Shown here: positions 1-64,000 of the stretch, in pieces
Position numbering within the stretch: position 1 is the stretch's first letter
Layout: every line of letters starts with the position of its first letter
Assembly (NCBI RefSeq): GCF_018687475.1
Contig: NZ_CP061292.1
Span: 868,001-932,000, forward strand
Direction of reading: 5' to 3'
Length of the DNA: 64,000 bases
Origin: Polynucleobacter sp. MWH-UH24A
Lineage (GTDB): Bacteria; Pseudomonadota; Gammaproteobacteria; Burkholderiales; Burkholderiaceae
The notes under the pieces: model-generated
Seen by the model: the letters and a program-made list of their open reading frames with translations, nothing else
The model's database searches: none
What the model was told of the DNA's origin: nothing
Program-made: the position numbers and the translations under genes

Positions 1-1
1 G

Positions 2-256
2 ATTGCAGTGATGGGACCGAAGGGTGCCGTTGAAATTATCTTCCGCGAAGAAAAAAATGATTCGCAAAAGATTGCCGAGCGTGAAGCGGAATACAAAGCG
101 AAGTTTGCGAATCCATTTGTCGCAGGACGGCGTGGCTATATCGACGATGTGATCATGCCCCATGAATCACGTAAGCGCATCGCACGATCGCTGGCCATGC
201 TCCAAGATAAGGATTTACAAAATCCACCCCGTAAACATGGCAACATCCCACTTTAA
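2..256 (+). CDS. Acyl-CoA (probably propionyl-CoA) carboxylase, beta subunit, 3' end only
   Basis: The window opens inside this gene, and only the last 84 codons are visible. The tail contains MGPKGAVEIIFR and a C-terminal RRGYIDDVIMPHESRKRI stretch, both typical of the carboxyltransferase (beta) subunit of acetyl/propionyl-CoA carboxylases. This subunit moves the carboxyl group from biotin to the acyl-CoA in the cytoplasm. The gene for the biotin-carrying alpha subunit starts 22 bases downstream, so the two form an operon. Propionyl-CoA is the more likely substrate because of that pairing and the VOC-fold gene after it, but the substrate pocket lies outside the window, so acetyl- or methylcrotonyl-CoA cannot be excluded. 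Confidence 0.85.
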   Translation: MAVMGPKGAVEIIFREEKNDSQKIAEREAEYKAKFANPFVAGRRGYIDDVIMPHESRKRIARSLAMLQDKDLQNPPRKHGNIPL

Positions 257-278
257 TTTAATCGACTGACCAATCACT

Positions 279-2291
279 ATGTTTAAGAAAATCTTAATTG
301 CTAACCGCGGTGAAATTGCATGCCGAGTGATGTTGACCGCTAAACGGTTGGGGATCCAAACGGTAGCGGTTTATTCTGAGGCGGATGCCGAAGCCCGTCA
401 TGTAAGGATTGCCGATGAGGCCGTTTGCATTGGACCACCACCATCACGAGAGTCGTATTTGCGTATGGATCGCATAATTGCTGCCTGCAAAGAAACAGGA
501 GCGCAAGCAGTGCATCCAGGCTACGGGTTCTTGTCTGAGAACGAAGAGTTTGCCAAACGGGTTGAGGAAGAGGGCATTATCTTTATTGGCCCTAAATACC
601 AATCGATTGCTGCGATGGGTGACAAGATTGCCTCCAAGAAACTCGCTCTTGAGGCGAAAGTAAATACCATCCCCGGTCACAATGCAGCCATTGATGACCC
701 ACAGGCTGCGGTAAAAATTGCGCAGGGCATTGGTTACCCTGTGATGATCAAGGCCTCCGCTGGAGGTGGTGGTAAGGGATTACGCGTTGCGTATAACGAT
801 CAAGAAACTGCCGAAGGCTTTGTGGCCTGCAAAAACGAAGCACTCAATAGTTTTGGTGACGATCGCGTGTTCATTGAGAAGTTTGTGGAAGAACCTCGCC
901 ATATCGAGATCCAGGTATTGGGTGATGCGCATGGCAATGTGGTGTATCTGTGGGAGCGTGAGTGCTCCATTCAGCGCCGCCATCAAAAAGTGATTGAAGA
1001 AGCACCATCACCCTTTTTGGACGATGCCACCCGTAAAGCCATGGGCGAGCAAGCGGTTGCTCTTGCTAAAGCAGTTCATTACCAATCAGCAGGTACTGTT
1101 GAGTTTGTGGTTGGTAAGGATAAGTCCTTCTACTTCTTAGAAATGAACACGCGCTTGCAGGTTGAGCATCCGGTCACCGAATGCATTACAGGACTTGATC
1201 TTGTGGAGCAAATGATCCGAGTGGCCGCTGGCGAGAAGTTGGCCTTTACCCAAAACCAAATCCCACGTAAAGGCTGGGCCATGGAGTGCCGCATCAATGC
1301 GGAAGACCCATTACGTAACTTCTTACCCTCGACCGGGCGCTTAGTGAAATATCAGCCACCCGCATCAAACGATGGTGTACGAGTTGATACGGGTGTGTAT
1401 GAGGGCGGTGAGATCCCGATGTATTACGACTCCATGATTGCCAAACTGATTACGCATGGAGCCAATCGCGATGAAGCGATGAGCAAAATGCGCGGAGCGC
1501 TCAATGAGTTTGTGATTCGGGGAATTCATTCAAACATTCAATTCCAATCCGCCTTGTTGCAGCACCCACGTTTTCTATCGGGCCAGTTCAATACTGGATT
1601 CATTGCTGAAGAGTTCCCCAAAGGATTCTTAAAAGAATCCGTTCTACCAACTGACCCCAATCGTTTACCAGCCCTAGCCAGTTTTGTGCACCGCCGGTAT
1701 TTGGAGCGCGCCAAATTGCTTGAAGGGCAACTCTTGGGCCACGAGATGAAGATTACGCAAGAGTTTGTGGTGATGCATGGTGAGACTTCCTACAACACCA
1801 AGATTGAGCAGCGTGATCACGGTTACCAAATATCCGTCAAGGCCAATCAAGGAAAACACGCGATGACGGATTATTTCCTTGAGAGTGATTGGCAACCAGG
1901 TTCCATTCGCTTGGCGTATCGCTTAAACGATGGGCCCATGGCATGTGCGCAAGTGGAGCGCCCAGGATTGGGCTATGTGTTGATGCAAGATGGCGTGCAT
2001 TTTGACTGCGTGGTGCTTAGTCCATTTGGGGCAGAGTTGCAACGGCGCATGCCCTATAAAGCACCACCTGACACATCGAAGTTATTACTGTCACCGATGC
2101 CCGGTCTCTTAACGAAGTTGCATGTCGCTAAAGGGGATAAGGTCACCGCAGGTCAAAAACTCGTTGTGATTGAGGCCATGAAAATGGAGAACACGCTATT
2201 TGCCGCACAAGATGGCATCGTGGCAGATATCTGCGCTAGTGAAGGATCGAGTCTAACGGTTGATCAAATCATTATTCAGTTTGCAAAGTAA
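279..2291 (+). CDS. pccA: Acetyl/propionyl-CoA carboxylase, biotin carboxylase/BCCP alpha subunit
   Basis: The 670-residue protein has the fused layout of acyl-CoA carboxylase alpha subunits. An N-terminal biotin carboxylase domain starts [17 protein letters not shown]. An ATP-grasp glycine loop (GGGGKG) lies near residue 163 and [14 protein letters not shown] near residue 290. A linker follows, then a C-terminal biotinyl domain with AMKMEN; Lys635 in that motif is the predicted biotin attachment site. It carboxylates its own biotin using ATP and bicarbonate and passes CO2 to the beta subunit encoded just upstream. The length fits propionyl-CoA carboxylase alpha chains. The alternative is a methylcrotonyl-CoA carboxylase alpha chain. 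The stop is followed after 5 bases by the next gene, so the operon continues. Confidence 0.88.
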
Positions 2292-2296
2292 TCATC

Positions 2297-2758
2297 ATGA
2301 GCCGACCATTCAAGATCTTAGGTATCCAACAAATTGCCATTGGTGGCACTGACAAGCAAAAACTGAAAGCCTTGTGGGTGGATCTCCTTGGACTGCAATA
2401 CAAAGACACCTTCGTATCTGAGCGCGAGAACGTCGATGAGGATATTTGTGCCATCGGTCATGGCCCCCATGAAGTTGAAATTGATTTGATGCAACCGTTT
2501 GATATTGAGAAAAAGCCAGCGGTGCATCAAACGCCACTCAATCATATTGGCCTGTGGGTCGATGATTTACCAAAAGCAGTGGAGTGGTTAACGCAGCAAG
2601 GACTGCGCTTTGCCCCTGGCGGTATCCGCACAGGAGCGGCTGGCCATGACATTATTTTTGTTCATCCCAAAGCCAATGAAGAATTTATGTTTTCAGGTGA
2701 AGGAGTCTTGATTGAGTTAGTTCAAGCACCACCCAATGTGATTGCCGCATTGGCATAA
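2297..2758 (+). CDS. VOC (glyoxalase/epimerase-fold) protein, possible methylmalonyl-CoA epimerase
   Basis: This 153-residue protein has the paired beta-alpha-beta-beta-beta modules of the vicinal oxygen chelate superfamily. Candidate metal ligands are Gln11/His-containing strands, including [11 protein letters not shown] near residue 81 and a terminal [11 protein letters not shown] with the usual Glu. It starts 5 bases after the carboxylase alpha subunit. That position suggests epimerisation of the methylmalonyl-CoA made by propionyl-CoA carboxylase, but methylmalonyl-CoA mutase is not in the window. It could equally be a lactoylglutathione-lyase-like enzyme of other specificity. The fold is clear; the reaction is inferred from context. 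Confidence 0.7.
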
Positions 2759-2766
2759 ACCCCGAT

Positions 2767-2796
2767 TTGTGTGCAGTGCAACAAATCAGGCATAAT
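2767..2796 (+). promoter_or_regulatory. Candidate sigma-70 promoter of malate synthase
   Basis: TTGTGT (2767-2772) and CATAAT (2791-2796) are separated by 18 bases, 47 bases before the malate synthase ATG. A TTAGGAG ribosome site follows at about 2830-2836. The spacing is acceptable, but neither hexamer is perfect. Confidence 0.4.
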
Positions 2797-2842
2797 AGTC
2801 ATCAATTTGTCATTAAATCCTTAAAACCGATTAGGAGTATTC

Positions 2843-4432
2843 ATGTCTGGCGCCCCAACCATCGAATCCAATGGCATTGAGCTCAAAGCTAAACTCAATC
2901 CGGATTTCGCAACCGTTGTTTCCCCCGATGCCCTCGAGTTTGTTGCTAAATTGCATCGAGCCTTTGAGCCCCGCCGTCAAGAACTCCTCAAAAAACGAGT
3001 CGAACTAGCGAAAAAATTAGACGCTGGACAAAAACTCGATTTCTTACCTGAGACCAAATCAATCCGTGAGGGCGATTGGAAGATTGCTCCAGTACCGAAG
3101 GCTTTGCAAACCCGGCGCGTTGAACTAACCGGTCCAGTGGATGCCAAGATGGTGATTAATGCGCTGAACTCTGGTGCCGATTCGTATATGGCGGACTTTG
3201 AGGATTCCAATAGTCCCTATTGGGAAAACATCGTCCAAGGGCACGTTAATTTAAAGAAAGCTGCGCGCCGCGATATTGAGCTCAATCTCTTTGGTAAGGA
3301 ATATAAGCTCAATGAGAAAACCGCGACGCTAATTGTTCGCCCTCGCGGTTGGCATCTTGATGAGAAGCACGTCCTAGTGGATGGTCAGCGCGTATCGGGT
3401 GGCATTTTTGACTTCGCCATCTTCACCTTCAACAGTGGCAAGTATTTGGAAGCAAGAGGCTTGGGACCATTTTTCTATTTGCCTAAGATCGAAAGCCATC
3501 TCGAAGCGCGTTTGTGGAATGATATTTTCACCATGGCTGAGAAAGAGCTTGGCATGAAGCACGGTAGCATTAAGGCAACCGTATTGGTAGAGACCATTAA
3601 CGCAACTTTTGAGATGGACGAGATTCTCTATGAGTTGCGTGACCACAGCGCGGGTTTAAACGCAGGTCGCTGGGACTACATCTTCTCCGCGATTAAAAAG
3701 TTCAAGCTGGATAAAAATTTCTGCTTAGCCGATCGCGTGAAAGTAACCATGACCTCGCCTTTCATGCGCTCGTACGCACTCTTTCTATTAAAGACCTGCC
3801 ATAAGCGTGGCGCCCCAGCAATGGGAGGCATGAGCGCGTTCATCCCAATTAAGAACGATCCTGAAAAGAATGCAATCGCACTTGCTGCCGTATCGACGGA
3901 CAAGCGTCGCGAGGCAACCGATGGCTATGACGGCAGTTGGGTTGCTCACCCTGGCTTGGTTGAGCTGTGCATGAATGAGTTCAAAGCCGTATTGGGTGAT
4001 AAGCCCAATCAATTTGATCGGCAACGCGATGACATTCAAGTAACGGCTGCCGATTTACTCAACTTTGCCCCAGAAGGCCCCATTACGGAAGCAGGACTAC
4101 GTTACAACATCAACGTGGGTATTCATTACATGGGCGCTTGGTTGGCGGGCAACGGTTGTGTGCCTATCCACAATTTGATGGAAGACGCGGCTACCGCTGA
4201 GATCAGCCGCTCGCAAGTTTGGCAGTGGATTCGCTCACCCAAAGGGGTTCTCGATGACGGTCGCAAAGTCACCCTTGAGCTAGTTCGTCAACTAATTGGT
4301 GAAGAGTTAAAAAAGGTTAAGGATTCAGGTGCCGTTGGACAGTTTGACCGATCTGCCAAGATTTTTGAGGATCTGGTTGCCAATGATCATTTTGTGGAGT
4401 TCTTAACTCTGCCGCTGTACGAAGAATTCTAA
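2843..4432 (+). CDS. aceB: Malate synthase A
   Basis: This enzyme condenses glyoxylate with acetyl-CoA to malate, the second step of the glyoxylate shunt. The 529 residues match the length of the A isoform (about 530) and not the longer G isoform (about 720). The family signature RDHSAGLNAGRWDYIF is present near residues 266-281, and the N-terminal region carries the DSNSPYWENIVQG segment of the TIM barrel. The ATG at 2843 has a good ribosome site (TTAGGAG). The gene has its own upstream gap and no isocitrate lyase partner here. Glyoxylate is also consumed by gcl at 54.9 kb, so the window holds two competing uses of this metabolite. Confidence 0.95.
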   Translation: MSGAPTIESNGIELKAKLNPDFATVVSPDALEFVAKLHRAFEPRRQELLKKRVELAKKLDAGQKLDFLPETKSIREGDWKIAPVPKALQTRRVELTGPVDAKMVINALNSGADSYMADFEDSNSPYWENIVQGHVNLKKAARRDIELNLFGKEYKLNEKTATLIVRPRGWHLDEKHVLVDGQRVSGGIFDFAIFTFNSGKYLEARGLGPFFYLPKIESHLEARLWNDIFTMAEKELGMKHGSIKATVLVETINATFEMDEILYELRDHSAGLNAGRWDYIFSAIKKFKLDKNFCLADRVKVTMTSPFMRSYALFLLKTCHKRGAPAMGGMSAFIPIKNDPEKNAIALAAVSTDKRREATDGYDGSWVAHPGLVELCMNEFKAVLGDKPNQFDRQRDDIQVTAADLLNFAPEGPITEAGLRYNINVGIHYMGAWLAGNGCVPIHNLMEDAATAEISRSQVWQWIRSPKGVLDDGRKVTLELVRQLIGEELKKVKDSGAVGQFDRSAKIFEDLVANDHFVEFLTLPLYEEF

Positions 4433-4448
4433 ATTTAGGACGCTAGGC

Positions 4449-5174
4449 ATGCGCATCTTGGCCATCGACACTTCGACCTCGTGGTGTTCGGTGGCCTTAT
4501 GTTTTGATGATCAGCCGATTGTGCATCGGCACGAGCAACTTGGTTCAAAAGCCAGTCAACATCTCTTGCCATGGTGCAGTGAACTACTTCAACAGCTTGG
4601 CGCAGGCTTTAAAGATCTTGATGCGCTCGCGGTGGGAGTCGGGCCCGGCGCATTCACTGGAGTGCGCCTCTCGGTTGCGGTTGCTCAAGGCTTATCAATC
4701 GGTTCGCAATTTCCAGTTATTCCCGTAACCAGTCTTGATGCCATGGCATTGCAATTTGTAGAGCACTATCAAACGCCTCAAAATACGACATTCACCATGG
4801 CTCTGGATGCCCGCATGGGTGAAGTCTATTGGGCCCGCTATCAACGCAATGCAACCCAACCCAATCCCCTTCATCCCATTCAACTGACGGTGCCTGCTGA
4901 GATCCCAGATAACGGCGAGGACCTAATTGCCGGAAATGCACTGGCCGAGTACACCGATTACTTTGCCAATCATTTTGTTGGCCGACAGTTTGATGCGCAA
5001 TTAGTACCCAACGCACTGAGTATCTTAGAACTTGCCAAAGCCCGTTACCAAGCCGGCCAAGTAATTTCGGTCGAGCAGCTTGAACCCCTTTATATCCGTA
5101 ATAAAGTCGCCCTCACTACCCAAGAACGTAATGATGCCGCCAGCCGTGCCCCAACCGGTCATTTGCTTGGCTGA
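4449..5174 (+). CDS. tsaB: tRNA threonylcarbamoyladenosine biosynthesis protein TsaB
   Basis: TsaB is the inactive TsaD paralogue that scaffolds the TsaBDE complex making t6A37 in ANN-decoding tRNAs. The 241-residue protein opens with MRILAIDTSTSWCSVAL, the ASKHA-fold phosphate-loop strand, followed by HLLPWCSELL and VGVGPGAFTGVRLSVAVAQGL, both characteristic of TsaB. The C-terminal portion is divergent, as usual. The next gene, rimI, overlaps its 3' end in another frame. The tsaB-rimI pairing is common in proteobacteria. Confidence 0.93.
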   Translation: MRILAIDTSTSWCSVALCFDDQPIVHRHEQLGSKASQHLLPWCSELLQQLGAGFKDLDALAVGVGPGAFTGVRLSVAVAQGLSIGSQFPVIPVTSLDAMALQFVEHYQTPQNTTFTMALDARMGEVYWARYQRNATQPNPLHPIQLTVPAEIPDNGEDLIAGNALAEYTDYFANHFVGRQFDAQLVPNALSILELAKARYQAGQVISVEQLEPLYIRNKVALTTQERNDAASRAPTGHLLG

Positions 5175-5661
5175 GCTCGTTTTGGAGTTGATGACCGAGC
5201 CAGATCTGGATACGGTCATGGCGATTGAGGCTAGCTCCCATCGTCACCCGTGGTCACGCGGTAACTTTATCGATTCAATTCAAGCAGGCCATTGGGCATA
5301 TTGCCTTCGCGAGGTGAGTGATCCCGGTAAACGAATATGGGCCTACTGCATTTTGCTTCCAGCGGTGGATGATCTGCATCTACTGAACATTACGGTGGAT
5401 ACCGATCTACGTGGTCAGGGTGTGGGGCTGCGCCTCATGAGCGCTATTCAAGCGATAGCGAGTAATTTGTCGATCCCACGCATCTTGCTCGAGGTTCGTC
5501 CAAGCAATGAAGCGGCGATCGCTCTGTATGAGAAGGCAGGGTATGAGGAGTTAGCACGACGCAAAGCCTATTACCCAGTAGAATCGTCTTCTGGAATTCG
5601 CGAAGACGCGATTGTGATGGTAAAAAACATCGACTGCTCAGTCAAACCCTATGCACATTGA
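5134..5661 (+). CDS. rimI: Ribosomal-protein-alanine N-acetyltransferase RimI (GNAT)
   Basis: This GNAT-fold acetyltransferase modifies the N-terminal alanine of ribosomal protein S18. Conserved features are VMAIEASSHRHPWSRGNF, LLNITVDTDLRGQGVGLRLM (the acetyl-CoA pyrophosphate loop with the R-x-x-G-x-G pattern) and EVRPSNEAAIALYEKAGYEE. An open frame extends upstream to a TTG at 5080, but homology begins near residue 20. I therefore prefer the tandem ATGs at 5131/5134, inside the end of tsaB; the ATG at 5191 is also possible. The 3' end overlaps the next gene by 11 bases, implying translational coupling. Confidence 0.88.
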   Translation: MPPAVPQPVICLAELVLELMTEPDLDTVMAIEASSHRHPWSRGNFIDSIQAGHWAYCLREVSDPGKRIWAYCILLPAVDDLHLLNITVDTDLRGQGVGLRLMSAIQAIASNLSIPRILLEVRPSNEAAIALYEKAGYEELARRKAYYPVESSSGIREDAIVMVKNIDCSVKPYAH

Positions 5662-6151
5662 TGAACGCTCACGTTACTTGAAAGAAATGGGAATCACAGA
5701 GTGGTCTGTGCGCTCCACTGCGAATGACTCCGAGCCAACTGCATCGCCAACTGCCGAGTCTCAACACGCCATTCCAAATCAAGAGCCCAAAGTGTATTGG
5801 CTGTTTTATGGTCAAGCGCCCGGCGGGGATCAAGAGCGCTTATTTCAGAACATGATTTTGGCGCTCGGGCTCTTACCTAAAGAATGGGAATGGCGCTCAC
5901 CAACGAATACACAAACACCGAATACGCATTTACCATGCGTGGCATTTGCCTTTGGTGAGCAAGCTGCACAGGTATTAAGTGGTGAGCAAGAGCCACTCAC
6001 CCAGTTGCGCGATGTCGTGCTTGAGATTGCTGGTCAAGATATCCCATTGATTGCAAGCTTTGATCTGGCCCACTGCCTAAACCGGCCAAAAGATAAAGCC
6101 TTAGTCTGGCAAGACTTATTACTGGCTCGCTCCGTATTGCAATCCCTCTAA
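5651..6151 (+). CDS. holD: DNA polymerase III psi (HolD)-like protein on a degenerate uracil-DNA-glycosylase fold
   Basis: The 166-residue protein has three parts. Residues 7-21 (SRYLKEMGITEWSVR) resemble the N-terminal clamp-loader-binding peptide of E. coli HolD, which as I recall it contains LGITQWSLR. A low-complexity linker follows. From residue 48 there is a shrunken family-4 uracil-DNA-glycosylase-like domain with GQAPGGDQE, FGEQAAQVLSGEQEPLTQLR and RPKDKALVWQDLLLA. The catalytic HP motif is replaced by DL (residues 138-139), and only two Cys remain, so the Fe-S cluster and glycosylase activity should be absent. It follows rimI with an 11-base overlap; in E. coli holD also neighbours rimI. 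Psi bridges chi and the clamp loader. The alternative call is an inactive UDG remnant. Confidence 0.65.
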   Translation: MHIDERSRYLKEMGITEWSVRSTANDSEPTASPTAESQHAIPNQEPKVYWLFYGQAPGGDQERLFQNMILALGLLPKEWEWRSPTNTQTPNTHLPCVAFAFGEQAAQVLSGEQEPLTQLRDVVLEIAGQDIPLIASFDLAHCLNRPKDKALVWQDLLLARSVLQSL

Positions 6152-7471
6152 TTAGTGCTTGGCCTCACCAATCAGATGCAGTGAGTCGTACTCGGCCTGA
6201 TTGGCTTGATGTTTTTTAATCACGAGCCACATGGTGAGCGCAACACCCAAACCAAATCCTGTAATTACGATCGGAACAGGAACGTCGAGCCAAATTAAGA
6301 GCGCATACAGCATGAGCATCATGAGTACCGAGAGGTTCTCATTGAAGTTCTGAACCGCAATGGAGTGACCCGCAGACAGTAAGACGTGACCACGGTGTTG
6401 TAAGAGGGCATTCATGGGAACCACAAAGTATCCCGCTAACCAGCCCACTGTAATGAGGAGCGCATAGGCAGGGATGAGATTGAAGTTGACTTCCAATGCC
6501 CCGATCTTAAAGAGCACGATCGAAGGAATATATTCAATATGGTAAATGGCCATGATGCACACCAGTAAGCCCATGACGACGCCATAAGGTAAGACCTTTA
6601 AAGCGGATTTCAATGGAATGCGCGATGCAGCCCAAACTGCACCCCCTGCAACACCAATGGCGGAAACCGCTTGCAAGATAGCCCCTTGCGAGAGGTTCAT
6701 ATTGAGCGCGGTCTCAGCCCACTTCAACACAATGAACTGCAGGGTCGCACCAGCACCCCAAAATAAGGTAGTTACCGCCAACGAGATTTGGCCCAAACGA
6801 TCACGCCACAGAATATGAAAACCCACAAAAAAATCTTTGGTCAACTGAATGGGGTTAAGGTGCTGCTCAGGGTAGCGGGCTCCCGTATCTGGGATCTTTA
6901 AGTTAAAGAGTGCTGCGATCAAGTAAATAAACATAATGATCGAGATTGCGGATTCAGCAGGACTATCCACCCCGGTCGCAACCATCGGCAAGTCAAAACT
7001 CATGAGCGTGGCAGATACCTTGGCGCTAATTAATACGCCACCCAATACCGTGCCAGCAATGATGGAGCCAACCGTTAAGCCCTCGATCCACCCGTTTGCC
7101 GCCACCAACTTTTCTGGGGGAAGTAATTCGGTCAAGATGCCGTATTTGGCTGGGGAGTAGGCAGCTGCTCCGAGACCAACGATTGCGTAAGAAGCCAATG
7201 GATGGGCGCCCAAGAGCATGGCAGCACACCCAATAATTTTGATGGTGTTGGTGATGAACATCACCTGACCCTTGGGTCTGGAGTCAGCAAAGGCTGCGAC
7301 AAAGGCAGCCAACAATACATACGAGAGCACAAAGAAAAGTTTGAGAAGCGGGGTCATCCAGTCCGGGGCAGCCAGCTGGGCTAAGAGGGCGATGGCCGCA
7401 ATCAGCAGAGCGTTATCAGCGAGCGACGAAAAAAATTGCGCCGCCATAATGGTGTAAAAACCTGGTTTCAT
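6152..7471 (-). CDS. lplT: Lysophospholipid transporter LplT (MFS)
   Basis: This inner-membrane major facilitator protein flips lysophospholipids inward for re-acylation. The 439 residues contain about 12 hydrophobic segments. The start FYTIMAAQFFSSLADNALLIAAIALL and the segment AAYSPAKYGILTELLPPEKLVAANGWIEG are diagnostic of LplT. E. coli pairs lplT with the acyltransferase aas; no aas is adjacent here. Its stop abuts the stop of the convergent HolD-like gene (TAA then TTA on the plus strand). Its start is 48 bases from the predicted start of the divergent alr gene, so the two promoters share that gap. Confidence 0.9.
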   Translation of the reverse strand: MKPGFYTIMAAQFFSSLADNALLIAAIALLAQLAAPDWMTPLLKLFFVLSYVLLAAFVAAFADSRPKGQVMFITNTIKIIGCAAMLLGAHPLASYAIVGLGAAAYSPAKYGILTELLPPEKLVAANGWIEGLTVGSIIAGTVLGGVLISAKVSATLMSFDLPMVATGVDSPAESAISIIMFIYLIAALFNLKIPDTGARYPEQHLNPIQLTKDFFVGFHILWRDRLGQISLAVTTLFWGAGATLQFIVLKWAETALNMNLSQGAILQAVSAIGVAGGAVWAASRIPLKSALKVLPYGVVMGLLVCIMAIYHIEYIPSIVLFKIGALEVNFNLIPAYALLITVGWLAGYFVVPMNALLQHRGHVLLSAGHSIAVQNFNENLSVLMMLMLYALLIWLDVPVPIVITGFGLGVALTMWLVIKKHQANQAEYDSLHLIGEAKH

Positions 7472-7519
7472 TCGTACAATTGCTTCATTTACTAGATTAG
7501 AGCATGAAAGGGGAGATTT

Positions 7520-8605
7520 CTGGAGCGCCCGATTCTGGCAACGATTAACACTGCTGCATTAGGCCACAATTTAAGGCGGGTCAGAGAACTCGCCGGTAAT
7601 TCTCGCATATGGTCTGTGGTTAAAGCCCGTGCCTATGGCCATAGCTTAAAGGCGGCGCTGGTGGGGCTCTCACAAACCGATGGTTTTGCAGTCTTAGATC
7701 TTGATGATGCGCGCTGGTTGCGGGTCCAGGGGTGGACCAAGCGGATCTTGCTTCTGGAGGGTCTTTTCCAAGAGGCGGACATCCCGGCAGCGATTGAGTT
7801 GAACTGCGATATGGTGGTTCATAACCCCAATCAAGTCACATGGCTTGAGAAGCAGAGTCATCCCATGACCATCTTCTTAAAACTTAATTCCGGGATGAAC
7901 CGATTGGGTTTTCGTCCCGAAGCTTACCGGCTTGCATACCATCGCTTGCATGCTGCTGGTCACCGCATGAACCACATGACCCATTTTGCAAATGCCGATT
8001 ACATCGATCGCGAACCGTCCGTGGGCGCGCAAATGGAGTGCTTTACCAGCACGATTGATGGATTAGCCGGCGAGACCTCACTAGCCAATTCTGCAGCGGT
8101 CTTATGGCATCGCAATGCCTTGGGTGATTGGGTTCGTCCTGGCATTATGTTGCACGGTATTTCCCCATCCGGTCAGTTTGCGGATATTGCCCATGCTAAT
8201 TTGCAAGCGGTGATGACTCTCTCCAGTTCGATCATCGCCATTCAAGACTTAGAACCCGGCGACGCCGTGGGTTATGGATCCCGATATCGAGCAACTCAAC
8301 CCATGCGAATTGGTGTCATCGCCTGTGGCTATGCCGATGGCTATCCTCGCCATGCCAAGGATGGCACTCCGGTCTGGGTTCATGCCAAGGAACCTGGCCA
8401 ATCCCGAATTTGCCCGATTGCGGGTCAGGTCTCGATGGATATGCTAACCATTGATCTAACCCACGCTCCATGGGCAAGCGTTGGCACTAAAGTGGAACTG
8501 TGGGGCAAGAACCTACCCGTGGATGATGTGGCGATGCATGCCCAAACGATTGGCTACGAACTGGTGTGCGCGATTGCACCCCGGGTACCGCTTGAAGTTA
8601 TTTAG
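7520..8605 (+). CDS. alr: Alanine racemase with an apparent CTG start codon
   Basis: This PLP enzyme interconverts L- and D-alanine for peptidoglycan. In-frame homology begins ERPILATINTAALGHNLRRVREL and runs into VVKARAYGH, where Lys35 is the PLP-binding lysine. No ATG, GTG or TTG occurs in frame before that lysine except the GTG two codons upstream of it, which would remove the first strand of the barrel. An in-frame TGA at 7505 limits extension. CTG at 7520 gives 361 residues, the normal family length, and is preceded by AAAGGGGAG at 7507-7515. The catalytic-tyrosine region GYGSRYRA and a C-terminal beta domain are present. A one-base indel in the G-run that would restore the ATG at 7504 is the alternative. 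Confidence 0.9.
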   Translation: MERPILATINTAALGHNLRRVRELAGNSRIWSVVKARAYGHSLKAALVGLSQTDGFAVLDLDDARWLRVQGWTKRILLLEGLFQEADIPAAIELNCDMVVHNPNQVTWLEKQSHPMTIFLKLNSGMNRLGFRPEAYRLAYHRLHAAGHRMNHMTHFANADYIDREPSVGAQMECFTSTIDGLAGETSLANSAAVLWHRNALGDWVRPGIMLHGISPSGQFADIAHANLQAVMTLSSSIIAIQDLEPGDAVGYGSRYRATQPMRIGVIACGYADGYPRHAKDGTPVWVHAKEPGQSRICPIAGQVSMDMLTIDLTHAPWASVGTKVELWGKNLPVDDVAMHAQTIGYELVCAIAPRVPLEVI

Positions 8606-9422
8606 TGACCCAGAACTGCCACCACTTGCGTTCTTTCTGAACTCGCTTACCGGTCTTAAAGATCTGACTATCAGGAAAGTTCAATTTAAAGACGCGCATC
8701 GCATCAGAACTTAAGTCAGTCATACCCAAGGCTTGGTAGGACTGAATCAAAATATAAAGCGCCTCTTCAACTGCGGGTGCGCGGTCATAATCCCGAATAA
8801 CGAGCTGGGCACGGTTCGCAGCAGCCAAATAGGCACCACGGTCATAGTAATAGCGCGCCACAATGACATCGGCCTCCGCTAATGAGTTGACGATGTAGCG
8901 CATGCGATCGAGCGAGTCAGGCGCGTATTTACTATTAGGGAAGCGTTCGACCACGACCTTAAAGGATTCAAAGGCCTCCTTAGCAGCCTTGGGATCGCGC
9001 TCACTGAGATCTTGCCCAGTGAACTTACCCATAAAACCCAAGTCATCATTAAAAGTAATGAGGCCCTTGAGGTAATACGCGTAATCTAAACTGGGATTGC
9101 CTTGATGCAATTTAATAAAGCGATCGATTTGTACTAAGGCTTGAGCAGGCTCTTGGGCCTTCCAAAAACAATACGCTGAGTTAATTTGCGCTTGTTGCGA
9201 GTAGGGACCGAATGGAAAGCGCGCCTCGAGTTTCTCAAAGTACTGACCGCACTTATCAAAATCATTCTCATTCATCTTATCGCGCGCCTCGGTGTAGAGC
9301 TTTGCCTCTGACCAGCCTAAGGTTTCATCGGTGCTGGTATTGGCGCATGAGGTGAGAAGCATTACAGAAGAAACTAGCGAAGCAAGAACAACAAGCCTTA
9401 AACTAGCACGATGGTGCCCCAT
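8598..9422 (-). CDS. bamD: Outer-membrane assembly lipoprotein BamD
   Basis: BamD is the essential lipoprotein partner of BamA in the beta-barrel assembly machine at the inner face of the outer membrane. From the ATG at 9422 the protein has a signal peptide ending in the lipobox LLTSC, followed by a tetratricopeptide array (YFEKLEARFPFGPYSQQAQ, SFKVVVERFPNSKYAPDS, AQLVIRDYDRAPAVEEAL). It ends in WWQFWVTK. An ATG at 9464 would extend the N-terminus by 14 residues into the divergent rluD gene and adds nothing to the signal peptide, so I reject it. The 3' end overlaps the alr stop by 8 bases, tail to tail. Confidence 0.93.
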   Translation of the reverse strand: MGHHRASLRLVVLASLVSSVMLLTSCANTSTDETLGWSEAKLYTEARDKMNENDFDKCGQYFEKLEARFPFGPYSQQAQINSAYCFWKAQEPAQALVQIDRFIKLHQGNPSLDYAYYLKGLITFNDDLGFMGKFTGQDLSERDPKAAKEAFESFKVVVERFPNSKYAPDSLDRMRYIVNSLAEADVIVARYYYDRGAYLAAANRAQLVIRDYDRAPAVEEALYILIQSYQALGMTDLSSDAMRVFKLNFPDSQIFKTGKRVQKERKWWQFWVTK

Positions 9423-9457
9423 AGGGGGAATTGATAACACAATAAGGTCCTTCCAGC

Positions 9458-10492
9458 GTGGCATTGCCGCAAACTCCTGATCCGAATTCCACTGATTATA
9501 TCGATGATGAGGATTTCATTGCCCTTGAGATCCCTGATGCATGGGCCGGTGAGCGTTTAGATAAAGTCTTAGCCCATTTTTTAACCGATTACTCCCGCAA
9601 TCGGATCCAGTCATGGGCCAACCAAGGGGCCGTTCTAGTCGATGGCAAGGTTGTTAAATCACGGCAGATTTTGCGCGGCGGTGAAGCAATTCGGGTCTTT
9701 CCGCAAGAGATGCCAGAGCAGCACGCGTTTGAGCCAGAAGAGATCCCCCTCAATTGCATCTATGAAGACGATCACATACTGGTCTTTAACAAAGTGGCTG
9801 GGATGGTGATGCATCCAGCGGCTGGGAACTGGACCGGAACGGTATTAAATGGCTTACTGTTTCATTACCCCGAGCTCGCGCAGTTACCACGTGCTGGCAT
9901 TGTGCATCGATTGGATAAAGACACCTCAGGGCTCTTTGTGGTGGCGCGTACCGCATTGGCTCAAACTGCCTTAGTACGGCTATTGCAAGATCATTTGGTT
10001 GAGCGACGCTATCTTGCATGGGTTTGGGGCGATACCCCTTTGCATGGAACGATCAATGCGGCCTTAGCGCGTGACCCCCGTGATCGACTCAAGATTGCAG
10101 TGGTTCCTGCAGATTCCAAAGTGGCAAACGCTAAAGCCGCGCGCACACATTACAAACGGTTGGCCCTTGGCGCCTATCAACAGAGCAAGGTCTCGTTATT
10201 GGAATGTCGTCTTGAGACCGGACGAACCCATCAAATTCGCGTGCATCTCGAGTCCTTGTCCTATCCCTTACTTGGCGATCCAGTCTATCGTAAGCGCATC
10301 CCAGCAGCCGCGAGTCAATTGTTCTTAAAGCGCCAAGCGCTCCATGCCTTTGCATTGGAGTTCGTTCACCCAAGTACTAACACGCCGATGCAATGGTTTG
10401 CCCCCATTCCAGACGATCTCATGGAGTTGCACGCGCAAGTGCAAATGAATGGCGCAGTTCTTCCTAAACCGTTTCATGAATCTTCCTCATGA
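9458..10492 (+). CDS. rluD: Ribosomal large subunit pseudouridine synthase D
   Basis: RluD makes pseudouridines 1911, 1915 and 1917 in helix 69 of 23S rRNA. The 344-residue protein has an N-terminal S4 RNA-binding domain (RLDKVLAHFLTDYSRNRIQSW), then the catalytic motif HRLDKDTSGL with the catalytic Asp near residue 152, and ETGRTHQIRVHL. The GTG start at 9458 is supported by AATAAGG at 9441-9447. The bamD-rluD divergent pair followed by pgeF is a common arrangement in proteobacteria. The stop overlaps the next start in an ATGA. Confidence 0.94.
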   Translation: MALPQTPDPNSTDYIDDEDFIALEIPDAWAGERLDKVLAHFLTDYSRNRIQSWANQGAVLVDGKVVKSRQILRGGEAIRVFPQEMPEQHAFEPEEIPLNCIYEDDHILVFNKVAGMVMHPAAGNWTGTVLNGLLFHYPELAQLPRAGIVHRLDKDTSGLFVVARTALAQTALVRLLQDHLVERRYLAWVWGDTPLHGTINAALARDPRDRLKIAVVPADSKVANAKAARTHYKRLALGAYQQSKVSLLECRLETGRTHQIRVHLESLSYPLLGDPVYRKRIPAAASQLFLKRQALHAFALEFVHPSTNTPMQWFAPIPDDLMELHAQVQMNGAVLPKPFHESSS

Positions 10493-11280
10493 GCCCGCTT
10501 CGTATTCTTAAACCCGATTGGCCAGCGCCAGCCAATGTGCATGCATTTACGACCACCCGAAAAGGTGGCTTTAGCCAAACACCATACGATCAATTCAACT
10601 TAGGAGCGTTTGCCGGTGAGGACCTCCAGGTCGTCCAACAAAACCGGGCCTTACTAAACGCCTTATTGCCGCAAGCGCCGTTTTGGATTAAACAAGTGCA
10701 TGGAACGGATGTGGTTATGGCGCAAGGTGTTCATGAGGGCATTGGCGATTCCATCATTGAAGCCGATGCGAGCGTCACGACTCATCCTCAAACTGTTTTG
10801 AGTATCTTGGCAGCCGATTGCATGCCAGTGTTATTGACCAACCGATTTGGAACAGCGGTGGCGGCAGCGCATGCGGGTTGGCGGGGATTGTGCGCCGGTG
10901 TTTTAGAAAATACCGTTGCAAACCTTCTAAAGGCATCCTCTTGCACACCATCAGATTTGCTGGCATGGATTGGTCCGAGCATCTCGGTAGCCCATTACGA
11001 AGTCGGAGCTGAAGTACGAGCTGCGTTTATCGCATCGGCAGCGCAATTTGATTATCAACTCGATGCCGCATGCTTCATTCCCCATCATGCATCCGGTCCT
11101 GATAAATATTTGGCTGATCTGCCACGAATTGCCAAATCTCGACTACAGGCCTTGGGTATTAACGCGGTTTATGGTGGTGATTTGTGCACCTACCGTGACC
11201 CTGAGCGCTTTTACTCCTATCGCCGCGAAACCCCCACGGGACGCTTTGCCAGCTTGATTTGGTTCAATCCGAAGTCCTAG
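10489..11280 (+). CDS. pgeF: PgeF/YfiH (LACC1 family) multicopper-like purine nucleoside phosphorylase
   Basis: The 263-residue protein carries the family hallmarks: QVHGTD near residue 67, ADCMPVLL near 107, AAHAGWRGLCAGVLE near 124, and a terminal GDLCTYRDPERFYSYRRE. The His and Cys in these motifs bind one zinc. Members have been described as polyphenol oxidases and, more recently, as enzymes cleaving adenosine and other purine nucleosides. In E. coli the protein also edits mis-acylated peptidoglycan precursors. It is translationally coupled to rluD through a 4-base ATGA overlap. Confidence 0.88.
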   Translation: MSPLRILKPDWPAPANVHAFTTTRKGGFSQTPYDQFNLGAFAGEDLQVVQQNRALLNALLPQAPFWIKQVHGTDVVMAQGVHEGIGDSIIEADASVTTHPQTVLSILAADCMPVLLTNRFGTAVAAAHAGWRGLCAGVLENTVANLLKASSCTPSDLLAWIGPSISVAHYEVGAEVRAAFIASAAQFDYQLDAACFIPHHASGPDKYLADLPRIAKSRLQALGINAVYGGDLCTYRDPERFYSYRRETPTGRFASLIWFNPKS

Positions 11281-11325
11281 TGATCAGGGCCCTTGCCGTA
11301 CCATGGCCCATCAATCCTGATAAAT

Positions 11326-11352
11326 GCTAGGGTTAGTGCTTATAACCCTAGC
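11326..11352. repeat. Perfect 10-bp inverted repeat upstream of phaC
   Basis: GCTAGGGTTA (11326-11335) and TAACCCTAGC (11343-11352) are perfect inverted arms around a 7-base centre, 72 bases before the phaC ATG and 46 bases after the pgeF stop. No T-run follows, so it is a poor intrinsic terminator. It could be an operator, for example for PhaR encoded downstream, or an mRNA hairpin. Confidence 0.6.
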
Positions 11353-11423
11353 GTCATAATCATCTGAGAATAGAGACGTACTGTTTAGTTTGTTTTACAC
11401 CTTTTAAGAAAATCACCATCATC

Positions 11424-13040
11424 ATGAATTTGGGTAATTCACCAAGCTTGGCCCCGCAATACATGGCCATGATCCCCGCAGAAAAGCTCTCTGAAATTCA
11501 AACAAAATACCTCGAGGACCTCGGTAAATTGGGCAAAGATCCCAATGCCTTGGAGTTTAAAGACCGGCGCTTTATGGGTGAAGCGTGGCAAAACCCCTGG
11601 AGCAAGGCGCTGGTATCGACCTACTTATTGAACTCGCGTTATTTGAACGAGCTCGTGCAAGCGGTGCAAACGGATAACAAAACCCGTCAGCGAATTGAGT
11701 TTGCTACCAATCAAATGATCGATGCCTTATCGCCATCGAACTTCTTGGCCACCAATCCAGAAGCGCTTGAGACCATCCTGAAGACTCAAGGCCAATCGAT
11801 TCAGAAAGGCATTCTGAACTTATTAGGGGATCTCGGCAAAGGCAAGGTGAGCCAAACCGACGAGAGTGGTTTTGAGGTCGGCAAAAATCTAGCGCAGACT
11901 GAGGGTGCCGTCGTGTTTCGCAACCCGCTCTTTGAACTGATTCAGTACAAGCCATTGACCGACCAGGTTTATGAGCGTCCATTCTTGATGGTACCTCCGT
12001 GCATTAATAAGTACTACATACTGGATTTGCAACCCGATAATTCGGTGGTGCGCTATATGGTGAGCCAAGGGCATACGGTGTTCTTGGTCTCCTGGAAAAA
12101 TCCGGACACCAGCATGGATCGCATCACTTGGGATGACTATGTGGGCACGGGTGTCCTTGAAGCCATTCGGGTCACACAGGAAATTAGTCAACAAGACAAA
12201 ATTAATATATTGGGCTTCTGTGTGGGTGGCACACTAGTCAGTACCGCTCTCGCAGTGCTCGCGGCACGCAAAGACGATGCCATTGAAAGCTTGACACTGT
12301 TAACCACCTTATTGGATTTCACGGACACGGGAATCTTGGACGTCTTCATTGATGAGTCTTTGGTTAACCTGCGCGAGAAATCCATTGGTGGTGCTGAGGG
12401 ACGCTATGGCCTCTTATCCGGCTTGGAGTTAGCCAATACCTTTTCGTTCTTACGGCCCAATGAGTTGGTGTGGAACTACGTGGTCGACAACTACCTCAAA
12501 GGAAACTCGCCGCCGCCATTTGACTTGCTCTACTGGAACGGCGACTCCACCAATTTGCCTGGCCCGATGTATTGCTGGTACCTGCGCCATACCTATTTGC
12601 AAAATGATTTAGCAAAACCCGGCAAACTCAAAGTGTGTGGTGAGAAAATTGATCTAAGCAAGATCAAAGTTCCTGCTTACATCTACGCCTCACGCGAGGA
12701 TCACATTGTTCCGTGGCAATCTGGATACGAGAGCACCCAAATTCTGAAGGGCCCAATTCGCTTTGTGATGGGGGCATCGGGTCATATTGCTGGTGTGATC
12801 AATCCACCCCATAAGAAAAAACGCAATTACTGGACCAACTCCAATTTACCGAAATCCGCCGCCGCTTGGTTCAAAGGCGCCAAAGAGGTACCTGGCAGTT
12901 GGTGGCCGGACTTTACTGAATGGCTTACTCAATATGGCGGCAAGCAAATTCCTCCACCAACGGAGTATGGGCGGGGCAAATATAAGAAATTAGTTGCAGC
13001 GCCTGGCACCTACGTCAAAGAAAAGGCGCAAAAGGTTTAA
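11424..13040 (+). CDS. phaC: Class I poly(3-hydroxyalkanoate) synthase
   Basis: PhaC polymerises 3-hydroxybutyryl-CoA into storage polyester at the granule surface. The 538 residues contain the alpha/beta-hydrolase core with the modified lipase box GFCVGGT, whose Cys266 is the acyl-carrying nucleophile. SREDHIVPW supplies the Asp and GASGHIAGVINPP the His of the triad. The N-terminal domain, RRYFLVSTY-like in Cupriavidus, is present as QNPWSKALVSTYLLNSRYL. The protein is about 50 residues shorter than the well-known Cupriavidus enzyme, mainly at the N-terminus. phaB follows 26 bases later and the two should be co-transcribed. Confidence 0.95.
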   Translation: MNLGNSPSLAPQYMAMIPAEKLSEIQTKYLEDLGKLGKDPNALEFKDRRFMGEAWQNPWSKALVSTYLLNSRYLNELVQAVQTDNKTRQRIEFATNQMIDALSPSNFLATNPEALETILKTQGQSIQKGILNLLGDLGKGKVSQTDESGFEVGKNLAQTEGAVVFRNPLFELIQYKPLTDQVYERPFLMVPPCINKYYILDLQPDNSVVRYMVSQGHTVFLVSWKNPDTSMDRITWDDYVGTGVLEAIRVTQEISQQDKINILGFCVGGTLVSTALAVLAARKDDAIESLTLLTTLLDFTDTGILDVFIDESLVNLREKSIGGAEGRYGLLSGLELANTFSFLRPNELVWNYVVDNYLKGNSPPPFDLLYWNGDSTNLPGPMYCWYLRHTYLQNDLAKPGKLKVCGEKIDLSKIKVPAYIYASREDHIVPWQSGYESTQILKGPIRFVMGASGHIAGVINPPHKKKRNYWTNSNLPKSAAAWFKGAKEVPGSWWPDFTEWLTQYGGKQIPPPTEYGRGKYKKLVAAPGTYVKEKAQKV

Positions 13041-13066
13041 TCGATTGATCTGAATACAAGGAGAAG

Positions 13067-13810
13067 ATGATGGCACAACGGATTGCATATGTAACGGGTG
13101 GTATGGGCGGAATTGGTACGGCGATTTGTCAGCGCCTATCCAAAGGCGGCTTTAAGGTGATTGCTGGCTGTGGCCCAAACTCACCGCGTAAGGATCGCTG
13201 GATTGGTGAGCAAAAGGCCCTAGGTTATGAGTTCATTGCGTCAGAGGGCAATGTATCCGATTGGGAAAGTACCAAAGCGGCTTTTGAAAAGGTGAGGGCT
13301 GAGGTTGGTCGCGTTGATGTGTTGGTGAATAATGCCGGTATCACTCGGGATAGCGTATTTCGGAAGATGACCCCTGAAGATTGGAAGGCGGTGATTGATA
13401 CCAACCTGAACTCACTTTTTAATGTCACCAAACAAGTGATTGATGGCATGATCGATAACGGCTGGGGCCGGATTATTAATATTTCTTCAGTCAATGGTCA
13501 AAAAGGTCAGTTTGGTCAAACCAACTATTCCACCGCCAAAGCTGGATTACACGGCTTCACCATGGCGCTCGCCCAAGAGGTTGCCAGTAAGGGCGTGACC
13601 GTCAATACCGTCTCTCCAGGCTATATTGCAACCGATATGGTCAAAGCGATTCGGGAGGACGTGCTCGAGAAGATCATTGGCACCATCCCGGTGAAGCGTC
13701 TTGGAACCCCCGATGAGATTGCCTCGATTTGTGCCTGGATTGCCTCGGACGATGGTGCTTTTTCCACTGGCGCTGACTTCTCGCTCAATGGAGGGATTCA
13801 TACAGGCTAA
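13067..13810 (+). CDS. phaB: Acetoacetyl-CoA reductase PhaB
   Basis: This short-chain dehydrogenase reduces acetoacetyl-CoA to (R)-3-hydroxybutyryl-CoA with NADPH, supplying the PHA synthase. The 247 residues show the Rossmann motif TGGMGGIGTAIC, NNAG near residue 89, catalytic Ser in INISSVNGQKGQFGQTNYSTAKAG with Tyr and Lys, and SPGYIATDM. ATGATG at 13067 follows AAGGAGA. It sits between the polymerase and the regulator phaR. Confidence 0.95.
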   Translation: MMAQRIAYVTGGMGGIGTAICQRLSKGGFKVIAGCGPNSPRKDRWIGEQKALGYEFIASEGNVSDWESTKAAFEKVRAEVGRVDVLVNNAGITRDSVFRKMTPEDWKAVIDTNLNSLFNVTKQVIDGMIDNGWGRIINISSVNGQKGQFGQTNYSTAKAGLHGFTMALAQEVASKGVTVNTVSPGYIATDMVKAIREDVLEKIIGTIPVKRLGTPDEIASICAWIASDDGAFSTGADFSLNGGIHTG

Positions 13811-13855
13811 ACTAAGGGGAAATTCTGCATTGCAACAACGAGCAAGGGAATAACC

Positions 13856-14416
13856 ATGGCTACACGAACTAGACGGGCTGGCGATGAGCGCCTCATCAAG
13901 AAGTACCCCAATCGGCGTCTTTACGATACCCAAACGAGTACCTATGTGACCCTCGCTGACATTAAAGAGTTGGTAATGGCATCGGAGAGCTTTAAGGTGC
14001 TCGATGCCAAAACGGACGAAGATCTGACCCGCAGTATTCTTTTGCAGATCATTCTTGAGGAAGAGGCCTGCGGGATGCCAATTTTCTCTACCCAAATGCT
14101 CCAGCAAATGATCCGTTTTTATGGGCACTCAATGCAAGGTTTAATGGGTAACCATTTAGAGCGAACCATGCAATCGTTTATGGATATGCAGCAAAAATTG
14201 ACCGAGCAATCCAAGTCGATGACGGGTGGCGGCACTGAAGCCTGGACCCAAATGATGAACTTGCAAAATCCGTTTATGCAAAATCTGATGACCAACTACA
14301 TGGATCAGAGTAAAGATTTATTTCTAAAAATGCAGGAGCAAATGCAAGGCTCAAACCAGTTGTTCACTCCTTTTCCATTCAAAGGCAAATCCGACGCATC
14401 GGATTCTAATTCTTAG
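13856..14416 (+). CDS. phaR: Polyhydroxyalkanoate synthesis repressor PhaR
   Basis: PhaR represses phasin genes and its own gene, and is released by binding nascent polymer. The 186-residue protein has the PHB/PHA accumulation regulator DNA-binding domain at residues 13-75, starting IKKYPNRRLYDTQTSTYVTLADIKELV, then a granule-binding domain with repeated Met- and Gln-rich helices. The 3' part is rich in NPFMQNLMTNYMDQ-like amphipathic sequence. The gene follows phaB by 45 bases. No phasin gene is in the window. Confidence 0.93.
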   Translation: MATRTRRAGDERLIKKYPNRRLYDTQTSTYVTLADIKELVMASESFKVLDAKTDEDLTRSILLQIILEEEACGMPIFSTQMLQQMIRFYGHSMQGLMGNHLERTMQSFMDMQQKLTEQSKSMTGGGTEAWTQMMNLQNPFMQNLMTNYMDQSKDLFLKMQEQMQGSNQLFTPFPFKGKSDASDSNS

Positions 14417-14468
14417 GCACTGGGCCTTAGGCGTTCTCACTATTTAATTTTAGGATCGGGCCTTATTC

Positions 14469-15827
14469 GTGGTTGCAAAAGTAGGATTTGTTTCATTAGG
14501 TTGTCCTAAAGCATTGGTTGATTCAGAACTGATCTTGACCCAATTAAGTGCCGAAGGGTATGAGACCGCAAAAGACTATGCAGGGGCCGATCTCGTCATT
14601 GTGAACACCTGCGGCTTTATTGATTCGGCAGTCGAAGAAAGTTTATCGGCGATTGGTGAAGCGCTCACTGAAAACGGCAAGGTGATCGTAACCGGATGCC
14701 TAGGTGCTAAGAAGAACGCCGATGGCAGTGATCTCATTACGAGTATTCATCCTAAAGTATTGGCAGTGACTGGACCGCACGCAACGGCGGAAGTCTTGCA
14801 AGCCGTGCACACTCATTTGCCTAAACCGCATGATCCTTTTATGGATCTCGTGCCCCCAGCGGGTATCAAACTGACGCCAAAGCATTACGCCTATCTCAAA
14901 ATCTCTGAGGGTTGTAATCATCGGTGTAGCTTTTGCATTATCCCCAGTATGCGAGGTGATCTAGTATCGCGCCCCATCGGCGATGTATTGCAAGAAGCAC
15001 AAAAACTTTTTGAGTCGGGAGTGAAAGAGCTCTTGGTGGTCTCGCAAGATACCAGTGCCTATGGCGTTGATATTCAGTACCGCACCGGCTTTTGGGATGG
15101 TAAGCCGATCAAGACACGCTTGTATGATTTGGCACTTGCACTGCATGAGCTTGCGCTAAGGCATCAAGCCTGGGTGCGCATGCATTATGTGTATCCCTAT
15201 CCCCATGTGGATCAGATTCTTCCAATCATGGCGAAATTCAAGGATGAGGGATTTGGGCTCTTGCCATATTTGGACATTCCGTTTCAACATGCACACCCCG
15301 ATGTGCTCAAACGCATGAAACGACCCGCGAGCGGAGAAAAAAATCTGGATCGTATTGCTGCATGGCGAGCGATTTGTCCCGATCTTGTGATTCGTAGTAC
15401 GTTTATTGCCGGATTCCCTGGCGAAACCGAAGATGAGTTTTCAGCCTTACTGCAATTTATGGAAGAGGCGCAAATCGATCGAGCCGGGTGCTTTGCCTAT
15501 TCACCGGTGGAGGGCGCCACGGCCAATGAGCTCGACCACCCCGTGCCTGAGTCCCTTCGTGAGGAGCGACGCTCCCGCTTCATGGCGCTCGCCGAGGAAC
15601 AATCAAGCCGGCGCTTACGGCGATTAGTCGACCAACGCATTCGGGTATTAGTTGACCATGTAACCCCTGAGGGCGGAATTGGTCGGAGTGCGGCCGATGC
15701 CCCAGAAATTGATGGGATTGTAAAAATCTTGCCACCCAGTAAGCCTTCCAAGCGCTTCCGGGTTGGGGAGTTTGTGAGGGCTACGGTCTTAGAAACTCAA
15801 GGGCATGATCTGATCGTGGAAGTCTAG
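14469..15827 (+). CDS. rimO: Ribosomal protein S12 methylthiotransferase RimO
   Basis: RimO adds a methylthio group to Asp88 of ribosomal protein S12 by radical-SAM chemistry. The 452 residues contain the N-terminal UPF0004 domain ([16 protein letters not shown]), the radical-SAM cysteines CNHRCSFC near residue 149, and a C-terminal TRAM domain. The start is GTG at 14469; an AGGA lies 13 bases upstream, so the ribosome site is weak. Its position between phaR and phaA splits the pha genes, although it has no known role in PHA metabolism. Confidence 0.95.
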
Positions 15828-15864
15828 ATAATTCGTAATGAATGAGTAATACTTGGGTAGATAA

Positions 15865-15892
15865 TTGAAAGTGTCGGTTGATTAGCTAATTT
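15865..15892 (+). promoter_or_regulatory. Candidate promoter of phaA
   Basis: TTGAAA (15865-15870) and TAATTT (15887-15892) are 16 bases apart, 16 bases before the ATG and overlapping the approach to an AGAGGGGA ribosome site. It could give phaA its own transcript, separate from phaCBR. The -10 box is imperfect. Confidence 0.3.
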
Positions 15893-15907
15893 GCAAAGAG
15901 GGGAAAA

Positions 15908-17095
15908 ATGATGAGTCGTGAAGTCGTGGTTTTAAGTGCAGCGCGTTCTGCAATTGGAAGTTATGGTGGCAGTCTCAGTGGCATGGAGCCATCGGAGTTG
16001 GCTGGCGTTGTCATGAAAGAGGCGGTTGCCCGATCTGGCGCCGATCCTACCAAGATTAACTACGTAACGGTCGGCAATACCATGCCAACTGATTCACGCT
16101 ATGCCTATGTGGCTCGTGTTGCAGCCATTCAAGCGGGACTGCCGATGGACTCGGTCGCGATGGCCGTTAATCGTCTGTGCAGTTCTGGATTACAAGCGAT
16201 TGTGACCACTGCGCAAGGCATCATGCTCAACGACTATGACTATGGAGTTGGTGGCGGTGTGGAAGTGATGTCGCGCGCGATGTACGGAGCCACAGCGATG
16301 CGTAACGGTGCACGCATGGGCGATACGAAGATGATTGACCTCATGGTCGCAGTACTCACCGACCCCTTTGGTGTTGGCCATATGGGGATCACGGCAGAGA
16401 ATTTGGCCGAGAAATGGAAGATCACGCGCGAAGATCAAGATGCCTTTGCAGTGGAGTCGCATCGCCGTGCTGCTGCTGCGATTAAAGAAGGCCGCTTTAA
16501 ATCCCAAATCGTACCGATTACATTAAAAACCCGAAAGGGCGATGTGGTGTTTGATACCGATGAGCATTGCAAACCGGATACCACCATGGAGACCTTAGGA
16601 AAAATGAAGCCTGCCTTCAAAAAAGAGGGTGGCACAGTGACCGCAGGAAATGCATCGGGTGTCAACGACGGCGCCGCCTTCATGGTTTTAGCAGCAGCCG
16701 ATGTCGCTGCCAAAGCAGGCCAAAAACCGATTGCGCGTTTGGTTTCTTATGCAGTGGCTGGTGTTCCTAACCACATCATGGGCGAGGGCCCAATCCCCGC
16801 AACCAAGATTGCCTTGCAACGTGCTGGATTGACGCTAGACAAGATGGATGTGATTGAATCCAATGAGGCCTTTGCTGCTCAAGCGATTGCGGTGACCAAA
16901 GGGTTGGGCTTGGATCCAGCAAAGACCAACGTTAACGGCGGTGCGGTTGCACTCGGTCACCCAGTGGGTTGTACGGGTGCTGCGATTGCCACCAAAGCAA
17001 TTTATGAATTACACCGCACCAATGGTAAGTACTGCTTAGTCACCATGTGTATTGGTGGTGGTCAAGGCATTGCCGCGGTTTTTGAGAAGCTCTAA
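15908..17095 (+). CDS. phaA: Acetyl-CoA acetyltransferase (beta-ketothiolase) PhaA
   Basis: This enzyme condenses two acetyl-CoA into acetoacetyl-CoA, the entry step of PHB synthesis; it also serves other acyl-CoA thiolysis. The 395 residues include the acyl-enzyme Cys in NRLCSSGLQAI near residue 91, the His region ESNEAFAAQAIAV near 318-330, and the C-terminal catalytic Cys in GHPVGCTGA and MCIGGGQG. The ATG pair at 15908 follows AGAGGGGA. It converges with serB with only 3 bases between the stops. The amide-to-acid fine specificity cannot be read from sequence. Confidence 0.92.
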   Translation: MMSREVVVLSAARSAIGSYGGSLSGMEPSELAGVVMKEAVARSGADPTKINYVTVGNTMPTDSRYAYVARVAAIQAGLPMDSVAMAVNRLCSSGLQAIVTTAQGIMLNDYDYGVGGGVEVMSRAMYGATAMRNGARMGDTKMIDLMVAVLTDPFGVGHMGITAENLAEKWKITREDQDAFAVESHRRAAAAIKEGRFKSQIVPITLKTRKGDVVFDTDEHCKPDTTMETLGKMKPAFKKEGGTVTAGNASGVNDGAAFMVLAAADVAAKAGQKPIARLVSYAVAGVPNHIMGEGPIPATKIALQRAGLTLDKMDVIESNEAFAAQAIAVTKGLGLDPAKTNVNGGAVALGHPVGCTGAAIATKAIYELHRTNGKYCLVTMCIGGGQGIAAVFEKL

Positions 17096-17098
17096 GCC

Positions 17099-17971
17099 TT
17101 ACAGCAGTTCGAGGACTGCATCTAAGCCGACGTTGTCTAAAGCGACGTCGGCCTTTTCTTTAACAATGGCTTTAGCGCGATAGGCAACGCTTAAACCACA
17201 ATCGGACATCATCAATAGATCATTGGCACCATCACCGATCACGATCGCTGAGCGCTTATTGAGATCAAAACGCGCGCATGCGGCTTCCACAAAACGATTC
17301 TTGGCAACGCCATCCACAATATCGCCCAAGACCTGACCAGTGAGTTGATCACCCGTACTCTCCAGTTGATTAGAATGGGTTTCGCACAGGGAAAGGCGTT
17401 CTTGCATGCGATCGGTGAAGAATGTGAAACCACCAGAGACCAAAAGCGTGTGCATATCTCGTTCGTGGGCACCGCCAATCAGTAACTCCGCCCCTGGATT
17501 AAGTTGTAAGCGTTCCTCATAAACCGCATGCAAGGCCGAGATGGGTACACCCTCTAATAAGGCAACGCGCCTTCGCAGACTCTCCGCAAAGTTTGGAATC
17601 TCACCCCGCATCGTAGCCGCAGTAATTGCTGCAACCGCTGCTTTCTTACCAACAAAATCCGCAATCTCATCAATGCACTCAATATTGATCAGGGTCGAGT
17701 CCATATCCATGGCTAAGACCTTGAGCGCAGTGGCATCAAAACCAGCCGGCAGAATTGCTAGGTCGCAACCGCGCTCAGAGCAATACTGGCGCAGACCATT
17801 GCGCTCGAATGCTTCAATCTCGCGCAACAATAAAAATCGCCCAGCACGATGTTGAAAGCCGATTCCTAATGTTTGCAAGGCACGCTCCAAACCTTGAATC
17901 AATTGCGGATCGGTCGCGCTTGATCCGAGGACCTGCAAGCTTGGGTATGGGTTCGATGCGGTAGTCATCAT
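17099..17971 (-). CDS. serB: Phosphoserine phosphatase SerB
   Basis: SerB performs the last step of serine synthesis. It is a HAD-superfamily phosphatase: DMDSTLINIECIDE carries both catalytic Asp residues, LVSGGFTFF supplies the motif II Ser, and KNRFVEAACARFD and GDGANDLLM supply motifs III and IV. An N-terminal regulatory region of about 90 residues precedes these. An open frame extends to an ATG at 18022 inside mfd, but the ATGs at 17971 and 17968 give the usual start; the ribosome site is weak. It lies directly downstream of mfd (stop at 17985) and overlaps that gene only if the longer start is used. Confidence 0.92.
   Translation of the reverse strand: MMTTASNPYPSLQVLGSSATDPQLIQGLERALQTLGIGFQHRAGRFLLLREIEAFERNGLRQYCSERGCDLAILPAGFDATALKVLAMDMDSTLINIECIDEIADFVGKKAAVAAITAATMRGEIPNFAESLRRRVALLEGVPISALHAVYEERLQLNPGAELLIGGAHERDMHTLLVSGGFTFFTDRMQERLSLCETHSNQLESTGDQLTGQVLGDIVDGVAKNRFVEAACARFDLNKRSAIVIGDGANDLLMMSDCGLSVAYRAKAIVKEKADVALDNVGLDAVLELL
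17126..17161 (+). terminator. Intrinsic terminator of phaA embedded in the serB coding sequence
   Basis: GCCGACGT (17126-17133) pairs with ACGTCGGC (17145-17152). Two G-T wobbles and a G-C pair extend the stem to 11 pairs around a CTAAA loop. CTTTTCTTT follows. It begins 31 bases after the phaA stop on the plus strand and lies entirely inside the last codons of serB on the other strand. Confidence 0.75.
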
Positions 17972-17984
17972 GGATAAATTATGC

Positions 17985-20900
17985 CTAAGCCGTTGATGAG
18001 AGCGCAGGGGTCGGAAATGCATGAGCGGAAGTAACCAAAGCCGTGCTTAAGAGTTTCATGAGCTGCCGAATTGCCTCGATGCGCTGCTCAAGCTGATTAA
18101 ACGCGGATCCTTTAGTAGGTAAGTATTTAATCCGATCTTGGCCATTGAGTTGCACTTGGGGATTGGATTGCACCAAGCGAATTAATTTCACAGGATCTAA
18201 GGGGGGATGTGCAATAAAGGTTATCTGAATACCATTTGGACTCGCATCCATTTTCTGGATTCCATACAAGACCATTTCAAGGCGCAGGCGATGGGTCTCA
18301 TAAAAGGCATTTGCTGGATCAGGTAAATTTCCAAAGCGATCGACGAGCTCCTCGCGTAACTGACTTAAGTTATCAAAGTCCTCACAGCTAGCAAAGCGTT
18401 TATACAACGATAGGCGCTCGTGAACATCGGGACAGTAATCGGCGGGTAAGAGAGCAGGTGCACCTAAATTGACATCGGTTATCGCTTGCATGGGAGAGAG
18501 CAGATCGGGCTCTTTGCCACTGCGCAATGACTTGACGGCACGATTGAGCATCTCGGTATACAACTGAAACCCTATCTCATGAATCTCCCCCGATTGTTTA
18601 TCACCCAAAACCTCGCCAGCCCCCCGAATCTCTAAATCGTGCATGGCCAGATAAAAACCAGAGCCTAGTTCTTCCATTGCCACAATCGCATCTAAGCGTA
18701 AATTGGCTTGCTTGGTGAGGGCATCCGGATCGGGTACCAAGAGATACGCATAGGCTTGATGGTGCGAGCGGCCCACCCGACCACGCAACTGGTGCAGCTG
18801 AGCTAAACCAAACTTATCGGCGCGGTGCATGATGATGGTATTGGCGGTTGGTACGTCGATGCCGGTCTCAATAATGGTGGTGCAAAGCAGGACATTGCTA
18901 CGCTGGGTCACAAAATCACGCATCACCGCCTCAAGTTCACGTTCGTGCATTTGACCGTGTGCGACAGCAATTCGGGCTTCAGGTAGGAGGATTTGTAGAG
19001 CTTGCTTGCGATTTTGAATGGTCTCCACCTCGTTGTGCAAGAAATACACCTGACCACCGCGCTTGATCTCACGCAGGACCGCTTCACGAATCACGCCATC
19101 GCTCTCACGTCGCACAAAGGTCTTAATGGCTAGACGTTTCTGAGGAGCGGTAGCGATGACCGAGAACTCACGCAAACCCTCCAGCGCCATACCCAAAGTG
19201 CGCGGTATTGGGGTCGCAGTGAGTGTCAAGATATCCACCTCAGCACGCAGCGCCTTCAAGGCATCTTTCTGACGCACACCAAAGCGATGCTCTTCATCAA
19301 CAATCACTAAACCAAGGCGAGCAAATTGCGTTTCTTTGGATAGCAACTTATGAGTACCAATCACAATATCAGCATCACCCGCAGCAATCGCAGCCAATGC
19401 GGTACTAATTTCCTTTGCGGTCTTAAAGCGGGAGAGCTCGACAATGCGCACAGGCCAAGCGGCAAAGCGATCTTTCCAAGTGGCGGCATGTTGCTCCGCT
19501 AAGAGGGTGGTTGGAGCCAGAATAGCCACTTGCTTGCCACCCATGACCGCAATAAAGCTGGCGCGCAGTGCCACTTCAGTTTTACCAAAGCCGACATCAC
19601 CGCAGACCAAGCGATCCATCGGCTTGCCACTGGTCATATCACCAATCACTGCAGCAATGGCATTGGCTTGATCGGGGGTCTCCTCAAAACCAAAACTTTC
19701 CGAGAATGCCGCATAGTCATGCGCTGAGAACTCAAAAGCATGACCTTTGCGGATTGCTCGTGCCGCATACAGATTGAGAAGCTCTGCTGCCGTATCCCGA
19801 ATTTGCTGAGCAGCCTTACGTTTGGCTTTATCCCACTGACCAGACCCCAGTTGATGCAAAGGTGCTGAATCGGGATCGGCTCCTGCGTAGCGCGTGACCT
19901 GATGCAATTGTTGAACGGGCACATACAAAGTTGCATCATGTGCGTAGACGAGATGCAAGAACTCCTCGAAGGCGGGCGCTTCTTTGGGACCTGCCATATT
20001 CAGTAATACCAAACCTTGGTAACGACCAATGCCATGTTCAACATGAACCACGGGGTCGCCCACTTTGAGCTCGGATAAATCTTTAAAGAGGGTATCGGGA
20101 TCGGTGTTACTGGTTTCTTTACTACGACGCTGACGTGCAGTTTGAGTAAAGAGCTCAGCCTCGGTAATGAGGAGTAATTGCTGCGGTTGCCACACAAATC
20201 CATTAAAAAGTGGCGATACGCAACACCCAAAACGTTCATTGCCTTTCATAAAATCAGCAATGGTGTTTGCGCTCTGTGGATGCAAAGCAAATACCACATC
20301 CTCAGAAGCCCCGAGATTACTTTCCTCAATCAGTTGCCGAATGGATTCCAGTCGTCCTGCACTCTCAGCGCAAATTAATACACGCCATTCATTTTGTGCA
20401 ACCAGCTGACGTAAGCGTTTTAAGGGATCTGCATCGCGTCGATGAACGGCAACATCTGGCAATGGCGTAAAAACCGGTTCTGTGCTTGAATCTAAAACGG
20501 TTTGTGACTGAAGGACAAAGCGTGGATACGGCTTCGCAATCGTATAAAACTGCTCTAAGCTCAAAAATAAATCGTGGGGCTTGAGAACTGGGCGCTCGAG
20601 ATCGTGCTTGAGAAAATCGTAGCGTTGCTCGGTATCTTTCCAAAACTGCGTGATGCTGGTTTCAATATCGCCGACATACCCCACACATATTGCATGGTGA
20701 TGATCGGATTCATTGCTGCGCACAAAGTAATCGAAGATCGTTGTGGTTTCATCAAAGAAGAGTGGGAGATAGGATTCAATTCCTGCCGTCGGAATTCCAG
20801 TGCTGACATCTTTATAGATCGCACAACGCGTGGGGTCCCCTTCAAAATACTCGCGCCAGCGTCCTCGAAAGGCGGTACGTGAGGCCTCATCGAACGGAAA

Positions 20901-21599
20901 TTCATGACCTGGAAGTAAGCGGATTTCTTTAACGGGATACAAGCTACGTTGGGTGTCTGGATCAAAGGCGCGAATATGTTCAATCTCATCGCCAAAGAGA
21001 TCGAGTCGATAGGGTAGGGATGAGCCCATCGGGAACAAATCAATCAAGCCACCGCGGATGCTGTATTCACCGGGGCGCATTACTGCGCTGACGGGGTCGT
21101 AACCTGCCTGTTGCAATTGCAAACGGAGTGCCTCTTCATTTAAGCGCTCCCCTTGGCGAAAGAAAAAAGTATGAGCAGATAAAAATGCGGGTGGCGCGAG
21201 GCGCTGTAAGGCTGTGGTTACTGGCATCAAAATGAGATCGCAGGTGCCATTTTGCATTTCGTAGAGCGTGGCTAAGCGCTCTGAGATTAAATCTTGATGC
21301 GGCGAGAAATGATCGTAGGGCAAGATCTCCCAATCCGGCAGCAAACGAATACGCAATTGCGGAGCAAAGCTCGGAATCTCTTCCAACAATCGTTGGGCAT
21401 CGGTTGCACTAGCGCAAAACACTACAAACTGGCTGTAGTGCGCGCGGTAGGCGATTGCCATTTGTGCAAGGAGTGCGGCATCGGCGGAGCCAACCACGGA
21501 ATCGAAGGTAAAGCGTTGCCCCGCCCGCAGCACGGGAATAGGGGGTGTAAGTAAAGCAGCAGGCCTTGGCGCTGCCGCTGGATTGACAGCATCCGACAT
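17985..21599 (-). CDS. mfd: Transcription-repair coupling factor Mfd
   Basis: Mfd removes stalled RNA polymerase from DNA lesions and recruits UvrA. The 1204-residue protein shows, in order, a UvrB-homology region, the CarD-like RNA-polymerase interaction domain (LKVGDPVVHVEHGIGRYQGLV) and the RecG-like translocase. The translocase has Walker A GDVGFGKTEVAL, the DEEH box (VIVDEEHRFGVRQK), LTATPIPRTL and QLRGRVGRS. A C-terminal TRCF domain closes it. The length is usual for the family (about 1150). It is divergent from ispD with 46 bases between the starts. Confidence 0.97.
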   Translation of the reverse strand: MSDAVNPAAAPRPAALLTPPIPVLRAGQRFTFDSVVGSADAALLAQMAIAYRAHYSQFVVFCASATDAQRLLEEIPSFAPQLRIRLLPDWEILPYDHFSPHQDLISERLATLYEMQNGTCDLILMPVTTALQRLAPPAFLSAHTFFFRQGERLNEEALRLQLQQAGYDPVSAVMRPGEYSIRGGLIDLFPMGSSLPYRLDLFGDEIEHIRAFDPDTQRSLYPVKEIRLLPGHEFPFDEASRTAFRGRWREYFEGDPTRCAIYKDVSTGIPTAGIESYLPLFFDETTTIFDYFVRSNESDHHHAICVGYVGDIETSITQFWKDTEQRYDFLKHDLERPVLKPHDLFLSLEQFYTIAKPYPRFVLQSQTVLDSSTEPVFTPLPDVAVHRRDADPLKRLRQLVAQNEWRVLICAESAGRLESIRQLIEESNLGASEDVVFALHPQSANTIADFMKGNERFGCCVSPLFNGFVWQPQQLLLITEAELFTQTARQRRSKETSNTDPDTLFKDLSELKVGDPVVHVEHGIGRYQGLVLLNMAGPKEAPAFEEFLHLVYAHDATLYVPVQQLHQVTRYAGADPDSAPLHQLGSGQWDKAKRKAAQQIRDTAAELLNLYAARAIRKGHAFEFSAHDYAAFSESFGFEETPDQANAIAAVIGDMTSGKPMDRLVCGDVGFGKTEVALRASFIAVMGGKQVAILAPTTLLAEQHAATWKDRFAAWPVRIVELSRFKTAKEISTALAAIAAGDADIVIGTHKLLSKETQFARLGLVIVDEEHRFGVRQKDALKALRAEVDILTLTATPIPRTLGMALEGLREFSVIATAPQKRLAIKTFVRRESDGVIREAVLREIKRGGQVYFLHNEVETIQNRKQALQILLPEARIAVAHGQMHERELEAVMRDFVTQRSNVLLCTTIIETGIDVPTANTIIMHRADKFGLAQLHQLRGRVGRSHHQAYAYLLVPDPDALTKQANLRLDAIVAMEELGSGFYLAMHDLEIRGAGEVLGDKQSGEIHEIGFQLYTEMLNRAVKSLRSGKEPDLLSPMQAITDVNLGAPALLPADYCPDVHERLSLYKRFASCEDFDNLSQLREELVDRFGNLPDPANAFYETHRLRLEMVLYGIQKMDASPNGIQITFIAHPPLDPVKLIRLVQSNPQVQLNGQDRIKYLPTKGSAFNQLEQRIEAIRQLMKLLSTALVTSAHAFPTPALSSTA

Positions 21600-21645
21600 C
21601 TAGAAGCATTATAGAATCAGGTATGCATTCCAATCGAACCCTGCT

Positions 21646-22401
21646 ATGGCAACCATAAGCAAACGTTGCCATGCTGTACTGCCCTCTGCAGGGATGGGTG
21701 TGCGCTTGGGTGGTGATCAGCCAAAGCAATTTCGTCATTTGGCCGGTAAGCCCATGTTGCTCTATGCCTTAGATGCATTCTTCCAATGTCCTGAGGTGAA
21801 CTCCGTTTGGATCGGAATAAGTCCTGGCTCCAATCCCTTGATTCATGATCTGAAGTCCCGCTACCCCAATCCGACCAAACGCTTTGAGTTTCTAGAAACC
21901 GGGGGTCCCACTCGGCAGCAAACCGTATTAAATACCCTCGCAGCAATGCTTGATCTTGGTGTCGATCCATACGATTGGGTATTGGTGCATGACGCAGCCC
22001 GTCCAGGTATTACCCCTGAATTAATTGTTCGCCTCATCACCTTAGTAAAGGCCCAAGAGCAAGTCGATGATCATCAGCAGGCACTGCAATCCGGTGGCCT
22101 CTTAGCGATGCCAGTTGCTGACACGATGAAAGAAACCACGCAAGACGCCATGCGCTCACAAACCACGATTGATCGCTCCCGTCTTTGGCAAGCCCAAACC
22201 CCACAAATGTTTCCTCTTCAGGTTTTGCACGATGCCCTTGATCAAGCGATACGCGATGGAGCCAATATTACCGACGAAGCCAGTGCAATTGAACGCTTAG
22301 GTGGGCAACCCCTTTTGGTGGAAGGCGCCACCCGAAACTTTAAGGTGACGCACCCGGCAGATTGGGACTTAATGGAGTTGGTGCTCAGTGAGCGTCGGTA
22401 A
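21646..22401 (+). CDS. ispD: 2-C-methyl-D-erythritol 4-phosphate cytidylyltransferase IspD
   Basis: IspD joins CTP to MEP in the non-mevalonate isoprenoid pathway. The 251 residues have the nucleotidyltransferase P-loop AVLPSAGMGVRLGGDQPKQF near residue 11, VHDAARPGITPELI near 113 and ITDEASAIERLG near 205. An insertion of Gln-rich sequence (KAQEQVDDHQQALQSGG, residues 133-149) makes it slightly longer than E. coli IspD (236). ispF begins 9 bases after its stop. Confidence 0.95.
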   Translation: MATISKRCHAVLPSAGMGVRLGGDQPKQFRHLAGKPMLLYALDAFFQCPEVNSVWIGISPGSNPLIHDLKSRYPNPTKRFEFLETGGPTRQQTVLNTLAAMLDLGVDPYDWVLVHDAARPGITPELIVRLITLVKAQEQVDDHQQALQSGGLLAMPVADTMKETTQDAMRSQTTIDRSRLWQAQTPQMFPLQVLHDALDQAIRDGANITDEASAIERLGGQPLLVEGATRNFKVTHPADWDLMELVLSERR

Positions 22402-22410
22402 AATAGCGTC

Positions 22411-22905
22411 ATGACAACTAGCATTCCATTTCGGATCGGACAGGGTTATGACATTCATGCCTTAGTCCCTGATCGCAAATTGATTCTTGGAGGAGTAACC
22501 ATTCCCTATGAAAAGGGCCTGCTTGGTCACTCGGACGCCGATGCACTCCTGCATGCCATTACCGATGCACTTTTAGGTGCCGCAGGATTGCATGACATTG
22601 GGCAAATGTTTCCGGATGACGATGTGCGCTTTAAAGATATGGATAGCCGAGTTCTTCTGCGTGCAGCCTTGCAAAAAGTGCAAGCGGTGGGCTATCAAGT
22701 GGGTAATGTCGATGCCACCGTAATTTGTCAAAAACCAAAATTAGCCACGTACATACCGGAGATGGTGCGCAATATTGCCAGCGACTTGAAGGTGACCGAT
22801 AGCCACGTTAATTTGAAAGCCAAAACCAATGAATCCTTAGGCCATCTGGGTCGGGGTGAGGGAATCGCGGTGCATGCCGTAGCTCTCCTCTATAAGGCAT
22901 TGTAG
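22411..22905 (+). CDS. ispF: 2-C-methyl-D-erythritol 2,4-cyclodiphosphate synthase IspF
   Basis: IspF cyclises CDP-ME-2-phosphate to MEcPP. It is a 164-residue trimeric zinc enzyme with GQGYDIHAL (metal-binding Asp and His) near residue 10, [21 protein letters not shown] near 38 and a terminal [18 protein letters not shown]. It directly follows ispD, so two consecutive-cluster steps of the pathway are co-expressed; ispE, which acts between them, is not here. Confidence 0.96.
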
Positions 22906-22958
22906 AATCTACCTTTTACGTGAATTCTGAGCCAGTTCGTGTCTGCATCGCTTAAATA

Positions 22959-23045
22959 GCGAGGATGGCGAAATTGGTAGACGCACCAGGTTTAGGTCCT
23001 GACGCCAGAAATGGTGTGGGGGTTCGAGTCCCCCTCCTCGCACCA
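22959..23045 (+). tRNA. tRNA-Leu(UAG)
   Basis: The 87-base gene has acceptor arms GCGAGGA/TCCTCGC, D-loop GCGAAATTGGTAGACGC, anticodon loop TTTAGGT (anticodon TAG), a long class II variable arm and TTCGAGTC. The CCA end is encoded (23043-23045). It stands alone between ispF and tig. Confidence 0.97.
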
Positions 23046-23095
23046 CACGGCTGCTTGGCTTAGTCTTCACATCTAACCTTCATAAAGAGGCTGTA

Positions 23096-24427
23096 GTGCA
23101 AATCGAAAACTTAGGTAGCTTAGACCGCAAAATTACTCTCCAATTTAATCGTGCTGATGTGAATCAAGCACGCGAGGCCCGTTTAAATAAGATTGGTAAA
23201 TCCATGAAGATGCCCGGCTTTCGTCCAGGCAAGGTGCCCAAGAAAATGGTGGAGCAGCAATACGGCCTGCAAGTGGATTTTGAGGTTCAGTACGACAAAG
23301 CCTCTCAACTCTTTTATGAGGTTAGCAAGAAAGAGGGGATTAAATTAGCCAGCCAACCCCGCTTGGAACCCAAAAGCGAAATTGGCGCTGACGAAGTTGT
23401 GTTTGATGCCTTCTTTGAGGTTCTGCCCGAAGTCAAGATTGGTGACTTCAGTAACTCGGAGTTAACCCGTTACACCACCGAAGTGAACGACCCTGAAATC
23501 GATCGGGCGCTCGATGTTCTTCGCAAACAACGCGTGCACTATCACTCGCGCGGCGAAGCAGGTGACCACGGCGATGGTGGTTCGGATACAAGTGCTCAAA
23601 AAGATGATCAAGTGACTCTGGATTTTGTCGGCACGATTGATGGTGTGGAGTTTGCCGGCGGTAAAGCCGATGACTTCAAGTTTGTGATTGGTGCGGGTCA
23701 GATGCTCCCTGAGTTCGAGGCTGCAGCATTGGGACTCAAGAAGGGCGAGAGTAAGACCTTCCCTTTAAGCTTCCCAGCGGAGTATCACGGCAAAGAGGTG
23801 GCAGGTAAAACCGCTCAGTTCACGATTACGATGAAGGATGTGGCCTGGCCCCATTTACCCCCAGTCGATGAAGAGTTTGCCAAGTCCCTTGGAATTACCG
23901 AGGGCGGTGTCGAGAAAATGCGCAGTGAGATCAAAGCCAACATGGAGCGTGAAGTGAAGCGGCGCACCGAGGCTCTTCTTAAAAACCAAGTGATGGATGA
24001 GTTGATTAAGCAATGCCAACTTGATGCTCCTAAGTCATTAATTACTAGTGAACAAGAGCGTTTGATAGAAGGCGCTCGTCAAGATCTAATGCAACGGGGT
24101 ATCCCTAACGCCAAAGATGCACCAATTCCAGCTGAGATGTTTGCTGAGCAAGCCGACAAGCGCGTGCGTCTTGGTCTGATTTTGTCGGATCTCGTCAAGC
24201 TTCACAACTTAACCGCCACCCCCGATCAAATTAAAGCCTCAATTGAGGAGACCGCAGCAACCTACGAGGATCCTAAGGAAGTAGTGCGCTGGTACTACAG
24301 CGATCCAAGCCGCCTTAAAGAAGTGGAAGCTGTAGTTCTTGAGGAGAATGTGGTTAAACACATTTGCGGCCTCGCGAAGGTAACCGATAAATCGGTTAGT
24401 TTCGAAGAGCTCAGCAAAATGAGTTAA
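23096..24427 (+). CDS. tig: Trigger factor (ribosome-associated chaperone and peptidyl-prolyl isomerase)
   Basis: Trigger factor binds ribosomal protein L23 and shields nascent chains. The 443 residues start with a ribosome-binding domain carrying the [16 protein letters not shown] signature near residue 42. An FKBP-type isomerase domain follows ([25 protein letters not shown] near 173), then a helical C-terminal domain. The GTG start at 23096 follows AAAGAGG at 23083-23089. An acidic Gly/Asp/Ser-rich insert lies near residues 158-168 ([11 protein letters not shown]). It heads the tig-clpP-clpX-lon block. Confidence 0.96.
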
Positions 24428-24458
24428 TCTAATAGCCAATGATCACTCTAGAAAGTCA

Positions 24459-25076
24459 ATGAGCATGAGCGCACTTGAGACCCAAGCCCTTGGTTTAGTC
24501 CCGATGGTGGTAGAGACCTCTGGACGAGGAGAGCGTGCGTACGATATTTATTCACGCCTATTAAAAGAGCGTGTGGTATTTCTGGTGGGTGAGGTCAATG
24601 ACCAAACTGCCAACTTGGTGATCGCGCAATTGCTATTTCTGGAGAGCGAGAACCCCGATAAAGAGATCTCCCTCTACATCAACTCCCCGGGTGGATCGGT
24701 GTCTGCTGGTTTAGCAATCTACGACACCATGCAATTTATTAAACCGCATGTAAGTACCTTGTGCATGGGTATGGCCGCCAGCATGGGCGCCTTCTTGCTA
24801 GCTGCTGGTGAAAAAGGCAAGCGTTATGCCTTACCCAACGCCCGTGTGATGATTCATCAACCTTTGGGTGGCGCACGAGGACAAGCCTCTGATATCGAGA
24901 TCCAAGCCCGCGAGATTTTGTATCTGCGTGAACGTTTGAACACGATCTTGTCGCAGCGCACCGGTCAAACCATTGAGACCATTGCTAAAGATACGGATCG
25001 TGATAACTTTATGTCAGCCGAGCAGGCCCGCGATTACGGTTTAGTCGATAAAGTGATCGATCAGCGCGGTAGCTAA
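24459..25076 (+). CDS. clpP: ATP-dependent Clp protease proteolytic subunit
   Basis: ClpP forms the double-heptamer proteolytic barrel that works with ClpX. The 205 residues include the nucleophile Ser in [11 protein letters not shown] near residue 107, the His in [12 protein letters not shown] near 132 and the Asp in [14 protein letters not shown] near 180. The length matches other ClpP proteins with a short propeptide. clpX begins 15 bases after its stop. Confidence 0.97.
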
Positions 25077-25091
25077 TAGTAAGAACGAGCG

Positions 25092-26459
25092 ATGAGCGAA
25101 ACCACCACCACGGATAAAACGCTGTACTGTTCCTTCTGTGGCAAAAGCCAGCATGAGGTCAAAAAACTGATTGCTGGCCCATCGGTGTTCATTTGTGACG
25201 AGTGCATTGATCTGTGCACTGACATTATTCAAGAAGAGATTGCCAAAGAGCCTCTCACCACGAAAGGCGACGCACTCCCGTCCCCGCAAGAGATTCGGTT
25301 AAACCTAGACCAGTATGTGATCGGCCAGGATCTGGCGAAGAAGACTCTAGCCGTTGCTGTTTATAACCATTACAAGCGCTTATTGCACTTGCCTGCACCG
25401 AAAGTGAAAAAGGCAGATGGCGATAAAGCAGAAGCAGCAAAAGATGGCAAGAAAACTGCCACTGCACAAGCGGGCAATAACAAGCCACTGGTTGATGGTG
25501 TGGAGTTGGCCAAAAGTAATATTTTGCTCATTGGTCCGACTGGTTCTGGCAAGACCTTATTAGCGCAAACCTTAGCGCGTATGCTGGATGTGCCTTTTGT
25601 GATGGCCGACGCCACGACGCTCACTGAGGCGGGATATGTGGGCGAAGACGTTGAGAACATTATTCAGAAGCTCTTGCAAAACTGCGACTACAACATTGAG
25701 AAGGCAGAGCGCGGCATTGTGTACATTGATGAGATCGATAAGATCTCGCGTAAATCCGATAACCCCTCCATTACACGTGACGTCTCGGGTGAGGGTGTGC
25801 AACAAGCATTACTCAAATTGATTGAAGGCACGATGGCCTCGGTGCCACCTCAGGGTGGACGCAAGCACCCCAATCAAGACTTCTTGCAAGTCGACACCAC
25901 CAATATCCTGTTTATCTGTGGCGGTGCCTTTGATGGTCTAGAGAAGGTCATAGCGCAACGTACGCAAAAGACCGGTATCGGTTTTGGGGCAGAGGTCGCT
26001 GCCAAGGATAGTCGTGGCATTGGCCAGCTTCTCGCGGAAGTGGAACCCGAGGATCTCATCAAGTTTGGCTTAATTCCGGAGCTGATTGGTCGTCTACCAG
26101 TTCTAGCAACCTTAGCCGAGCTCGACGAGACCGCTTTGGTGGCCATCTTGACCGAACCTAAAAATGCGCTAGTTAAGCAATATCAAGCATTGCTCGGCAT
26201 GGAGGGTGTGGAGCTCGAGGTGCGCGCCGAGGCTTTGAGTGCAATCGCCAAGAAAGCCATTGCCCGTAAGACTGGCGCTCGAGGCCTGCGATCCCTACTT
26301 GAAGGCGTGCTCATGGATGTCATGTACGAGCTGCCATCGATGAAGAATGTTCAGAAAGTCGTGATTGACGACAGTACGGTACAGTCTGGCACTAAACCGT
26401 TGATTGTGTACAAGCAGGGCAGTGATGAGAACGAGTCATCCCTGACCAAAAAGGCCTAG
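25092..26459 (+). CDS. clpX: ATP-dependent Clp protease ATP-binding subunit ClpX
   Basis: ClpX is the AAA+ unfoldase feeding ClpP. The 455-residue protein has an N-terminal zinc domain (CSFCGKSQ with CDECIDLC), Walker A GPTGSGKT near residue 143, Walker [10 protein letters not shown], and the IGF-type loop region [15 protein letters not shown] that docks on ClpP. A Lys/Ala-rich insertion (residues 103-131) between the zinc domain and the AAA+ core makes it about 30 residues longer than E. coli ClpX. The stop codon lies in the middle of a 16-base perfect palindrome. Confidence 0.97.
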
Positions 26460-26465
26460 GCCTTT
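26450..26465. repeat. 16-base perfect palindrome across the clpX stop codon
   Basis: AAAGGCCTAGGCCTTT is a perfect self-complement spanning the last codons and the TAG stop of clpX. There is no loop and no following T-run, so it is not a normal terminator. It may be a protein site or a chance product of the Lys-Ala-stop codons. Confidence 0.6.
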
Positions 26466-26505
26466 GCCAGAAAACCCCCAAAATCGGGCTATTTTTGCAA
26501 AATTA

Positions 26506-26529
26506 ACCCTAAATTGGGGTACTTTTCAT
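26506..26529 (+). terminator. Weak candidate terminator after clpX
   Basis: ACCCT (26506-26510) can pair with GGGGT (26516-26520) around AAATT, followed by ACTTTTCAT. The stem is short. The rest of the 157-base clpX-lon gap holds only A/T-rich sequence and the lon promoter. Confidence 0.25.
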
Positions 26530-26548
26530 CTTTTTTGTATGATTGGTA

Positions 26549-26576
26549 TTGAGTTTCCCAATGAACTCCCCACATA
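26549..26576 (+). promoter_or_regulatory. Candidate sigma-32 (heat-shock) promoter of lon
   Basis: TTGAGT (26549-26554), 13 bases, then CCCCACATA (26568-26576). This follows the RpoH pattern CTTGAA-N13-17-CCCCATNTA closely, in front of a gene that is RpoH-controlled in other proteobacteria. The start codon of lon is 40 bases downstream, behind CTGGAGAA. Confidence 0.65.
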
Positions 26577-26616
26577 GGTAGTATGCTAGTCATAGATCTA
26601 ACTGGAGAACAACGCA

Positions 26617-29049
26617 ATGCCAGGACAATTATTACTTCCTTCTGAACCCATCCAGTTACCTTTGTTGCCCTTAAGGGACGTGGTGGTTTTTCCCCATATG
26701 GTGATTCCATTATTTGTGGGTCGCCCCAAATCCATTAAAGCCCTTGAGGCTGCGATGGAAACCGGCAAGAGCGTCTTGTTGGTGGCACAAAAAGCCGCAG
26801 CGAAAGACGAACCCTCGGTTGAGGACCTCTATGAAGTGGGCTGTATCGCTAGCATCTTGCAAATGCTCAAACTCCCTGACGGTACCGTGAAGGTCCTCGT
26901 CGAAGGCTCGCAACGGGCTGAAGTGAGCCAGATTGAGGATAGCCTGGGCTACTTTAGTTGCGAAGCAACTCCTAAAGAGATTGAGGTGGTCGATGCGCAT
27001 GAGACCGAAGCGCTGCGCCGTGCGATCATGGCTCAGTTCGATCAGTACGTCAAACTCAATAAGAAAATCCCCCAAGAGATCTTGGCATCGCTTGCTGGTA
27101 TCGATGATCCAAGCCGCTTAGCCGATACCATTTGTGCACACCTGCCAGTAAAGCTTGAGCAAAAGCAGCGTTTACTGGAAATGAACGGAGTGATGCAGCG
27201 CTTAGAAAGCCTCTTAACGGATCTGGAGAGCGAGATTGATATCTTGCAAGTGGAAAAACGCATTCGTGGCCGCGTGAAGCGGCAGATGGAAAAGAGTCAG
27301 CGCGAGTACTACCTCAACGAGCAGGTTAAAGCGATTCAGAAGGAATTAGGCGAGGGTGAAGAAGGTGCTGACCTTGAGGAGCTCGAGAAGCGGATTAAAG
27401 CGGCGCGCATGCCAAAAGAGGCCTTGAAAAAAGCCGAGTCTGAGCTCAAGAAACTTAAACTCATGTCACCAATGTCGGCTGAGGCAACGGTGATCCGTAA
27501 CTTCATCGATACTTTGGTCAATTTGCCATGGCGCAAGAAGAGCAAGATCAACAACGACCTCAGCAATGCCGAGAAAGTATTGAACGAAGACCACTATGGT
27601 CTGGATAAGGTTAAAGAGCGCATCTTGGAGTACCTCGCGGTTCAGCAACGAGTCGATCGCGTCAAAGCACCCATTCTGTGTTTGGTTGGTCCGCCCGGAG
27701 TAGGTAAGACCTCGCTTGGGCAATCGGTTGCACGCGCCACCAACCGTAAGTTCGTGCGCATGGCCTTAGGTGGTGTGCGCGATGAGTCCGAGATTCGCGG
27801 CCATCGCCGTACCTACATTGGCTCGATGCCAGGCAAGATTCTGAGTAGTCTCACCAAGGTGGGTGTGCGTAATCCATTGTTCTTGCTCGATGAAGTGGAC
27901 AAGATGGGCATGGACTTCCGAGGCGATCCCGCGAGCGCTCTACTAGAGGTCTTAGACCCCGAGCAAAATCATACCTTCCAAGATCACTATGTTGAAGTGG
28001 ACTTTGATCTATCGGATGTGATGTTTGTGGCAACCGCAAATTCGCTCAACATCCCAGGACCATTATTAGATCGTATGGAAGTGATTCGCTTAGCGGGTTA
28101 CACCGAAGATGAGAAACTCAGTATTGCGAAGAACTACCTTATTCCAAAACAAAACAAGAACAATGGCTTAAAGGATGGCGAGCTCACCATTGAAGAGAGC
28201 GCGATTCGAAATATCATTCGGTATTACACGCGAGAGGCGGGCGTTCGTGCACTCGAGCGCGAGATTAGCAAAATCTGTCGTAAGACCGTGAAGATGTTGC
28301 TACTCAAAAAAGAGAGTGCGCCCATCAAAGTTGATGCCGACAACCTTGAGAAATTCTTATCGGTGCGCATGTTTGATTTTGGCTCTGCGGCCAAAGAGAA
28401 TCAAATTGGACAGGTTACGGGTCTCGCATGGACTGAAGTCGGTGGTGATTTGCTCACCATCGAAGCAGCGCTAATGCCAGGTAAGGGTACGATCACTCGA
28501 ACTGGCTCCATTGGTGATGTGATGAAGGAGTCCGTTGAAGCTGCAAGAACGGTGGTCCGCTCACGCGCCAAGGGTCTTGGAATTATCGATGAAGGCTTTG
28601 AGAAAAAAGATATTCATATTCACTTCCCAGAAGGCGCCACTCCAAAAGATGGTCCATCAGCAGGTATTGCAATTACCACCGCCTTGGTCTCGGTATTTAC
28701 CGGAATCCCCGTGCGTTCGGATATCGCCATGACCGGTGAGATCACCTTGCGAGGCGAAGTGCTCCCGATCGGCGGACTGAAAGAGAAACTTCTTGCTGCC
28801 CACCGCGGTGGAATTAAGTTGGTCCTGATTCCAGAAGAGAATGTGAAGGATTTGATTGATATTCCAGATAACGTGAAGAATGCAATCGAGATCGTCCCAG
28901 TGCGCTGGATCGATAAGGTCTTAGAGCTTGCCCTCGAGCGCAAACCTGAACCCTTGCCCGATCCTAGCCCTGAAGAGTTGGCCAAAAAGGCTGCCGAGGC
29001 TTCCAAGCAAACAAGTAGCCCCACGAGTGGAGATGTAATCAAACATTAA
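26617..29049 (+). CDS. lon: ATP-dependent protease La (Lon)
   Basis: Lon is the soluble AAA+ serine protease that degrades misfolded and regulatory proteins. The 810 residues contain the LAN substrate domain ([23 protein letters not shown]), Walker [10 protein letters not shown] near residue 356, Walker [12 protein letters not shown], and the proteolytic domain with the catalytic Ser in [15 protein letters not shown] and the Lys in [16 protein letters not shown]. The C-terminal tail is Ala/Ser-rich. Length and order are canonical for Lon A. Confidence 0.97.
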
Positions 29050-29075
29050 GTTACAATCTCGGTTGTCAGTTTTAA

Positions 29076-29151
29076 GGGTGCTTAGCTCAGCTGGTAGAGC
29101 GTCTGCCTTACACGCAGAATGTCAGCGGTTCGATCCCGTTAGCACCCACCA
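29076..29151 (+). tRNA. tRNA-Val(UAC)
   Basis: The 76-base gene has acceptor GGGTGCT/AGCACCC, a D-arm GCTCAGCTGGTAGAGC, anticodon loop CTTACAC (anticodon TAC), T-arm GCGGTTCGATCCCGT and encoded CCA. It ends 13 bases before the ppiD start, so RNase processing of a shared transcript would leave ppiD with a very short leader. Confidence 0.97.
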
Positions 29152-29164
29152 TTTCTTCTAATCC

Positions 29165-30601
29165 ATGTTCGATTCCGTACGCAAACACCAAAAACTTCTG
29201 CAAATTGTCTTGTTACTTTTTGTAGTTCCTTCCTTTGCAATGTTTGGTATCTCGAGTTACACCGACTTTTTTGATAAAGATACGGATCTCGTCAAGATTG
29301 ATGGCAAATCAATCACCACGGTTGAAGTGGATAACAATGCCAAGCGTCAAGCCGAGCGATTTGGTGGAACGAGTCAAATTGCGCAGAGCCTGCCATTTCG
29401 CCAAGCGGTATTGGATGAACTGATCCAACAGCGTCTCTTGGCATTTGCGGTACGCGACCTCAAACTAAATATTAGTAATGCTTTTCTAAGTCAAAGCTTA
29501 GCGCAGATCCCAGAAATCAAGGCGATGTATAAACCTGATGGCAGTTTTGACTCGGCACGCTATCGGCAGCTCTTAGCCAATGTGGGCATGACCGTTGATC
29601 AATTTGAGAATGCCCAACGTTTTGACCTGATGATTCAGCAGCTGGTCACCGCAGTGGCCCGTACCGAGTTACCCAATCCAAAATTAGCCAGCATGATCTC
29701 AACGATGTATGAGACCGAACGGCAAGTTCAAGCCCTGCGCTTTACTGCAACTGATTTTGTAAACAAGGTGACCCCGACCGATGCTCAATTGCAAGAGTAC
29801 TATGAGGCAAACACCAAACTCTTCGAAGCCCCAGAAACCATTGATGTGGAGTTCTTGGTACTCAAGGCTGACCCTAAAGAAGACGCTAAAGTATTTAATG
29901 ACAGGGCTGATCAGTTTGCGAACATCACTTATGACCAAGCGGACAGCTTAAAACCCGCAGCGGATAAATTAAAGCTCTCGATTCAGTCGGCTAAAGGGGT
30001 GGGGCGTAATGGTCAAGCTAGCCTCTCCAAAGATCACCCCATGAATGACCGACGCGTGGTCCAAGCCTTATTCAACGATGAAGCGCTGAAGAACAAACGC
30101 AATATTGAAGCAGTACAAATCGCTCCGGGTACATTTGTGTCGGCACGCGTTGTGACCTTCTATCCTGCAAAAGTTCTGCCTTATAAAGAAGTGAGCGCTG
30201 AAGTACGTCGCCAGTTCAGCCTAAAGGCTGCTCAAAAACTAGCAGCCGAAGCAGCGGGTACGCGCTTTGAGGCCCTGCAAAAAAATCCCAACGACACCAA
30301 TGGATTTGCTAAGCCAGTGTGGGTCTCACGTAATAAACCAACCGATCTTGTTGGTCCACAGTTGGATGCGGTGATGGCGGTTGATCCAGCCAAACTACCT
30401 GTCGTGGTATCTGCCCAAGGATCTGATGGAATTACTCTGTATCGCATTGATCAGGTTCGACAACCACCGGCCGGGGATCCAAAAATGCGTGCCGCACAAG
30501 CACAGCAAATGGAAGCATTGGCAGCTCAAGCAGAGTTTGCAGCCTTCCTCAATCACATGCGCATCTTAGCGGATGTGAAGATTGTTAATCCTCTGAAGTA
30601 G
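29165..30601 (+). CDS. ppiD: PpiD-like periplasmic chaperone lacking the parvulin domain
   Basis: PpiD is an inner-membrane-anchored periplasmic chaperone near the Sec translocon. The 478-residue protein has a cytoplasmic start, one membrane helix (residues 11-29, LLQIVLLLFVVPSFAMFGI), then the SurA-like N-domain (VDNNAKRQ, AVLDELIQQRLL, DGSFDSARYRQLLANVGMT). The usual parvulin isomerase domain, with its GGDLG and FGFHII motifs, is missing. FEAPETIDVEFLVLKA (residues 221-236) runs almost directly into FNDRADQFANITYDQADSLKPAADKL, which in relatives lies after that domain. Betaproteobacterial relatives are about 150 residues longer. No ribosome site is visible; the ATG is 13 bases after tRNA-Val. 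Confidence 0.85.
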   Translation: MFDSVRKHQKLLQIVLLLFVVPSFAMFGISSYTDFFDKDTDLVKIDGKSITTVEVDNNAKRQAERFGGTSQIAQSLPFRQAVLDELIQQRLLAFAVRDLKLNISNAFLSQSLAQIPEIKAMYKPDGSFDSARYRQLLANVGMTVDQFENAQRFDLMIQQLVTAVARTELPNPKLASMISTMYETERQVQALRFTATDFVNKVTPTDAQLQEYYEANTKLFEAPETIDVEFLVLKADPKEDAKVFNDRADQFANITYDQADSLKPAADKLKLSIQSAKGVGRNGQASLSKDHPMNDRRVVQALFNDEALKNKRNIEAVQIAPGTFVSARVVTFYPAKVLPYKEVSAEVRRQFSLKAAQKLAAEAAGTRFEALQKNPNDTNGFAKPVWVSRNKPTDLVGPQLDAVMAVDPAKLPVVVSAQGSDGITLYRIDQVRQPPAGDPKMRAAQAQQMEALAAQAEFAAFLNHMRILADVKIVNPLK

Positions 30602-30609
30602 TATTGCTC

Positions 30610-30774
30610 GTGGAAGATTTCTATCGATCACCAGAATTCTTAGAAAAACTTCAGGCAGTTGCGAGGAAAAATCCTGACTTACCGGTCTCGATGATTGAGG
30701 ATATTTTGATTGGCCTAGATCAAGTTAGTGCAAATCAAACCACTAGTTACCATTTTGAATCAGATCTGACCTGA
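30610..30774 (+). CDS. Small hypothetical protein (54 residues)
   Basis: A GTG-initiated frame starts 8 bases after the ppiD stop and encodes an acidic 54-residue protein beginning MEDFYRSPEFLEKLQAVARKN. It has no signal peptide, Cys or membrane segment. Two predicted helices (EFLEKLQAVARKN and SMIEDILIGLDQV) flank a Pro. I do not recognise it. No clear ribosome site is present, but the tight spacing would allow translational coupling to ppiD. Confidence 0.4.
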   Translation: MEDFYRSPEFLEKLQAVARKNPDLPVSMIEDILIGLDQVSANQTTSYHFESDLT

Positions 30775-30825
30775 TCTTATTGCTTGGGATAGAGTTTTCT
30801 TTCTTATCCTACGTTAGCAACCAAC

Positions 30826-31488
30826 CTAATTTGTTTTAAGAAGCTCTCGGTATGGTTTGAGAGCCTTCCACACATTGTTAAATAGGATTGGTTGAGCCTG
30901 TTCATTTGGATGAATCCGATCCGCCTGAAATAGCTCAGGCCGTGCAGCGACACCTTCCAAGAAAAAAGGCAGTAGGGGGACTTGCTCTGATTGCGATAGC
31001 GTCACAAATAGGCGTGCAAATTGTTTGGTGTATTCCTGACCATAGTTGGGAGGGATTTGCATCCCAAGCAGCAAAACTTCAGCACCACTTTTCTTGCTCA
31101 TCGCAATCATCTCTTTGAGGTTTTTCTGGGTAGATGAAAGGGAGAGCCCTCGTAAGGCATCATTGGCGCCTAGCTCAATAATCACCAAGCGTGGCTTAAT
31201 CCGCTTTAGAAGATCAGGCAGACGACTTAAGCCACCTGCAGTGGTCTCACCACTAATGCTGGCATTAGCCACTTGCCAAACACTGCCATCTTTACGTAAT
31301 TGATTCTGGAGCAGTCCTACCCAGCCGCTGCCGCGTGGCAGTCCATATTCTGCAGAGAGGCTATCGCCGAGAACCAGGAGTTGTGGAGTCGCGCTTGGGG
31401 TCTTAGTCGTTTGTGCCTGCAAGGGTGCAGTACTGGCGAGTAAGATGGAGGCCAATCCAACAACAAATTGTCTAAACAAAGGGTTCAC
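30826..31488 (-). CDS. tesA: Arylesterase / acyl-CoA thioesterase I (SGNH hydrolase, TesA-like)
   Basis: The 220-residue protein is a periplasmic SGNH/GDSL hydrolase for acyl esters and thioesters. From a GTG at 31488 it has a signal peptide (NPLFRQFVVGLASILLASTAPLQAQ), then LVLGDSLSAEYGL with the catalytic Ser, a GxND block (IELGANDALRG) and DRIHPNEQAQ with Asp and His. A longer frame to 31530 destroys the signal peptide and is rejected. The start codon lies one base from the start of the divergent ATPase gene. The tesA-ybbA pairing matches E. coli. Confidence 0.9.
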   Translation of the reverse strand: MNPLFRQFVVGLASILLASTAPLQAQTTKTPSATPQLLVLGDSLSAEYGLPRGSGWVGLLQNQLRKDGSVWQVANASISGETTAGGLSRLPDLLKRIKPRLVIIELGANDALRGLSLSSTQKNLKEMIAMSKKSGAEVLLLGMQIPPNYGQEYTKQFARLFVTLSQSEQVPLLPFFLEGVAARPELFQADRIHPNEQAQPILFNNVWKALKPYRELLKTN

Positions 31489-31489
31489 A

Positions 31490-32179
31490 GTGACTATTGT
31501 GCATGAATCTACCCCAGTCTTGCAGGCCATGGGTGTGGGTAAAACGGTTCAAACCAGCGATGGGCCGCTTGCGATCTTGCAAGATATTCATTTCGCAATC
31601 CAGGCTGGAGAATCCGTCGCGATTGTGGGGGCATCGGGCTCTGGCAAAAGTACTCTCTTGGGTCTAATGGCTGGCTTGGATCAAGCAACCAGTGGTTCGA
31701 TTGATCTTATGGCGCAGGATTTGGGACGATTGGATGAAGATGGTCGGGCAAAACTAAGAGGCCAGTTCGTCGGATTTGTATTTCAATCCTTTCAACTGGT
31801 GCCGCATCTCAATGCCCTTGAGAACGTGATGCTACCTCTGGAGATTCGGGGTGTACCTCTTACGCAAGCGCGCGAGTTAGCAGCCGATTGCCTCGCACGT
31901 GTCGGCCTGTCGCAGCGCTTGATGCATTACCCTAAAACCCTATCGGGTGGTGAGCAGCAACGGGTGGCCTTGGCCCGTGCGTTTGTTAGTAAGCCAGCCA
32001 TCCTATTTGCAGATGAACCAACCGGTAGTTTGGATGAGGCAAGTGGCGCCAAAGTCATTGAACATCTTTTTGAGCTCAACCGCGAGAATGGTTCTACCTT
32101 AATCCTGGTCACCCATGACCCTCAATTAGCACAGCGCTGTAGCCGTCAGTTAATACTTCAAGGCGGTCGTCTTCTCTAA
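31490..32179 (+). CDS. ABC transporter ATPase, YbbA/LolD type, without its permease
   Basis: The 229-residue protein is an ABC ATPase of the MacB/LolD/YbbA group. Walker A is GASGSGKST near residue 50, the Q-loop QSFQLVPHLNALENVMLPLE, the signature LSGGEQQRVALARA and Walker B ILFADEPTGSLDE. The GTG at 31490 is preferred over an ATG at 31445 that would lie inside tesA; GTG at 31499 is also possible. In E. coli ybbA is followed by the large permease ybbP, but here purL comes next with a 38-base gap. The partner must be elsewhere or absent. Confidence 0.85.
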   Translation: MTIVHESTPVLQAMGVGKTVQTSDGPLAILQDIHFAIQAGESVAIVGASGSGKSTLLGLMAGLDQATSGSIDLMAQDLGRLDEDGRAKLRGQFVGFVFQSFQLVPHLNALENVMLPLEIRGVPLTQARELAADCLARVGLSQRLMHYPKTLSGGEQQRVALARAFVSKPAILFADEPTGSLDEASGAKVIEHLFELNRENGSTLILVTHDPQLAQRCSRQLILQGGRLL

Positions 32180-32205
32180 AAATAGCTTGAGGATCGCTAG
32201 GATCT

Positions 32206-32211
32206 TATAAT
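32206..32211 (+). promoter_or_regulatory. TATAAT box 6 bases before the purL ATG
   Basis: A perfect TATAAT at 32206-32211 is followed by TGCGAG and then the purL start codon. A transcript starting 7 bases after this box would be leaderless or nearly so. No matching -35 hexamer is visible at 17 bases, and no Shine-Dalgarno sequence precedes the ATG. Confidence 0.4.
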
Positions 32212-32217
32212 TGCGAG

Positions 32218-35200
32218 ATGTCCTTTTTCCGTTGTCTGCCCGGGGCTGATGCCCTCTCTGTATTCCGTCAACAACGGCTTCTGAGTCACCTCCATCAGGA
32301 GGGGATTGAACTTCAGTCGATTCATGCTCAGTACCTGCACTTTATCTGGTCTGTTAACGAACTAAGCAGTCAGGAGCTCGTAACGCTTGAGGCCTTACTG
32401 CAATACGGTGAGCCATATCAAGCAATCGCCACACCCAATCGTGCCATCGTGATTCCACGCTTTGGGACGGTTTCACCTTGGGCAAGTAAGGCGACGGATA
32501 TCGCTCATCAATGCGGATTGGATGTGTTGCGGATCGAGCGCGGTATTTGCTATCAATGGAGTGCAAAACGAACGCTCAGCCGAGAGCAAGAACGCATTCT
32601 GCAAGCAAGTCTGTTTGATCGCATGACTGAAATCATCATTACCTCGTACGAAGAAGCGAATGCTCTGTATCAAACGCTGCCAGACCGCCCATTTACTCGC
32701 ATTGATGTGATCGGTATGGGTCAAAAGGCGCTTGATGATGCAAACCAAGCCTTAGGGTTAGCGCTCTCGGCCGATGAGATCACGTATCTTGAAGAGAACT
32801 TTAAGCGCTTAGGTCGCAATCCCAGTGATGTTGAGTTAATTATGTTTGCGCAAGCGAACAGCGAACACTGTCGCCACAAAATCTTTAATGCGAGTTGGAC
32901 AATTGATGGCCAGAACCAAGAGCACTCGCTCTTTGCCATGATTCGGAACACGCACCGTTTGCAGCCAAAGGGAACCGTTGTTGCTTACTCGGATAACTCA
33001 GCGATTATGGAAGGCTGTGAAGCCGATGTATGGAGTTCCACAGGCCCCGCCGGGCAATATCGAACTAAGCGAACTCTCGTGCATACCTTAATGAAGGTTG
33101 AGACCCACAATCATCCCACTGCGATTGCTCCTTTTCAGGGGGCGGCGACTGGATCGGGTGGCGAGATCCGTGATGAGGGCGCAACCGGTATTGGTGGTAA
33201 ACCCAAAGCAGGACTCACTGGATTTTCAGTATCGAACTTGCATATCCCTGGCACGAACTTATCCTGGGAGCAAAAGCCCTATGGCAAACCAGAGCGTATC
33301 GCGACCCCCTTACAAATCATGATCGATGGCCCACTGGGTGGCGCTGCTTTCAATAACGAGTTTGGTCGCCCTAATTTGGGTGGGTATTTCAGGGTCTTTG
33401 AACAAACCATTGCAGGCAAGCGCCGCGGATACCACAAGCCCATCATGATCGCCGGTGGCATTGGTGCGATTGAAGATATCCACACCCATAAGAAAACGAT
33501 TCTGGATGGCGATCTGCTCATTCAGTTGGGTGGTCCTGGGATGCGCATTGGTATGGGCGGTGGCACAGCAAGCTCGATGGCAACAGGTACCAACACCGCC
33601 GACCTTGACTTTGACTCCGTTCAACGCGGTAACCCAGAAATTGAGCGTCGTGCGCAAGAGGTGATTAATCAATGCCGCTCCCTAGGAGAGAACAATCCGA
33701 TTGTGTCAATCCATGATGTGGGTGCAGGTGGCTTATCAAATGCATTTCCTGAGCTCGCCGATAGCGCCAAGCTCGGTGCGCAATTTGAGCTTCGCAAGAT
33801 TCCGTTAGAAGAGAGCGGCATGAGTCCTGCCGAGATCTGGTGCAATGAGTCGCAAGAGCGGTATGTGATTGCGATCCACGCCAAGGATCTCGAACGCTTT
33901 GCCTCCATCTGTGAGCGGGAACGCTGTCCCTATGCGGTCGTTGGGCATACCACCCAAGATCGGCAACTGCAATTGCACGATCAGCAGCAAAGTACTAATC
34001 CAGATCAACGCTATCCAATTGATATGCCGATGGAGGTACTCTTAGGCAAGCCTCCCAAAATGCACCGTGATGTACAAAGTACGCACGAGCAATTTGTTCC
34101 AATCAATTGCAACGACATTGATCTCAAAGTGGCGATTGAAGCTGTATTGCAACAACCAACCGTAGCCAGTAAATCGTTCTTGATCACGATTGGGGATCGC
34201 ACCGTGGGTGGTTTGAACTCCCGCGATCCCTTTGTTGGACCATGGCAAGTACCGGTGGCTGATTGCGCAGTAACCACCATGGACTACCACGGCTATCGCG
34301 GTGAGGCCATGAGTATGGGTGAGCGCACTCCCGTCGCTCTCTTTAATGCGCCCGCGGCGGCCAAGATGGCGGTGGGTGAAGCCATCACGAATATTCTGGC
34401 AGCCGATGTCCAACGAATTGAAGACATCAAGCTCTCAGCGAACTGGATGGCTGCTTGTGGTCAAGCAGGCGAGGATGCCAAACTCTTCGCCTCAGTAGAA
34501 GCAGTCGGCATGGAGCTCTGTCCTGCACTGGGGATCTCGATCCCAGTCGGGAAGGATTCTTTATCAATGGCCACGACCTGGCAGGATCAGAATCAAACCA
34601 AGCAAGTGATTGCACCCGTGTCGCTCATTATCTCGGCCTTCGCCCCAGTACATGATGTTCGCAAAACACTGACACCACAACTCAACACCGAGATCGTGGA
34701 TACCGAACTCATTCTGATTGATCTGGGATGTAACCAAAATCGCATGGCAGGCAGTATCGTCACCCAAGTATTTGATCAAACCGATAGCGAAGCACCATCC
34801 GTTGACAGACCTGAGGTCCTCAAAGGTTTTGCCAACGCGATTACACAACTGCGTGCCAAGCAAGTGGTCTTGGCCTATCACGACCGATCCGACGGAGGCC
34901 TACTCGCCTGTATCGCGGAGATGGCCTTTGCCAGTCATTGCGGTATTTCCATCAACGTTGATTTACTCTGTATTGATGCGCGCACCGAACAGGATTACGG
35001 CGATGCGAAGAATTGGGCGAGCCAAGTCAGCGGTCGCCGCCATGAACAAACCATTCGGGCGCTCTTTAATGAAGAGCTTGGGGTGGTGATTCAGATTGAG
35101 CGTTCGCAGCGCGATTCTGTCTTTGCTATCTTGCGAGAACAGTGCATTAGTGCCTTTAGTCATGTGATCGGTAAACCCAACTCGAATGACACCTTAGAGA

Positions 35201-36204
35201 TCTGGCGCGATGCAAAATGCGTTTACTCAGAGAGCCGCATGACCTTGCAAAAGCTTTGGCAAAACACCAGCTATCAAATTGCACGTCTACGCGATAACCC
35301 CGAGTGCGTTGATAGTGAGTTCAACGCCTTGGATGACGCCAAGGACCCGGGCATGAGCCCGAAGCTCACGTTTGATCCCAACGAGAACATCAGTACACCT
35401 TACCTCCAAAAAACAATTCGCCCAAAGATCGCCATATTACGAGAGCAGGGTGTGAACTCGCATCTGGAGATGGCCTATGCAATGGATCTTGCTGGTTTTG
35501 CTACGCACGATGTCCACATGAGCGATTTGCTTGCGGGCCGCACACACCTTAACGAGTTCCAAGGCCTAGTTGCCTGTGGTGGATTCAGTTACGGCGATGT
35601 ACTCGGAGCCGGTGAAGGATGGGCTAAGACCATTCTCTTTAACCCAATGCTCAGCGATCAGTTCAGAGCGTTTTTTAATCGCTCGGACAGTTTTGCATTA
35701 GGCGTTTGCAATGGTTGCCAGATGATGAGTAATTTATCGAAACTCATTCCAGGGGCAGATGCCTGGCCGAAGTTCACTCGTAATCAGTCAGAGCAATACG
35801 AAGCGCGTTTGGTGATGGTGGAAGTGTTGGATTCTCCATCGCTGTTCTTCAAAGGCATGGCAGGAAGTCATTTACCCATCGCAGTAGCACATGGTGAAGG
35901 CTATGCGAACTTTAAACACCAAGGCAATGATCAACAGATTGAATCCAATCACTTAGCAGCCATACGCTTTATTGATCACTATGGCAAGCCAACGCAGCGC
36001 TATCCATATAACCCTAATGGTTCCCCTCAAGGACTTACTGGCGTAACAACTCCGGATGGCCGTTTCACAGTGATGATGCCGCACCCCGAGCGCGTGTTCA
36101 GAAATGTGCAAATGAGTTGGTATCCCAAAGAATGGCATCAGCACGCGGATGGTGCAAGCCCGTGGCTGCGCATGTTCCGTAATGCCCGTGTTTGGGTGAA
36201 CTAG
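32218..36204 (+). CDS. purL: Phosphoribosylformylglycinamidine synthase PurL (large fused form)
   Basis: PurL converts FGAR to FGAM in purine synthesis using ATP and glutamine. The 1328-residue single chain is the proteobacterial large form. An N-terminal PurS-like domain is followed by two AIR-synthase repeats, with [18 protein letters not shown] near residue 215, [31 protein letters not shown] near 294 and a second pair of ATP-binding modules. A C-terminal class I glutamine amidotransferase has the nucleophile in [10 protein letters not shown] near 1164 and terminal His-Glu in MMPHPERVF. The methyltransferase-like gene starts at the very next base after its stop. Confidence 0.97.
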
Positions 36205-36981
36205 GTGGCAAGCAACAAAACATCGTTTCCCCCGGTTACGTTCTCCGAGTCTGGTGGTATTCGCTATCTGCATTTAGGTACACCTTGGATTCAAGGTGCG
36301 ATGCGTATTCGCGATCCGAACGAGATCTATCTTGAGTACTCACAACAAATGATGGCCTGGCTCCTCTTTCTACAGAGCAAACCCAAGATGCAGGTTGCAC
36401 AATTGGGCTTGGGTACTGGCTCACTCGCGAAGTTCACACTAGAACATTGTCCTGATGTTGCGAATACGGTTGTGGAGCTTAACCCAGCAGTCATTCTGGC
36501 AGCAAGAACCATGTTTGAGTTACCCAATGATCATGCCAAGCTACGCATTCTGCAAGATGATGCCCTAGCATTTGTGAATAACAAACGGCATCAGCAGCAG
36601 TTCGATGTCTTACAAGTGGATTTGTATGATGCCGATGCCAAAGGTCCGGTCTTAAGTTCGCTTGCGTTTTATCAAGCGTGTTACCGCACTCTAAAAGCAG
36701 TTGGGGTAATGACCGTTAATTTGTTCTCACAACATAAAAGCTTTGACATTAATCTCAACAATATATGTAAAGCCTTTAAGGGTAGGGTACTCATCTTCCC
36801 AGAATCGCACGATTGCAATGCTGTCGCGATCGCTTTCAAAGGACCCATGATCACCACCGATTGGGAGCGTGTTGTGCAGCGCGCCATAATCATTGAACAA
36901 ACGACGGGATTGCCAACTAAGTCCTGGGCAAGTGGTTTGCGCGCAGTGAACGCCCACCAAGACGAACGACTGGTTATTTAA
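36205..36981 (+). CDS. Spermidine-synthase-like methyltransferase-fold protein
   Basis: The 258-residue protein has the Rossmann core of the spermidine synthase family: VAQLGLGTGSLAKF near residue 64 (nucleotide loop), VVELNPAVILAARTMF near 90 (acidic ribose-binding Glu) and FDVLQVDLYDADAKGP near 134. The aminopropyl-acceptor motif of true spermidine synthases (D-x-E near the D-loop) is not clear, so the substrate is uncertain. GTG at 36205 follows the purL TAG without any gap, so translation is probably coupled. Such spermidine-synthase-like proteins are common in Burkholderiales with no assigned function. Confidence 0.65.
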   Translation: MASNKTSFPPVTFSESGGIRYLHLGTPWIQGAMRIRDPNEIYLEYSQQMMAWLLFLQSKPKMQVAQLGLGTGSLAKFTLEHCPDVANTVVELNPAVILAARTMFELPNDHAKLRILQDDALAFVNNKRHQQQFDVLQVDLYDADAKGPVLSSLAFYQACYRTLKAVGVMTVNLFSQHKSFDINLNNICKAFKGRVLIFPESHDCNAVAIAFKGPMITTDWERVVQRAIIIEQTTGLPTKSWASGLRAVNAHQDERLVI

Positions 36982-37048
36982 ATACCCCTTTTCTTTTAGA
37001 TGGTTGTGTGTAATATTTACCTCACACTACTTCTGTGGGGTATCAGTG

Positions 37049-37303
37049 ATGACCGATACGACTTTCATTAGCCTTTTCATCCTCTTTGGTGCGTGTTTTG
37101 GGTTTGTCACTTATGCACAACGTCACTTATTCAGTGAGGGTCCTCACAAGGCAAAGAGTTGCGACGAAAATCCATTTGAAAGTCGTACGTTTTGGGTATT
37201 ACTTTGCGCCTTACTCTGGCCTATCATGGTCGTCACTAGAATCCATAGCGCTTGGCTACTTCACAAACGCAAAAAGCAAGCGAAGCCGGTTGTCTTGCAT
37301 TGA
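37049..37303 (+). CDS. Small hypothetical membrane protein (84 residues)
   Basis: From the ATG at 37049 the protein begins MTDTTFISLFILFGACFGFVTYA, one membrane helix, followed by a short hydrophilic loop (HLFSEGPHKAKSCDENPFES) and a second helix (FWVLLCALLWPIMVVTRI). It ends in a basic tail. A start at 37004 would add a Cys-rich extension and is less likely. I do not recognise a family. It sits alone between purL's downstream gene and the acnB terminator. Confidence 0.55.
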   Translation: MTDTTFISLFILFGACFGFVTYAQRHLFSEGPHKAKSCDENPFESRTFWVLLCALLWPIMVVTRIHSAWLLHKRKKQAKPVVLH

Positions 37304-37334
37304 TATTTGAATCACCGAAGAGTAAGAACTGAAA

Positions 37335-37365
37335 TAAAAAAGCCCAAGGCCTAAACCCTGGGCTT
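37335..37365 (-). terminator. Intrinsic terminator of acnB, possibly bidirectional
   Basis: AAGCCCA (37340-37346) pairs with TGGGCTT (37359-37365). Read on the minus strand, the hairpin is followed by TTTTTT (37335-37340 region), which fits a terminator for acnB. On the plus strand it is followed by CTTTACTTT, so it may also stop transcription from the small membrane-protein gene. Confidence 0.8.
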
Positions 37366-37383
37366 CTTTACTTTAAGTGACGC

Positions 37384-39969
37384 TTAAACGCTTACGGTAT
37401 CCGCAACCTCACTAAAGTCTTTGATCTTGTCAAAGTTCATGTAGCGATACACATCATTGGCTTTGGCATTGACCGCTTGGAACTGTTCCAAGTACTCGGC
37501 CATGGTGGGTATCCGACCGAGTAGGGCGGCGACCGCAGCGAGTTCAGCCGAAGCTAAATACACCCGCGTATCAATTCCTAAACGATTAGGGAAGTTACGT
37601 GTTGAAGTGGAAACCGCGGTAGCGCCTTTGCGGATTTGGGCTTGATTACCCATGCACAATGAGCAACCGGGGGACTCCATGCGCGCACCAGTGCGACCCA
37701 AAATGCCATAGTAGCCTTCCTCGGTGAGGATCATGGCATCCATCTTGGTGGGCGGTGCTACCCAGAGGCGCGTTGGGATATCGGTTTTGCCTTCAAGGAT
37801 TTTGCCAGCTGCACGGAAGTGTCCAATATTGGTCATGCACGAACCAATAAACACTTCATCGATTTTGTCACCCTGAACCTCAGAGAGGTACTTCACATCA
37901 TCTGGATCATTGGGGCAGGCTAAGATTGGTTCTTTGATCTCGTTTAGATCGATCTCAATGACCTCAGCATAATCGGCATTCGCATCGGCCTTGAGTAATT
38001 GTGGGTTTGCGATCCAGTTCTCCATCGCTTTGATACGGCGTGCGAGGGTGCGCTTATCTTCGTAGCCATTCGCAATCATCCACTTCATAAGCGTAATGTT
38101 GGAGCGCATGTATTCGATAATGGGCTCTTTATTGAGATGCACGGTGCAACCACCGGCAGAACGCTCGGCTGACGCATCCGATAGTTCAAAAGCCTGCTCG
38201 ACCTTCAGATCAGGTAAGCCTTCAATCTCGAGAATACGACCGGAGAACACATTCTTCTTACCCTTTTTCTCAACGGTGAGGAGACCACGCTTAATCGCAA
38301 AAAGAGGAATTGCATTGACCAAGTCCCGCAAGGTAATACCAGGTTGCATTTGGCCCTTAAAGCGAACCAGTACGGACTCGGGCATATCAAGTGGCATGAC
38401 ACCGGTTGCAGCCGCGAATGCGACCAGACCCGACCCAGCAGGGAAAGAGATGCCAATGGGGAAGCGAGTGTGGCTGTCGCCACCGGTGCCACACGTATCG
38501 GGCAACAACAAGCGATTTAACCAACTATGAATCACACCATCACCTGGGCGCAGTGATACGCCACCGCGATTGGTCATAAACGATGGCAGTTCATGATGGG
38601 TACGAATGTCCACCGGCTTTGGATAGGCCGAGGTGTGGCAAAACGATTGCATCACTAAGTCTGCGGAGAATCCCAAGCAAGCAAGGTCTTTTAGTTCATC
38701 GCGGGTCATTGGACCCGTGGTGTCTTGCGAACCCACGGTGGTCATGTGAGGCTCGCAATAGGTTCCTGGACGAACGCCTTGGCCTTCGGGTAGGCCACAT
38801 GCACGACCCACCATCTTTTGGGCCAAGCTAAAGCCCTTCTTATTATCAGGTGGGCTAATTGGTACTTGGAACTCTGTCGATGCGGGTAAGCCAAGTGAGG
38901 CGCGTGCCTTAGCCGTTAAACCACGACCAATAATGAGTGGAATCCGACCGCCGGCGCGAACCTCATCGAGGATCACTGGCGACTTCAATGTGAACCCCGC
39001 AATCACCTTGCCATCTTTGTAAACCTTGCCTTCATAGGGGCGCAGTTCAATCACATCACCCATATTCATTTGGTTGACATCAAGCTCAATGGGGAGGGCG
39101 CCCGCATCTTCCATGGTGTTAAAAAAGATCGGTGCAATTTTGCTGCCCAAGCAAACACCACCATAGCGCTTATTGGGTACAAATGGAATGTCTTGACCGG
39201 TCCACCAGAGAACGGAGTTGGTGGCTGATTTACGAGACGACCCAGTGCCAACGACATCGCCCACATAGGCAATTTGATGGCCTTTTTGCTTAAGCGCCTC
39301 AATTTGTTTCATGGGGCCACGCACTCCAGCCTCATCGGGTTCGATGCCGGGGCGTTGATTTTTGAGCATCACCGTCGCATGCAACGGAATATCGGGACGG
39401 CTCCACGCATCGGGGGCTGGGGAGAGATCATCAGTATTGGTTTCACCGGTGACCTTAAAGACCGTGAGGGTCATGGATTTTGGTACTGCAGGCCGGCTGG
39501 TAAACCACTCGGCATTAGCCCAACTCTGAATCACAGCCTTAGCATTGGCATTACCTTTTTCGGCTAACTCATTGACATCATTAAAGTAATCAAACATGAG
39601 TAAGGTTTTCTTGAGGGCTTCGGTCGCGGCAGCGCCACACTCCTTATCCTCTAGTAATTCAACTAATGGTTTGATGTTGTAACCCCCAAGCATGGTGCCC
39701 AAGAGTTCAGTCGCCTTAATCCGTGAAATGACAGGAGATTGCAGCTTCCCTTTGGCAACCGCATCCAAAAACTCGGCCTTAACCTTGGCCGCCTCATCCA
39801 CTCCAGCGGGTACGCGATAGCTAATTAAATCAAGGAGTTGGGCCTCTAAACCTTGAGGAGGGTTCTGAAGCATTTTGACTAACTCAGCGGTTTGATCCTT
39901 GGTTAATGGGAGGGCGGGGATGCCTTGCGCGGCACGTTCAGCTACGTGGGATTGGTATGCGTCTAACAT
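37384..39969 (-). CDS. acnB: Aconitate hydratase B
   Basis: AcnB interconverts citrate and isocitrate in the TCA cycle, and as apoprotein binds mRNA. The 861 residues match E. coli AcnB (865). The N-terminal HEAT-like domain specific to the B form ([25 protein letters not shown]) is followed by the swivel and catalytic domains. The cluster cysteines lie in [14 protein letters not shown] and [11 protein letters not shown]. The gene is monocistronic, with its own terminator. Confidence 0.96.
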
Positions 39970-40065
39970 AAGATTCCTGATCAGAAGTGGGCCAAAAGAA
40001 CAGGCTATATTGTAAAACTTTACTGACAGGGGATCTAGAGAAAATACCCCTAATCCGCTTGATCC

Positions 40066-40254
40066 TTAGAGGATTTGTTCGTCCTTTAAGGCCCAAACCA
40101 GGGCAATCACCCAGCCAATTAAGGACCACCCCAAAAAGAGGTTCAAGGCAAAAATAGCCCCCGTATTAGCGCGCTTACGGTAAAACGCAATGGCTGCCGG
40201 TAAGAAGTAAAAGAGGGAGAGAAGGGTAATGAGAATGGCGAAGAATAAACGCAT
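40066..40254 (-). CDS. Small membrane protein of the superinfection-immunity (Imm-superinfect) motif family
   Basis: The 62-residue protein consists of two membrane helices, MRLFFAILITLLSLFYFLPAAIAF and the motif GAIFALNLFLGWSLIGWVIALVWAL, with a basic loop between them. The NLFLGWSLIGWV motif matches the family named after the phage T4 Imm superinfection-immunity protein. Most chromosomal members are host genes of unknown role, so an immunity function is not implied. Confidence 0.75.
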   Translation of the reverse strand: MRLFFAILITLLSLFYFLPAAIAFYRKRANTGAIFALNLFLGWSLIGWVIALVWALKDEQIL

Positions 40255-40293
40255 TCCTAATTTTACTTAGGGCAAGTCCGAATCCTCCTTTTT

Positions 40294-40322
40294 TTTCAAT
40301 CCGCCCAAGCTATCGTTATAAT
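40294..40322 (+). promoter_or_regulatory. Candidate sigma-70 promoter of pyrG
   Basis: TTTCAA (40294-40299), 17 bases, then a perfect TATAAT (40317-40322). The expected start near 40329 would give pyrG a leader of about 20 bases. Confidence 0.5.
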
Positions 40323-40345
40323 TGCGTATTACCAATAGACGTTAA

Positions 40346-42010
<1,665 letters not shown>

Positions 42011-42020
42011 TTGGATTCTT

Positions 42021-42890
42021 ATGTTTAATCATTTGTGTGGCTTCGAGATTGGTTTAAACAAACCATTCTTCTTGATCGCAGGTCCCTGCGTCATAGAGTC
42101 GGAACAGTTTTCGATCGATACCGCAGGACAAATTAAAGCGATTTGCAAGGAACTGCATATCCCCTTTATTTATAAATCGTCTTTTGATAAAGCCAACCGT
42201 TCTTCAGGAAGTTCGTTTCGGGGACTTGGAATGGAAAAGGGCTTGGCGATCTTAGAGAAGGTCAAGAAGCAAATAAACGTTCCTGTTCTCACCGATGTGC
42301 ATGAGATCAGTGATGTGAGCGCAGTGGCGTCCGTGGTTGATGTGTTGCAAACCCCAGCGTTTCTGTGTCGCCAGACGGACTTCATTGCCGCCGTTGCTCA
42401 AAGTGGTAAACCAGTCAATATTAAGAAGGGGCAATTTTTATCCCCTCATGAGATGGGTAATGTGGTCGATAAAGCCCGTGCGGCAGCGCGTGAGAAAAAC
42501 CTACCCGATCAGTTTATGGTGTGTGAACGCGGCGCCAGTTTTGGTTACAACAATTTAGTATCGGATATGCGCAGCCTTGCCATCATGCGCTCGACTAAGG
42601 CCCCCGTTGTATTTGATGCAACGCACTCGGTGCAATTGCCTGGTGGTCAAGGTAGCAGTAGTGGTGGCCAACGCGAGTTTGTCCCGGTTCTTGCGCGTGC
42701 AGCGGTAGCAGTTGGTATCAGCGGTCTCTTTATGGAGACCCACCCGGATCCTGCTAAGGCACTATCGGATGGTCCGAATGCAGTACCGCTTAATCACTTA
42801 AAAGATTTATTAGCAACACTCCAACAATTGGATCGTGTTGTGAAGCAAGCCAATATGTTTTTAGAAGACCGATTTGTTGATCGTTCTTAA
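42021..42890 (+). CDS. kdsA: 3-deoxy-D-manno-octulosonate-8-phosphate synthase
   Basis: KdsA condenses arabinose 5-phosphate with phosphoenolpyruvate to form KDO8P for lipopolysaccharide. From the ATG at 42021 the protein is 289 residues, with [12 protein letters not shown] near residue 17, [17 protein letters not shown] near 54 and [24 protein letters not shown] near 195. The upstream TTG at 42000 overlaps pyrG and is unlikely. No good ribosome site precedes 42021. Its presence implies a Gram-negative outer membrane. Confidence 0.95.
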
Positions 42891-42901
42891 CAAATCGTTG
42901 A

Positions 42902-44227
<1,326 letters not shown>

Positions 44228-44240
44228 ACCGGCTTGCGCG

Positions 44241-44567
44241 ATGCGCCTGATTATCTACTCGATGCTGGGATTGCTGATCGTGATTCAGTACCCGCTGTGG
44301 TTTGGTCAGGGTGGATGGTTAAAGGCCTACGAGTTAGAGCGTCAGCTTGAAGCCCAGATCCAAAAAAATAAAGCCTTAGAAATTCGGAACAATAAACTCG
44401 CCGGTGACGTGAAGGATTTAAAAGAGGGCACGCGCGCCATTGAAGAGCGGGCTCGATCCGAGCACGGGATGATTAAAGAAGGTGAGTATTTTGTGCAGAT
44501 TGTTCCTAAGGACGGCGTTCCTCAGAACCCCAATCTTGCCCCGGCACCAACTGCTCCAAAGCAATAA
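44241..44567 (+). CDS. ftsB: Cell division protein FtsB
   Basis: FtsB is the bitopic divisome protein that pairs with FtsL and FtsQ. The 108-residue protein has a short cytoplasmic start, one membrane helix (LIIYSMLGLLIVIQYPLWF), and a periplasmic coiled coil (LERQLEAQIQKNKALEIRNNKLAGDVKDL). EERARSEHGMIKEGEYFVQIV is the conserved FtsB block. The enolase-ftsB neighbourhood is widely conserved. Its TAA abuts the TTA of the convergent hslO stop. Confidence 0.93.
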   Translation: MRLIIYSMLGLLIVIQYPLWFGQGGWLKAYELERQLEAQIQKNKALEIRNNKLAGDVKDLKEGTRAIEERARSEHGMIKEGEYFVQIVPKDGVPQNPNLAPAPTAPKQ

Positions 44568-45542
44568 TTAATGCCCCTTGGAAGCCGGTCGTACGGCATC
44601 GCTAAGCGTTGCACTAGTCAATGCTTGTTTGCAGTCAACCGCATCAAAACGGTATTGCATGCCACAGAAGTCGCAGCGGGTCTCAACGGCACCGAGTTCG
44701 GCCAAAATGCTATCGACCTCTTCTTGACCAAGCATCCGAATCACATCCGCAACCCGCTCACGCGAGCAGCGGCAGGCAAAGCGAATGAGGCGTATTGGAA
44801 AGCTGCGCACACCAAACCGTTCGGATTCTTCTAAAAACAAGCGACGCAATAAGGTCTCTGGTGAAACCTCGAGGAGTTCTTCATTGGTAATGGTGCTTCC
44901 AAGCATCTGAATTCGTTCCCAGCCCTCGGCCATCATCTTGGGATCGTATTGCGAGGCGCCACCGGCATCGGGCATGCGTTGTAATAAAAATCCGCCTAAG
45001 GATTGTGAGCTGGAGGTAAGCCAGATGCGCGTATCAATTTGTTCCGAGTGTTGCATGTATTGCATGATGGCCTCACTCACCGTTTCAATCGGTTCATCAA
45101 GACCGGGGTGGGTGGAGGATGGCCGTTTTAATGCCACAATACCTTGATACGGCGTTTGGGAAGGTTTGCGATCGATCGGATCGAGGGTGATGGCTAAACG
45201 CCCAGAGCCCTCCGCATCGAGTAACTCGGCAAGCGTGGCATTGTCAGGAATTTCACCAAAATCAGGATTGAGAGAAACGCTTGCCCGAATTTCAAGTTGA
45301 GAGGTGCATTCAACCACCAAAAGTTGAATCGGCCCCTTACTCTGTGCCTGAATCATGAGGGTGCCATCAAGCTTAATGCTAGCAGTCAGGAGGGTGGCGG
45401 CTGCAACAAACTCACCCATTACCTTTTGCACTGCCGGTGGATCCTTGCGTAAGGCCACTATGTTCTGCCAGGCACTTCCAATCGAAACAAATTCACCCCG
45501 AACGGGGGCTCCATCGCATACAAAGACCAAAAGCTGATTCAT
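44568..45542 (-). CDS. hslO: Redox-regulated chaperone Hsp33
   Basis: Hsp33 is a holdase activated by oxidation of its zinc site. The 324-residue protein from the ATG at 45542 has the N-terminal substrate-binding domain and a C-terminal zinc domain with FACRCSRERV (C-x-C) and TRCDFCGMQY (C-x-x-C), the four redox cysteines. An open frame reaches 45620, but it would run past the start of the divergent gltX, so the shorter start is used. The 44-base gap between the two starts holds both promoters. Confidence 0.92.
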   Translation of the reverse strand: MNQLLVFVCDGAPVRGEFVSIGSAWQNIVALRKDPPAVQKVMGEFVAAATLLTASIKLDGTLMIQAQSKGPIQLLVVECTSQLEIRASVSLNPDFGEIPDNATLAELLDAEGSGRLAITLDPIDRKPSQTPYQGIVALKRPSSTHPGLDEPIETVSEAIMQYMQHSEQIDTRIWLTSSSQSLGGFLLQRMPDAGGASQYDPKMMAEGWERIQMLGSTITNEELLEVSPETLLRRLFLEESERFGVRSFPIRLIRFACRCSRERVADVIRMLGQEEVDSILAELGAVETRCDFCGMQYRFDAVDCKQALTSATLSDAVRPASKGH

Positions 45543-45570
45543 CCTAAAAATATCCCGAGCAGTTCTGACC

Positions 45571-45579
45571 TGAGATAAT
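45571..45579 (+). promoter_or_regulatory. Extended -10 element in front of gltX
   Basis: TGAGATAAT (45571-45579) is an extended -10 (TG-n plus GATAAT). It lies 7 bases before the gltX ATG, with no Shine-Dalgarno sequence between. Transcription would start within a base or two of the start codon, giving a leaderless or near-leaderless mRNA. Confidence 0.4.
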
Positions 45580-45586
45580 ACTGCCC

Positions 45587-46984
45587 ATGCGTATTCGAAC
45601 CCGTTTTGCCCCAAGCCCAACCGGCTTTATTCATTTAGGTAACCTGCGAAGTGCGTTATATCCATGGGCCTTTGCCAGAAGTAAAGGTGGGGACTTTATC
45701 TTGCGGATTGAAGATACCGATCAAGAGCGCTCCTCACTCGAGGCCGTTGAGGTCATTTTAGAAGGAATGCATTGGCTTGGCTTGGATCCGGATGAAGGGC
45801 CAATCTATCAAATGCAACGCATGGATCGCTATCGTGAAGTTCTCAAGCAGATGCTTGCTGATGGCTCGGCATATTACTGTTATATGAGCGAAGACGAACT
45901 CAATCGTTTACGTGATCAGCAAATGGCTAATAAAGAGAAGCCACGCTATAACGGCTTCTGGCGTCCTGAGCCAGGCAAGACATTGCCAGAGCCCCCAAAA
46001 GATGGTTTACCAGTGATTCGTTTTAAAAACCCGATTGGCGGCTCCGTCATTTGGAAGGATGCGGTCAAAGGATTAATTGAAATCAGTAACGATGAGCTCG
46101 ATGATCTCATCATCGCTCGTCCTGATGGCACCCCCACCTATAACTTTTGTGTGGTGGTTGATGATCTCGACATGCAGATTACCCATGTGATTCGGGGTGA
46201 TGATCACGTGAACAACACCCCTCGGCAAATCAACATCATGAAAGCCCTCGGTGGGACGCCACCGGTCTACGCGCACTTACCAACAGTCTTGGATGAAAGT
46301 GGCGAGAAGATGAGCAAGCGTAATGGTGCTCTGAGTGTGCGCGACTATCAAAAAATGGGCTATTTGCCTGAGGCCGTTCTAAATTACCTTGCTCGATTGG
46401 GTTGGTCACATGGCGACGCTGAAATTTTTACCCAAGAGCAGTTTGTGAAATGGTTTGATCTGGAGCACTTGGGGCGCTCACCCGCACAACATAACCCTGA
46501 AAAATTACTCTGGCTCAATCATCACTATATCCAGCAAGGTGATGCAAAGCGCCTTGTGCAGTTATGTATGCCGTTTATTCATCAGCAGGGGATTGATCTC
46601 TCGCAGGGTCCTGATTTTGAGTCCGTAGTTCACTTACTTAAGGATCGAGCAAATACCCTATTAGAGATAGTGGAGGGAGCTAAGCTTTTTTATCAGGGTC
46701 GACCCAATCTAAATAGCGAGCAAATTGCACAAAATATCCCGACCGCCGTGATTCCAGCTATCGCAGATTTTAGAGAGCGACTAATAGCATCAAATCCCAA
46801 AAGCAAAGAAGAGGTTGCTAGTCAATTAAAAGCCACGCTAGCCCAGTTTCAACTCAAGATGCCAGCCTTGGCAATGCCAATCCGGTATGCATTATTTGCC
46901 ACCACCCAAACACCAGCACTCGATGCAGTGATTGCAGTGATGGGCAAAGACGAAGTCATCGAGCGTCTGACAAAAATAGGCTAA
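45587..46984 (+). CDS. gltX: Glutamyl-tRNA synthetase
   Basis: GltX charges tRNA-Glu. The 465 residues show the class I HIGH equivalent [18 protein letters not shown] near residue 10 and [14 protein letters not shown] near 242, followed by the anticodon-binding helical domain. No bacterial GatCAB gene is visible here, so whether it also charges tRNA-Gln cannot be judged. A tRNA-Glu gene lies 129 bases downstream, behind tRNA-Ala. Confidence 0.96.
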
Positions 46985-47018
46985 AATCTTGGATTGTTTT
47001 GAAAGTGCATCAATATAA

Positions 47019-47094
<76 letters not shown>

Positions 47095-47113
47095 ACAAAA
47101 CAAGTAGTCCAAG

Positions 47114-47189
47114 GTCCCCATCGTCTAGAGGCCTAGGACATCACCCTTTCACGGTGAGTACGGGGGTTCGAATCCCCCTGGGGACGCCA
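47114..47189 (+). tRNA. tRNA-Glu(UUC)
   Basis: The 76-base gene has acceptor GTCCCCA/TGGGGAC, anticodon loop CTTTCAC (anticodon TTC), T-arm GGGGTTCGAATCCCC and encoded CCA. It starts 20 bases after tRNA-Ala. Its cognate synthetase gene gltX is just upstream. Confidence 0.97.
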
Positions 47190-47220
47190 GTCATGCAGTG
47201 ACGCGCATGATGCAGTATCT

Positions 47221-47297
47221 GGAGCGGTAGTTCAGTTGGTTAGAATATCGGCCTGTCACGCCGAGGGTCGCGGGTTCGAGTCCCGTCCGCTCCGCCA
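47221..47297 (+). tRNA. tRNA-Asp(GUC)
   Basis: The 77-base gene has acceptor GGAGCGG/CCGCTCC, D-arm GTTCAGTTGGTTAGAAT, anticodon loop CTGTCAC (anticodon GTC), T-arm CGGGTTCGAGTCCCG and encoded CCA. It is last of the trio and is followed by a terminator. Confidence 0.97.
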
Positions 47298-47304
47298 ATT
47301 TCTA

Positions 47305-47328
47305 AAAGCCACCTTCGGGTGGTTTTTT
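47305..47328 (+). terminator. Intrinsic terminator of the tRNA cluster
   Basis: CCACC (47309-47313), tetraloop TTCG, GGTGG (47318-47322), then TTTTTT (47323-47328). A-run 47304-47307 can extend the stem. It closes gltX/tRNA transcription. Confidence 0.85.
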
Positions 47329-47411
47329 CATTAAATGGTCATGAAACCCACTATCATTACAGCAATATTCTCGTTTGAGGTATTTTTGTTCATTAACCAT
47401 AGAGGAATTTC

Positions 47412-48005
47412 ATGAAGAAAATTGCACTTGTAAGCGCAGCAGTACTAATGATGGGCACATCGGTTGCCATCGCCCAAAATAAACCACAAGCTGTGGTTGC
47501 TGTTGAAACTGCTCCAGGCGTCTTAAAAGTAGCTGAAGGTGTTCAGTTCCAAGGTAAATTCAAATCCGTTGATCCAAAAACCCGTCAAGTCGTTATTGTT
47601 GGCCCCAATGGCAATGAGTTCAAAACCGTCTTAGGCGATGAGGTCAAAAACTTTAATCAAATTAAAGTCGGTGATATCGTGACCCTCACGCATGTTGAGA
47701 TCTTGGTAGCAGATATTAAAAAGCCAAGCAAAGTTGAAATCCGTGAGCGTATTGAAACTGAAAAAGCAGCGCGTGCAAAGTTGGGTGATAAACCCGCTGC
47801 CGCGATTGAGCGTCAAGTTACCGTGGTTGCTGACGTGACCGCTGTGGATGAGAAGAAAGGCACGATTACTCTGCGTGGTGCAACCCGTACATTGGATCTC
47901 AAAGTGAAGGATCCGAAAGTACTCAAAGGCGTAAAAGTTGGCACCCAAGTGGAAGCAACGGTTACTGAGATCATTGCGATTGAAGTAACTGCTCCTAAGA
48001 AATAA
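47412..48005 (+). CDS. Exported protein of unknown function, paralogue A
   Basis: The 197-residue protein starts with a signal peptide (MKKIALVSAAVLMMGTSVAIAQ). The mature part shows two beta-rich repeats: FKSVDPKTRQVVIVGPNGNEFKTVLGDEVKNFNQIKVGDIVTL (residues 50-93) and a similar block ending VGTQVEATV (residues 134-186). A basic helix-like stretch, RERIETEKAARAKLG, separates them. I do not recognise the family. The protein at 53182-53814 shares order and motifs (VKNFNQIKVGD versus IKNFPQIKVGD), so the two are paralogues. It has a good GAGGAA ribosome site and its own terminator. Confidence 0.8.
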   Translation: MKKIALVSAAVLMMGTSVAIAQNKPQAVVAVETAPGVLKVAEGVQFQGKFKSVDPKTRQVVIVGPNGNEFKTVLGDEVKNFNQIKVGDIVTLTHVEILVADIKKPSKVEIRERIETEKAARAKLGDKPAAAIERQVTVVADVTAVDEKKGTITLRGATRTLDLKVKDPKVLKGVKVGTQVEATVTEIIAIEVTAPKK

Positions 48006-48022
48006 TTTGTATCGTATTAAAG

Positions 48023-48053
48023 ACCCGTCTGGTGTGAGCTAGGCGGGTTTTTT
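48023..48053 (+). terminator. Intrinsic terminator after the exported protein gene
   Basis: ACCCGTCT (48023-48030) pairs with AGGCGGGT (48041-48048), one T-G wobble, 10-base loop, then a run of six T's (48048-48053). Confidence 0.8.
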
Positions 48054-48056
48054 ATC

Positions 48057-48236
48057 ATGACGCTGAAGAAAACCGATTTAGCAAAACGCCAAGGTTTGCA
48101 AATTGCTTTGCGGATGAAAAACGCAAGCAAAGCTGACTTGTTAGATAAACAGGCAAAGGGTAGGCCAAACGCAAAACCAGCCCCTTTATTGCAGTCAATT
48201 TTGAGCAAAACGAAGCAAGACGAATCCAAGTCGTAA
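48057..48236 (+). CDS. Small basic hypothetical protein (59 residues)
   Basis: An ATG frame begins 3 bases after the T-run of the preceding terminator and encodes a Lys-rich 59-residue protein, starting MTLKKTDLAKRQGLQIALRMK and ending in QDESKS. It has no Cys, signal peptide or membrane segment. The 3' arm of the terminator, AGGCGGG, lies 9 bases upstream and could double as a ribosome site. The opposite-strand frame here crosses the terminator and looks spurious. I do not recognise a family. Confidence 0.45.
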   Translation: MTLKKTDLAKRQGLQIALRMKNASKADLLDKQAKGRPNAKPAPLLQSILSKTKQDESKS

Positions 48237-48408
48237 GTTAGTATTACCCCGCAGTCATTTAGACTCATCTATGCAATTTGGATATAAAGCCTATTCATAT
48301 CCAAACTAATTGATCTGATAAACCCCATTTTTGCTTAAATTTAGGCTATTTTTGTAATAGACTAATTTCAATCCATTAATACAGTAACCATTTGAAGTGG
48401 GGGTCGTG

Positions 48409-49482
48409 ATGAGAACCAATCAAGCAATTAATGCAGTGGGCAGCATCCCCAAAGCGATTGATGGACCTTGCGCATGGCGAGGATCTGACCTTGCTCAGAA
48501 ATCCGATTGGATTGTGCAGTGGACCTCCGCACAAGTCGCCGAACTCGAGCGTGCAGCAGAGCACTTTGCTAGCACTGGACTTGCGCTTGAGAACATTACG
48601 CCTGAGAGTTTTCCCCTTCAAAACCTAAGTTCATTGATTGGGGGGCAATTGCAAGAGCTCTTGCATGGTCGTGGTTTTGTGATGCTTCGAGGTTTGCCGA
48701 TCGCAAACTGGTCGATAGAGAAGGCTGCCACTATTTACATGGGGATTGGTCGCCATATGGGTAGTTTGCGTAGCTCCAACGGTAAGGGCCATCTTTTGGG
48801 TCATGTGCGCGATCAAGGTGCCAAGGTTGAAGCGGGCGCACGTTTTTACCAAACCAACAAGAAGCTGGATTACCACACTGACTCTGCTGATATTGTGGGT
48901 CTCTTATGTCTCCAGAAAGCGAAGCAGGGCGGAGAGTCCTTCATTGCAAGTTCAATGGCAGTCTACAACGAACTCGTGAAGCGCCGCCCCGATTTAATCC
49001 CAGCGATGTTTACCCCATATCCCACCGATCGTCGTGGCGAGGTGCCTGAAGGCCGTGACCCATGGTTTGAGATCCCGATCTTTAACTGGTATCACGGTGA
49101 ACTATCGTGCGTTTATCTGCGCCACTATATTGAGGAAGCGCAACGCCGCTTTCCGAATGCTCCGCGCTTAACTAAAGAGCAAGTGGAGGTGATGGATTTG
49201 ATCGATGCAATCTTGCAAGAACCCGGTTTCCCATTGCAAATGGCGTTTGAGCCGGGCGATATTCAGCTCTTGCACAACCATCAAATTCTGCACTCCAGAA
49301 ATGACTTTGAGAACTGGCCTGAGCCTGAGCGTCACCGTCATTTGCTAAGACTCTGGATTGCCCCGCCATCGGGCCGCCCATTACCCGATTACTTTGCCTC
49401 CCGCTGGGGCAATGTCACGCCTGGCGACCGGGGTGGCATTATCGTGCCGGGTACCAAACTCTCCGTAGAGCTGAGCACCTAA
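48409..49482 (+). CDS. TauD/TfdA-family Fe(II)/2-oxoglutarate-dependent dioxygenase
   Basis: The 357-residue protein has the double-stranded beta-helix iron site. YHTDSADIVGLLCL supplies His and Asp (near residue 156), and LLHNHQILHSRNDFENW the distal His (near 292). RHLLRLWIAPP supplies the Arg that binds 2-oxoglutarate. An N-terminal region contains GRGFVMLRGLPI. I prefer the ATG at 48409 over GTG at 48397. The substrate is unknown; the family includes taurine and 2,4-D dioxygenases. A solute-binding protein follows, suggesting a role in an organic-acid diet, but that is inference. Confidence 0.8.
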   Translation: MRTNQAINAVGSIPKAIDGPCAWRGSDLAQKSDWIVQWTSAQVAELERAAEHFASTGLALENITPESFPLQNLSSLIGGQLQELLHGRGFVMLRGLPIANWSIEKAATIYMGIGRHMGSLRSSNGKGHLLGHVRDQGAKVEAGARFYQTNKKLDYHTDSADIVGLLCLQKAKQGGESFIASSMAVYNELVKRRPDLIPAMFTPYPTDRRGEVPEGRDPWFEIPIFNWYHGELSCVYLRHYIEEAQRRFPNAPRLTKEQVEVMDLIDAILQEPGFPLQMAFEPGDIQLLHNHQILHSRNDFENWPEPERHRHLLRLWIAPPSGRPLPDYFASRWGNVTPGDRGGIIVPGTKLSVELST

Positions 49483-49592
49483 AACCCTAAAGGCGTTATA
49501 CCTAGTTATTACCCTGATTGGTTTCCCAAAAATCGACTTGTAGTATGGGTTGCTGTACTTATAAATACATCCCATTGTGGAGGAGATCTAAG

Positions 49593-50588
49593 ATGCTGAA
49601 GTCTAGTAAACGCCTGATCGGCAAATCAATTCTTGTGGGGCTGGTGGCCAGTGCGTTTGGCATAAGTCCTGCGCTTGCGCAAAACTACCCCAACAAAACC
49701 ATTACCTTGATTGCTCCCTATGCTGCTGGGGGTGACAGCGATTTCTCGGGCCGCAATCTCGCTGCGGTAGCGAGCAAGATGATTGGTCAACCGGTTGTTG
49801 TTCAAAACGTAGTGGGCGCATCGGGAACCATTGGTTCACAAAAAGTACGCACCTCACCACCAGATGGCTATACCTTATTGGTATCGCGCGGTGGATCGCA
49901 AGCCATTACTCCAGCACTGGATAGTAATACGCCCTACAAATGGAATGATTTCACGATGATCTCGTTGTTGGATTTCAATCCGGTGGTGTGTGTGGTTAAA
50001 AATGACGCACCCTACAAGAACATGAAAGATTTGATTGATGCGATCCGTGCTAACCCCGGTAAGCTCAACTACGCATCTGCCGGTCCTGGTACCACGCAGC
50101 ATTTAGCGGTAGAAGTGATGCTCAGTCAACTTGGATTGCCATCAACTGCAGCCATGATGATCCCCTACAAAGGAGGCGGTGAAGCAACAACTGCGTTATT
50201 AGGTGGTCAAGTGCAATTTATTTGCAACAATCTAACCACCATGGTTGGCCAAATTAAGGGCGGTGCAATGCGTGCGTTAGTTACATCAACCCCTAACCGC
50301 CTCAAAGACTTCCCTGATGTGCCTACCGCTAAAGAAATGGGTATCAGTAACCTCGAGCAAGTCATGGGATGGAGTGGTTTATATGGACCCCCAGGGATGC
50401 CTGCTGAGGTAGTGAACAAATGGCAAGCTGTTTTGAAGGAAGTCGCGAAAGACCCAGCTTGGTTGCGCGGTAACGATACCGTTGGTGCAATCCCAGCGAT
50501 TCGTTCACCCCAAGATACTGAGAAATTTGCCCGGGAGCAATTTGAGCTCTATAGCAAATTAGGAACACAACTGAACCTAAAGAAATAA
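49593..50588 (+). CDS. Tripartite tricarboxylate transporter substrate-binding protein (TctC/Bug)
   Basis: The 331-residue protein is a periplasmic Bug-family receptor with signal peptide KRLIGKSILVGLVASAFGISPALAQ. It then has YPNKTITLIAPYAAGGDSDF (the carboxylate-binding loop) near residue 30 and AGPGTTQHLAVEVM near 169. The ATG at 49593 sits behind GGAGGAG; a longer frame from 49518 has no homology. No tctA or tctB membrane gene is next to it, so it is an orphan receptor, as is common in Burkholderiales. The ligand cannot be read. Confidence 0.9.
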   Translation: MLKSSKRLIGKSILVGLVASAFGISPALAQNYPNKTITLIAPYAAGGDSDFSGRNLAAVASKMIGQPVVVQNVVGASGTIGSQKVRTSPPDGYTLLVSRGGSQAITPALDSNTPYKWNDFTMISLLDFNPVVCVVKNDAPYKNMKDLIDAIRANPGKLNYASAGPGTTQHLAVEVMLSQLGLPSTAAMMIPYKGGGEATTALLGGQVQFICNNLTTMVGQIKGGAMRALVTSTPNRLKDFPDVPTAKEMGISNLEQVMGWSGLYGPPGMPAEVVNKWQAVLKEVAKDPAWLRGNDTVGAIPAIRSPQDTEKFAREQFELYSKLGTQLNLKK

Positions 50589-50607
50589 ACAAAAGGTCTT
50601 AAAAATC

Positions 50608-50634
50608 ACGGCCCCATCATTAGGGGCCGTTTTT
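50608..50634 (+). terminator. Bidirectional intrinsic terminator
   Basis: ACGGCCCC (50608-50615) and GGGGCCGT (50623-50630) around a 7-base loop, with TTTTT (50630-50634) on the plus strand. The minus strand reads into GATTTTTAAG, so it may serve the convergent M48 gene as well. Confidence 0.85.
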
Positions 50635-51478
50635 ATTTGGTTGCGCTGTTCCGCTTCGCTGCCTCGTACAAGGGCATCACTTTGGGTATTAATGCAGAAA
50701 GCTCCTTAATGCGATTCTCATTGGAAGGATGGGTCGATAAAAACTCAGGGGGGTTCTTGCCCTGACTCTCTTTACTCATCTTTTGCCACAATGTAATGGC
50801 AGCCCGCGGATCATAGCCGCCACGCGCCGCTAGCTCTAAGCCAATCGCATCGGCTTCACGTTCATTCTGCCGCGAGTTTGGCAATACCAACACGTACTGC
50901 ATGATTTGATTGGCCGCATCAATCGATTGAGCCGAACCTGCGCCTGCTGCGGCAAGCGCAACATTACTAATGATGTTTTGAGCAAGTGCTTGCGAGACCT
51001 GCTCACGCCCATGCTCCCGAACCGCATGAGCAATCTCATGACCCATGATGGCAGCAATCTCATCATCGGTTAAGTTGAGTTTATTAATAATCCCGCTATA
51101 AAAGGTAATGCGACCACCGGGTGCACAGGTGGCGTTCACAATGGGGGAATCAATTAACTGCAGACCCCAGTTCCAATTACGCGTATCGTCCCGAAATACC
51201 GCCGTCTGCGGAATCAAGCGATTGGCAATGGTCTTAAGGCGCTCATATTCAGGGCCACTGGTAATGAGTATCTTTTTCTTCTGCGCCGCCTTGGCCTGTT
51301 GCTCATAACTAATGGCGGACATCCGATCAATTTGCGCTGCGGAGATCATCATGAACTGAGAGCGCTCGACTCCAACGACCCCAGGACGACTGGTATTGGC
51401 ACATGCCACCAAGAGGCAGCATGCCACCAAAACACTAATCACGGTTTGAATAAACCTTGGTTGATAGATCAGGTGCAT
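50633..51478 (-). CDS. M48-family zinc metalloprotease lipoprotein
   Basis: The 281-residue protein has a lipoprotein signal peptide (ISVLVACCLLVAC), a peptidase M48 domain with the zinc motif MGHEIAHAVREHG (HExxH) near residue 144 and the third ligand region READAIGLELAARGGYDP. The C-terminal FLSTHPSNENRIKEL is typical of LoiP/YcaL-type periplasmic proteases. These handle outer-membrane protein quality control. It shares a terminator with the convergent TctC gene. Confidence 0.88.
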   Translation of the reverse strand: MHLIYQPRFIQTVISVLVACCLLVACANTSRPGVVGVERSQFMMISAAQIDRMSAISYEQQAKAAQKKKILITSGPEYERLKTIANRLIPQTAVFRDDTRNWNWGLQLIDSPIVNATCAPGGRITFYSGIINKLNLTDDEIAAIMGHEIAHAVREHGREQVSQALAQNIISNVALAAAGAGSAQSIDAANQIMQYVLVLPNSRQNEREADAIGLELAARGGYDPRAAITLWQKMSKESQGKNPPEFLSTHPSNENRIKELSALIPKVMPLYEAAKRNSATK

Positions 51479-51518
51479 AGTGGATAAACGCCTGATAAGG
51501 AAGAGTGGATGACCTGAA

Positions 51519-53159
51519 CTAGCTGCGCTTGAGATTCGGGGCAGGTAGGCCCTCGATCAAAATGTTCAAGATCGCCGGTAAGCCTTTGGCTTGTAAGCGC
51601 TGCGCAGCGGGTAAGACATCAAGCGCATCGGTGACTAGTTCACCGGCACCACCAAAGGCGAGTGCAACCTGATCATAGCGGGATGGTAAAAGCTCACATC
51701 CCTTGGCCCGTTCTTGACCATATTCCCGTATCTGAATCTGATACTCGGCATTCCAGCAGGCATCATTTCCCACCACACCAATGAATGGCAGTTGATAACG
51801 AACGGCAGTATCGAGTTCGGATGAATGAAAGCCAAAGGTGCCATCCCCCATGACCGCAACGACCGGAACCCCAGGCTTGGTGAACGCTGCCGCAGTGGCA
51901 AAAGGAAGTGCGGCACCAATCGAACCAGCAACACCATTAATCACACGATTTGGGGCATGCAGACAGGCTTGAGCCCATTGACCAATTTCACCACCATCAA
52001 TCACCAATACTGAATCTGGATGGGAGTCGAGAATGGCTTGTAAGGCAAGCATTGCTCTGCCCGGATGCGCATGATTGGGCGTCTTGGATGTGGCGGTCGA
52101 CCAAGTAGTGGGACGATAGGCAATTGATTCATTCACCCATGGTAGCCAACTGGCATCCTGCGTTTTGGTAGGCACACTCTGCGCCGCATGCAGTAGGGCA
52201 TCCATCGAAGACGATAAATCCGCTTGCAGTGCCATCTCTAAGCGTGAACCGAGCGCATTCTGAGATCGTTTGAGTTCATTAGCCTCGGAATCAATTTGCA
52301 TAAAGCGTGCATCGGCCTTAAACGTTGGTGCGTTCCCAAATTTGAGTGTGAAGTCCAAGCGTTTCTCAAGCAGTAAGACACAATCGCTTTGCGCAAGAAC
52401 CTCGGCAAACGCACCCAAGCTCGGATCGCCCACGCCGCGAGGACTCTCCGTTGCGATGACTGGGACGCCAAGCGCTTTACTCAATGCATGGAGTTGCTTC
52501 GCGTACCGATAGCAACCGCGCGGACCGACGATCACAACTGGCTTTTGAGCAGCACGCAGTTGCGTAACGATCGACTGCGCTTTCTCAGAAGTGAGGGGGG
52601 CGTTTAGTGTGAGTTTGGGTGCGCTGGGACTTGGTGTTGTAGAGGCATTTGGTAAAGGGTTCTCAAGAGCATCGGCAGGCAAACTGAGATGAACGGGTCC
52701 TGGTCGTCCGGATTGGGCAATCGCACACGCTAACTGAAAATCTGCAGCGAGATACTGCGGTCCTCTACAGGTCCATGACGCTTTGCATAAAGGCGCTGCA
52801 ATATCCGCTTGGGACATTTCTTGGAATGCGCCTTTGCCCAATTGATTCAAAGGAGCATGACCCGATAAGAGCACGACTGGGGATTCGGCCATGGCGGCGG
52901 TGTACAGCGCCGACACTGCATTGGCATGACCTGGACCACCGGTCACCATCGCGATGCCTACTTTGCCACTCAAGCGAGCATACGCATCGGCCATGTGAAC
53001 CGTTGCTGCCTCATGACGCGTATGAATTAATTTAATGGGTTCATCAATCACCGCATCAAAAATTGGCATGATGTGATTACCCGAAAGCGTAAAAATTGAA
53101 TTTACACCCTGTGCTTTAAAGGCATCCACCAATGAATGCGCGCCAAGCCGTTCTGCCAT
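51519..53159 (-). CDS. Thiamine-diphosphate enzyme, acetolactate-synthase-like, substrate unknown
   Basis: The 546-residue protein has the three-domain layout of ThDP-dependent carboligases. The N-terminal domain has THTRHEAATVHMADAYAR with the conserved catalytic Glu, plus VTGGPGHANAVSAL. The C-terminal ThDP-binding part has VMGDGTFGFHSSELDTAVRY and ends the motif with a Cys-containing loop (GNDACWNAEYQIQ). It is shorter at the C-terminus than IlvB and there is no regulatory small subunit nearby. It could be a 2-hydroxyacyl-CoA lyase, oxalyl-CoA decarboxylase or benzaldehyde-lyase-like enzyme. It is distinct from the Gcl encoded at 54.9 kb. The start has an AAGGAGT-type site. Confidence 0.8.
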   Translation of the reverse strand: MAERLGAHSLVDAFKAQGVNSIFTLSGNHIMPIFDAVIDEPIKLIHTRHEAATVHMADAYARLSGKVGIAMVTGGPGHANAVSALYTAAMAESPVVLLSGHAPLNQLGKGAFQEMSQADIAAPLCKASWTCRGPQYLAADFQLACAIAQSGRPGPVHLSLPADALENPLPNASTTPSPSAPKLTLNAPLTSEKAQSIVTQLRAAQKPVVIVGPRGCYRYAKQLHALSKALGVPVIATESPRGVGDPSLGAFAEVLAQSDCVLLLEKRLDFTLKFGNAPTFKADARFMQIDSEANELKRSQNALGSRLEMALQADLSSSMDALLHAAQSVPTKTQDASWLPWVNESIAYRPTTWSTATSKTPNHAHPGRAMLALQAILDSHPDSVLVIDGGEIGQWAQACLHAPNRVINGVAGSIGAALPFATAAAFTKPGVPVVAVMGDGTFGFHSSELDTAVRYQLPFIGVVGNDACWNAEYQIQIREYGQERAKGCELLPSRYDQVALAFGGAGELVTDALDVLPAAQRLQAKGLPAILNILIEGLPAPNLKRS

Positions 53160-53181
53160 GATGACTCCTTAATGAATCCTT

Positions 53182-53814
53182 TTATTTTTTCTGGGCAGCA
53201 GCCGGAGCGGGAGCGGTAAATGAAGCCGCCATTGCATCGTATAGAACAATCTTGACCTCATCGTTCACCGCAATGTCTTTGAGTAAGGCGGCATTCTTGA
53301 TGCGGTAGATGTCTGGCTTACCTTTAGGACCCTTCACTGAAATCGTCAGTTTCTGGCGATCAATGCCAATCACGGTGGCAATAATGGTCGTGGTGTTCGA
53401 AATTACAGAGGCAGGCTTACTACCAAGTGGAGCAGAAGTTTGACTGGTGGTTTGCACCTCGCTACGAATGCCTTGGTTGTTCACTTTGAGCAACTCAATC
53501 ACAACCGCTAGTTCATGGGTGACGGTGAGGCGATCACCAACCTTAATTTGAGGAAAGTTTTTAATCTCCGGGCCGGCTACAAAATTAGTGACCGTACCGT
53601 CCTTATCTTTTAAGGTCACGGTGCGGGTTTTGCTATCCACCTTAGTAACCACTGCATCCACTAACTGATAGACCTCATCAATACCAGCTGCTGCAATGGG
53701 CGCCTTGTTGGGATCAACCACTGCTGGCTTAGTTTGGGCAAGGGTTGTGCAAGAAAACCCAATACTTATAACGAGGATTGCAAAATTTTTCGTGGTGCGT
53801 GTTAATAAATTCAT
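53182..53814 (-). CDS. Exported protein of unknown function, paralogue B
   Basis: The 210-residue protein has a signal peptide (FAILVISIGFSCTTLAQ) and two beta-rich repeats like those of the protein at 47412: VDSKTRTVTLKDKDGTVTNF, IKNFPQIKVGDRLTVTHE, and a second block IGIDRQKLTISVKGPKG. An Ala/Pro-rich tail ends in Lys-Lys. It lies 22 bases downstream of the ThDP enzyme start, on the same strand and upstream in transcription order. Function unknown; a binding or stress role in the periplasm is only a guess. Confidence 0.78.
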   Translation of the reverse strand: MNLLTRTTKNFAILVISIGFSCTTLAQTKPAVVDPNKAPIAAAGIDEVYQLVDAVVTKVDSKTRTVTLKDKDGTVTNFVAGPEIKNFPQIKVGDRLTVTHELAVVIELLKVNNQGIRSEVQTTSQTSAPLGSKPASVISNTTTIIATVIGIDRQKLTISVKGPKGKPDIYRIKNAALLKDIAVNDEVKIVLYDAMAASFTAPAPAAAQKK

Positions 53815-53847
53815 GATTTTGATTAATGGTTGATGAATACCAAGTGA

Positions 53848-54762
53848 TTATGACCCGATTTCCCTGGCCCACCAGTTTCCCTTAAATTGACCTGCCAGCC
53901 AATCGATTAATTTACTGACCTTGCTGGTCAGAAGTCGTGGTGAGCTATAGACCGCATGAATCTCTTGAGCAGGCATAGTCCAATCCTCGAGGAGGGGTTT
54001 GAGGTGACGACTTTGGACCGAGGTATGGGCCACATACCAAGGTAGGGCAGCAATACCGAGATGTTGTCTGGTGGCTGATAGAAGTGCTGAAAGATTATTG
54101 GAGTAGAGGGGGCCTTGCACCTGAATGGACTTGTTCGAGCCGTCGCGACCTGTAAATTGCCAGCGATGGTCTCCTTGAACCGAGCTGTAAATCAGTGCGG
54201 TGTGACGACTCAAATCGCTTGGAATCGAGGGTGTACCAGCTTGCATGAGGTACTCAGGGGTAGCAACAAGGACCCAGGGATTGAGTCCTAAAAAGCGCGC
54301 ACCCAAACTGGAATCGGATAATCGCCCCATCCGAATGGCGAGGTCAACACCTTCCTCGACCAAATTAATGTAGCGGTCATCTAAATTGAGGCTCACCTGC
54401 AACTGAGGATGCTCTTGCATGAACCGCAGGACCAGTGGGGTTAAAACGCGTCGACCAAAGGCTACCGAGCTACTAATATTGAGTTTGCCCTGCACCTCAG
54501 ATTGCAAGAGACCCGCCAGGTTCTCAGCGTCCTCAACCTCATGAATAATCGTTTTGCACTTCTCGTAATAGATCTTCCCAATTTCAGTGGGGGTTACCCC
54601 ACGGGTACTGCGGTGAAGTAACAGAGACCCCAAGCGCTTTTCCAGGGCAGCGACGTGTTTCGTGGCCGTCGGTTGGGTAATACCCAAACTGCTTGCAGCC
54701 TTACTGAAAGAGCCAGTTTCAACTACCCGTATGAATAAGGAGATGCCTTGAATTCGATCCAT
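53848..54762 (-). CDS. LysR-family regulator, probable controller of the gcl operon
   Basis: The 304-residue protein has an N-terminal winged helix-turn-helix (FIRVVETGSFSKAASSLGITQPTATKHVAALEKRLG) and a periplasmic-binding-like effector domain with the DRYINLVEEGVDLAIRMG and SNNLSALLSATRQHLGIAALP signatures of the CrgA-like subgroup. It is divergent from gcl with 128 bases between the starts, where two dyads lie. The arrangement suggests control of gcl by glyoxylate or a related metabolite, which is inference. Confidence 0.88.
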   Translation of the reverse strand: MDRIQGISLFIRVVETGSFSKAASSLGITQPTATKHVAALEKRLGSLLLHRSTRGVTPTEIGKIYYEKCKTIIHEVEDAENLAGLLQSEVQGKLNISSSVAFGRRVLTPLVLRFMQEHPQLQVSLNLDDRYINLVEEGVDLAIRMGRLSDSSLGARFLGLNPWVLVATPEYLMQAGTPSIPSDLSRHTALIYSSVQGDHRWQFTGRDGSNKSIQVQGPLYSNNLSALLSATRQHLGIAALPWYVAHTSVQSRHLKPLLEDWTMPAQEIHAVYSSPRLLTSKVSKLIDWLAGQFKGNWWAREIGS

Positions 54763-54794
54763 AAGTCATTGATTTAAATAGTATAAAACGTATA

Positions 54795-54846
54795 TATTCC
54801 AAAATAGAATAGATGATATTAAGGTATCACACTTCTCAGAATACCT
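54795..54846. promoter_or_regulatory. Two dyads in the LysR-gcl intergenic region (candidate operators)
   Basis: TATTC-N7-GAATA occupies 54795-54811 and contains a T-N11-A core typical of LysR sites. AGGTAT-N13-ATACCT occupies 54822-54846. A third dyad, GGATGA-T-TCATCC, is at 54855-54867, just before the AAAAGGAGG ribosome site of gcl. All lie between the divergent starts. Confidence 0.5.
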
Positions 54847-54890
54847 CAATTTAAGGATGATTCATCCATCTTATTCAAAAGGAGGCAACA

Positions 54891-56681
54891 ATGGCACTCA
54901 TGAAAGCCGCAATGGCAGCTGTTTTGGTAATGGAAAAAGAGGGTATCACCACGGCATTTGGTGTGCCTGGCGCCGCAATTAATCCGCTCTACGCACAATT
55001 GCGTGAGCGTCAATCAATTACCCATATTTTGGCCCGCCACGTTGAGGGCGCCTCGCACATGGCTGAAGGCTATACCCGTGCTAAGGCTGGCAATATCGGT
55101 GTTTGCATCGGTACGTCTGGCCCCGCTGGTACTGACATGATTACTGGCTTGTATTCAGCAAGCGCTGATTCGATTCCAATCCTCTGTATTACTGGTCAAG
55201 CGCCACGTGCCCGTCTCTATAAAGAAGACTTCCAAGCGGTTGACATCGAGAGCATTGCGAAGCCAGTGACCAAAATGGCAGTGACTGTGCGTGAACCCGG
55301 CTTGGTGCCACGCGTATTTCAGCAAGCGTTTCATGTGATGCGCTCCGGACGTCCTGGCCCAGTGCTTATTGACTTGCCAATCGATGTGCAGTTAGCCGAG
55401 ATCGAGTTTGATATCGATACCTATGAGCCATTGCCCGTTTACAAACCATTTGCTAATAAGAAACAAATTGAGAAGGCAATGGAGATGTTGATGTCGGCCG
55501 AGAAGCCATTGATTGTGGCTGGCGGCGGAATCATTAATGCGGATGCAGCAAATCTTTTGGTGGAGTTCGCTGAAATCACTGGCGTTCCAGTGATTCCTAC
55601 CTTGATGGGTTGGGGCTCGATTCCGGATGACCATCCCTTGATGGCTGGTATGGTTGGCTTGCAAACTTCCCATCGTTATGGCAATGCCACAATGTTGGCT
55701 AGCGACTTTGTCCTAGGAATTGGTAACCGTTGGGCAAATCGTCATACCGGCTCAATCGATGTGTACACCAAAGGCCGTAAGTTTGTGCATGTGGATATTG
55801 AGCCAACACAGATTGGTCGCGTATTCAATCCCGATTACGGCATTGTGTCCGATGCGAAAGCAGCCCTCGAACTCTTTGTTGAGGTAGCGAAAGAGTGGAA
55901 AGCAAAAGGCAAACTCAATAATTACAGCGATTGGGTCTCGCGTTGCCAAGAACGTAAGCGCCTAATGTTGCGCAAAACAAACTTTGACAATGTGCCGATT
56001 AAACCCCAGCGCGTATATCAAGAGATGAACCAAGCATTCAAGCGCGATACGGTTTATGTATCAACGATTGGTCTGTCCCAAATTGCGGGTGGTCAGTTCT
56101 TACATGTTTATGGTGCCCGTCAATGGATTAACTGCGGTCAAGCAGGCCCCTTAGGTTGGACAGTACCCGCTGCACTGGGTGTGTTGGCTGCTGATCCAAC
56201 CCGCACAGTGGTAGGTCTTGCTGGCGATTATGACTTCCAGTTCCTGATTGAGGAGTTAGCGGTCGGTGCTCAGTTCCACCTCCCATTGGTCATGGTGTTG
56301 GTGAACAACAGCTACCTTGGCCTCATCCGCCAAGCTCAGCGCGGCTTTGATATGGATTACTGCGTACAGCTTGCCTTTGACAATATCAACGTACACGATG
56401 ACAACTTAAAAGGCTATGGCGTTGATCACGGTAAAGTAGTTGAGGGCTTGGGTTGCAAAACCTTGCGTGTAACGCAGCCAGGCAAGATTCAGGAGGCCTT
56501 GATTGAAGCGCAGAAGATGGCTAAAGAATACCGCGTACCCGTAGTTGTTGAGATCATTTTGGAGAAGGTGACCAATATCGCAATGGGCACCGAGATCAAT
56601 AACATCAACGAGTTTGAAGATATTGATTGCCGTCATCCCGCTGGTACCGAAGGCTTGGTAACAGCTGGTCTTTTAGAATAA
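54891..56681 (+). CDS. gcl: Glyoxylate carboligase (tartronate-semialdehyde synthase)
   Basis: Gcl joins two glyoxylates to tartronate semialdehyde plus CO2. The 596-residue ThDP enzyme has Val51 in [19 protein letters not shown] where other enzymes of the family have the catalytic Glu, a hallmark of Gcl. [34 protein letters not shown] and [23 protein letters not shown] are also highly typical. The start has AAAAGGAGG, among the strongest ribosome sites in the window. It heads the gcl-hyi-glxR operon and is under a divergent LysR regulator. Confidence 0.97.
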
Positions 56682-56712
56682 GTCTTTTTTTAACTCAACC
56701 AGAGGAATTGGA

Positions 56713-57489
56713 ATGCCAAAGTTTGCTGCAAATTTATCGATGTTGTTTAACGAAGTCCCATTCATGGAGCGCTTTGACAAAGCAGCGGCTTGTGGTTTTA
56801 AGGCAGTCGAATTCCTCTATCCCTATGCCTATGCGGCGAGTGAGATCAAAGCCAAGCTTGATCATAACCAATTGAAATTGGTGTTACACAACATTCCTGC
56901 TGGAGATTGGGATGGTGGTGAGCGGGGTATTGCTTGCTTGCCAGACCGCATTGATGAATATCGTGCAGGGGTAGCGAAGGCTATTGAATACGCAACCGCT
57001 CTTGGGGTTGGTCAGCTGAATTGCCTAGCCGGTAAGGTACCTGCCGGTGTTGACCCGAAAGTATTGCATAGTACCTTTGTGAGTAATTTGAAGTACACCG
57101 CAGGTGAGTTTAAAAAGCATGGCCTCAAGTTATTGATTGAGCCGATTAATACCTTTGATATTCCAGGTTTCTTTCTATCAACCACTGCTCAAGGTATTGC
57201 CATCCTCGATGAAGTGGGGGCCGATAACGCTTTCTTGCAATACGACATCTATCATGCGCAACGCATGGAAGGCGAGTTAGCAAACTCCATCAAAAAATAC
57301 CTAAATCGTATTGGGCATATGCAATTAGCGGATAACCCAGGGCGTAACGAACCTGGGACTGGTGAAATTAACTATGTCTATCTGTTCAAGTTCATTGATC
57401 AATTGGGTTATCAAGGCTGGATCGGCTGCGAATATAAGCCAGCTACCACCACTGAAGCTGGCTTAGGCTGGTTGAAGTCGGTTTCCTAA
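56713..57489 (+). CDS. hyi: Hydroxypyruvate isomerase
   Basis: Hyi interconverts hydroxypyruvate and tartronate semialdehyde. The 258-residue TIM-barrel (AP endonuclease 2-like) protein has MPKFAANLSMLFNEVPFMERF at the start, EPINTFDIPGFFLS with the metal-binding Glu near residue 142, and YDIYHAQRMEGELA near 177. It is 31 bases after gcl and before the reductase gene. Confidence 0.94.
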   Translation: MPKFAANLSMLFNEVPFMERFDKAAACGFKAVEFLYPYAYAASEIKAKLDHNQLKLVLHNIPAGDWDGGERGIACLPDRIDEYRAGVAKAIEYATALGVGQLNCLAGKVPAGVDPKVLHSTFVSNLKYTAGEFKKHGLKLLIEPINTFDIPGFFLSTTAQGIAILDEVGADNAFLQYDIYHAQRMEGELANSIKKYLNRIGHMQLADNPGRNEPGTGEINYVYLFKFIDQLGYQGWIGCEYKPATTTEAGLGWLKSVS

Positions 57490-57525
57490 AATTAATTCAG
57501 TTCGTTATTTTTCAAAGGGATTGCT

Positions 57526-58425
57526 ATGAGTGCAAAGAAATTGGGTTTTGTTGGCTTAGGTATTATGGGTTCTCCGATGGCTGGTCATTTAATCAAGGGC
57601 GGCCATACGATTTATTTAGCAACGCGAAGCCAAGTACCCGAGGAACTCATTAAGGCAGGAGGTATTGCATGCAAGACCCCCGCTGAGGTTGCTCAGCATG
57701 CCGACATCATCTTCACAATGGTTCCTGATACTCCCGATGTTGAAAAAGTTCTCTTTGGTGAGAACGGCATTGCCTCCGGGATAAGCAAAGGCAAGATTGT
57801 GGTGGACATGAGTTCCATCTCACCAATTGCGACCAAAGAGTTTGCTAAAAAGCTTAATGATCTCGGTTGCAATTATGTCGATGCTCCCGTGTCTGGTGGT
57901 CAGGTTGGCGCACAAAACGCCACGCTCTCGATTATGGTTGGAGGAGACGAAGCGGTATTTAATCAAGTCAAACCGCTCTTTGAACTAATGGGTAAAAATA
58001 TCAACCTCGTGGGTGGTAATGGCGCAGGACAAACTGCAAAAGTAGCCAATCAAATTATTGTGGCGCTTAACATTGAGGCGGTTGGTGAGGCTCTCTTATT
58101 TGCTGCTAAAGCAGGCGCCGATCCTGCCAAGGTTCGTCAAGCATTGATGGGCGGCTTTGCGAGTTCAAAGATTTTGGAGGTGCATGGTGAACGCATGGTC
58201 AATCGCACTTTTAATCCAGGCTTTCGGATTGAGTTGCACCAAAAGGATTTGAACTTAGCCCTTAGTAGCGCTAAAGCACTTGGTGTCTCTTTGCCCAATA
58301 CGGCGACTGCCCAAGAGTTATTTAATTCATGCGCGGCTCACGGTGGTAAAGCATGGGATCACTCGGCTATGGTCAAAGCGCTTGAGACCCTGGCGAACTT
58401 TGAGATTGGACAAAAAGCAAACTAA
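57526..58425 (+). CDS. glxR: 2-hydroxy-3-oxopropionate (tartronate semialdehyde) reductase
   Basis: GlxR reduces tartronate semialdehyde to glycerate. The 299-residue beta-hydroxyacid dehydrogenase has the nucleotide motif GFVGLGIMGSPMAGHLIKGGH near residue 8, DAPVSGGQVGAQNATLSIMVGG near 118 and the catalytic Lys in GNGAGQTAKVANQIIV near 170. Its position after gcl and hyi sets the substrate. No glycerate kinase follows, so the next step is encoded elsewhere. Confidence 0.95.
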   Translation: MSAKKLGFVGLGIMGSPMAGHLIKGGHTIYLATRSQVPEELIKAGGIACKTPAEVAQHADIIFTMVPDTPDVEKVLFGENGIASGISKGKIVVDMSSISPIATKEFAKKLNDLGCNYVDAPVSGGQVGAQNATLSIMVGGDEAVFNQVKPLFELMGKNINLVGGNGAGQTAKVANQIIVALNIEAVGEALLFAAKAGADPAKVRQALMGGFASSKILEVHGERMVNRTFNPGFRIELHQKDLNLALSSAKALGVSLPNTATAQELFNSCAAHGGKAWDHSAMVKALETLANFEIGQKAN

Positions 58426-58431
58426 GGCACC

Positions 58432-59037
58432 ATGCCCGATCATCCTGATCTGCTGATTGTTTATTTACATGGATTTCGGTCCTCACCGAACTCCTCAAAA
58501 GCCCAGTTAACCAAGGATGCCATTGCATCCTTGGTCGAGAAGGGCAAGTCAATTCACTGGTATTGCCCCCAACTACCGCCATCGCCTGGCGAAGCAATTG
58601 CTATAGTTAAGACCAATATTGCAGCAGTAAAACCTAAACGCATCAGCTTTATCGGTTCATCGCTTGGCGGATTTTATGCAACGCATTTGGCCGAGCAGTT
58701 TCCCAATGCACGTGCTGTGTTACTGAATCCAGCAGTGCGAGCCGCTCGGGAGTTAGCGCCCTACGTTGGGCAACTCACTGCCTATGACAGCGATGAACCT
58801 TTTGATTGGCGAGCAGAGTATGTCGAGCAGTTGCGTCAACAACAGGTGGAAAAGATAACGCATCCCGAGCGCTATTTGTTAGTTGCAGCAACCGGTGACG
58901 AGTTGCTTGATTGGCATGAGATGGTCGACTTTTACCCCAATGCAAACCATGAAGTCATTGAGGGGAGCGATCATGGCATTACCGAGTATCCCTTGTATCT
59001 CGATCGGGTGGTTCACTTCGCCTGCTATCTCGACTAA
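58432..59037 (+). CDS. YqiA/YcfP-type esterase (alpha/beta hydrolase)
   Basis: The 201-residue protein has IVYLHGFRSSPNSSKAQ at the oxyanion strand, the nucleophile elbow FIGSSLGGFYATHLAE near residue 74, ATGDELLDWHEM near 153 and EGSDHGITEY with the His near 184, as in YqiA-family esterases. It starts 6 bases after glxR, so it is co-transcribed with the glyoxylate genes, although no link to glyoxylate chemistry is known. Its stop abuts the stop of the convergent LysR gene (TAA then TTA). Confidence 0.88.
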   Translation: MPDHPDLLIVYLHGFRSSPNSSKAQLTKDAIASLVEKGKSIHWYCPQLPPSPGEAIAIVKTNIAAVKPKRISFIGSSLGGFYATHLAEQFPNARAVLLNPAVRAARELAPYVGQLTAYDSDEPFDWRAEYVEQLRQQQVEKITHPERYLLVAATGDELLDWHEMVDFYPNANHEVIEGSDHGITEYPLYLDRVVHFACYLD

Positions 59038-59898
59038 TTAATGAGCGGAGTTAGCTCCGGTTCTAAACTGCTCTTCGATGGCCTTGGTAATTTTGGTGCG
59101 AGCATGATTCTTGCGCTCTAGTAGACCTACCCGACGATAAATGGTTTTACGAGGTGGATTGGCAATTACGATGCGTTTGTCTTTGTTCCACTCGACATTG
59201 GCCAGTTTTGGCACCACGGCATAGCCAAAGCCTTGACGAACTAATTCAATAATGGCCTCAACCGAGTTAACCACCATGCTGTTGCGGATCTCCAGACCAT
59301 TGACTCGAATAAACCGATCGACTAGCTCCCCAGTCCAGGTTTTGGGTTCAAACCGAATGAAGGGTAGATTTGATGGATCCTTGCCCTTGGGGTAAATCAA
59401 AATCATCGCTTCCTCATACAACAAAGTCCAGCGAATACTTTTTGGTAACGCGTAGGGAGACTCCGTCACAATCGCCGCATCGAGTAGACCATCGATCACC
59501 TGCTGCAAGAAGTCGCTCGATAGGCCTGTGCTAATTTTTAGTTCAAGGCCAGGATACTCATCTTTCAAATGATCCAGTGTTTTGCCAAATTGCCCCATCA
59601 AACTTGAAACAAGCGCGCCCACGGTGAGTGAGCCCGATAGCCCAGTTCGAAACTGACTTCCAAGGGATTCGTAGCGGGAGAGGATGTCTTGGATGGGTTC
59701 GATTAGAGCGCGGCCCTGATTATTAAGAATCAGTGAGCGCTTATTGCGATCAAATAATGTCACCCCCAATTCAGCCTCTAACTGGGCTAGCTGCTGTCCT
59801 GCTGCAGCAGGGGTTAAGCCAATCTCACGGGCGGCGGCAGCCACGCTACTGTGACGCGTAATGGCAATGAAGTTTTTGAGAACCCGAATACTGGACAT
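59038..59898 (-). CDS. LysR-family regulator divergent from the dehydrogenase/hydro-lyase cassette
   Basis: The 286-residue protein has the LysR helix-turn-helix (FIAITRHSSVAAAAREIGLTPAAAGQQLAQLEAELG) and an effector domain (LTVGALVSSLMGQFGKTLDHLKDEYPGLELKI). The intergenic region to the cassette is 82 bases and contains an inverted repeat. The position strongly suggests that it controls the cassette, with a dicarboxylate as effector; both are inferences. Confidence 0.9.
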   Translation of the reverse strand: MSSIRVLKNFIAITRHSSVAAAAREIGLTPAAAGQQLAQLEAELGVTLFDRNKRSLILNNQGRALIEPIQDILSRYESLGSQFRTGLSGSLTVGALVSSLMGQFGKTLDHLKDEYPGLELKISTGLSSDFLQQVIDGLLDAAIVTESPYALPKSIRWTLLYEEAMILIYPKGKDPSNLPFIRFEPKTWTGELVDRFIRVNGLEIRNSMVVNSVEAIIELVRQGFGYAVVPKLANVEWNKDKRIVIANPPRKTIYRRVGLLERKNHARTKITKAIEEQFRTGANSAH

Positions 59899-59912
59899 GA
59901 ACTTGATCGTAA

Positions 59913-59940
59913 AGTATTTCTTTATCTGAATTAAAATACT
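59913..59940. promoter_or_regulatory. Inverted repeat, candidate LysR operator
   Basis: AGTATTT (59913-59919) and AAATACT (59934-59940) are perfect 7-bp inverted arms around 14 bases. The centre is about 54 bases before the cassette's ATG, the distance expected of a LysR recognition site. The region is very A/T-rich, which weakens the case a little. Confidence 0.55.
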
Positions 59941-59968
59941 ATTCGATTTATTTTTTATTGTCTATCCC

Positions 59969-59974
59969 TATAAT
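59969..59974 (+). promoter_or_regulatory. TATAAT box of the cassette, implying a leaderless transcript
   Basis: TATAAT at 59969-59974 is followed by GTGGAT and the ATG at 59981. There is no -35 consensus at 16-18 bases, consistent with an activator-dependent promoter, and no Shine-Dalgarno sequence. A start 7 bases after the box falls on the ATG. Confidence 0.55.
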
Positions 59975-59980
59975 GTGGAT

Positions 59981-60712
59981 ATGAATGCAAGCATCCTCAA
60001 AGTAAAAGTCTGGCGGGGCACCGATGCCGGTGAGTTCGTCGAGTACGACGTGCCGCGTGCCGCTAATCAAACGGTATTGGACGTAGTGACCTATATCCAG
60101 CGCAAAATTGATCCGACCTTGAGCTATCGCTTTGCCTGCCGTGTTGGAATGTGCGGCTCTTGTGCGATGACCGTCAACGGTAAGGCCCGTTGGACCTGCC
60201 GGACTCATGTGGCCAAAATTGCCGATCAAAATACCCTTGAGATTGCACCCCTGGATAATTTACCCATCATCAAAGATCTGGCAACCGATATGCGCGAGTT
60301 CTTTGACAAAATGAGCAAGGCCGTCGGTTACTTTAAAGGGGACAAGACCCGATTTGATGATTTTGCTCAGGTCAAACCAGATTCAGAGGAACGTCAACTC
60401 GCCAACGCGGGTATTGAATGCATCGGGTGTGGCGTTTGTTATGCATCGTGTGAAGTAGTCTCAGCACGCGATAGTTATTTGGGTCCAGCTGCTCTCAATC
60501 GTGCTTGGACCCTGGTAAACGATGAGCGCGATACTCAGCAATTGGATCGCTTGCGAGCAGTTGCTGGTGATGCAGGCTGTCATTCGTGCCATACGCAAGG
60601 GACTTGTTCAGAGCGCTGCCCCAAACAGATTGAGCCAACCGCAGGAATTGCTGGTTTGAAGAAGATGGTTGGTCGAGCAGCAGTGAGAGGTAGTAAGTGG
60701 GGCAAGCTGTAA
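59981..60712 (+). CDS. SdhB/FrdB-like iron-sulfur subunit
   Basis: The 243-residue protein carries electrons from the flavoprotein to the membrane anchors. FACRVGMCGSCAMTVNGKARWTC (residues 47-69) holds the [2Fe-2S] cysteines, CIGCGVCYASC near residue 147 a [4Fe-4S] set, and CHSCHTQGTCSERCPK near 204 the remaining cluster ligands, with an additional Cys. The start is ATG 59981; a GTG at 59975 would lie directly on the -10 box. Its stop overlaps the next start. Unlike the usual sdhCDAB order, the iron-sulfur gene comes first and the flavoprotein last. Confidence 0.88.
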   Translation: MNASILKVKVWRGTDAGEFVEYDVPRAANQTVLDVVTYIQRKIDPTLSYRFACRVGMCGSCAMTVNGKARWTCRTHVAKIADQNTLEIAPLDNLPIIKDLATDMREFFDKMSKAVGYFKGDKTRFDDFAQVKPDSEERQLANAGIECIGCGVCYASCEVVSARDSYLGPAALNRAWTLVNDERDTQQLDRLRAVAGDAGCHSCHTQGTCSERCPKQIEPTAGIAGLKKMVGRAAVRGSKWGKL

Positions 60713-61062
60713 TGACCAGTAGCGCCATTCTCCAGGCCAAACTTTGGTACTGCCAACGCATCAGTGCGATGGTGCTCACACTGTGTGTCGCAATCCATCT
60801 CATTATCATTTATTACGCCATTCAAGATGGTTTAAGCGCCGGGGAAATCTTGGCACGTACACGCGGCAATCTTGCCTTTGCACTTTTCTACGAGATCTTT
60901 GTTCTAGCCTGTTTTGTTCATGCCCCGATTGGTTTAGCGAATATTCTGCGTGAGAACATCCAAAGTGGGTTTCTGATTCGAGCACTTCCTGTGTTACTTG
61001 CGGCATTCATCCTGATCTTAGGAACAGCCGCGGTCATCGGCGTGGTGTGGGGTACGCCATGA
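60712..61062 (+). CDS. SdhC/FrdC-like membrane anchor subunit 1
   Basis: The 116-residue protein has three membrane helices: ISAMVLTLCVAIHLIIIYYAI, LAFALFYEIFVLACFVHAPIGL and LIRALPVLLAAFILILGTAAVIGV. His near residue 26 and the HAPIGL His are candidate haem or quinone ligands. TAATG overlap with the iron-sulfur gene and ATGA overlap with the next gene show tight coupling. An earlier ATG at 60697 would overlap the iron-sulfur gene more deeply and is less likely. Confidence 0.75.
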   Translation: MTSSAILQAKLWYCQRISAMVLTLCVAIHLIIIYYAIQDGLSAGEILARTRGNLAFALFYEIFVLACFVHAPIGLANILRENIQSGFLIRALPVLLAAFILILGTAAVIGVVWGTP

Positions 61063-61421
61063 GCCAGATAGGGCGTCGACTTGATTTTCGAACGAAGGCG
61101 CATTGGTCTTACTTTGCGTATTACTTGCATCGCGTCTCGGGTCTCTTACTAGCCTGCTTTTTACCCCTTCATTTTTTCCTGCTCTCACGCTCTTTGTATG
61201 GCGAAGCCGAGCTTGGCCGCTATCTGCAATTTACTGATCACCCCATGGTCAAGTTTGGGGAGTGGGGTTTAGTGACCCTGCTAGCCCTTCACCTAATCGG
61301 TGGCACCCGTTTATTGGTCATCGAGTTTGGTATTTGGAAAGGTTTGCGTAAGGCCTGGGTGCAGGTTACATTGATTAGCTCCTTGCTTTGTGGGGCCTTA
61401 TTTTTAATCCTTTCTCGCTAA
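61059..61421 (+). CDS. SdhD/FrdD-like membrane anchor subunit 2
   Basis: The 120-residue protein has SYFAYYLHRVSGLLLACFLPLHFFLLSRSLYG, the HRxSG motif of succinate dehydrogenase cytochrome b subunits, then two further helices (WGLVTLLALHLIGGTRLLVIEFGI and VTLISSLLCGALFLIL). Several His (residues 24, 38, 86) could bind haem. The start is ATG 61059, four bases inside the previous gene. Confidence 0.8.
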   Translation: MSQIGRRLDFRTKAHWSYFAYYLHRVSGLLLACFLPLHFFLLSRSLYGEAELGRYLQFTDHPMVKFGEWGLVTLLALHLIGGTRLLVIEFGIWKGLRKAWVQVTLISSLLCGALFLILSR

Positions 61422-61433
61422 CATCGATCATCT

Positions 61434-62309
61434 ATGGAATTGAACCTGCAACACGTTGAAGACGCATGCAAAGAGCTTTATATCAGGGCCCTGAAATTAC
61501 TACCTGACGATATTAAAGAGGGGATTAACGATCTCAAACGCAAAGAACGTGATGCTCGTGCGCAAGTGGTACTTGGAACCATGGTCACGAATATTGCGGT
61601 GGCTGAACGAGAGGATAACCTGCTCTGTCAAGATACCGGTTTGCCGATCTATAACGTTTGGATTGGTCGCGATGTTCAATTCGATGGAGTTCTCTTAAAG
61701 CAAGCGATTCGAAAGGGGTGCGAGCGAGCCACAACAGAGTATCCACTTCGCTCATCGGTAGTGCATCCGATTACACGCAAGAACAATCACACCTCCTCAG
61801 GCATTGAGATGCCAGCAATTCATCTTGATTTCATGGATAAGCCTGGCGTGATTGAGATTGAAATGATTCCCAAAGGAAGTGGCTCGGAGAATAATTCATT
61901 TTTAAAGATGGCTATACCAGCCGAAGGAATCTTAGGAGTTAAAGCATTTGTGATCGAGAGTGTTGTGAACGCTGGTGGTAAAACCTGCCCACCCACTATT
62001 GTTGGGGTAGGCGTCGGCGGTACATCCGACCAATGCGTCGCACTTGCAAAGCGCGCTGCGACCCGGCCACTTGGTAGCATTTGTAGTGATGCTGAAGGTG
62101 CTAAGTTGGAGAAGGAGTTAAGCGCTGCAGTCAATCAATTAGGAATTGGTCCTCAGGGACTTGGTGGTGATGGTACGGCGTTTGCAGTCCATGTGGAATT
62201 AGCAGCAACGCATATCACCATGAACCCTGTTGCTGTAAATATGCAATGCCATTCGGCACGTCGTGCGCGTGCAACGATTGGATCGCGTGGCATTGAATAC
62301 GGCTTTTAA
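61434..62309 (+). CDS. Class I fumarase / tartrate dehydratase-type hydro-lyase, alpha subunit
   Basis: This is the iron-sulfur half of a heterodimeric hydro-lyase (fumarase class I, L-tartrate dehydratase, mesaconase group). The 291-residue protein has LCQDTGLPIYNVWIG near residue 63, NNHTSSGIEMPAIH near 119, KTCPPTIVGVGVGGTSDQC near 183 and NMQCHSARRARA near 271; three of the Cys ligate the [4Fe-4S] cluster. In E. coli FumA the two halves are fused; here they are split, as in TtdAB. It lies between the membrane anchors and the flavoprotein, so its substrate probably is the flavoprotein's product. Fumarate, mesaconate or tartrate cannot be told apart from sequence. Confidence 0.85.
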   Translation: MELNLQHVEDACKELYIRALKLLPDDIKEGINDLKRKERDARAQVVLGTMVTNIAVAEREDNLLCQDTGLPIYNVWIGRDVQFDGVLLKQAIRKGCERATTEYPLRSSVVHPITRKNNHTSSGIEMPAIHLDFMDKPGVIEIEMIPKGSGSENNSFLKMAIPAEGILGVKAFVIESVVNAGGKTCPPTIVGVGVGGTSDQCVALAKRAATRPLGSICSDAEGAKLEKELSAAVNQLGIGPQGLGGDGTAFAVHVELAATHITMNPVAVNMQCHSARRARATIGSRGIEYGF

Positions 62310-62317
62310 GGACGGTC

Positions 62318-62926
62318 ATGGCACATTACAACCTCGCAACCCCAGTTAGTGAGAGCGATATCCGCAAGTTGAGGATTAACGATACGGTCACCTTGCAACA
62401 AACCTTGTTTGGTATCCGCGATGCGACCCAAATCCATTTATTTGATCGGGGCCGCAAAACTAAATTTGATCTGCAAGGTCATGCCGTGATTCATACGGCA
62501 CCCAATGTTCGCAAAGTACCAGTTAGCCCTGAGTTCCCAGCAGGCTACCAAGCAATTTGCATTGGTACGACCACATCGGATCGGATGGAGCGCTTTACAG
62601 AACCCCTGATGCGAGAATACGGAGTACGCATGATTGTGGGTAAGGGTGGTTTACGGGAGTCATCCGCAAACGCCTTTCAACAATTTGGCGGTGTCTATCT
62701 CGCCATTATTGGTGGTACTGCTGCCCTCGAGACCACTTGGATTGATCAGATTGAGGATGTGGATCTCGATGATCTAAACCCAGAATCACTTTGGAAGTTC
62801 AAGATTAATCAATTTGGTCCTTTATTAGTGGCCATGGATAGCCATGGTGGCAGCATCTATCAAGAAGTGAAGTCTGAGGTTGCAAGTAATAAAGCAGCAG
62901 TACTAAAGAGCTTAGGCATTGTCTAA
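62318..62926 (+). CDS. Class I fumarase / tartrate dehydratase-type hydro-lyase, beta subunit
   Basis: This is the swivelling C-terminal half of the same enzyme. The 202-residue protein has GRKTKFDLQGHAVIHTAPNVRKV near residue 46, AICIGTTTSDRMERFT near 83 and MIVGKGGLRESSANAF near 105, which match FumA C-terminal and TtdB families. It begins 8 bases after the alpha subunit, so a stoichiometric complex is expected. GTTTSDRM is typical of fumarase-type members. Confidence 0.85.
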   Translation: MAHYNLATPVSESDIRKLRINDTVTLQQTLFGIRDATQIHLFDRGRKTKFDLQGHAVIHTAPNVRKVPVSPEFPAGYQAICIGTTTSDRMERFTEPLMREYGVRMIVGKGGLRESSANAFQQFGGVYLAIIGGTAALETTWIDQIEDVDLDDLNPESLWKFKINQFGPLLVAMDSHGGSIYQEVKSEVASNKAAVLKSLGIV

Positions 62927-62941
62927 AGAGAGAAGGGTACT

Positions 62942-64000
62942 ATGACATCGATTGAAACCATAAAGACCGATATCTTGGTTCTTGGCTCCGGTGGGGCGGG
63001 TCTCTTTGCGGCGTTGCATGCGCATCAAGCCAACCCCAACTTGCATATTACGATTGCGGTGAAGGGCCTCCTGGGTAAATGCGGTTGCACCCGCATGGTT
63101 CAAGGTGGTTACAACGTTGCGTTGGCTGAGGGTGATTCGGTTGAGCGTCACTTTATGGATACCATTGAAGGGGGCAAGTGGCTATCCGATCAAGAGCTGG
63201 CTTGGACCTTGGTGACCAAATCGGTTGAACGAATTCATGAACTAGAGAATGAGCTGGGTTGCTTCTTTGATCGCAACCCTGATGGCACGATTCATCAAAA
63301 AGCATTTGCTGGTCAAACCTTTGATCGCACAGTTCACAAGGGCGATCTTACTGGCATCGAAATCATTAATCGCCTAGCCGAGCAAGTATGGGCTCGTGGA
63401 ATCCATCGCCTAGAAGAGCATCGTGCGATTGAGTTAATCAAGAGCGCTGATGGCAAGGCAATCGCGGGCGTATTGATGCTCAATATGCGCACTGGTCAGT
63501 TTGTCATGGTACGTGCCAAGGCAGTATTACTAGGAACCGGTGGCGGCCCCACCATGTACAAATACCACACCCCATCGGGTGATAAAAGCTGTGATGGATT
63601 GGCGATGGCCTTGCGAGCCGGTCTTGTCCTACGTGATATGGAGATGGTGCAGTTCCATCCAACTGGAATGTTAGCTGGACCCGATACGCGCATGACCGGA
63701 ACGGTTCTGGAAGAGGGCTTGCGGGGAGCTGGCGGTTATCTCCTAAATGGTAATCAAGAGCGCTTTATGGGTAACTATGATCCTCGCAACGAGCGTGCTA
63801 CGCGTGACATCGTCTCACGATCGATTTACTCCGAGATGCGCGCTGGTCGAGTCAGTCCAAATGGTGGGGTTTATATTCAGATGCATCACTTAGGCCCCGA
63901 GAATGTACGTAAATTATTTAAAGGAATGGTTGAGCGGTGTGCCGACTCGGGCTTTGATTTAGCGGGCGGACTGGTTGAAGTGGTTCCCACCGCTCACTAC
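62942..64000 (+). CDS. SdhA/FrdA-like flavoprotein, truncated by the window end, with Cys at the FAD-His position
   Basis: The first 353 codons are visible. LVLGSGGAGLFAALHA (residues 13-28) is the FAD-binding fold. MVQFHPTGM and NERATRDIVSRS match catalytic parts of the succinate dehydrogenase / fumarate reductase / aspartate oxidase superfamily, and the window ends in PTAHY, just before the expected MGG. The segment that in SdhA and FrdA contains His-Thr, with the His covalently bound to FAD, reads GCTRMVQGG here; Cys49 replaces the His. FAD is therefore probably non-covalent, as in L-aspartate oxidase. Since NadB is a soluble monomer, the iron-sulfur and anchor genes alongside argue for a quinone-linked complex. 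Confidence 0.88.
   Translation, partial: MTSIETIKTDILVLGSGGAGLFAALHAHQANPNLHITIAVKGLLGKCGCTRMVQGGYNVALAEGDSVERHFMDTIEGGKWLSDQELAWTLVTKSVERIHELENELGCFFDRNPDGTIHQKAFAGQTFDRTVHKGDLTGIEIINRLAEQVWARGIHRLEEHRAIELIKSADGKAIAGVLMLNMRTGQFVMVRAKAVLLGTGGGPTMYKYHTPSGDKSCDGLAMALRAGLVLRDMEMVQFHPTGMLAGPDTRMTGTVLEEGLRGAGGYLLNGNQERFMGNYDPRNERATRDIVSRSIYSEMRAGRVSPNGGVYIQMHHLGPENVRKLFKGMVERCADSGFDLAGGLVEVVPTAHY

Follow-up and report, generated by a model that had tools for sequence, protein, structure and literature searches.

The window, a 64,000-nucleotide stretch of the Polynucleobacter sp. MWH-UH24A genome, ends within an operon preceded by a divergently oriented gene for a LysR-family regulator (59038..59898, minus strand). 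The product of this 286-aa ORF contains the Pfam domains HTH_1 and LysR_substrate, and, of the 25 NCBIfam families listed, no equivalog scores as high as its cut-off. The genes of the operon, all on the plus strand, encode an SdhB/FrdB-like iron-sulfur subunit (59975..60712; 245 aa, GTG start; TIGR00384, 194 bits, cut-off 88; Fer2_3); a first, SdhD-like membrane anchor (60697..61062; Sdh_cyt, 26.1 bits, cut-off 25.8; TIGR02968, 32.9 bits, below the cut-off of 41.8); a second anchor, an SdhC-like cytochrome b (61047..61421; TIGR02970, 58.4 bits, above the cut-off of 52.3); the alpha subunit of a class I hydro-lyase, a putative sulfoacrylate hydratase (61434..62309; PF05681, 293 bits); its beta subunit (62318..62926; PF05683, 101 bits); and a flavoprotein (62942..64000 in the window). 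The window covers the first 353 of the 573 aa of the flavoprotein; the complete gene (62942-64663, corresponding to L003:6943-8664) ends at position 64663, 663 bases beyond the edge. From the iron-sulfur gene onward, adjacent genes overlap by 16 and 16 bases and are then separated by gaps of 12, 8 and 15 bases. The ORFs agree with the gene order and with the overlaps or gaps under 20 bases described in an earlier note, and NCBIfam and Pfam confirm the families assigned there, namely, an SDH/FRD-like complex and a split class I hydro-lyase. With flavoprotein, iron-sulfur and anchor subunits encoded together, the complex belongs to the complex II superfamily. A 7+7 dyad between the LysR and iron-sulfur genes was rejected as a LysR operator, being equalled in 131 of 1000 shuffles and absent from the six relatives examined.

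Several residues are retained throughout the aligned rows: 12 invariant Cys in the iron-sulfur subunit (64/64), His75 in the first anchor (28/28), His82 and Arg29 in the second anchor (40/40), and Cys65, Cys185 and Cys272 in the hydro-lyase alpha subunit (59/59). Against fumarate hydratase models, the alpha subunit scores 303 bits (NF004885, cut-off 276) and the beta subunit 133 of 269, with the cluster Cys kept. The beta subunit matches eight NCBIfam models and stays under the cut-off of each (for example, TIGR00723, 141.3 of 145.15), and the pair falls short of L(+)-tartrate dehydratase (TtdA, 176/365 bits; TtdB, 145/264 bits).

Relationship to the housekeeping enzymes

The same genome encodes another complex II, in the order sdhC-sdhD-sdhA-sdhB followed by gltA (~994-999 kb), and another class I fumarase, a single chain of 507 aa (~1.29 Mb). 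The module described here is therefore not the housekeeping one, as the earlier note had concluded from its departure from the sdhCDAB order, and the view of a dedicated module pairing a quinone-linked flavoprotein complex with a hydratase is supported. The outcome that the note had named as contrary to this view, in which every subunit falls within ordinary Sdh and the genome lacks a further sdh operon, was not what we found: the second sdh operon exists and, in a tree built for the flavoprotein, this subunit forms a clade of its own outside the SdhA rows (support 100/99).

Against none of the curated models shown does the flavoprotein score as high as the cut-off. It reaches 353 of 727 bits against TIGR01816 (SdhA), too few for a housekeeping succinate dehydrogenase, and 353 of 453 against TIGR00551 (nadB), too few for an L-aspartate oxidase; its best NCBIfam match is TfrA, a fumarate reductase (531 of 718 bits, below the cut-off). 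In 111 of the 111 aligned flavoprotein rows, the position of FrdA Thr244 is occupied by Glu (Glu257) and that of the covalent-FAD His by Cys (Cys49), the FrdA residues being numbered by counting along its chain. The Sdh/Frd signature, covalent-FAD His plus active-site Thr, is accordingly missing from every row.

Genomic association with sulfolactate degradation

In a wide variety of bacteria, and in some archaea, this gene set adjoins genes for the degradation of sulfur-containing acids. In the present genome, SlcC-, SlcD- and SuyAB-like genes lie directly past the window edge, downstream of the operon; suyA, suyB and SlcC/SlcD-like genes thus occur together and, by homology, make up a sulfolactate degradation cluster. 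The SuyB-like protein is 75% identical to a protein of the hps cluster of C. pinatubonensis HN-2 and matches no SuyB model in NCBIfam; the SlcD-like match amounts to 212 of 500 bits. The stretch L003:14021-18532 presumably encodes SoeABC, a name assigned from Pfam families.

The flavoprotein was detected in 19 of 200 genomes of the family, and a SuyB (sulfolactate sulfo-lyase) orthologue is present in all 19 compared with 14 of the 181 others, a co-occurrence whose p value is inflated by evident kinship among the genomes. In 17 of the 19, both genes are on one contig, at most 11 kb apart, with gene order varying between genera. The search was extended to 49 more genomes, from a set of 80 loci; 45 of them contain a SuyB orthologue and 4 lack it, the latter counting against a role in sulfonate metabolism, as does a stop in the orthologue of genome G229. 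In favour of such a role, the flavoprotein, slcC and suyB have decayed together in G094, with the hydro-lyase pair still mostly readable. Of the 81 loci that span 15 kb or more, 69 contain sulfite or desulfonation genes, versus none of 13 housekeeping-sdhA neighbourhoods; the 12 loci with no such gene within the stretch covered also count against a sulfonate role. The genes that recur beside the module are those for sulfolactate sulfo-lyase, sulfite exporters and sulfite oxidases, together with sulfolactate-dehydrogenase-like genes.

The arrangement is more than chance, since other genera have the module as well. As for the conservation of order, which the earlier note proposed to check, at least three arrangements exist, the flavoprotein-last order among them. 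A second group has the flavoprotein gene ahead of a different hydro-lyase pair, and the three alpha subunits of this type that were aligned contain CADTG in place of the CQDTG motif. Two haloarchaeal records have no anchors or class I hydro-lyase annotated beside the flavoprotein, in a PLSDB gene table that is incomplete. The annotation of the ten plasmid loci that have one lists no CoA-transferase, a neighbour that the note had suggested looking for. In a protein database search, the best 120 of 8000 matches were all close relatives.

Proposed function and alternatives

The module very probably belongs to organosulfonate catabolism feeding sulfolactate. The likely substrate, we infer, is 3-sulfopropanoate, and the encoded proteins probably constitute a quinone-linked dehydrogenase for organosulfonates together with a partner hydratase, which would convert 3-sulfopropanoate to 3-sulfoacrylate and then to 3-sulfolactate, the latter to be processed by SuyAB. 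Under this scheme, a TctC-type binding protein would assist sulfonate uptake; the complex II-like enzyme, with two anchors carrying candidate haem ligands, would oxidize 3-sulfopropanoate and reduce quinone; and the split class I hydro-lyase would add water to 3-sulfoacrylate. By homology with the known pathway, the neighbouring SlcC-/SlcD-like dehydrogenases would interconvert the sulfolactate enantiomers via sulfopyruvate, and SuyAB would cleave (R)-sulfolactate to pyruvate and sulfite, to be exported or oxidized. The operon would thereby do with a sulfonate what the Krebs cycle does in going from succinate through fumarate to malate, 3-sulfopropionate being the sulfonate counterpart of succinate.

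The product sulfolactate would enter SlcC/SlcD/SuyAB with no further step, which counts in favour of 3-sulfopropanoate, as do the chemistry on record for homotaurine (see below) and the SSADH-family and sulfolactaldehyde-reductase-like genes that adjoin the module in NT-26. Several observations count against it. The Thr-to-Glu change places an acid near a bound anion and is unaccounted for. FrdA mutants without the covalent-FAD His lose succinate oxidation. Among the 111 loci, SSADH and the sulfolactaldehyde-reductase-like gene are found near the module in one and two, respectively. A TPP enzyme, which has no place in the scheme, recurs in 33 of the 111; for three examples its identity as Xsc was ruled out (192, 162 and 156 of 676 bits).

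Sulfosuccinate is an unlikely alternative substrate that would leave the sulfonate role unchanged. It would be converted via sulfofumarate to sulfomalate and, by oxidation and decarboxylation, to sulfopyruvate and sulfolactate, likewise feeding the SlcC/SlcD/SuyAB genes, and as a C4 dicarboxylate it is nearer to the usual substrates of the family. We rank it as a rival because of these extra steps, which have no evident dedicated gene; C3 sulfonates are favoured by the C3 context of the module in NT-26 and by the DHPS genes in its vicinity in Paracoccus, and open-licence papers listed for sulfosuccinate showed no catabolic genes.

Reverse operation, with sulfolactate dehydrated to sulfoacrylate and reduced by quinol to 3-sulfopropanoate as an electron sink resembling fumarate respiration, is improbable. 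Loss of the covalent-FAD His, missing here, favours reduction in FrdA mutants, and the top NCBIfam model, TfrA, describes a fumarate reductase, although the match is below the cut-off. A sulfolactate sink, however, would need no SuyB, yet SuyB accompanies the flavoprotein in 19/19 and 45/49 genomes, and sulfite exporters and oxidases are also found with the module.

The earlier note's substrates, succinate and methylsuccinate, found no support, sulfolactate and sulfite genes recurring beside the module instead. An ordinary inducible C4-dicarboxylate module for succinate, methylsuccinate or tartrate, near sulfonate genes merely by position, is similarly improbable. It would fit the subunit families, the 12 of 81 loci with no sulfonate genes nearby and the scores of the alpha subunit and second anchor above the fumarate hydratase and Sdh cytochrome b cut-offs, which also count against 3-sulfopropanoate. 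Nevertheless, the sulfonate linkage holds across genera despite differing gene orders and is absent from the 13 housekeeping controls, and the active-site changes in the flavoprotein are invariant; plain dicarboxylates were set aside because of this neighbourhood and residue evidence.

Most improbable is a route, in second-type loci of relatives, in which hydration at the sulfonate carbon would yield malonate semialdehyde and sulfite directly and make SuyAB unneeded. It would fit the CADTG motif, the MMSDH-like gene near 4 of the 111 loci, and the stretch in Pseudomonas sp. MPC6, where the module stands with TauE, a sulfite oxidase and a CoA-acylating MMSA dehydrogenase (695 bits to TIGR01722, cut-off 448.5) and SuyAB is not annotated. 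Against it, the second-type loci L111, L123, L129 and L131 are in genomes with a SuyB orthologue and the chemistry is conjectural.

Returning to 3-sulfopropanoate, we lean, by a small margin of confidence, towards a widespread "sulfo-Krebs" module, in which a re-tooled complex II would deliver organosulfonate electrons directly to the quinone pool and, paired with any one of three different hydratases (class I hydro-lyases of two types, or an argininosuccinate-lyase-family protein in haloarchaea), open this compound to mineralization in Proteobacteria, Rhodococcus and haloarchaea. The module would then provide candidate genes by which microbes of fresh water, soil, the sea and salt lakes could degrade 3-sulfopropionate oxidatively and, if the reading is true, a complex II homologue with an organosulfonate substrate and two defined residue changes; records that name these proteins FAD-binding protein, fumarate reductase or fumarate hydratase would be corrected. 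In the passage concerned, a 2025 proteomics paper set aside as possibly Krebs-cycle related a cluster that may be of the same kind.

Comparison with known systems

The module was functionally uncharacterized according to the earlier note, and the open-licence literature indeed contained no functional description of it and no genes assigned to the conversion of 3-sulfopropanoate via sulfoacrylate to sulfolactate; nothing useful emerged there for methylsuccinate/mesaconase or for sulfoacrylic acid in connection with coenzyme M. The relevant passages of PMC11489063 (2024) describe bacterial 3-sulfopropionate degradation as previously unreported except in one thesis, cited there for homotaurine utilization via 3-sulfopropionate, sulfoacrylate and sulfolactate, and report that Bilophila wadsworthia uses 3-sulfopropionate by a pathway left open there. 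For Roseovarius nubinhibens, PMC11489063 cites the Mayer thesis for the same chemistry as proposed here, with 3-sulfopropionate broken down through sulfoacrylate and sulfolactate; those passages name no genes for it.

Downstream of the operon lie homologues of the sulfolactate degradation genes (slcC, slcD/comC, suyAB), which are also found repeatedly in relatives. The pathway is described in PMC11382572 and PMC12421959, in the sections dealing with it, without a complex II or hydro-lyase part, to which the module would, if our reading is true, add a new entry. The alpha and beta families and the three cluster Cys are shared with two-subunit class I fumarase and TtdAB, and the alpha subunit scores above the fumarate hydratase cut-off; the beta subunit reaches no cut-off, and here the hydro-lyase goes with a flavoprotein complex and with genes for sulfolactate. 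With complex II (Sdh/quinol:fumarate reductase), the module shares the flavoprotein fold family, the active-site His, Glu and Arg residues, the iron-sulfur subunit and two small anchors, whereas it differs in the separate flavoprotein clade, the replacement of Thr244 by Glu and of the covalent-FAD His by Cys, and the gene order and neighbours.

Operon organization and genomic surroundings

The ORF map bears out the gene order described in the earlier note (window 59038-64000): a LysR regulator gene on the minus strand, followed on the plus strand by genes for an iron-sulfur subunit, two membrane anchors, hydro-lyase alpha and beta subunits, and a flavoprotein, as tightly packed as claimed (two overlaps of 16 bases each, then 12, 8 and 15 bases between the remaining genes). 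The flavoprotein comprises 573 amino acids, and its gene extends 663 bases past the window end. The source genome (1.92 Mb, one contig; the window is G000:C1:868001-932000) encodes a second complex II, sdhCDAB adjoining gltA, and a second class I fumarase that is a single chain, so that the operon in the window is not the housekeeping copy. Just upstream, window 54891-58425 starts with a glyoxylate carboligase gene (above its NCBIfam cut-off), followed by hydroxypyruvate isomerase-like and tartronate semialdehyde reductase-like genes; a further LysR-family ORF (53848-54762, minus strand) is divergent from the carboligase, these last three assignments being made by reading only. The carboligase gene set is also found in locus L037; elsewhere among the loci compared, it does not adjoin the module.

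Just downstream, past the window end, are genes for a TctC-type binding protein, a SlcC-like 2-hydroxyacid dehydrogenase, a SlcD/ComC-like Ldh_2-family dehydrogenase (SlcD match, 212 of 500 bits; second-best solved relative, L-sulfolactate dehydrogenase 2x06), SuyA-like and SuyB-like proteins, and a GntR regulator. Adjoining the SuyAB and GntR genes, L003:14021-18532 (L003 is the same locus extended beyond the window) encodes a molybdopterin oxidoreductase, a ferredoxin and a DmsC-like anchor, a possible sulfite dehydrogenase whose subunits we take to resemble SoeABC. SuyB was named from 75% identity to the protein encoded in the C. pinatubonensis HN-2 hps cluster; among NCBIfam models, galactarate dehydratase alone matched. 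PMC11382572 describes hpsRNOUPsuyAB in strain JMP134.

A distinct flavoprotein family

The flavoprotein was detected in 19 of 200 same-family genomes, its own included, at 67% identity or more (next match, 37%), and one further genome, G094, carries a decayed copy. On the question of conservation raised in the earlier note, the module recurs in other genera, and gene order and orientation around the flavoprotein and SuyB vary among genera. The named near relatives belong to Polynucleobacter. A 52-row tree separates 37 family rows and three Rhodococcus and haloarchaeal relatives from 12 SdhA, FrdA-like and NadB outgroup rows (the NadB row being a very long branch) with support of 100/99; of the subunit trees suggested in that note, this is the one for the flavoprotein, and it shows a separate clade. 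Among the best 25 of 29 families, no NCBIfam cut-off was reached, the best match being TfrA (531 of 718 bits).

In the alignment, the positions of E. coli FrdA His232, Glu245, Arg287, His355 and Arg390 (presumed numbering, counted along the chain) are retained, and all 111 flavoprotein rows, including one repeat of the query, have Glu at the Thr244 position and Cys at the His44 position. At the former, Thr is found in every one of the 12 outgroup rows; at the latter, where the program alignment is gapped in these rows, reading by eye gives His in the 11 SdhA and FrdA-like rows and Ala in NadB. The Thr-to-Glu change may argue for a substrate other than 3-sulfopropanoate, and the absence of the covalent-FAD His could favor the reductive direction, as it does in FAD-His mutants.

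The other subunits are less distinct from known families, given that hydro-lyase alpha scores above the NCBIfam fumarate hydratase cut-off and anchor 2 above that for Sdh cytochrome b. With rows containing stops or of low coverage left out, 12 Cys are kept in 64/64 rows of the iron-sulfur subunit (window 59975-60712), candidate haem ligands in 28/28 and 40/40 rows of the anchors, and three Cys in 59/59 rows of alpha. E. coli SdhB has eleven Cys ligands; the twelfth Cys here is Cys202, invariant in 64/64 rows.

Linkage to sulfonate genes

An intact SuyB orthologue (at least 73% identity; next match, 41%) is encoded in 33 of the 200 same-family genomes, namely, 19/19 with the flavoprotein versus 14/181 others (Fisher 5e-18, merely indicative because the genomes are related; G179, whose SuyB contains stops, was scored absent). 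In 17 of the 19 genomes, a single contig carries both genes, at most 11 kb apart; in G002 and G184, they are on different contigs. In G094 (locus L055), the regulator, flavoprotein, slcC-like and suyB-like genes are all in pieces, and the hydro-lyase pair is still largely readable along its length.

A wider scan with one genome per species was limited to its 80 best loci, whose titles place them in the Beta-, Alpha- and Gammaproteobacteria. SuyB is inside 37 of these, and inside 24 of the 41 with complete flanks; anywhere in the genome, an orthologue (at least 65% identity) was found in 45 of 49 genomes searched (the G229 copy has a stop) and was absent from the four carrying L103, L108, L110 and L128. 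Altogether, 111 loci were compared (at least two apparent duplicates), 81 of them at least 15 kb long. By thresholds that we set, 69 of the 81 contain a gene for a sulfite exporter, sulfate exporter, sulfite oxidase or SuyA/SuyB, and 12 contain none; the identical search around housekeeping sdhA gave 0/13 (13 of the 19 module genomes). Such genes are present in 9 of 10 annotated plasmid stretches; among these nine, the only such gene in Paracoccus seriniphilus encodes a YeiH-family protein some 8 kb from the module, and the tenth stretch, from Sulfitobacter S190, has none annotated.

A predicted route from 3-sulfopropanoate

The dehydrogenase-hydratase logic of the earlier note stands, but instead of succinate, methylsuccinate or another 2-substituted succinate, the evidence points to an organosulfonate. 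The linkage and the residue changes are observed, and the catalytic steps are inferred from homology and context. Most likely, the module works on 3-sulfopropanoate, which differs from succinate solely by a sulfonate replacing one carboxylate. The complex II-like enzyme would dehydrogenate it to 3-sulfoacrylate, the twin of fumarate, and the hydro-lyase would hydrate the latter to 3-sulfolactate, the twin of malate, from which the known activities of the neighboring gene types would yield pyruvate and sulfite, with no further enzyme required. According to a thesis cited in PMC11489063, Roseovarius nubinhibens degrades homotaurine via 3-sulfopropionate, sulfoacrylate and sulfolactate. No genes assigned to this route were found in the open-licence papers searched, consistent with the earlier description of the module as functionally uncharacterised.

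Two kinds of loci, albeit few cases, support a C3 substrate. After the module, Pseudorhizobium NT-26 has a gene resembling sulfolactaldehyde reductase (324 bits against a cut-off of 348) and one of the SSADH family (691 against 646), which together may provide a route from 3-hydroxypropanesulfonate to 3-sulfopropanoate. In two haloarchaea, the flavoprotein adjoins an argininosuccinate-lyase-family protein that scores above the argH cut-off (323 bits against 279.5) and matches XcbC at a score below its cut-off (257-260 of 575); XcbC1 makes sulfoacrylic acid in coenzyme M synthesis. Overall, SSADH is near the module in 1/111 loci and a sulfolactaldehyde-reductase-like gene in 2/111. In 33/111 loci, a gene for a thiamine-diphosphate enzyme stands close to that of the flavoprotein (for example, L039:13702-15339, L138:11684-13309 and L140:7329-8930); the enzyme has no role in the proposed scheme. 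These three examples were rejected as Xsc, falling below that cut-off and those of all other NCBIfam models among the matches listed.

A second type of class I hydro-lyase, about 35% identical to the first, is present in 18/111 loci and stands after the flavoprotein wherever seen. One could speculate that it adds water to the carbon bearing the sulfonate and so releases sulfite: the hydro-lyase of Pseudomonas sp. MPC6 precedes a CoA-acylating methylmalonate-semialdehyde dehydrogenase, in a stretch that includes sulfite oxidase and exporters and no annotated SuyAB; however, second-type loci L111, L123, L129 and L131 come from genomes with SuyB. An amidohydrolase-family gene follows this hydro-lyase in some loci (L051:6160-6993, by reading; L142:15685-16524).

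For the module as a whole, a proteomics study (PMC12421959) offers one possible expression hint. As described there, a cluster resembles the Paracoccus versutus pTAV3 locus. Should that cluster be this module, its expression would occur on a sulfonate without a known need for 3-sulfopropanoate, so that the inducer could be sulfolactate.
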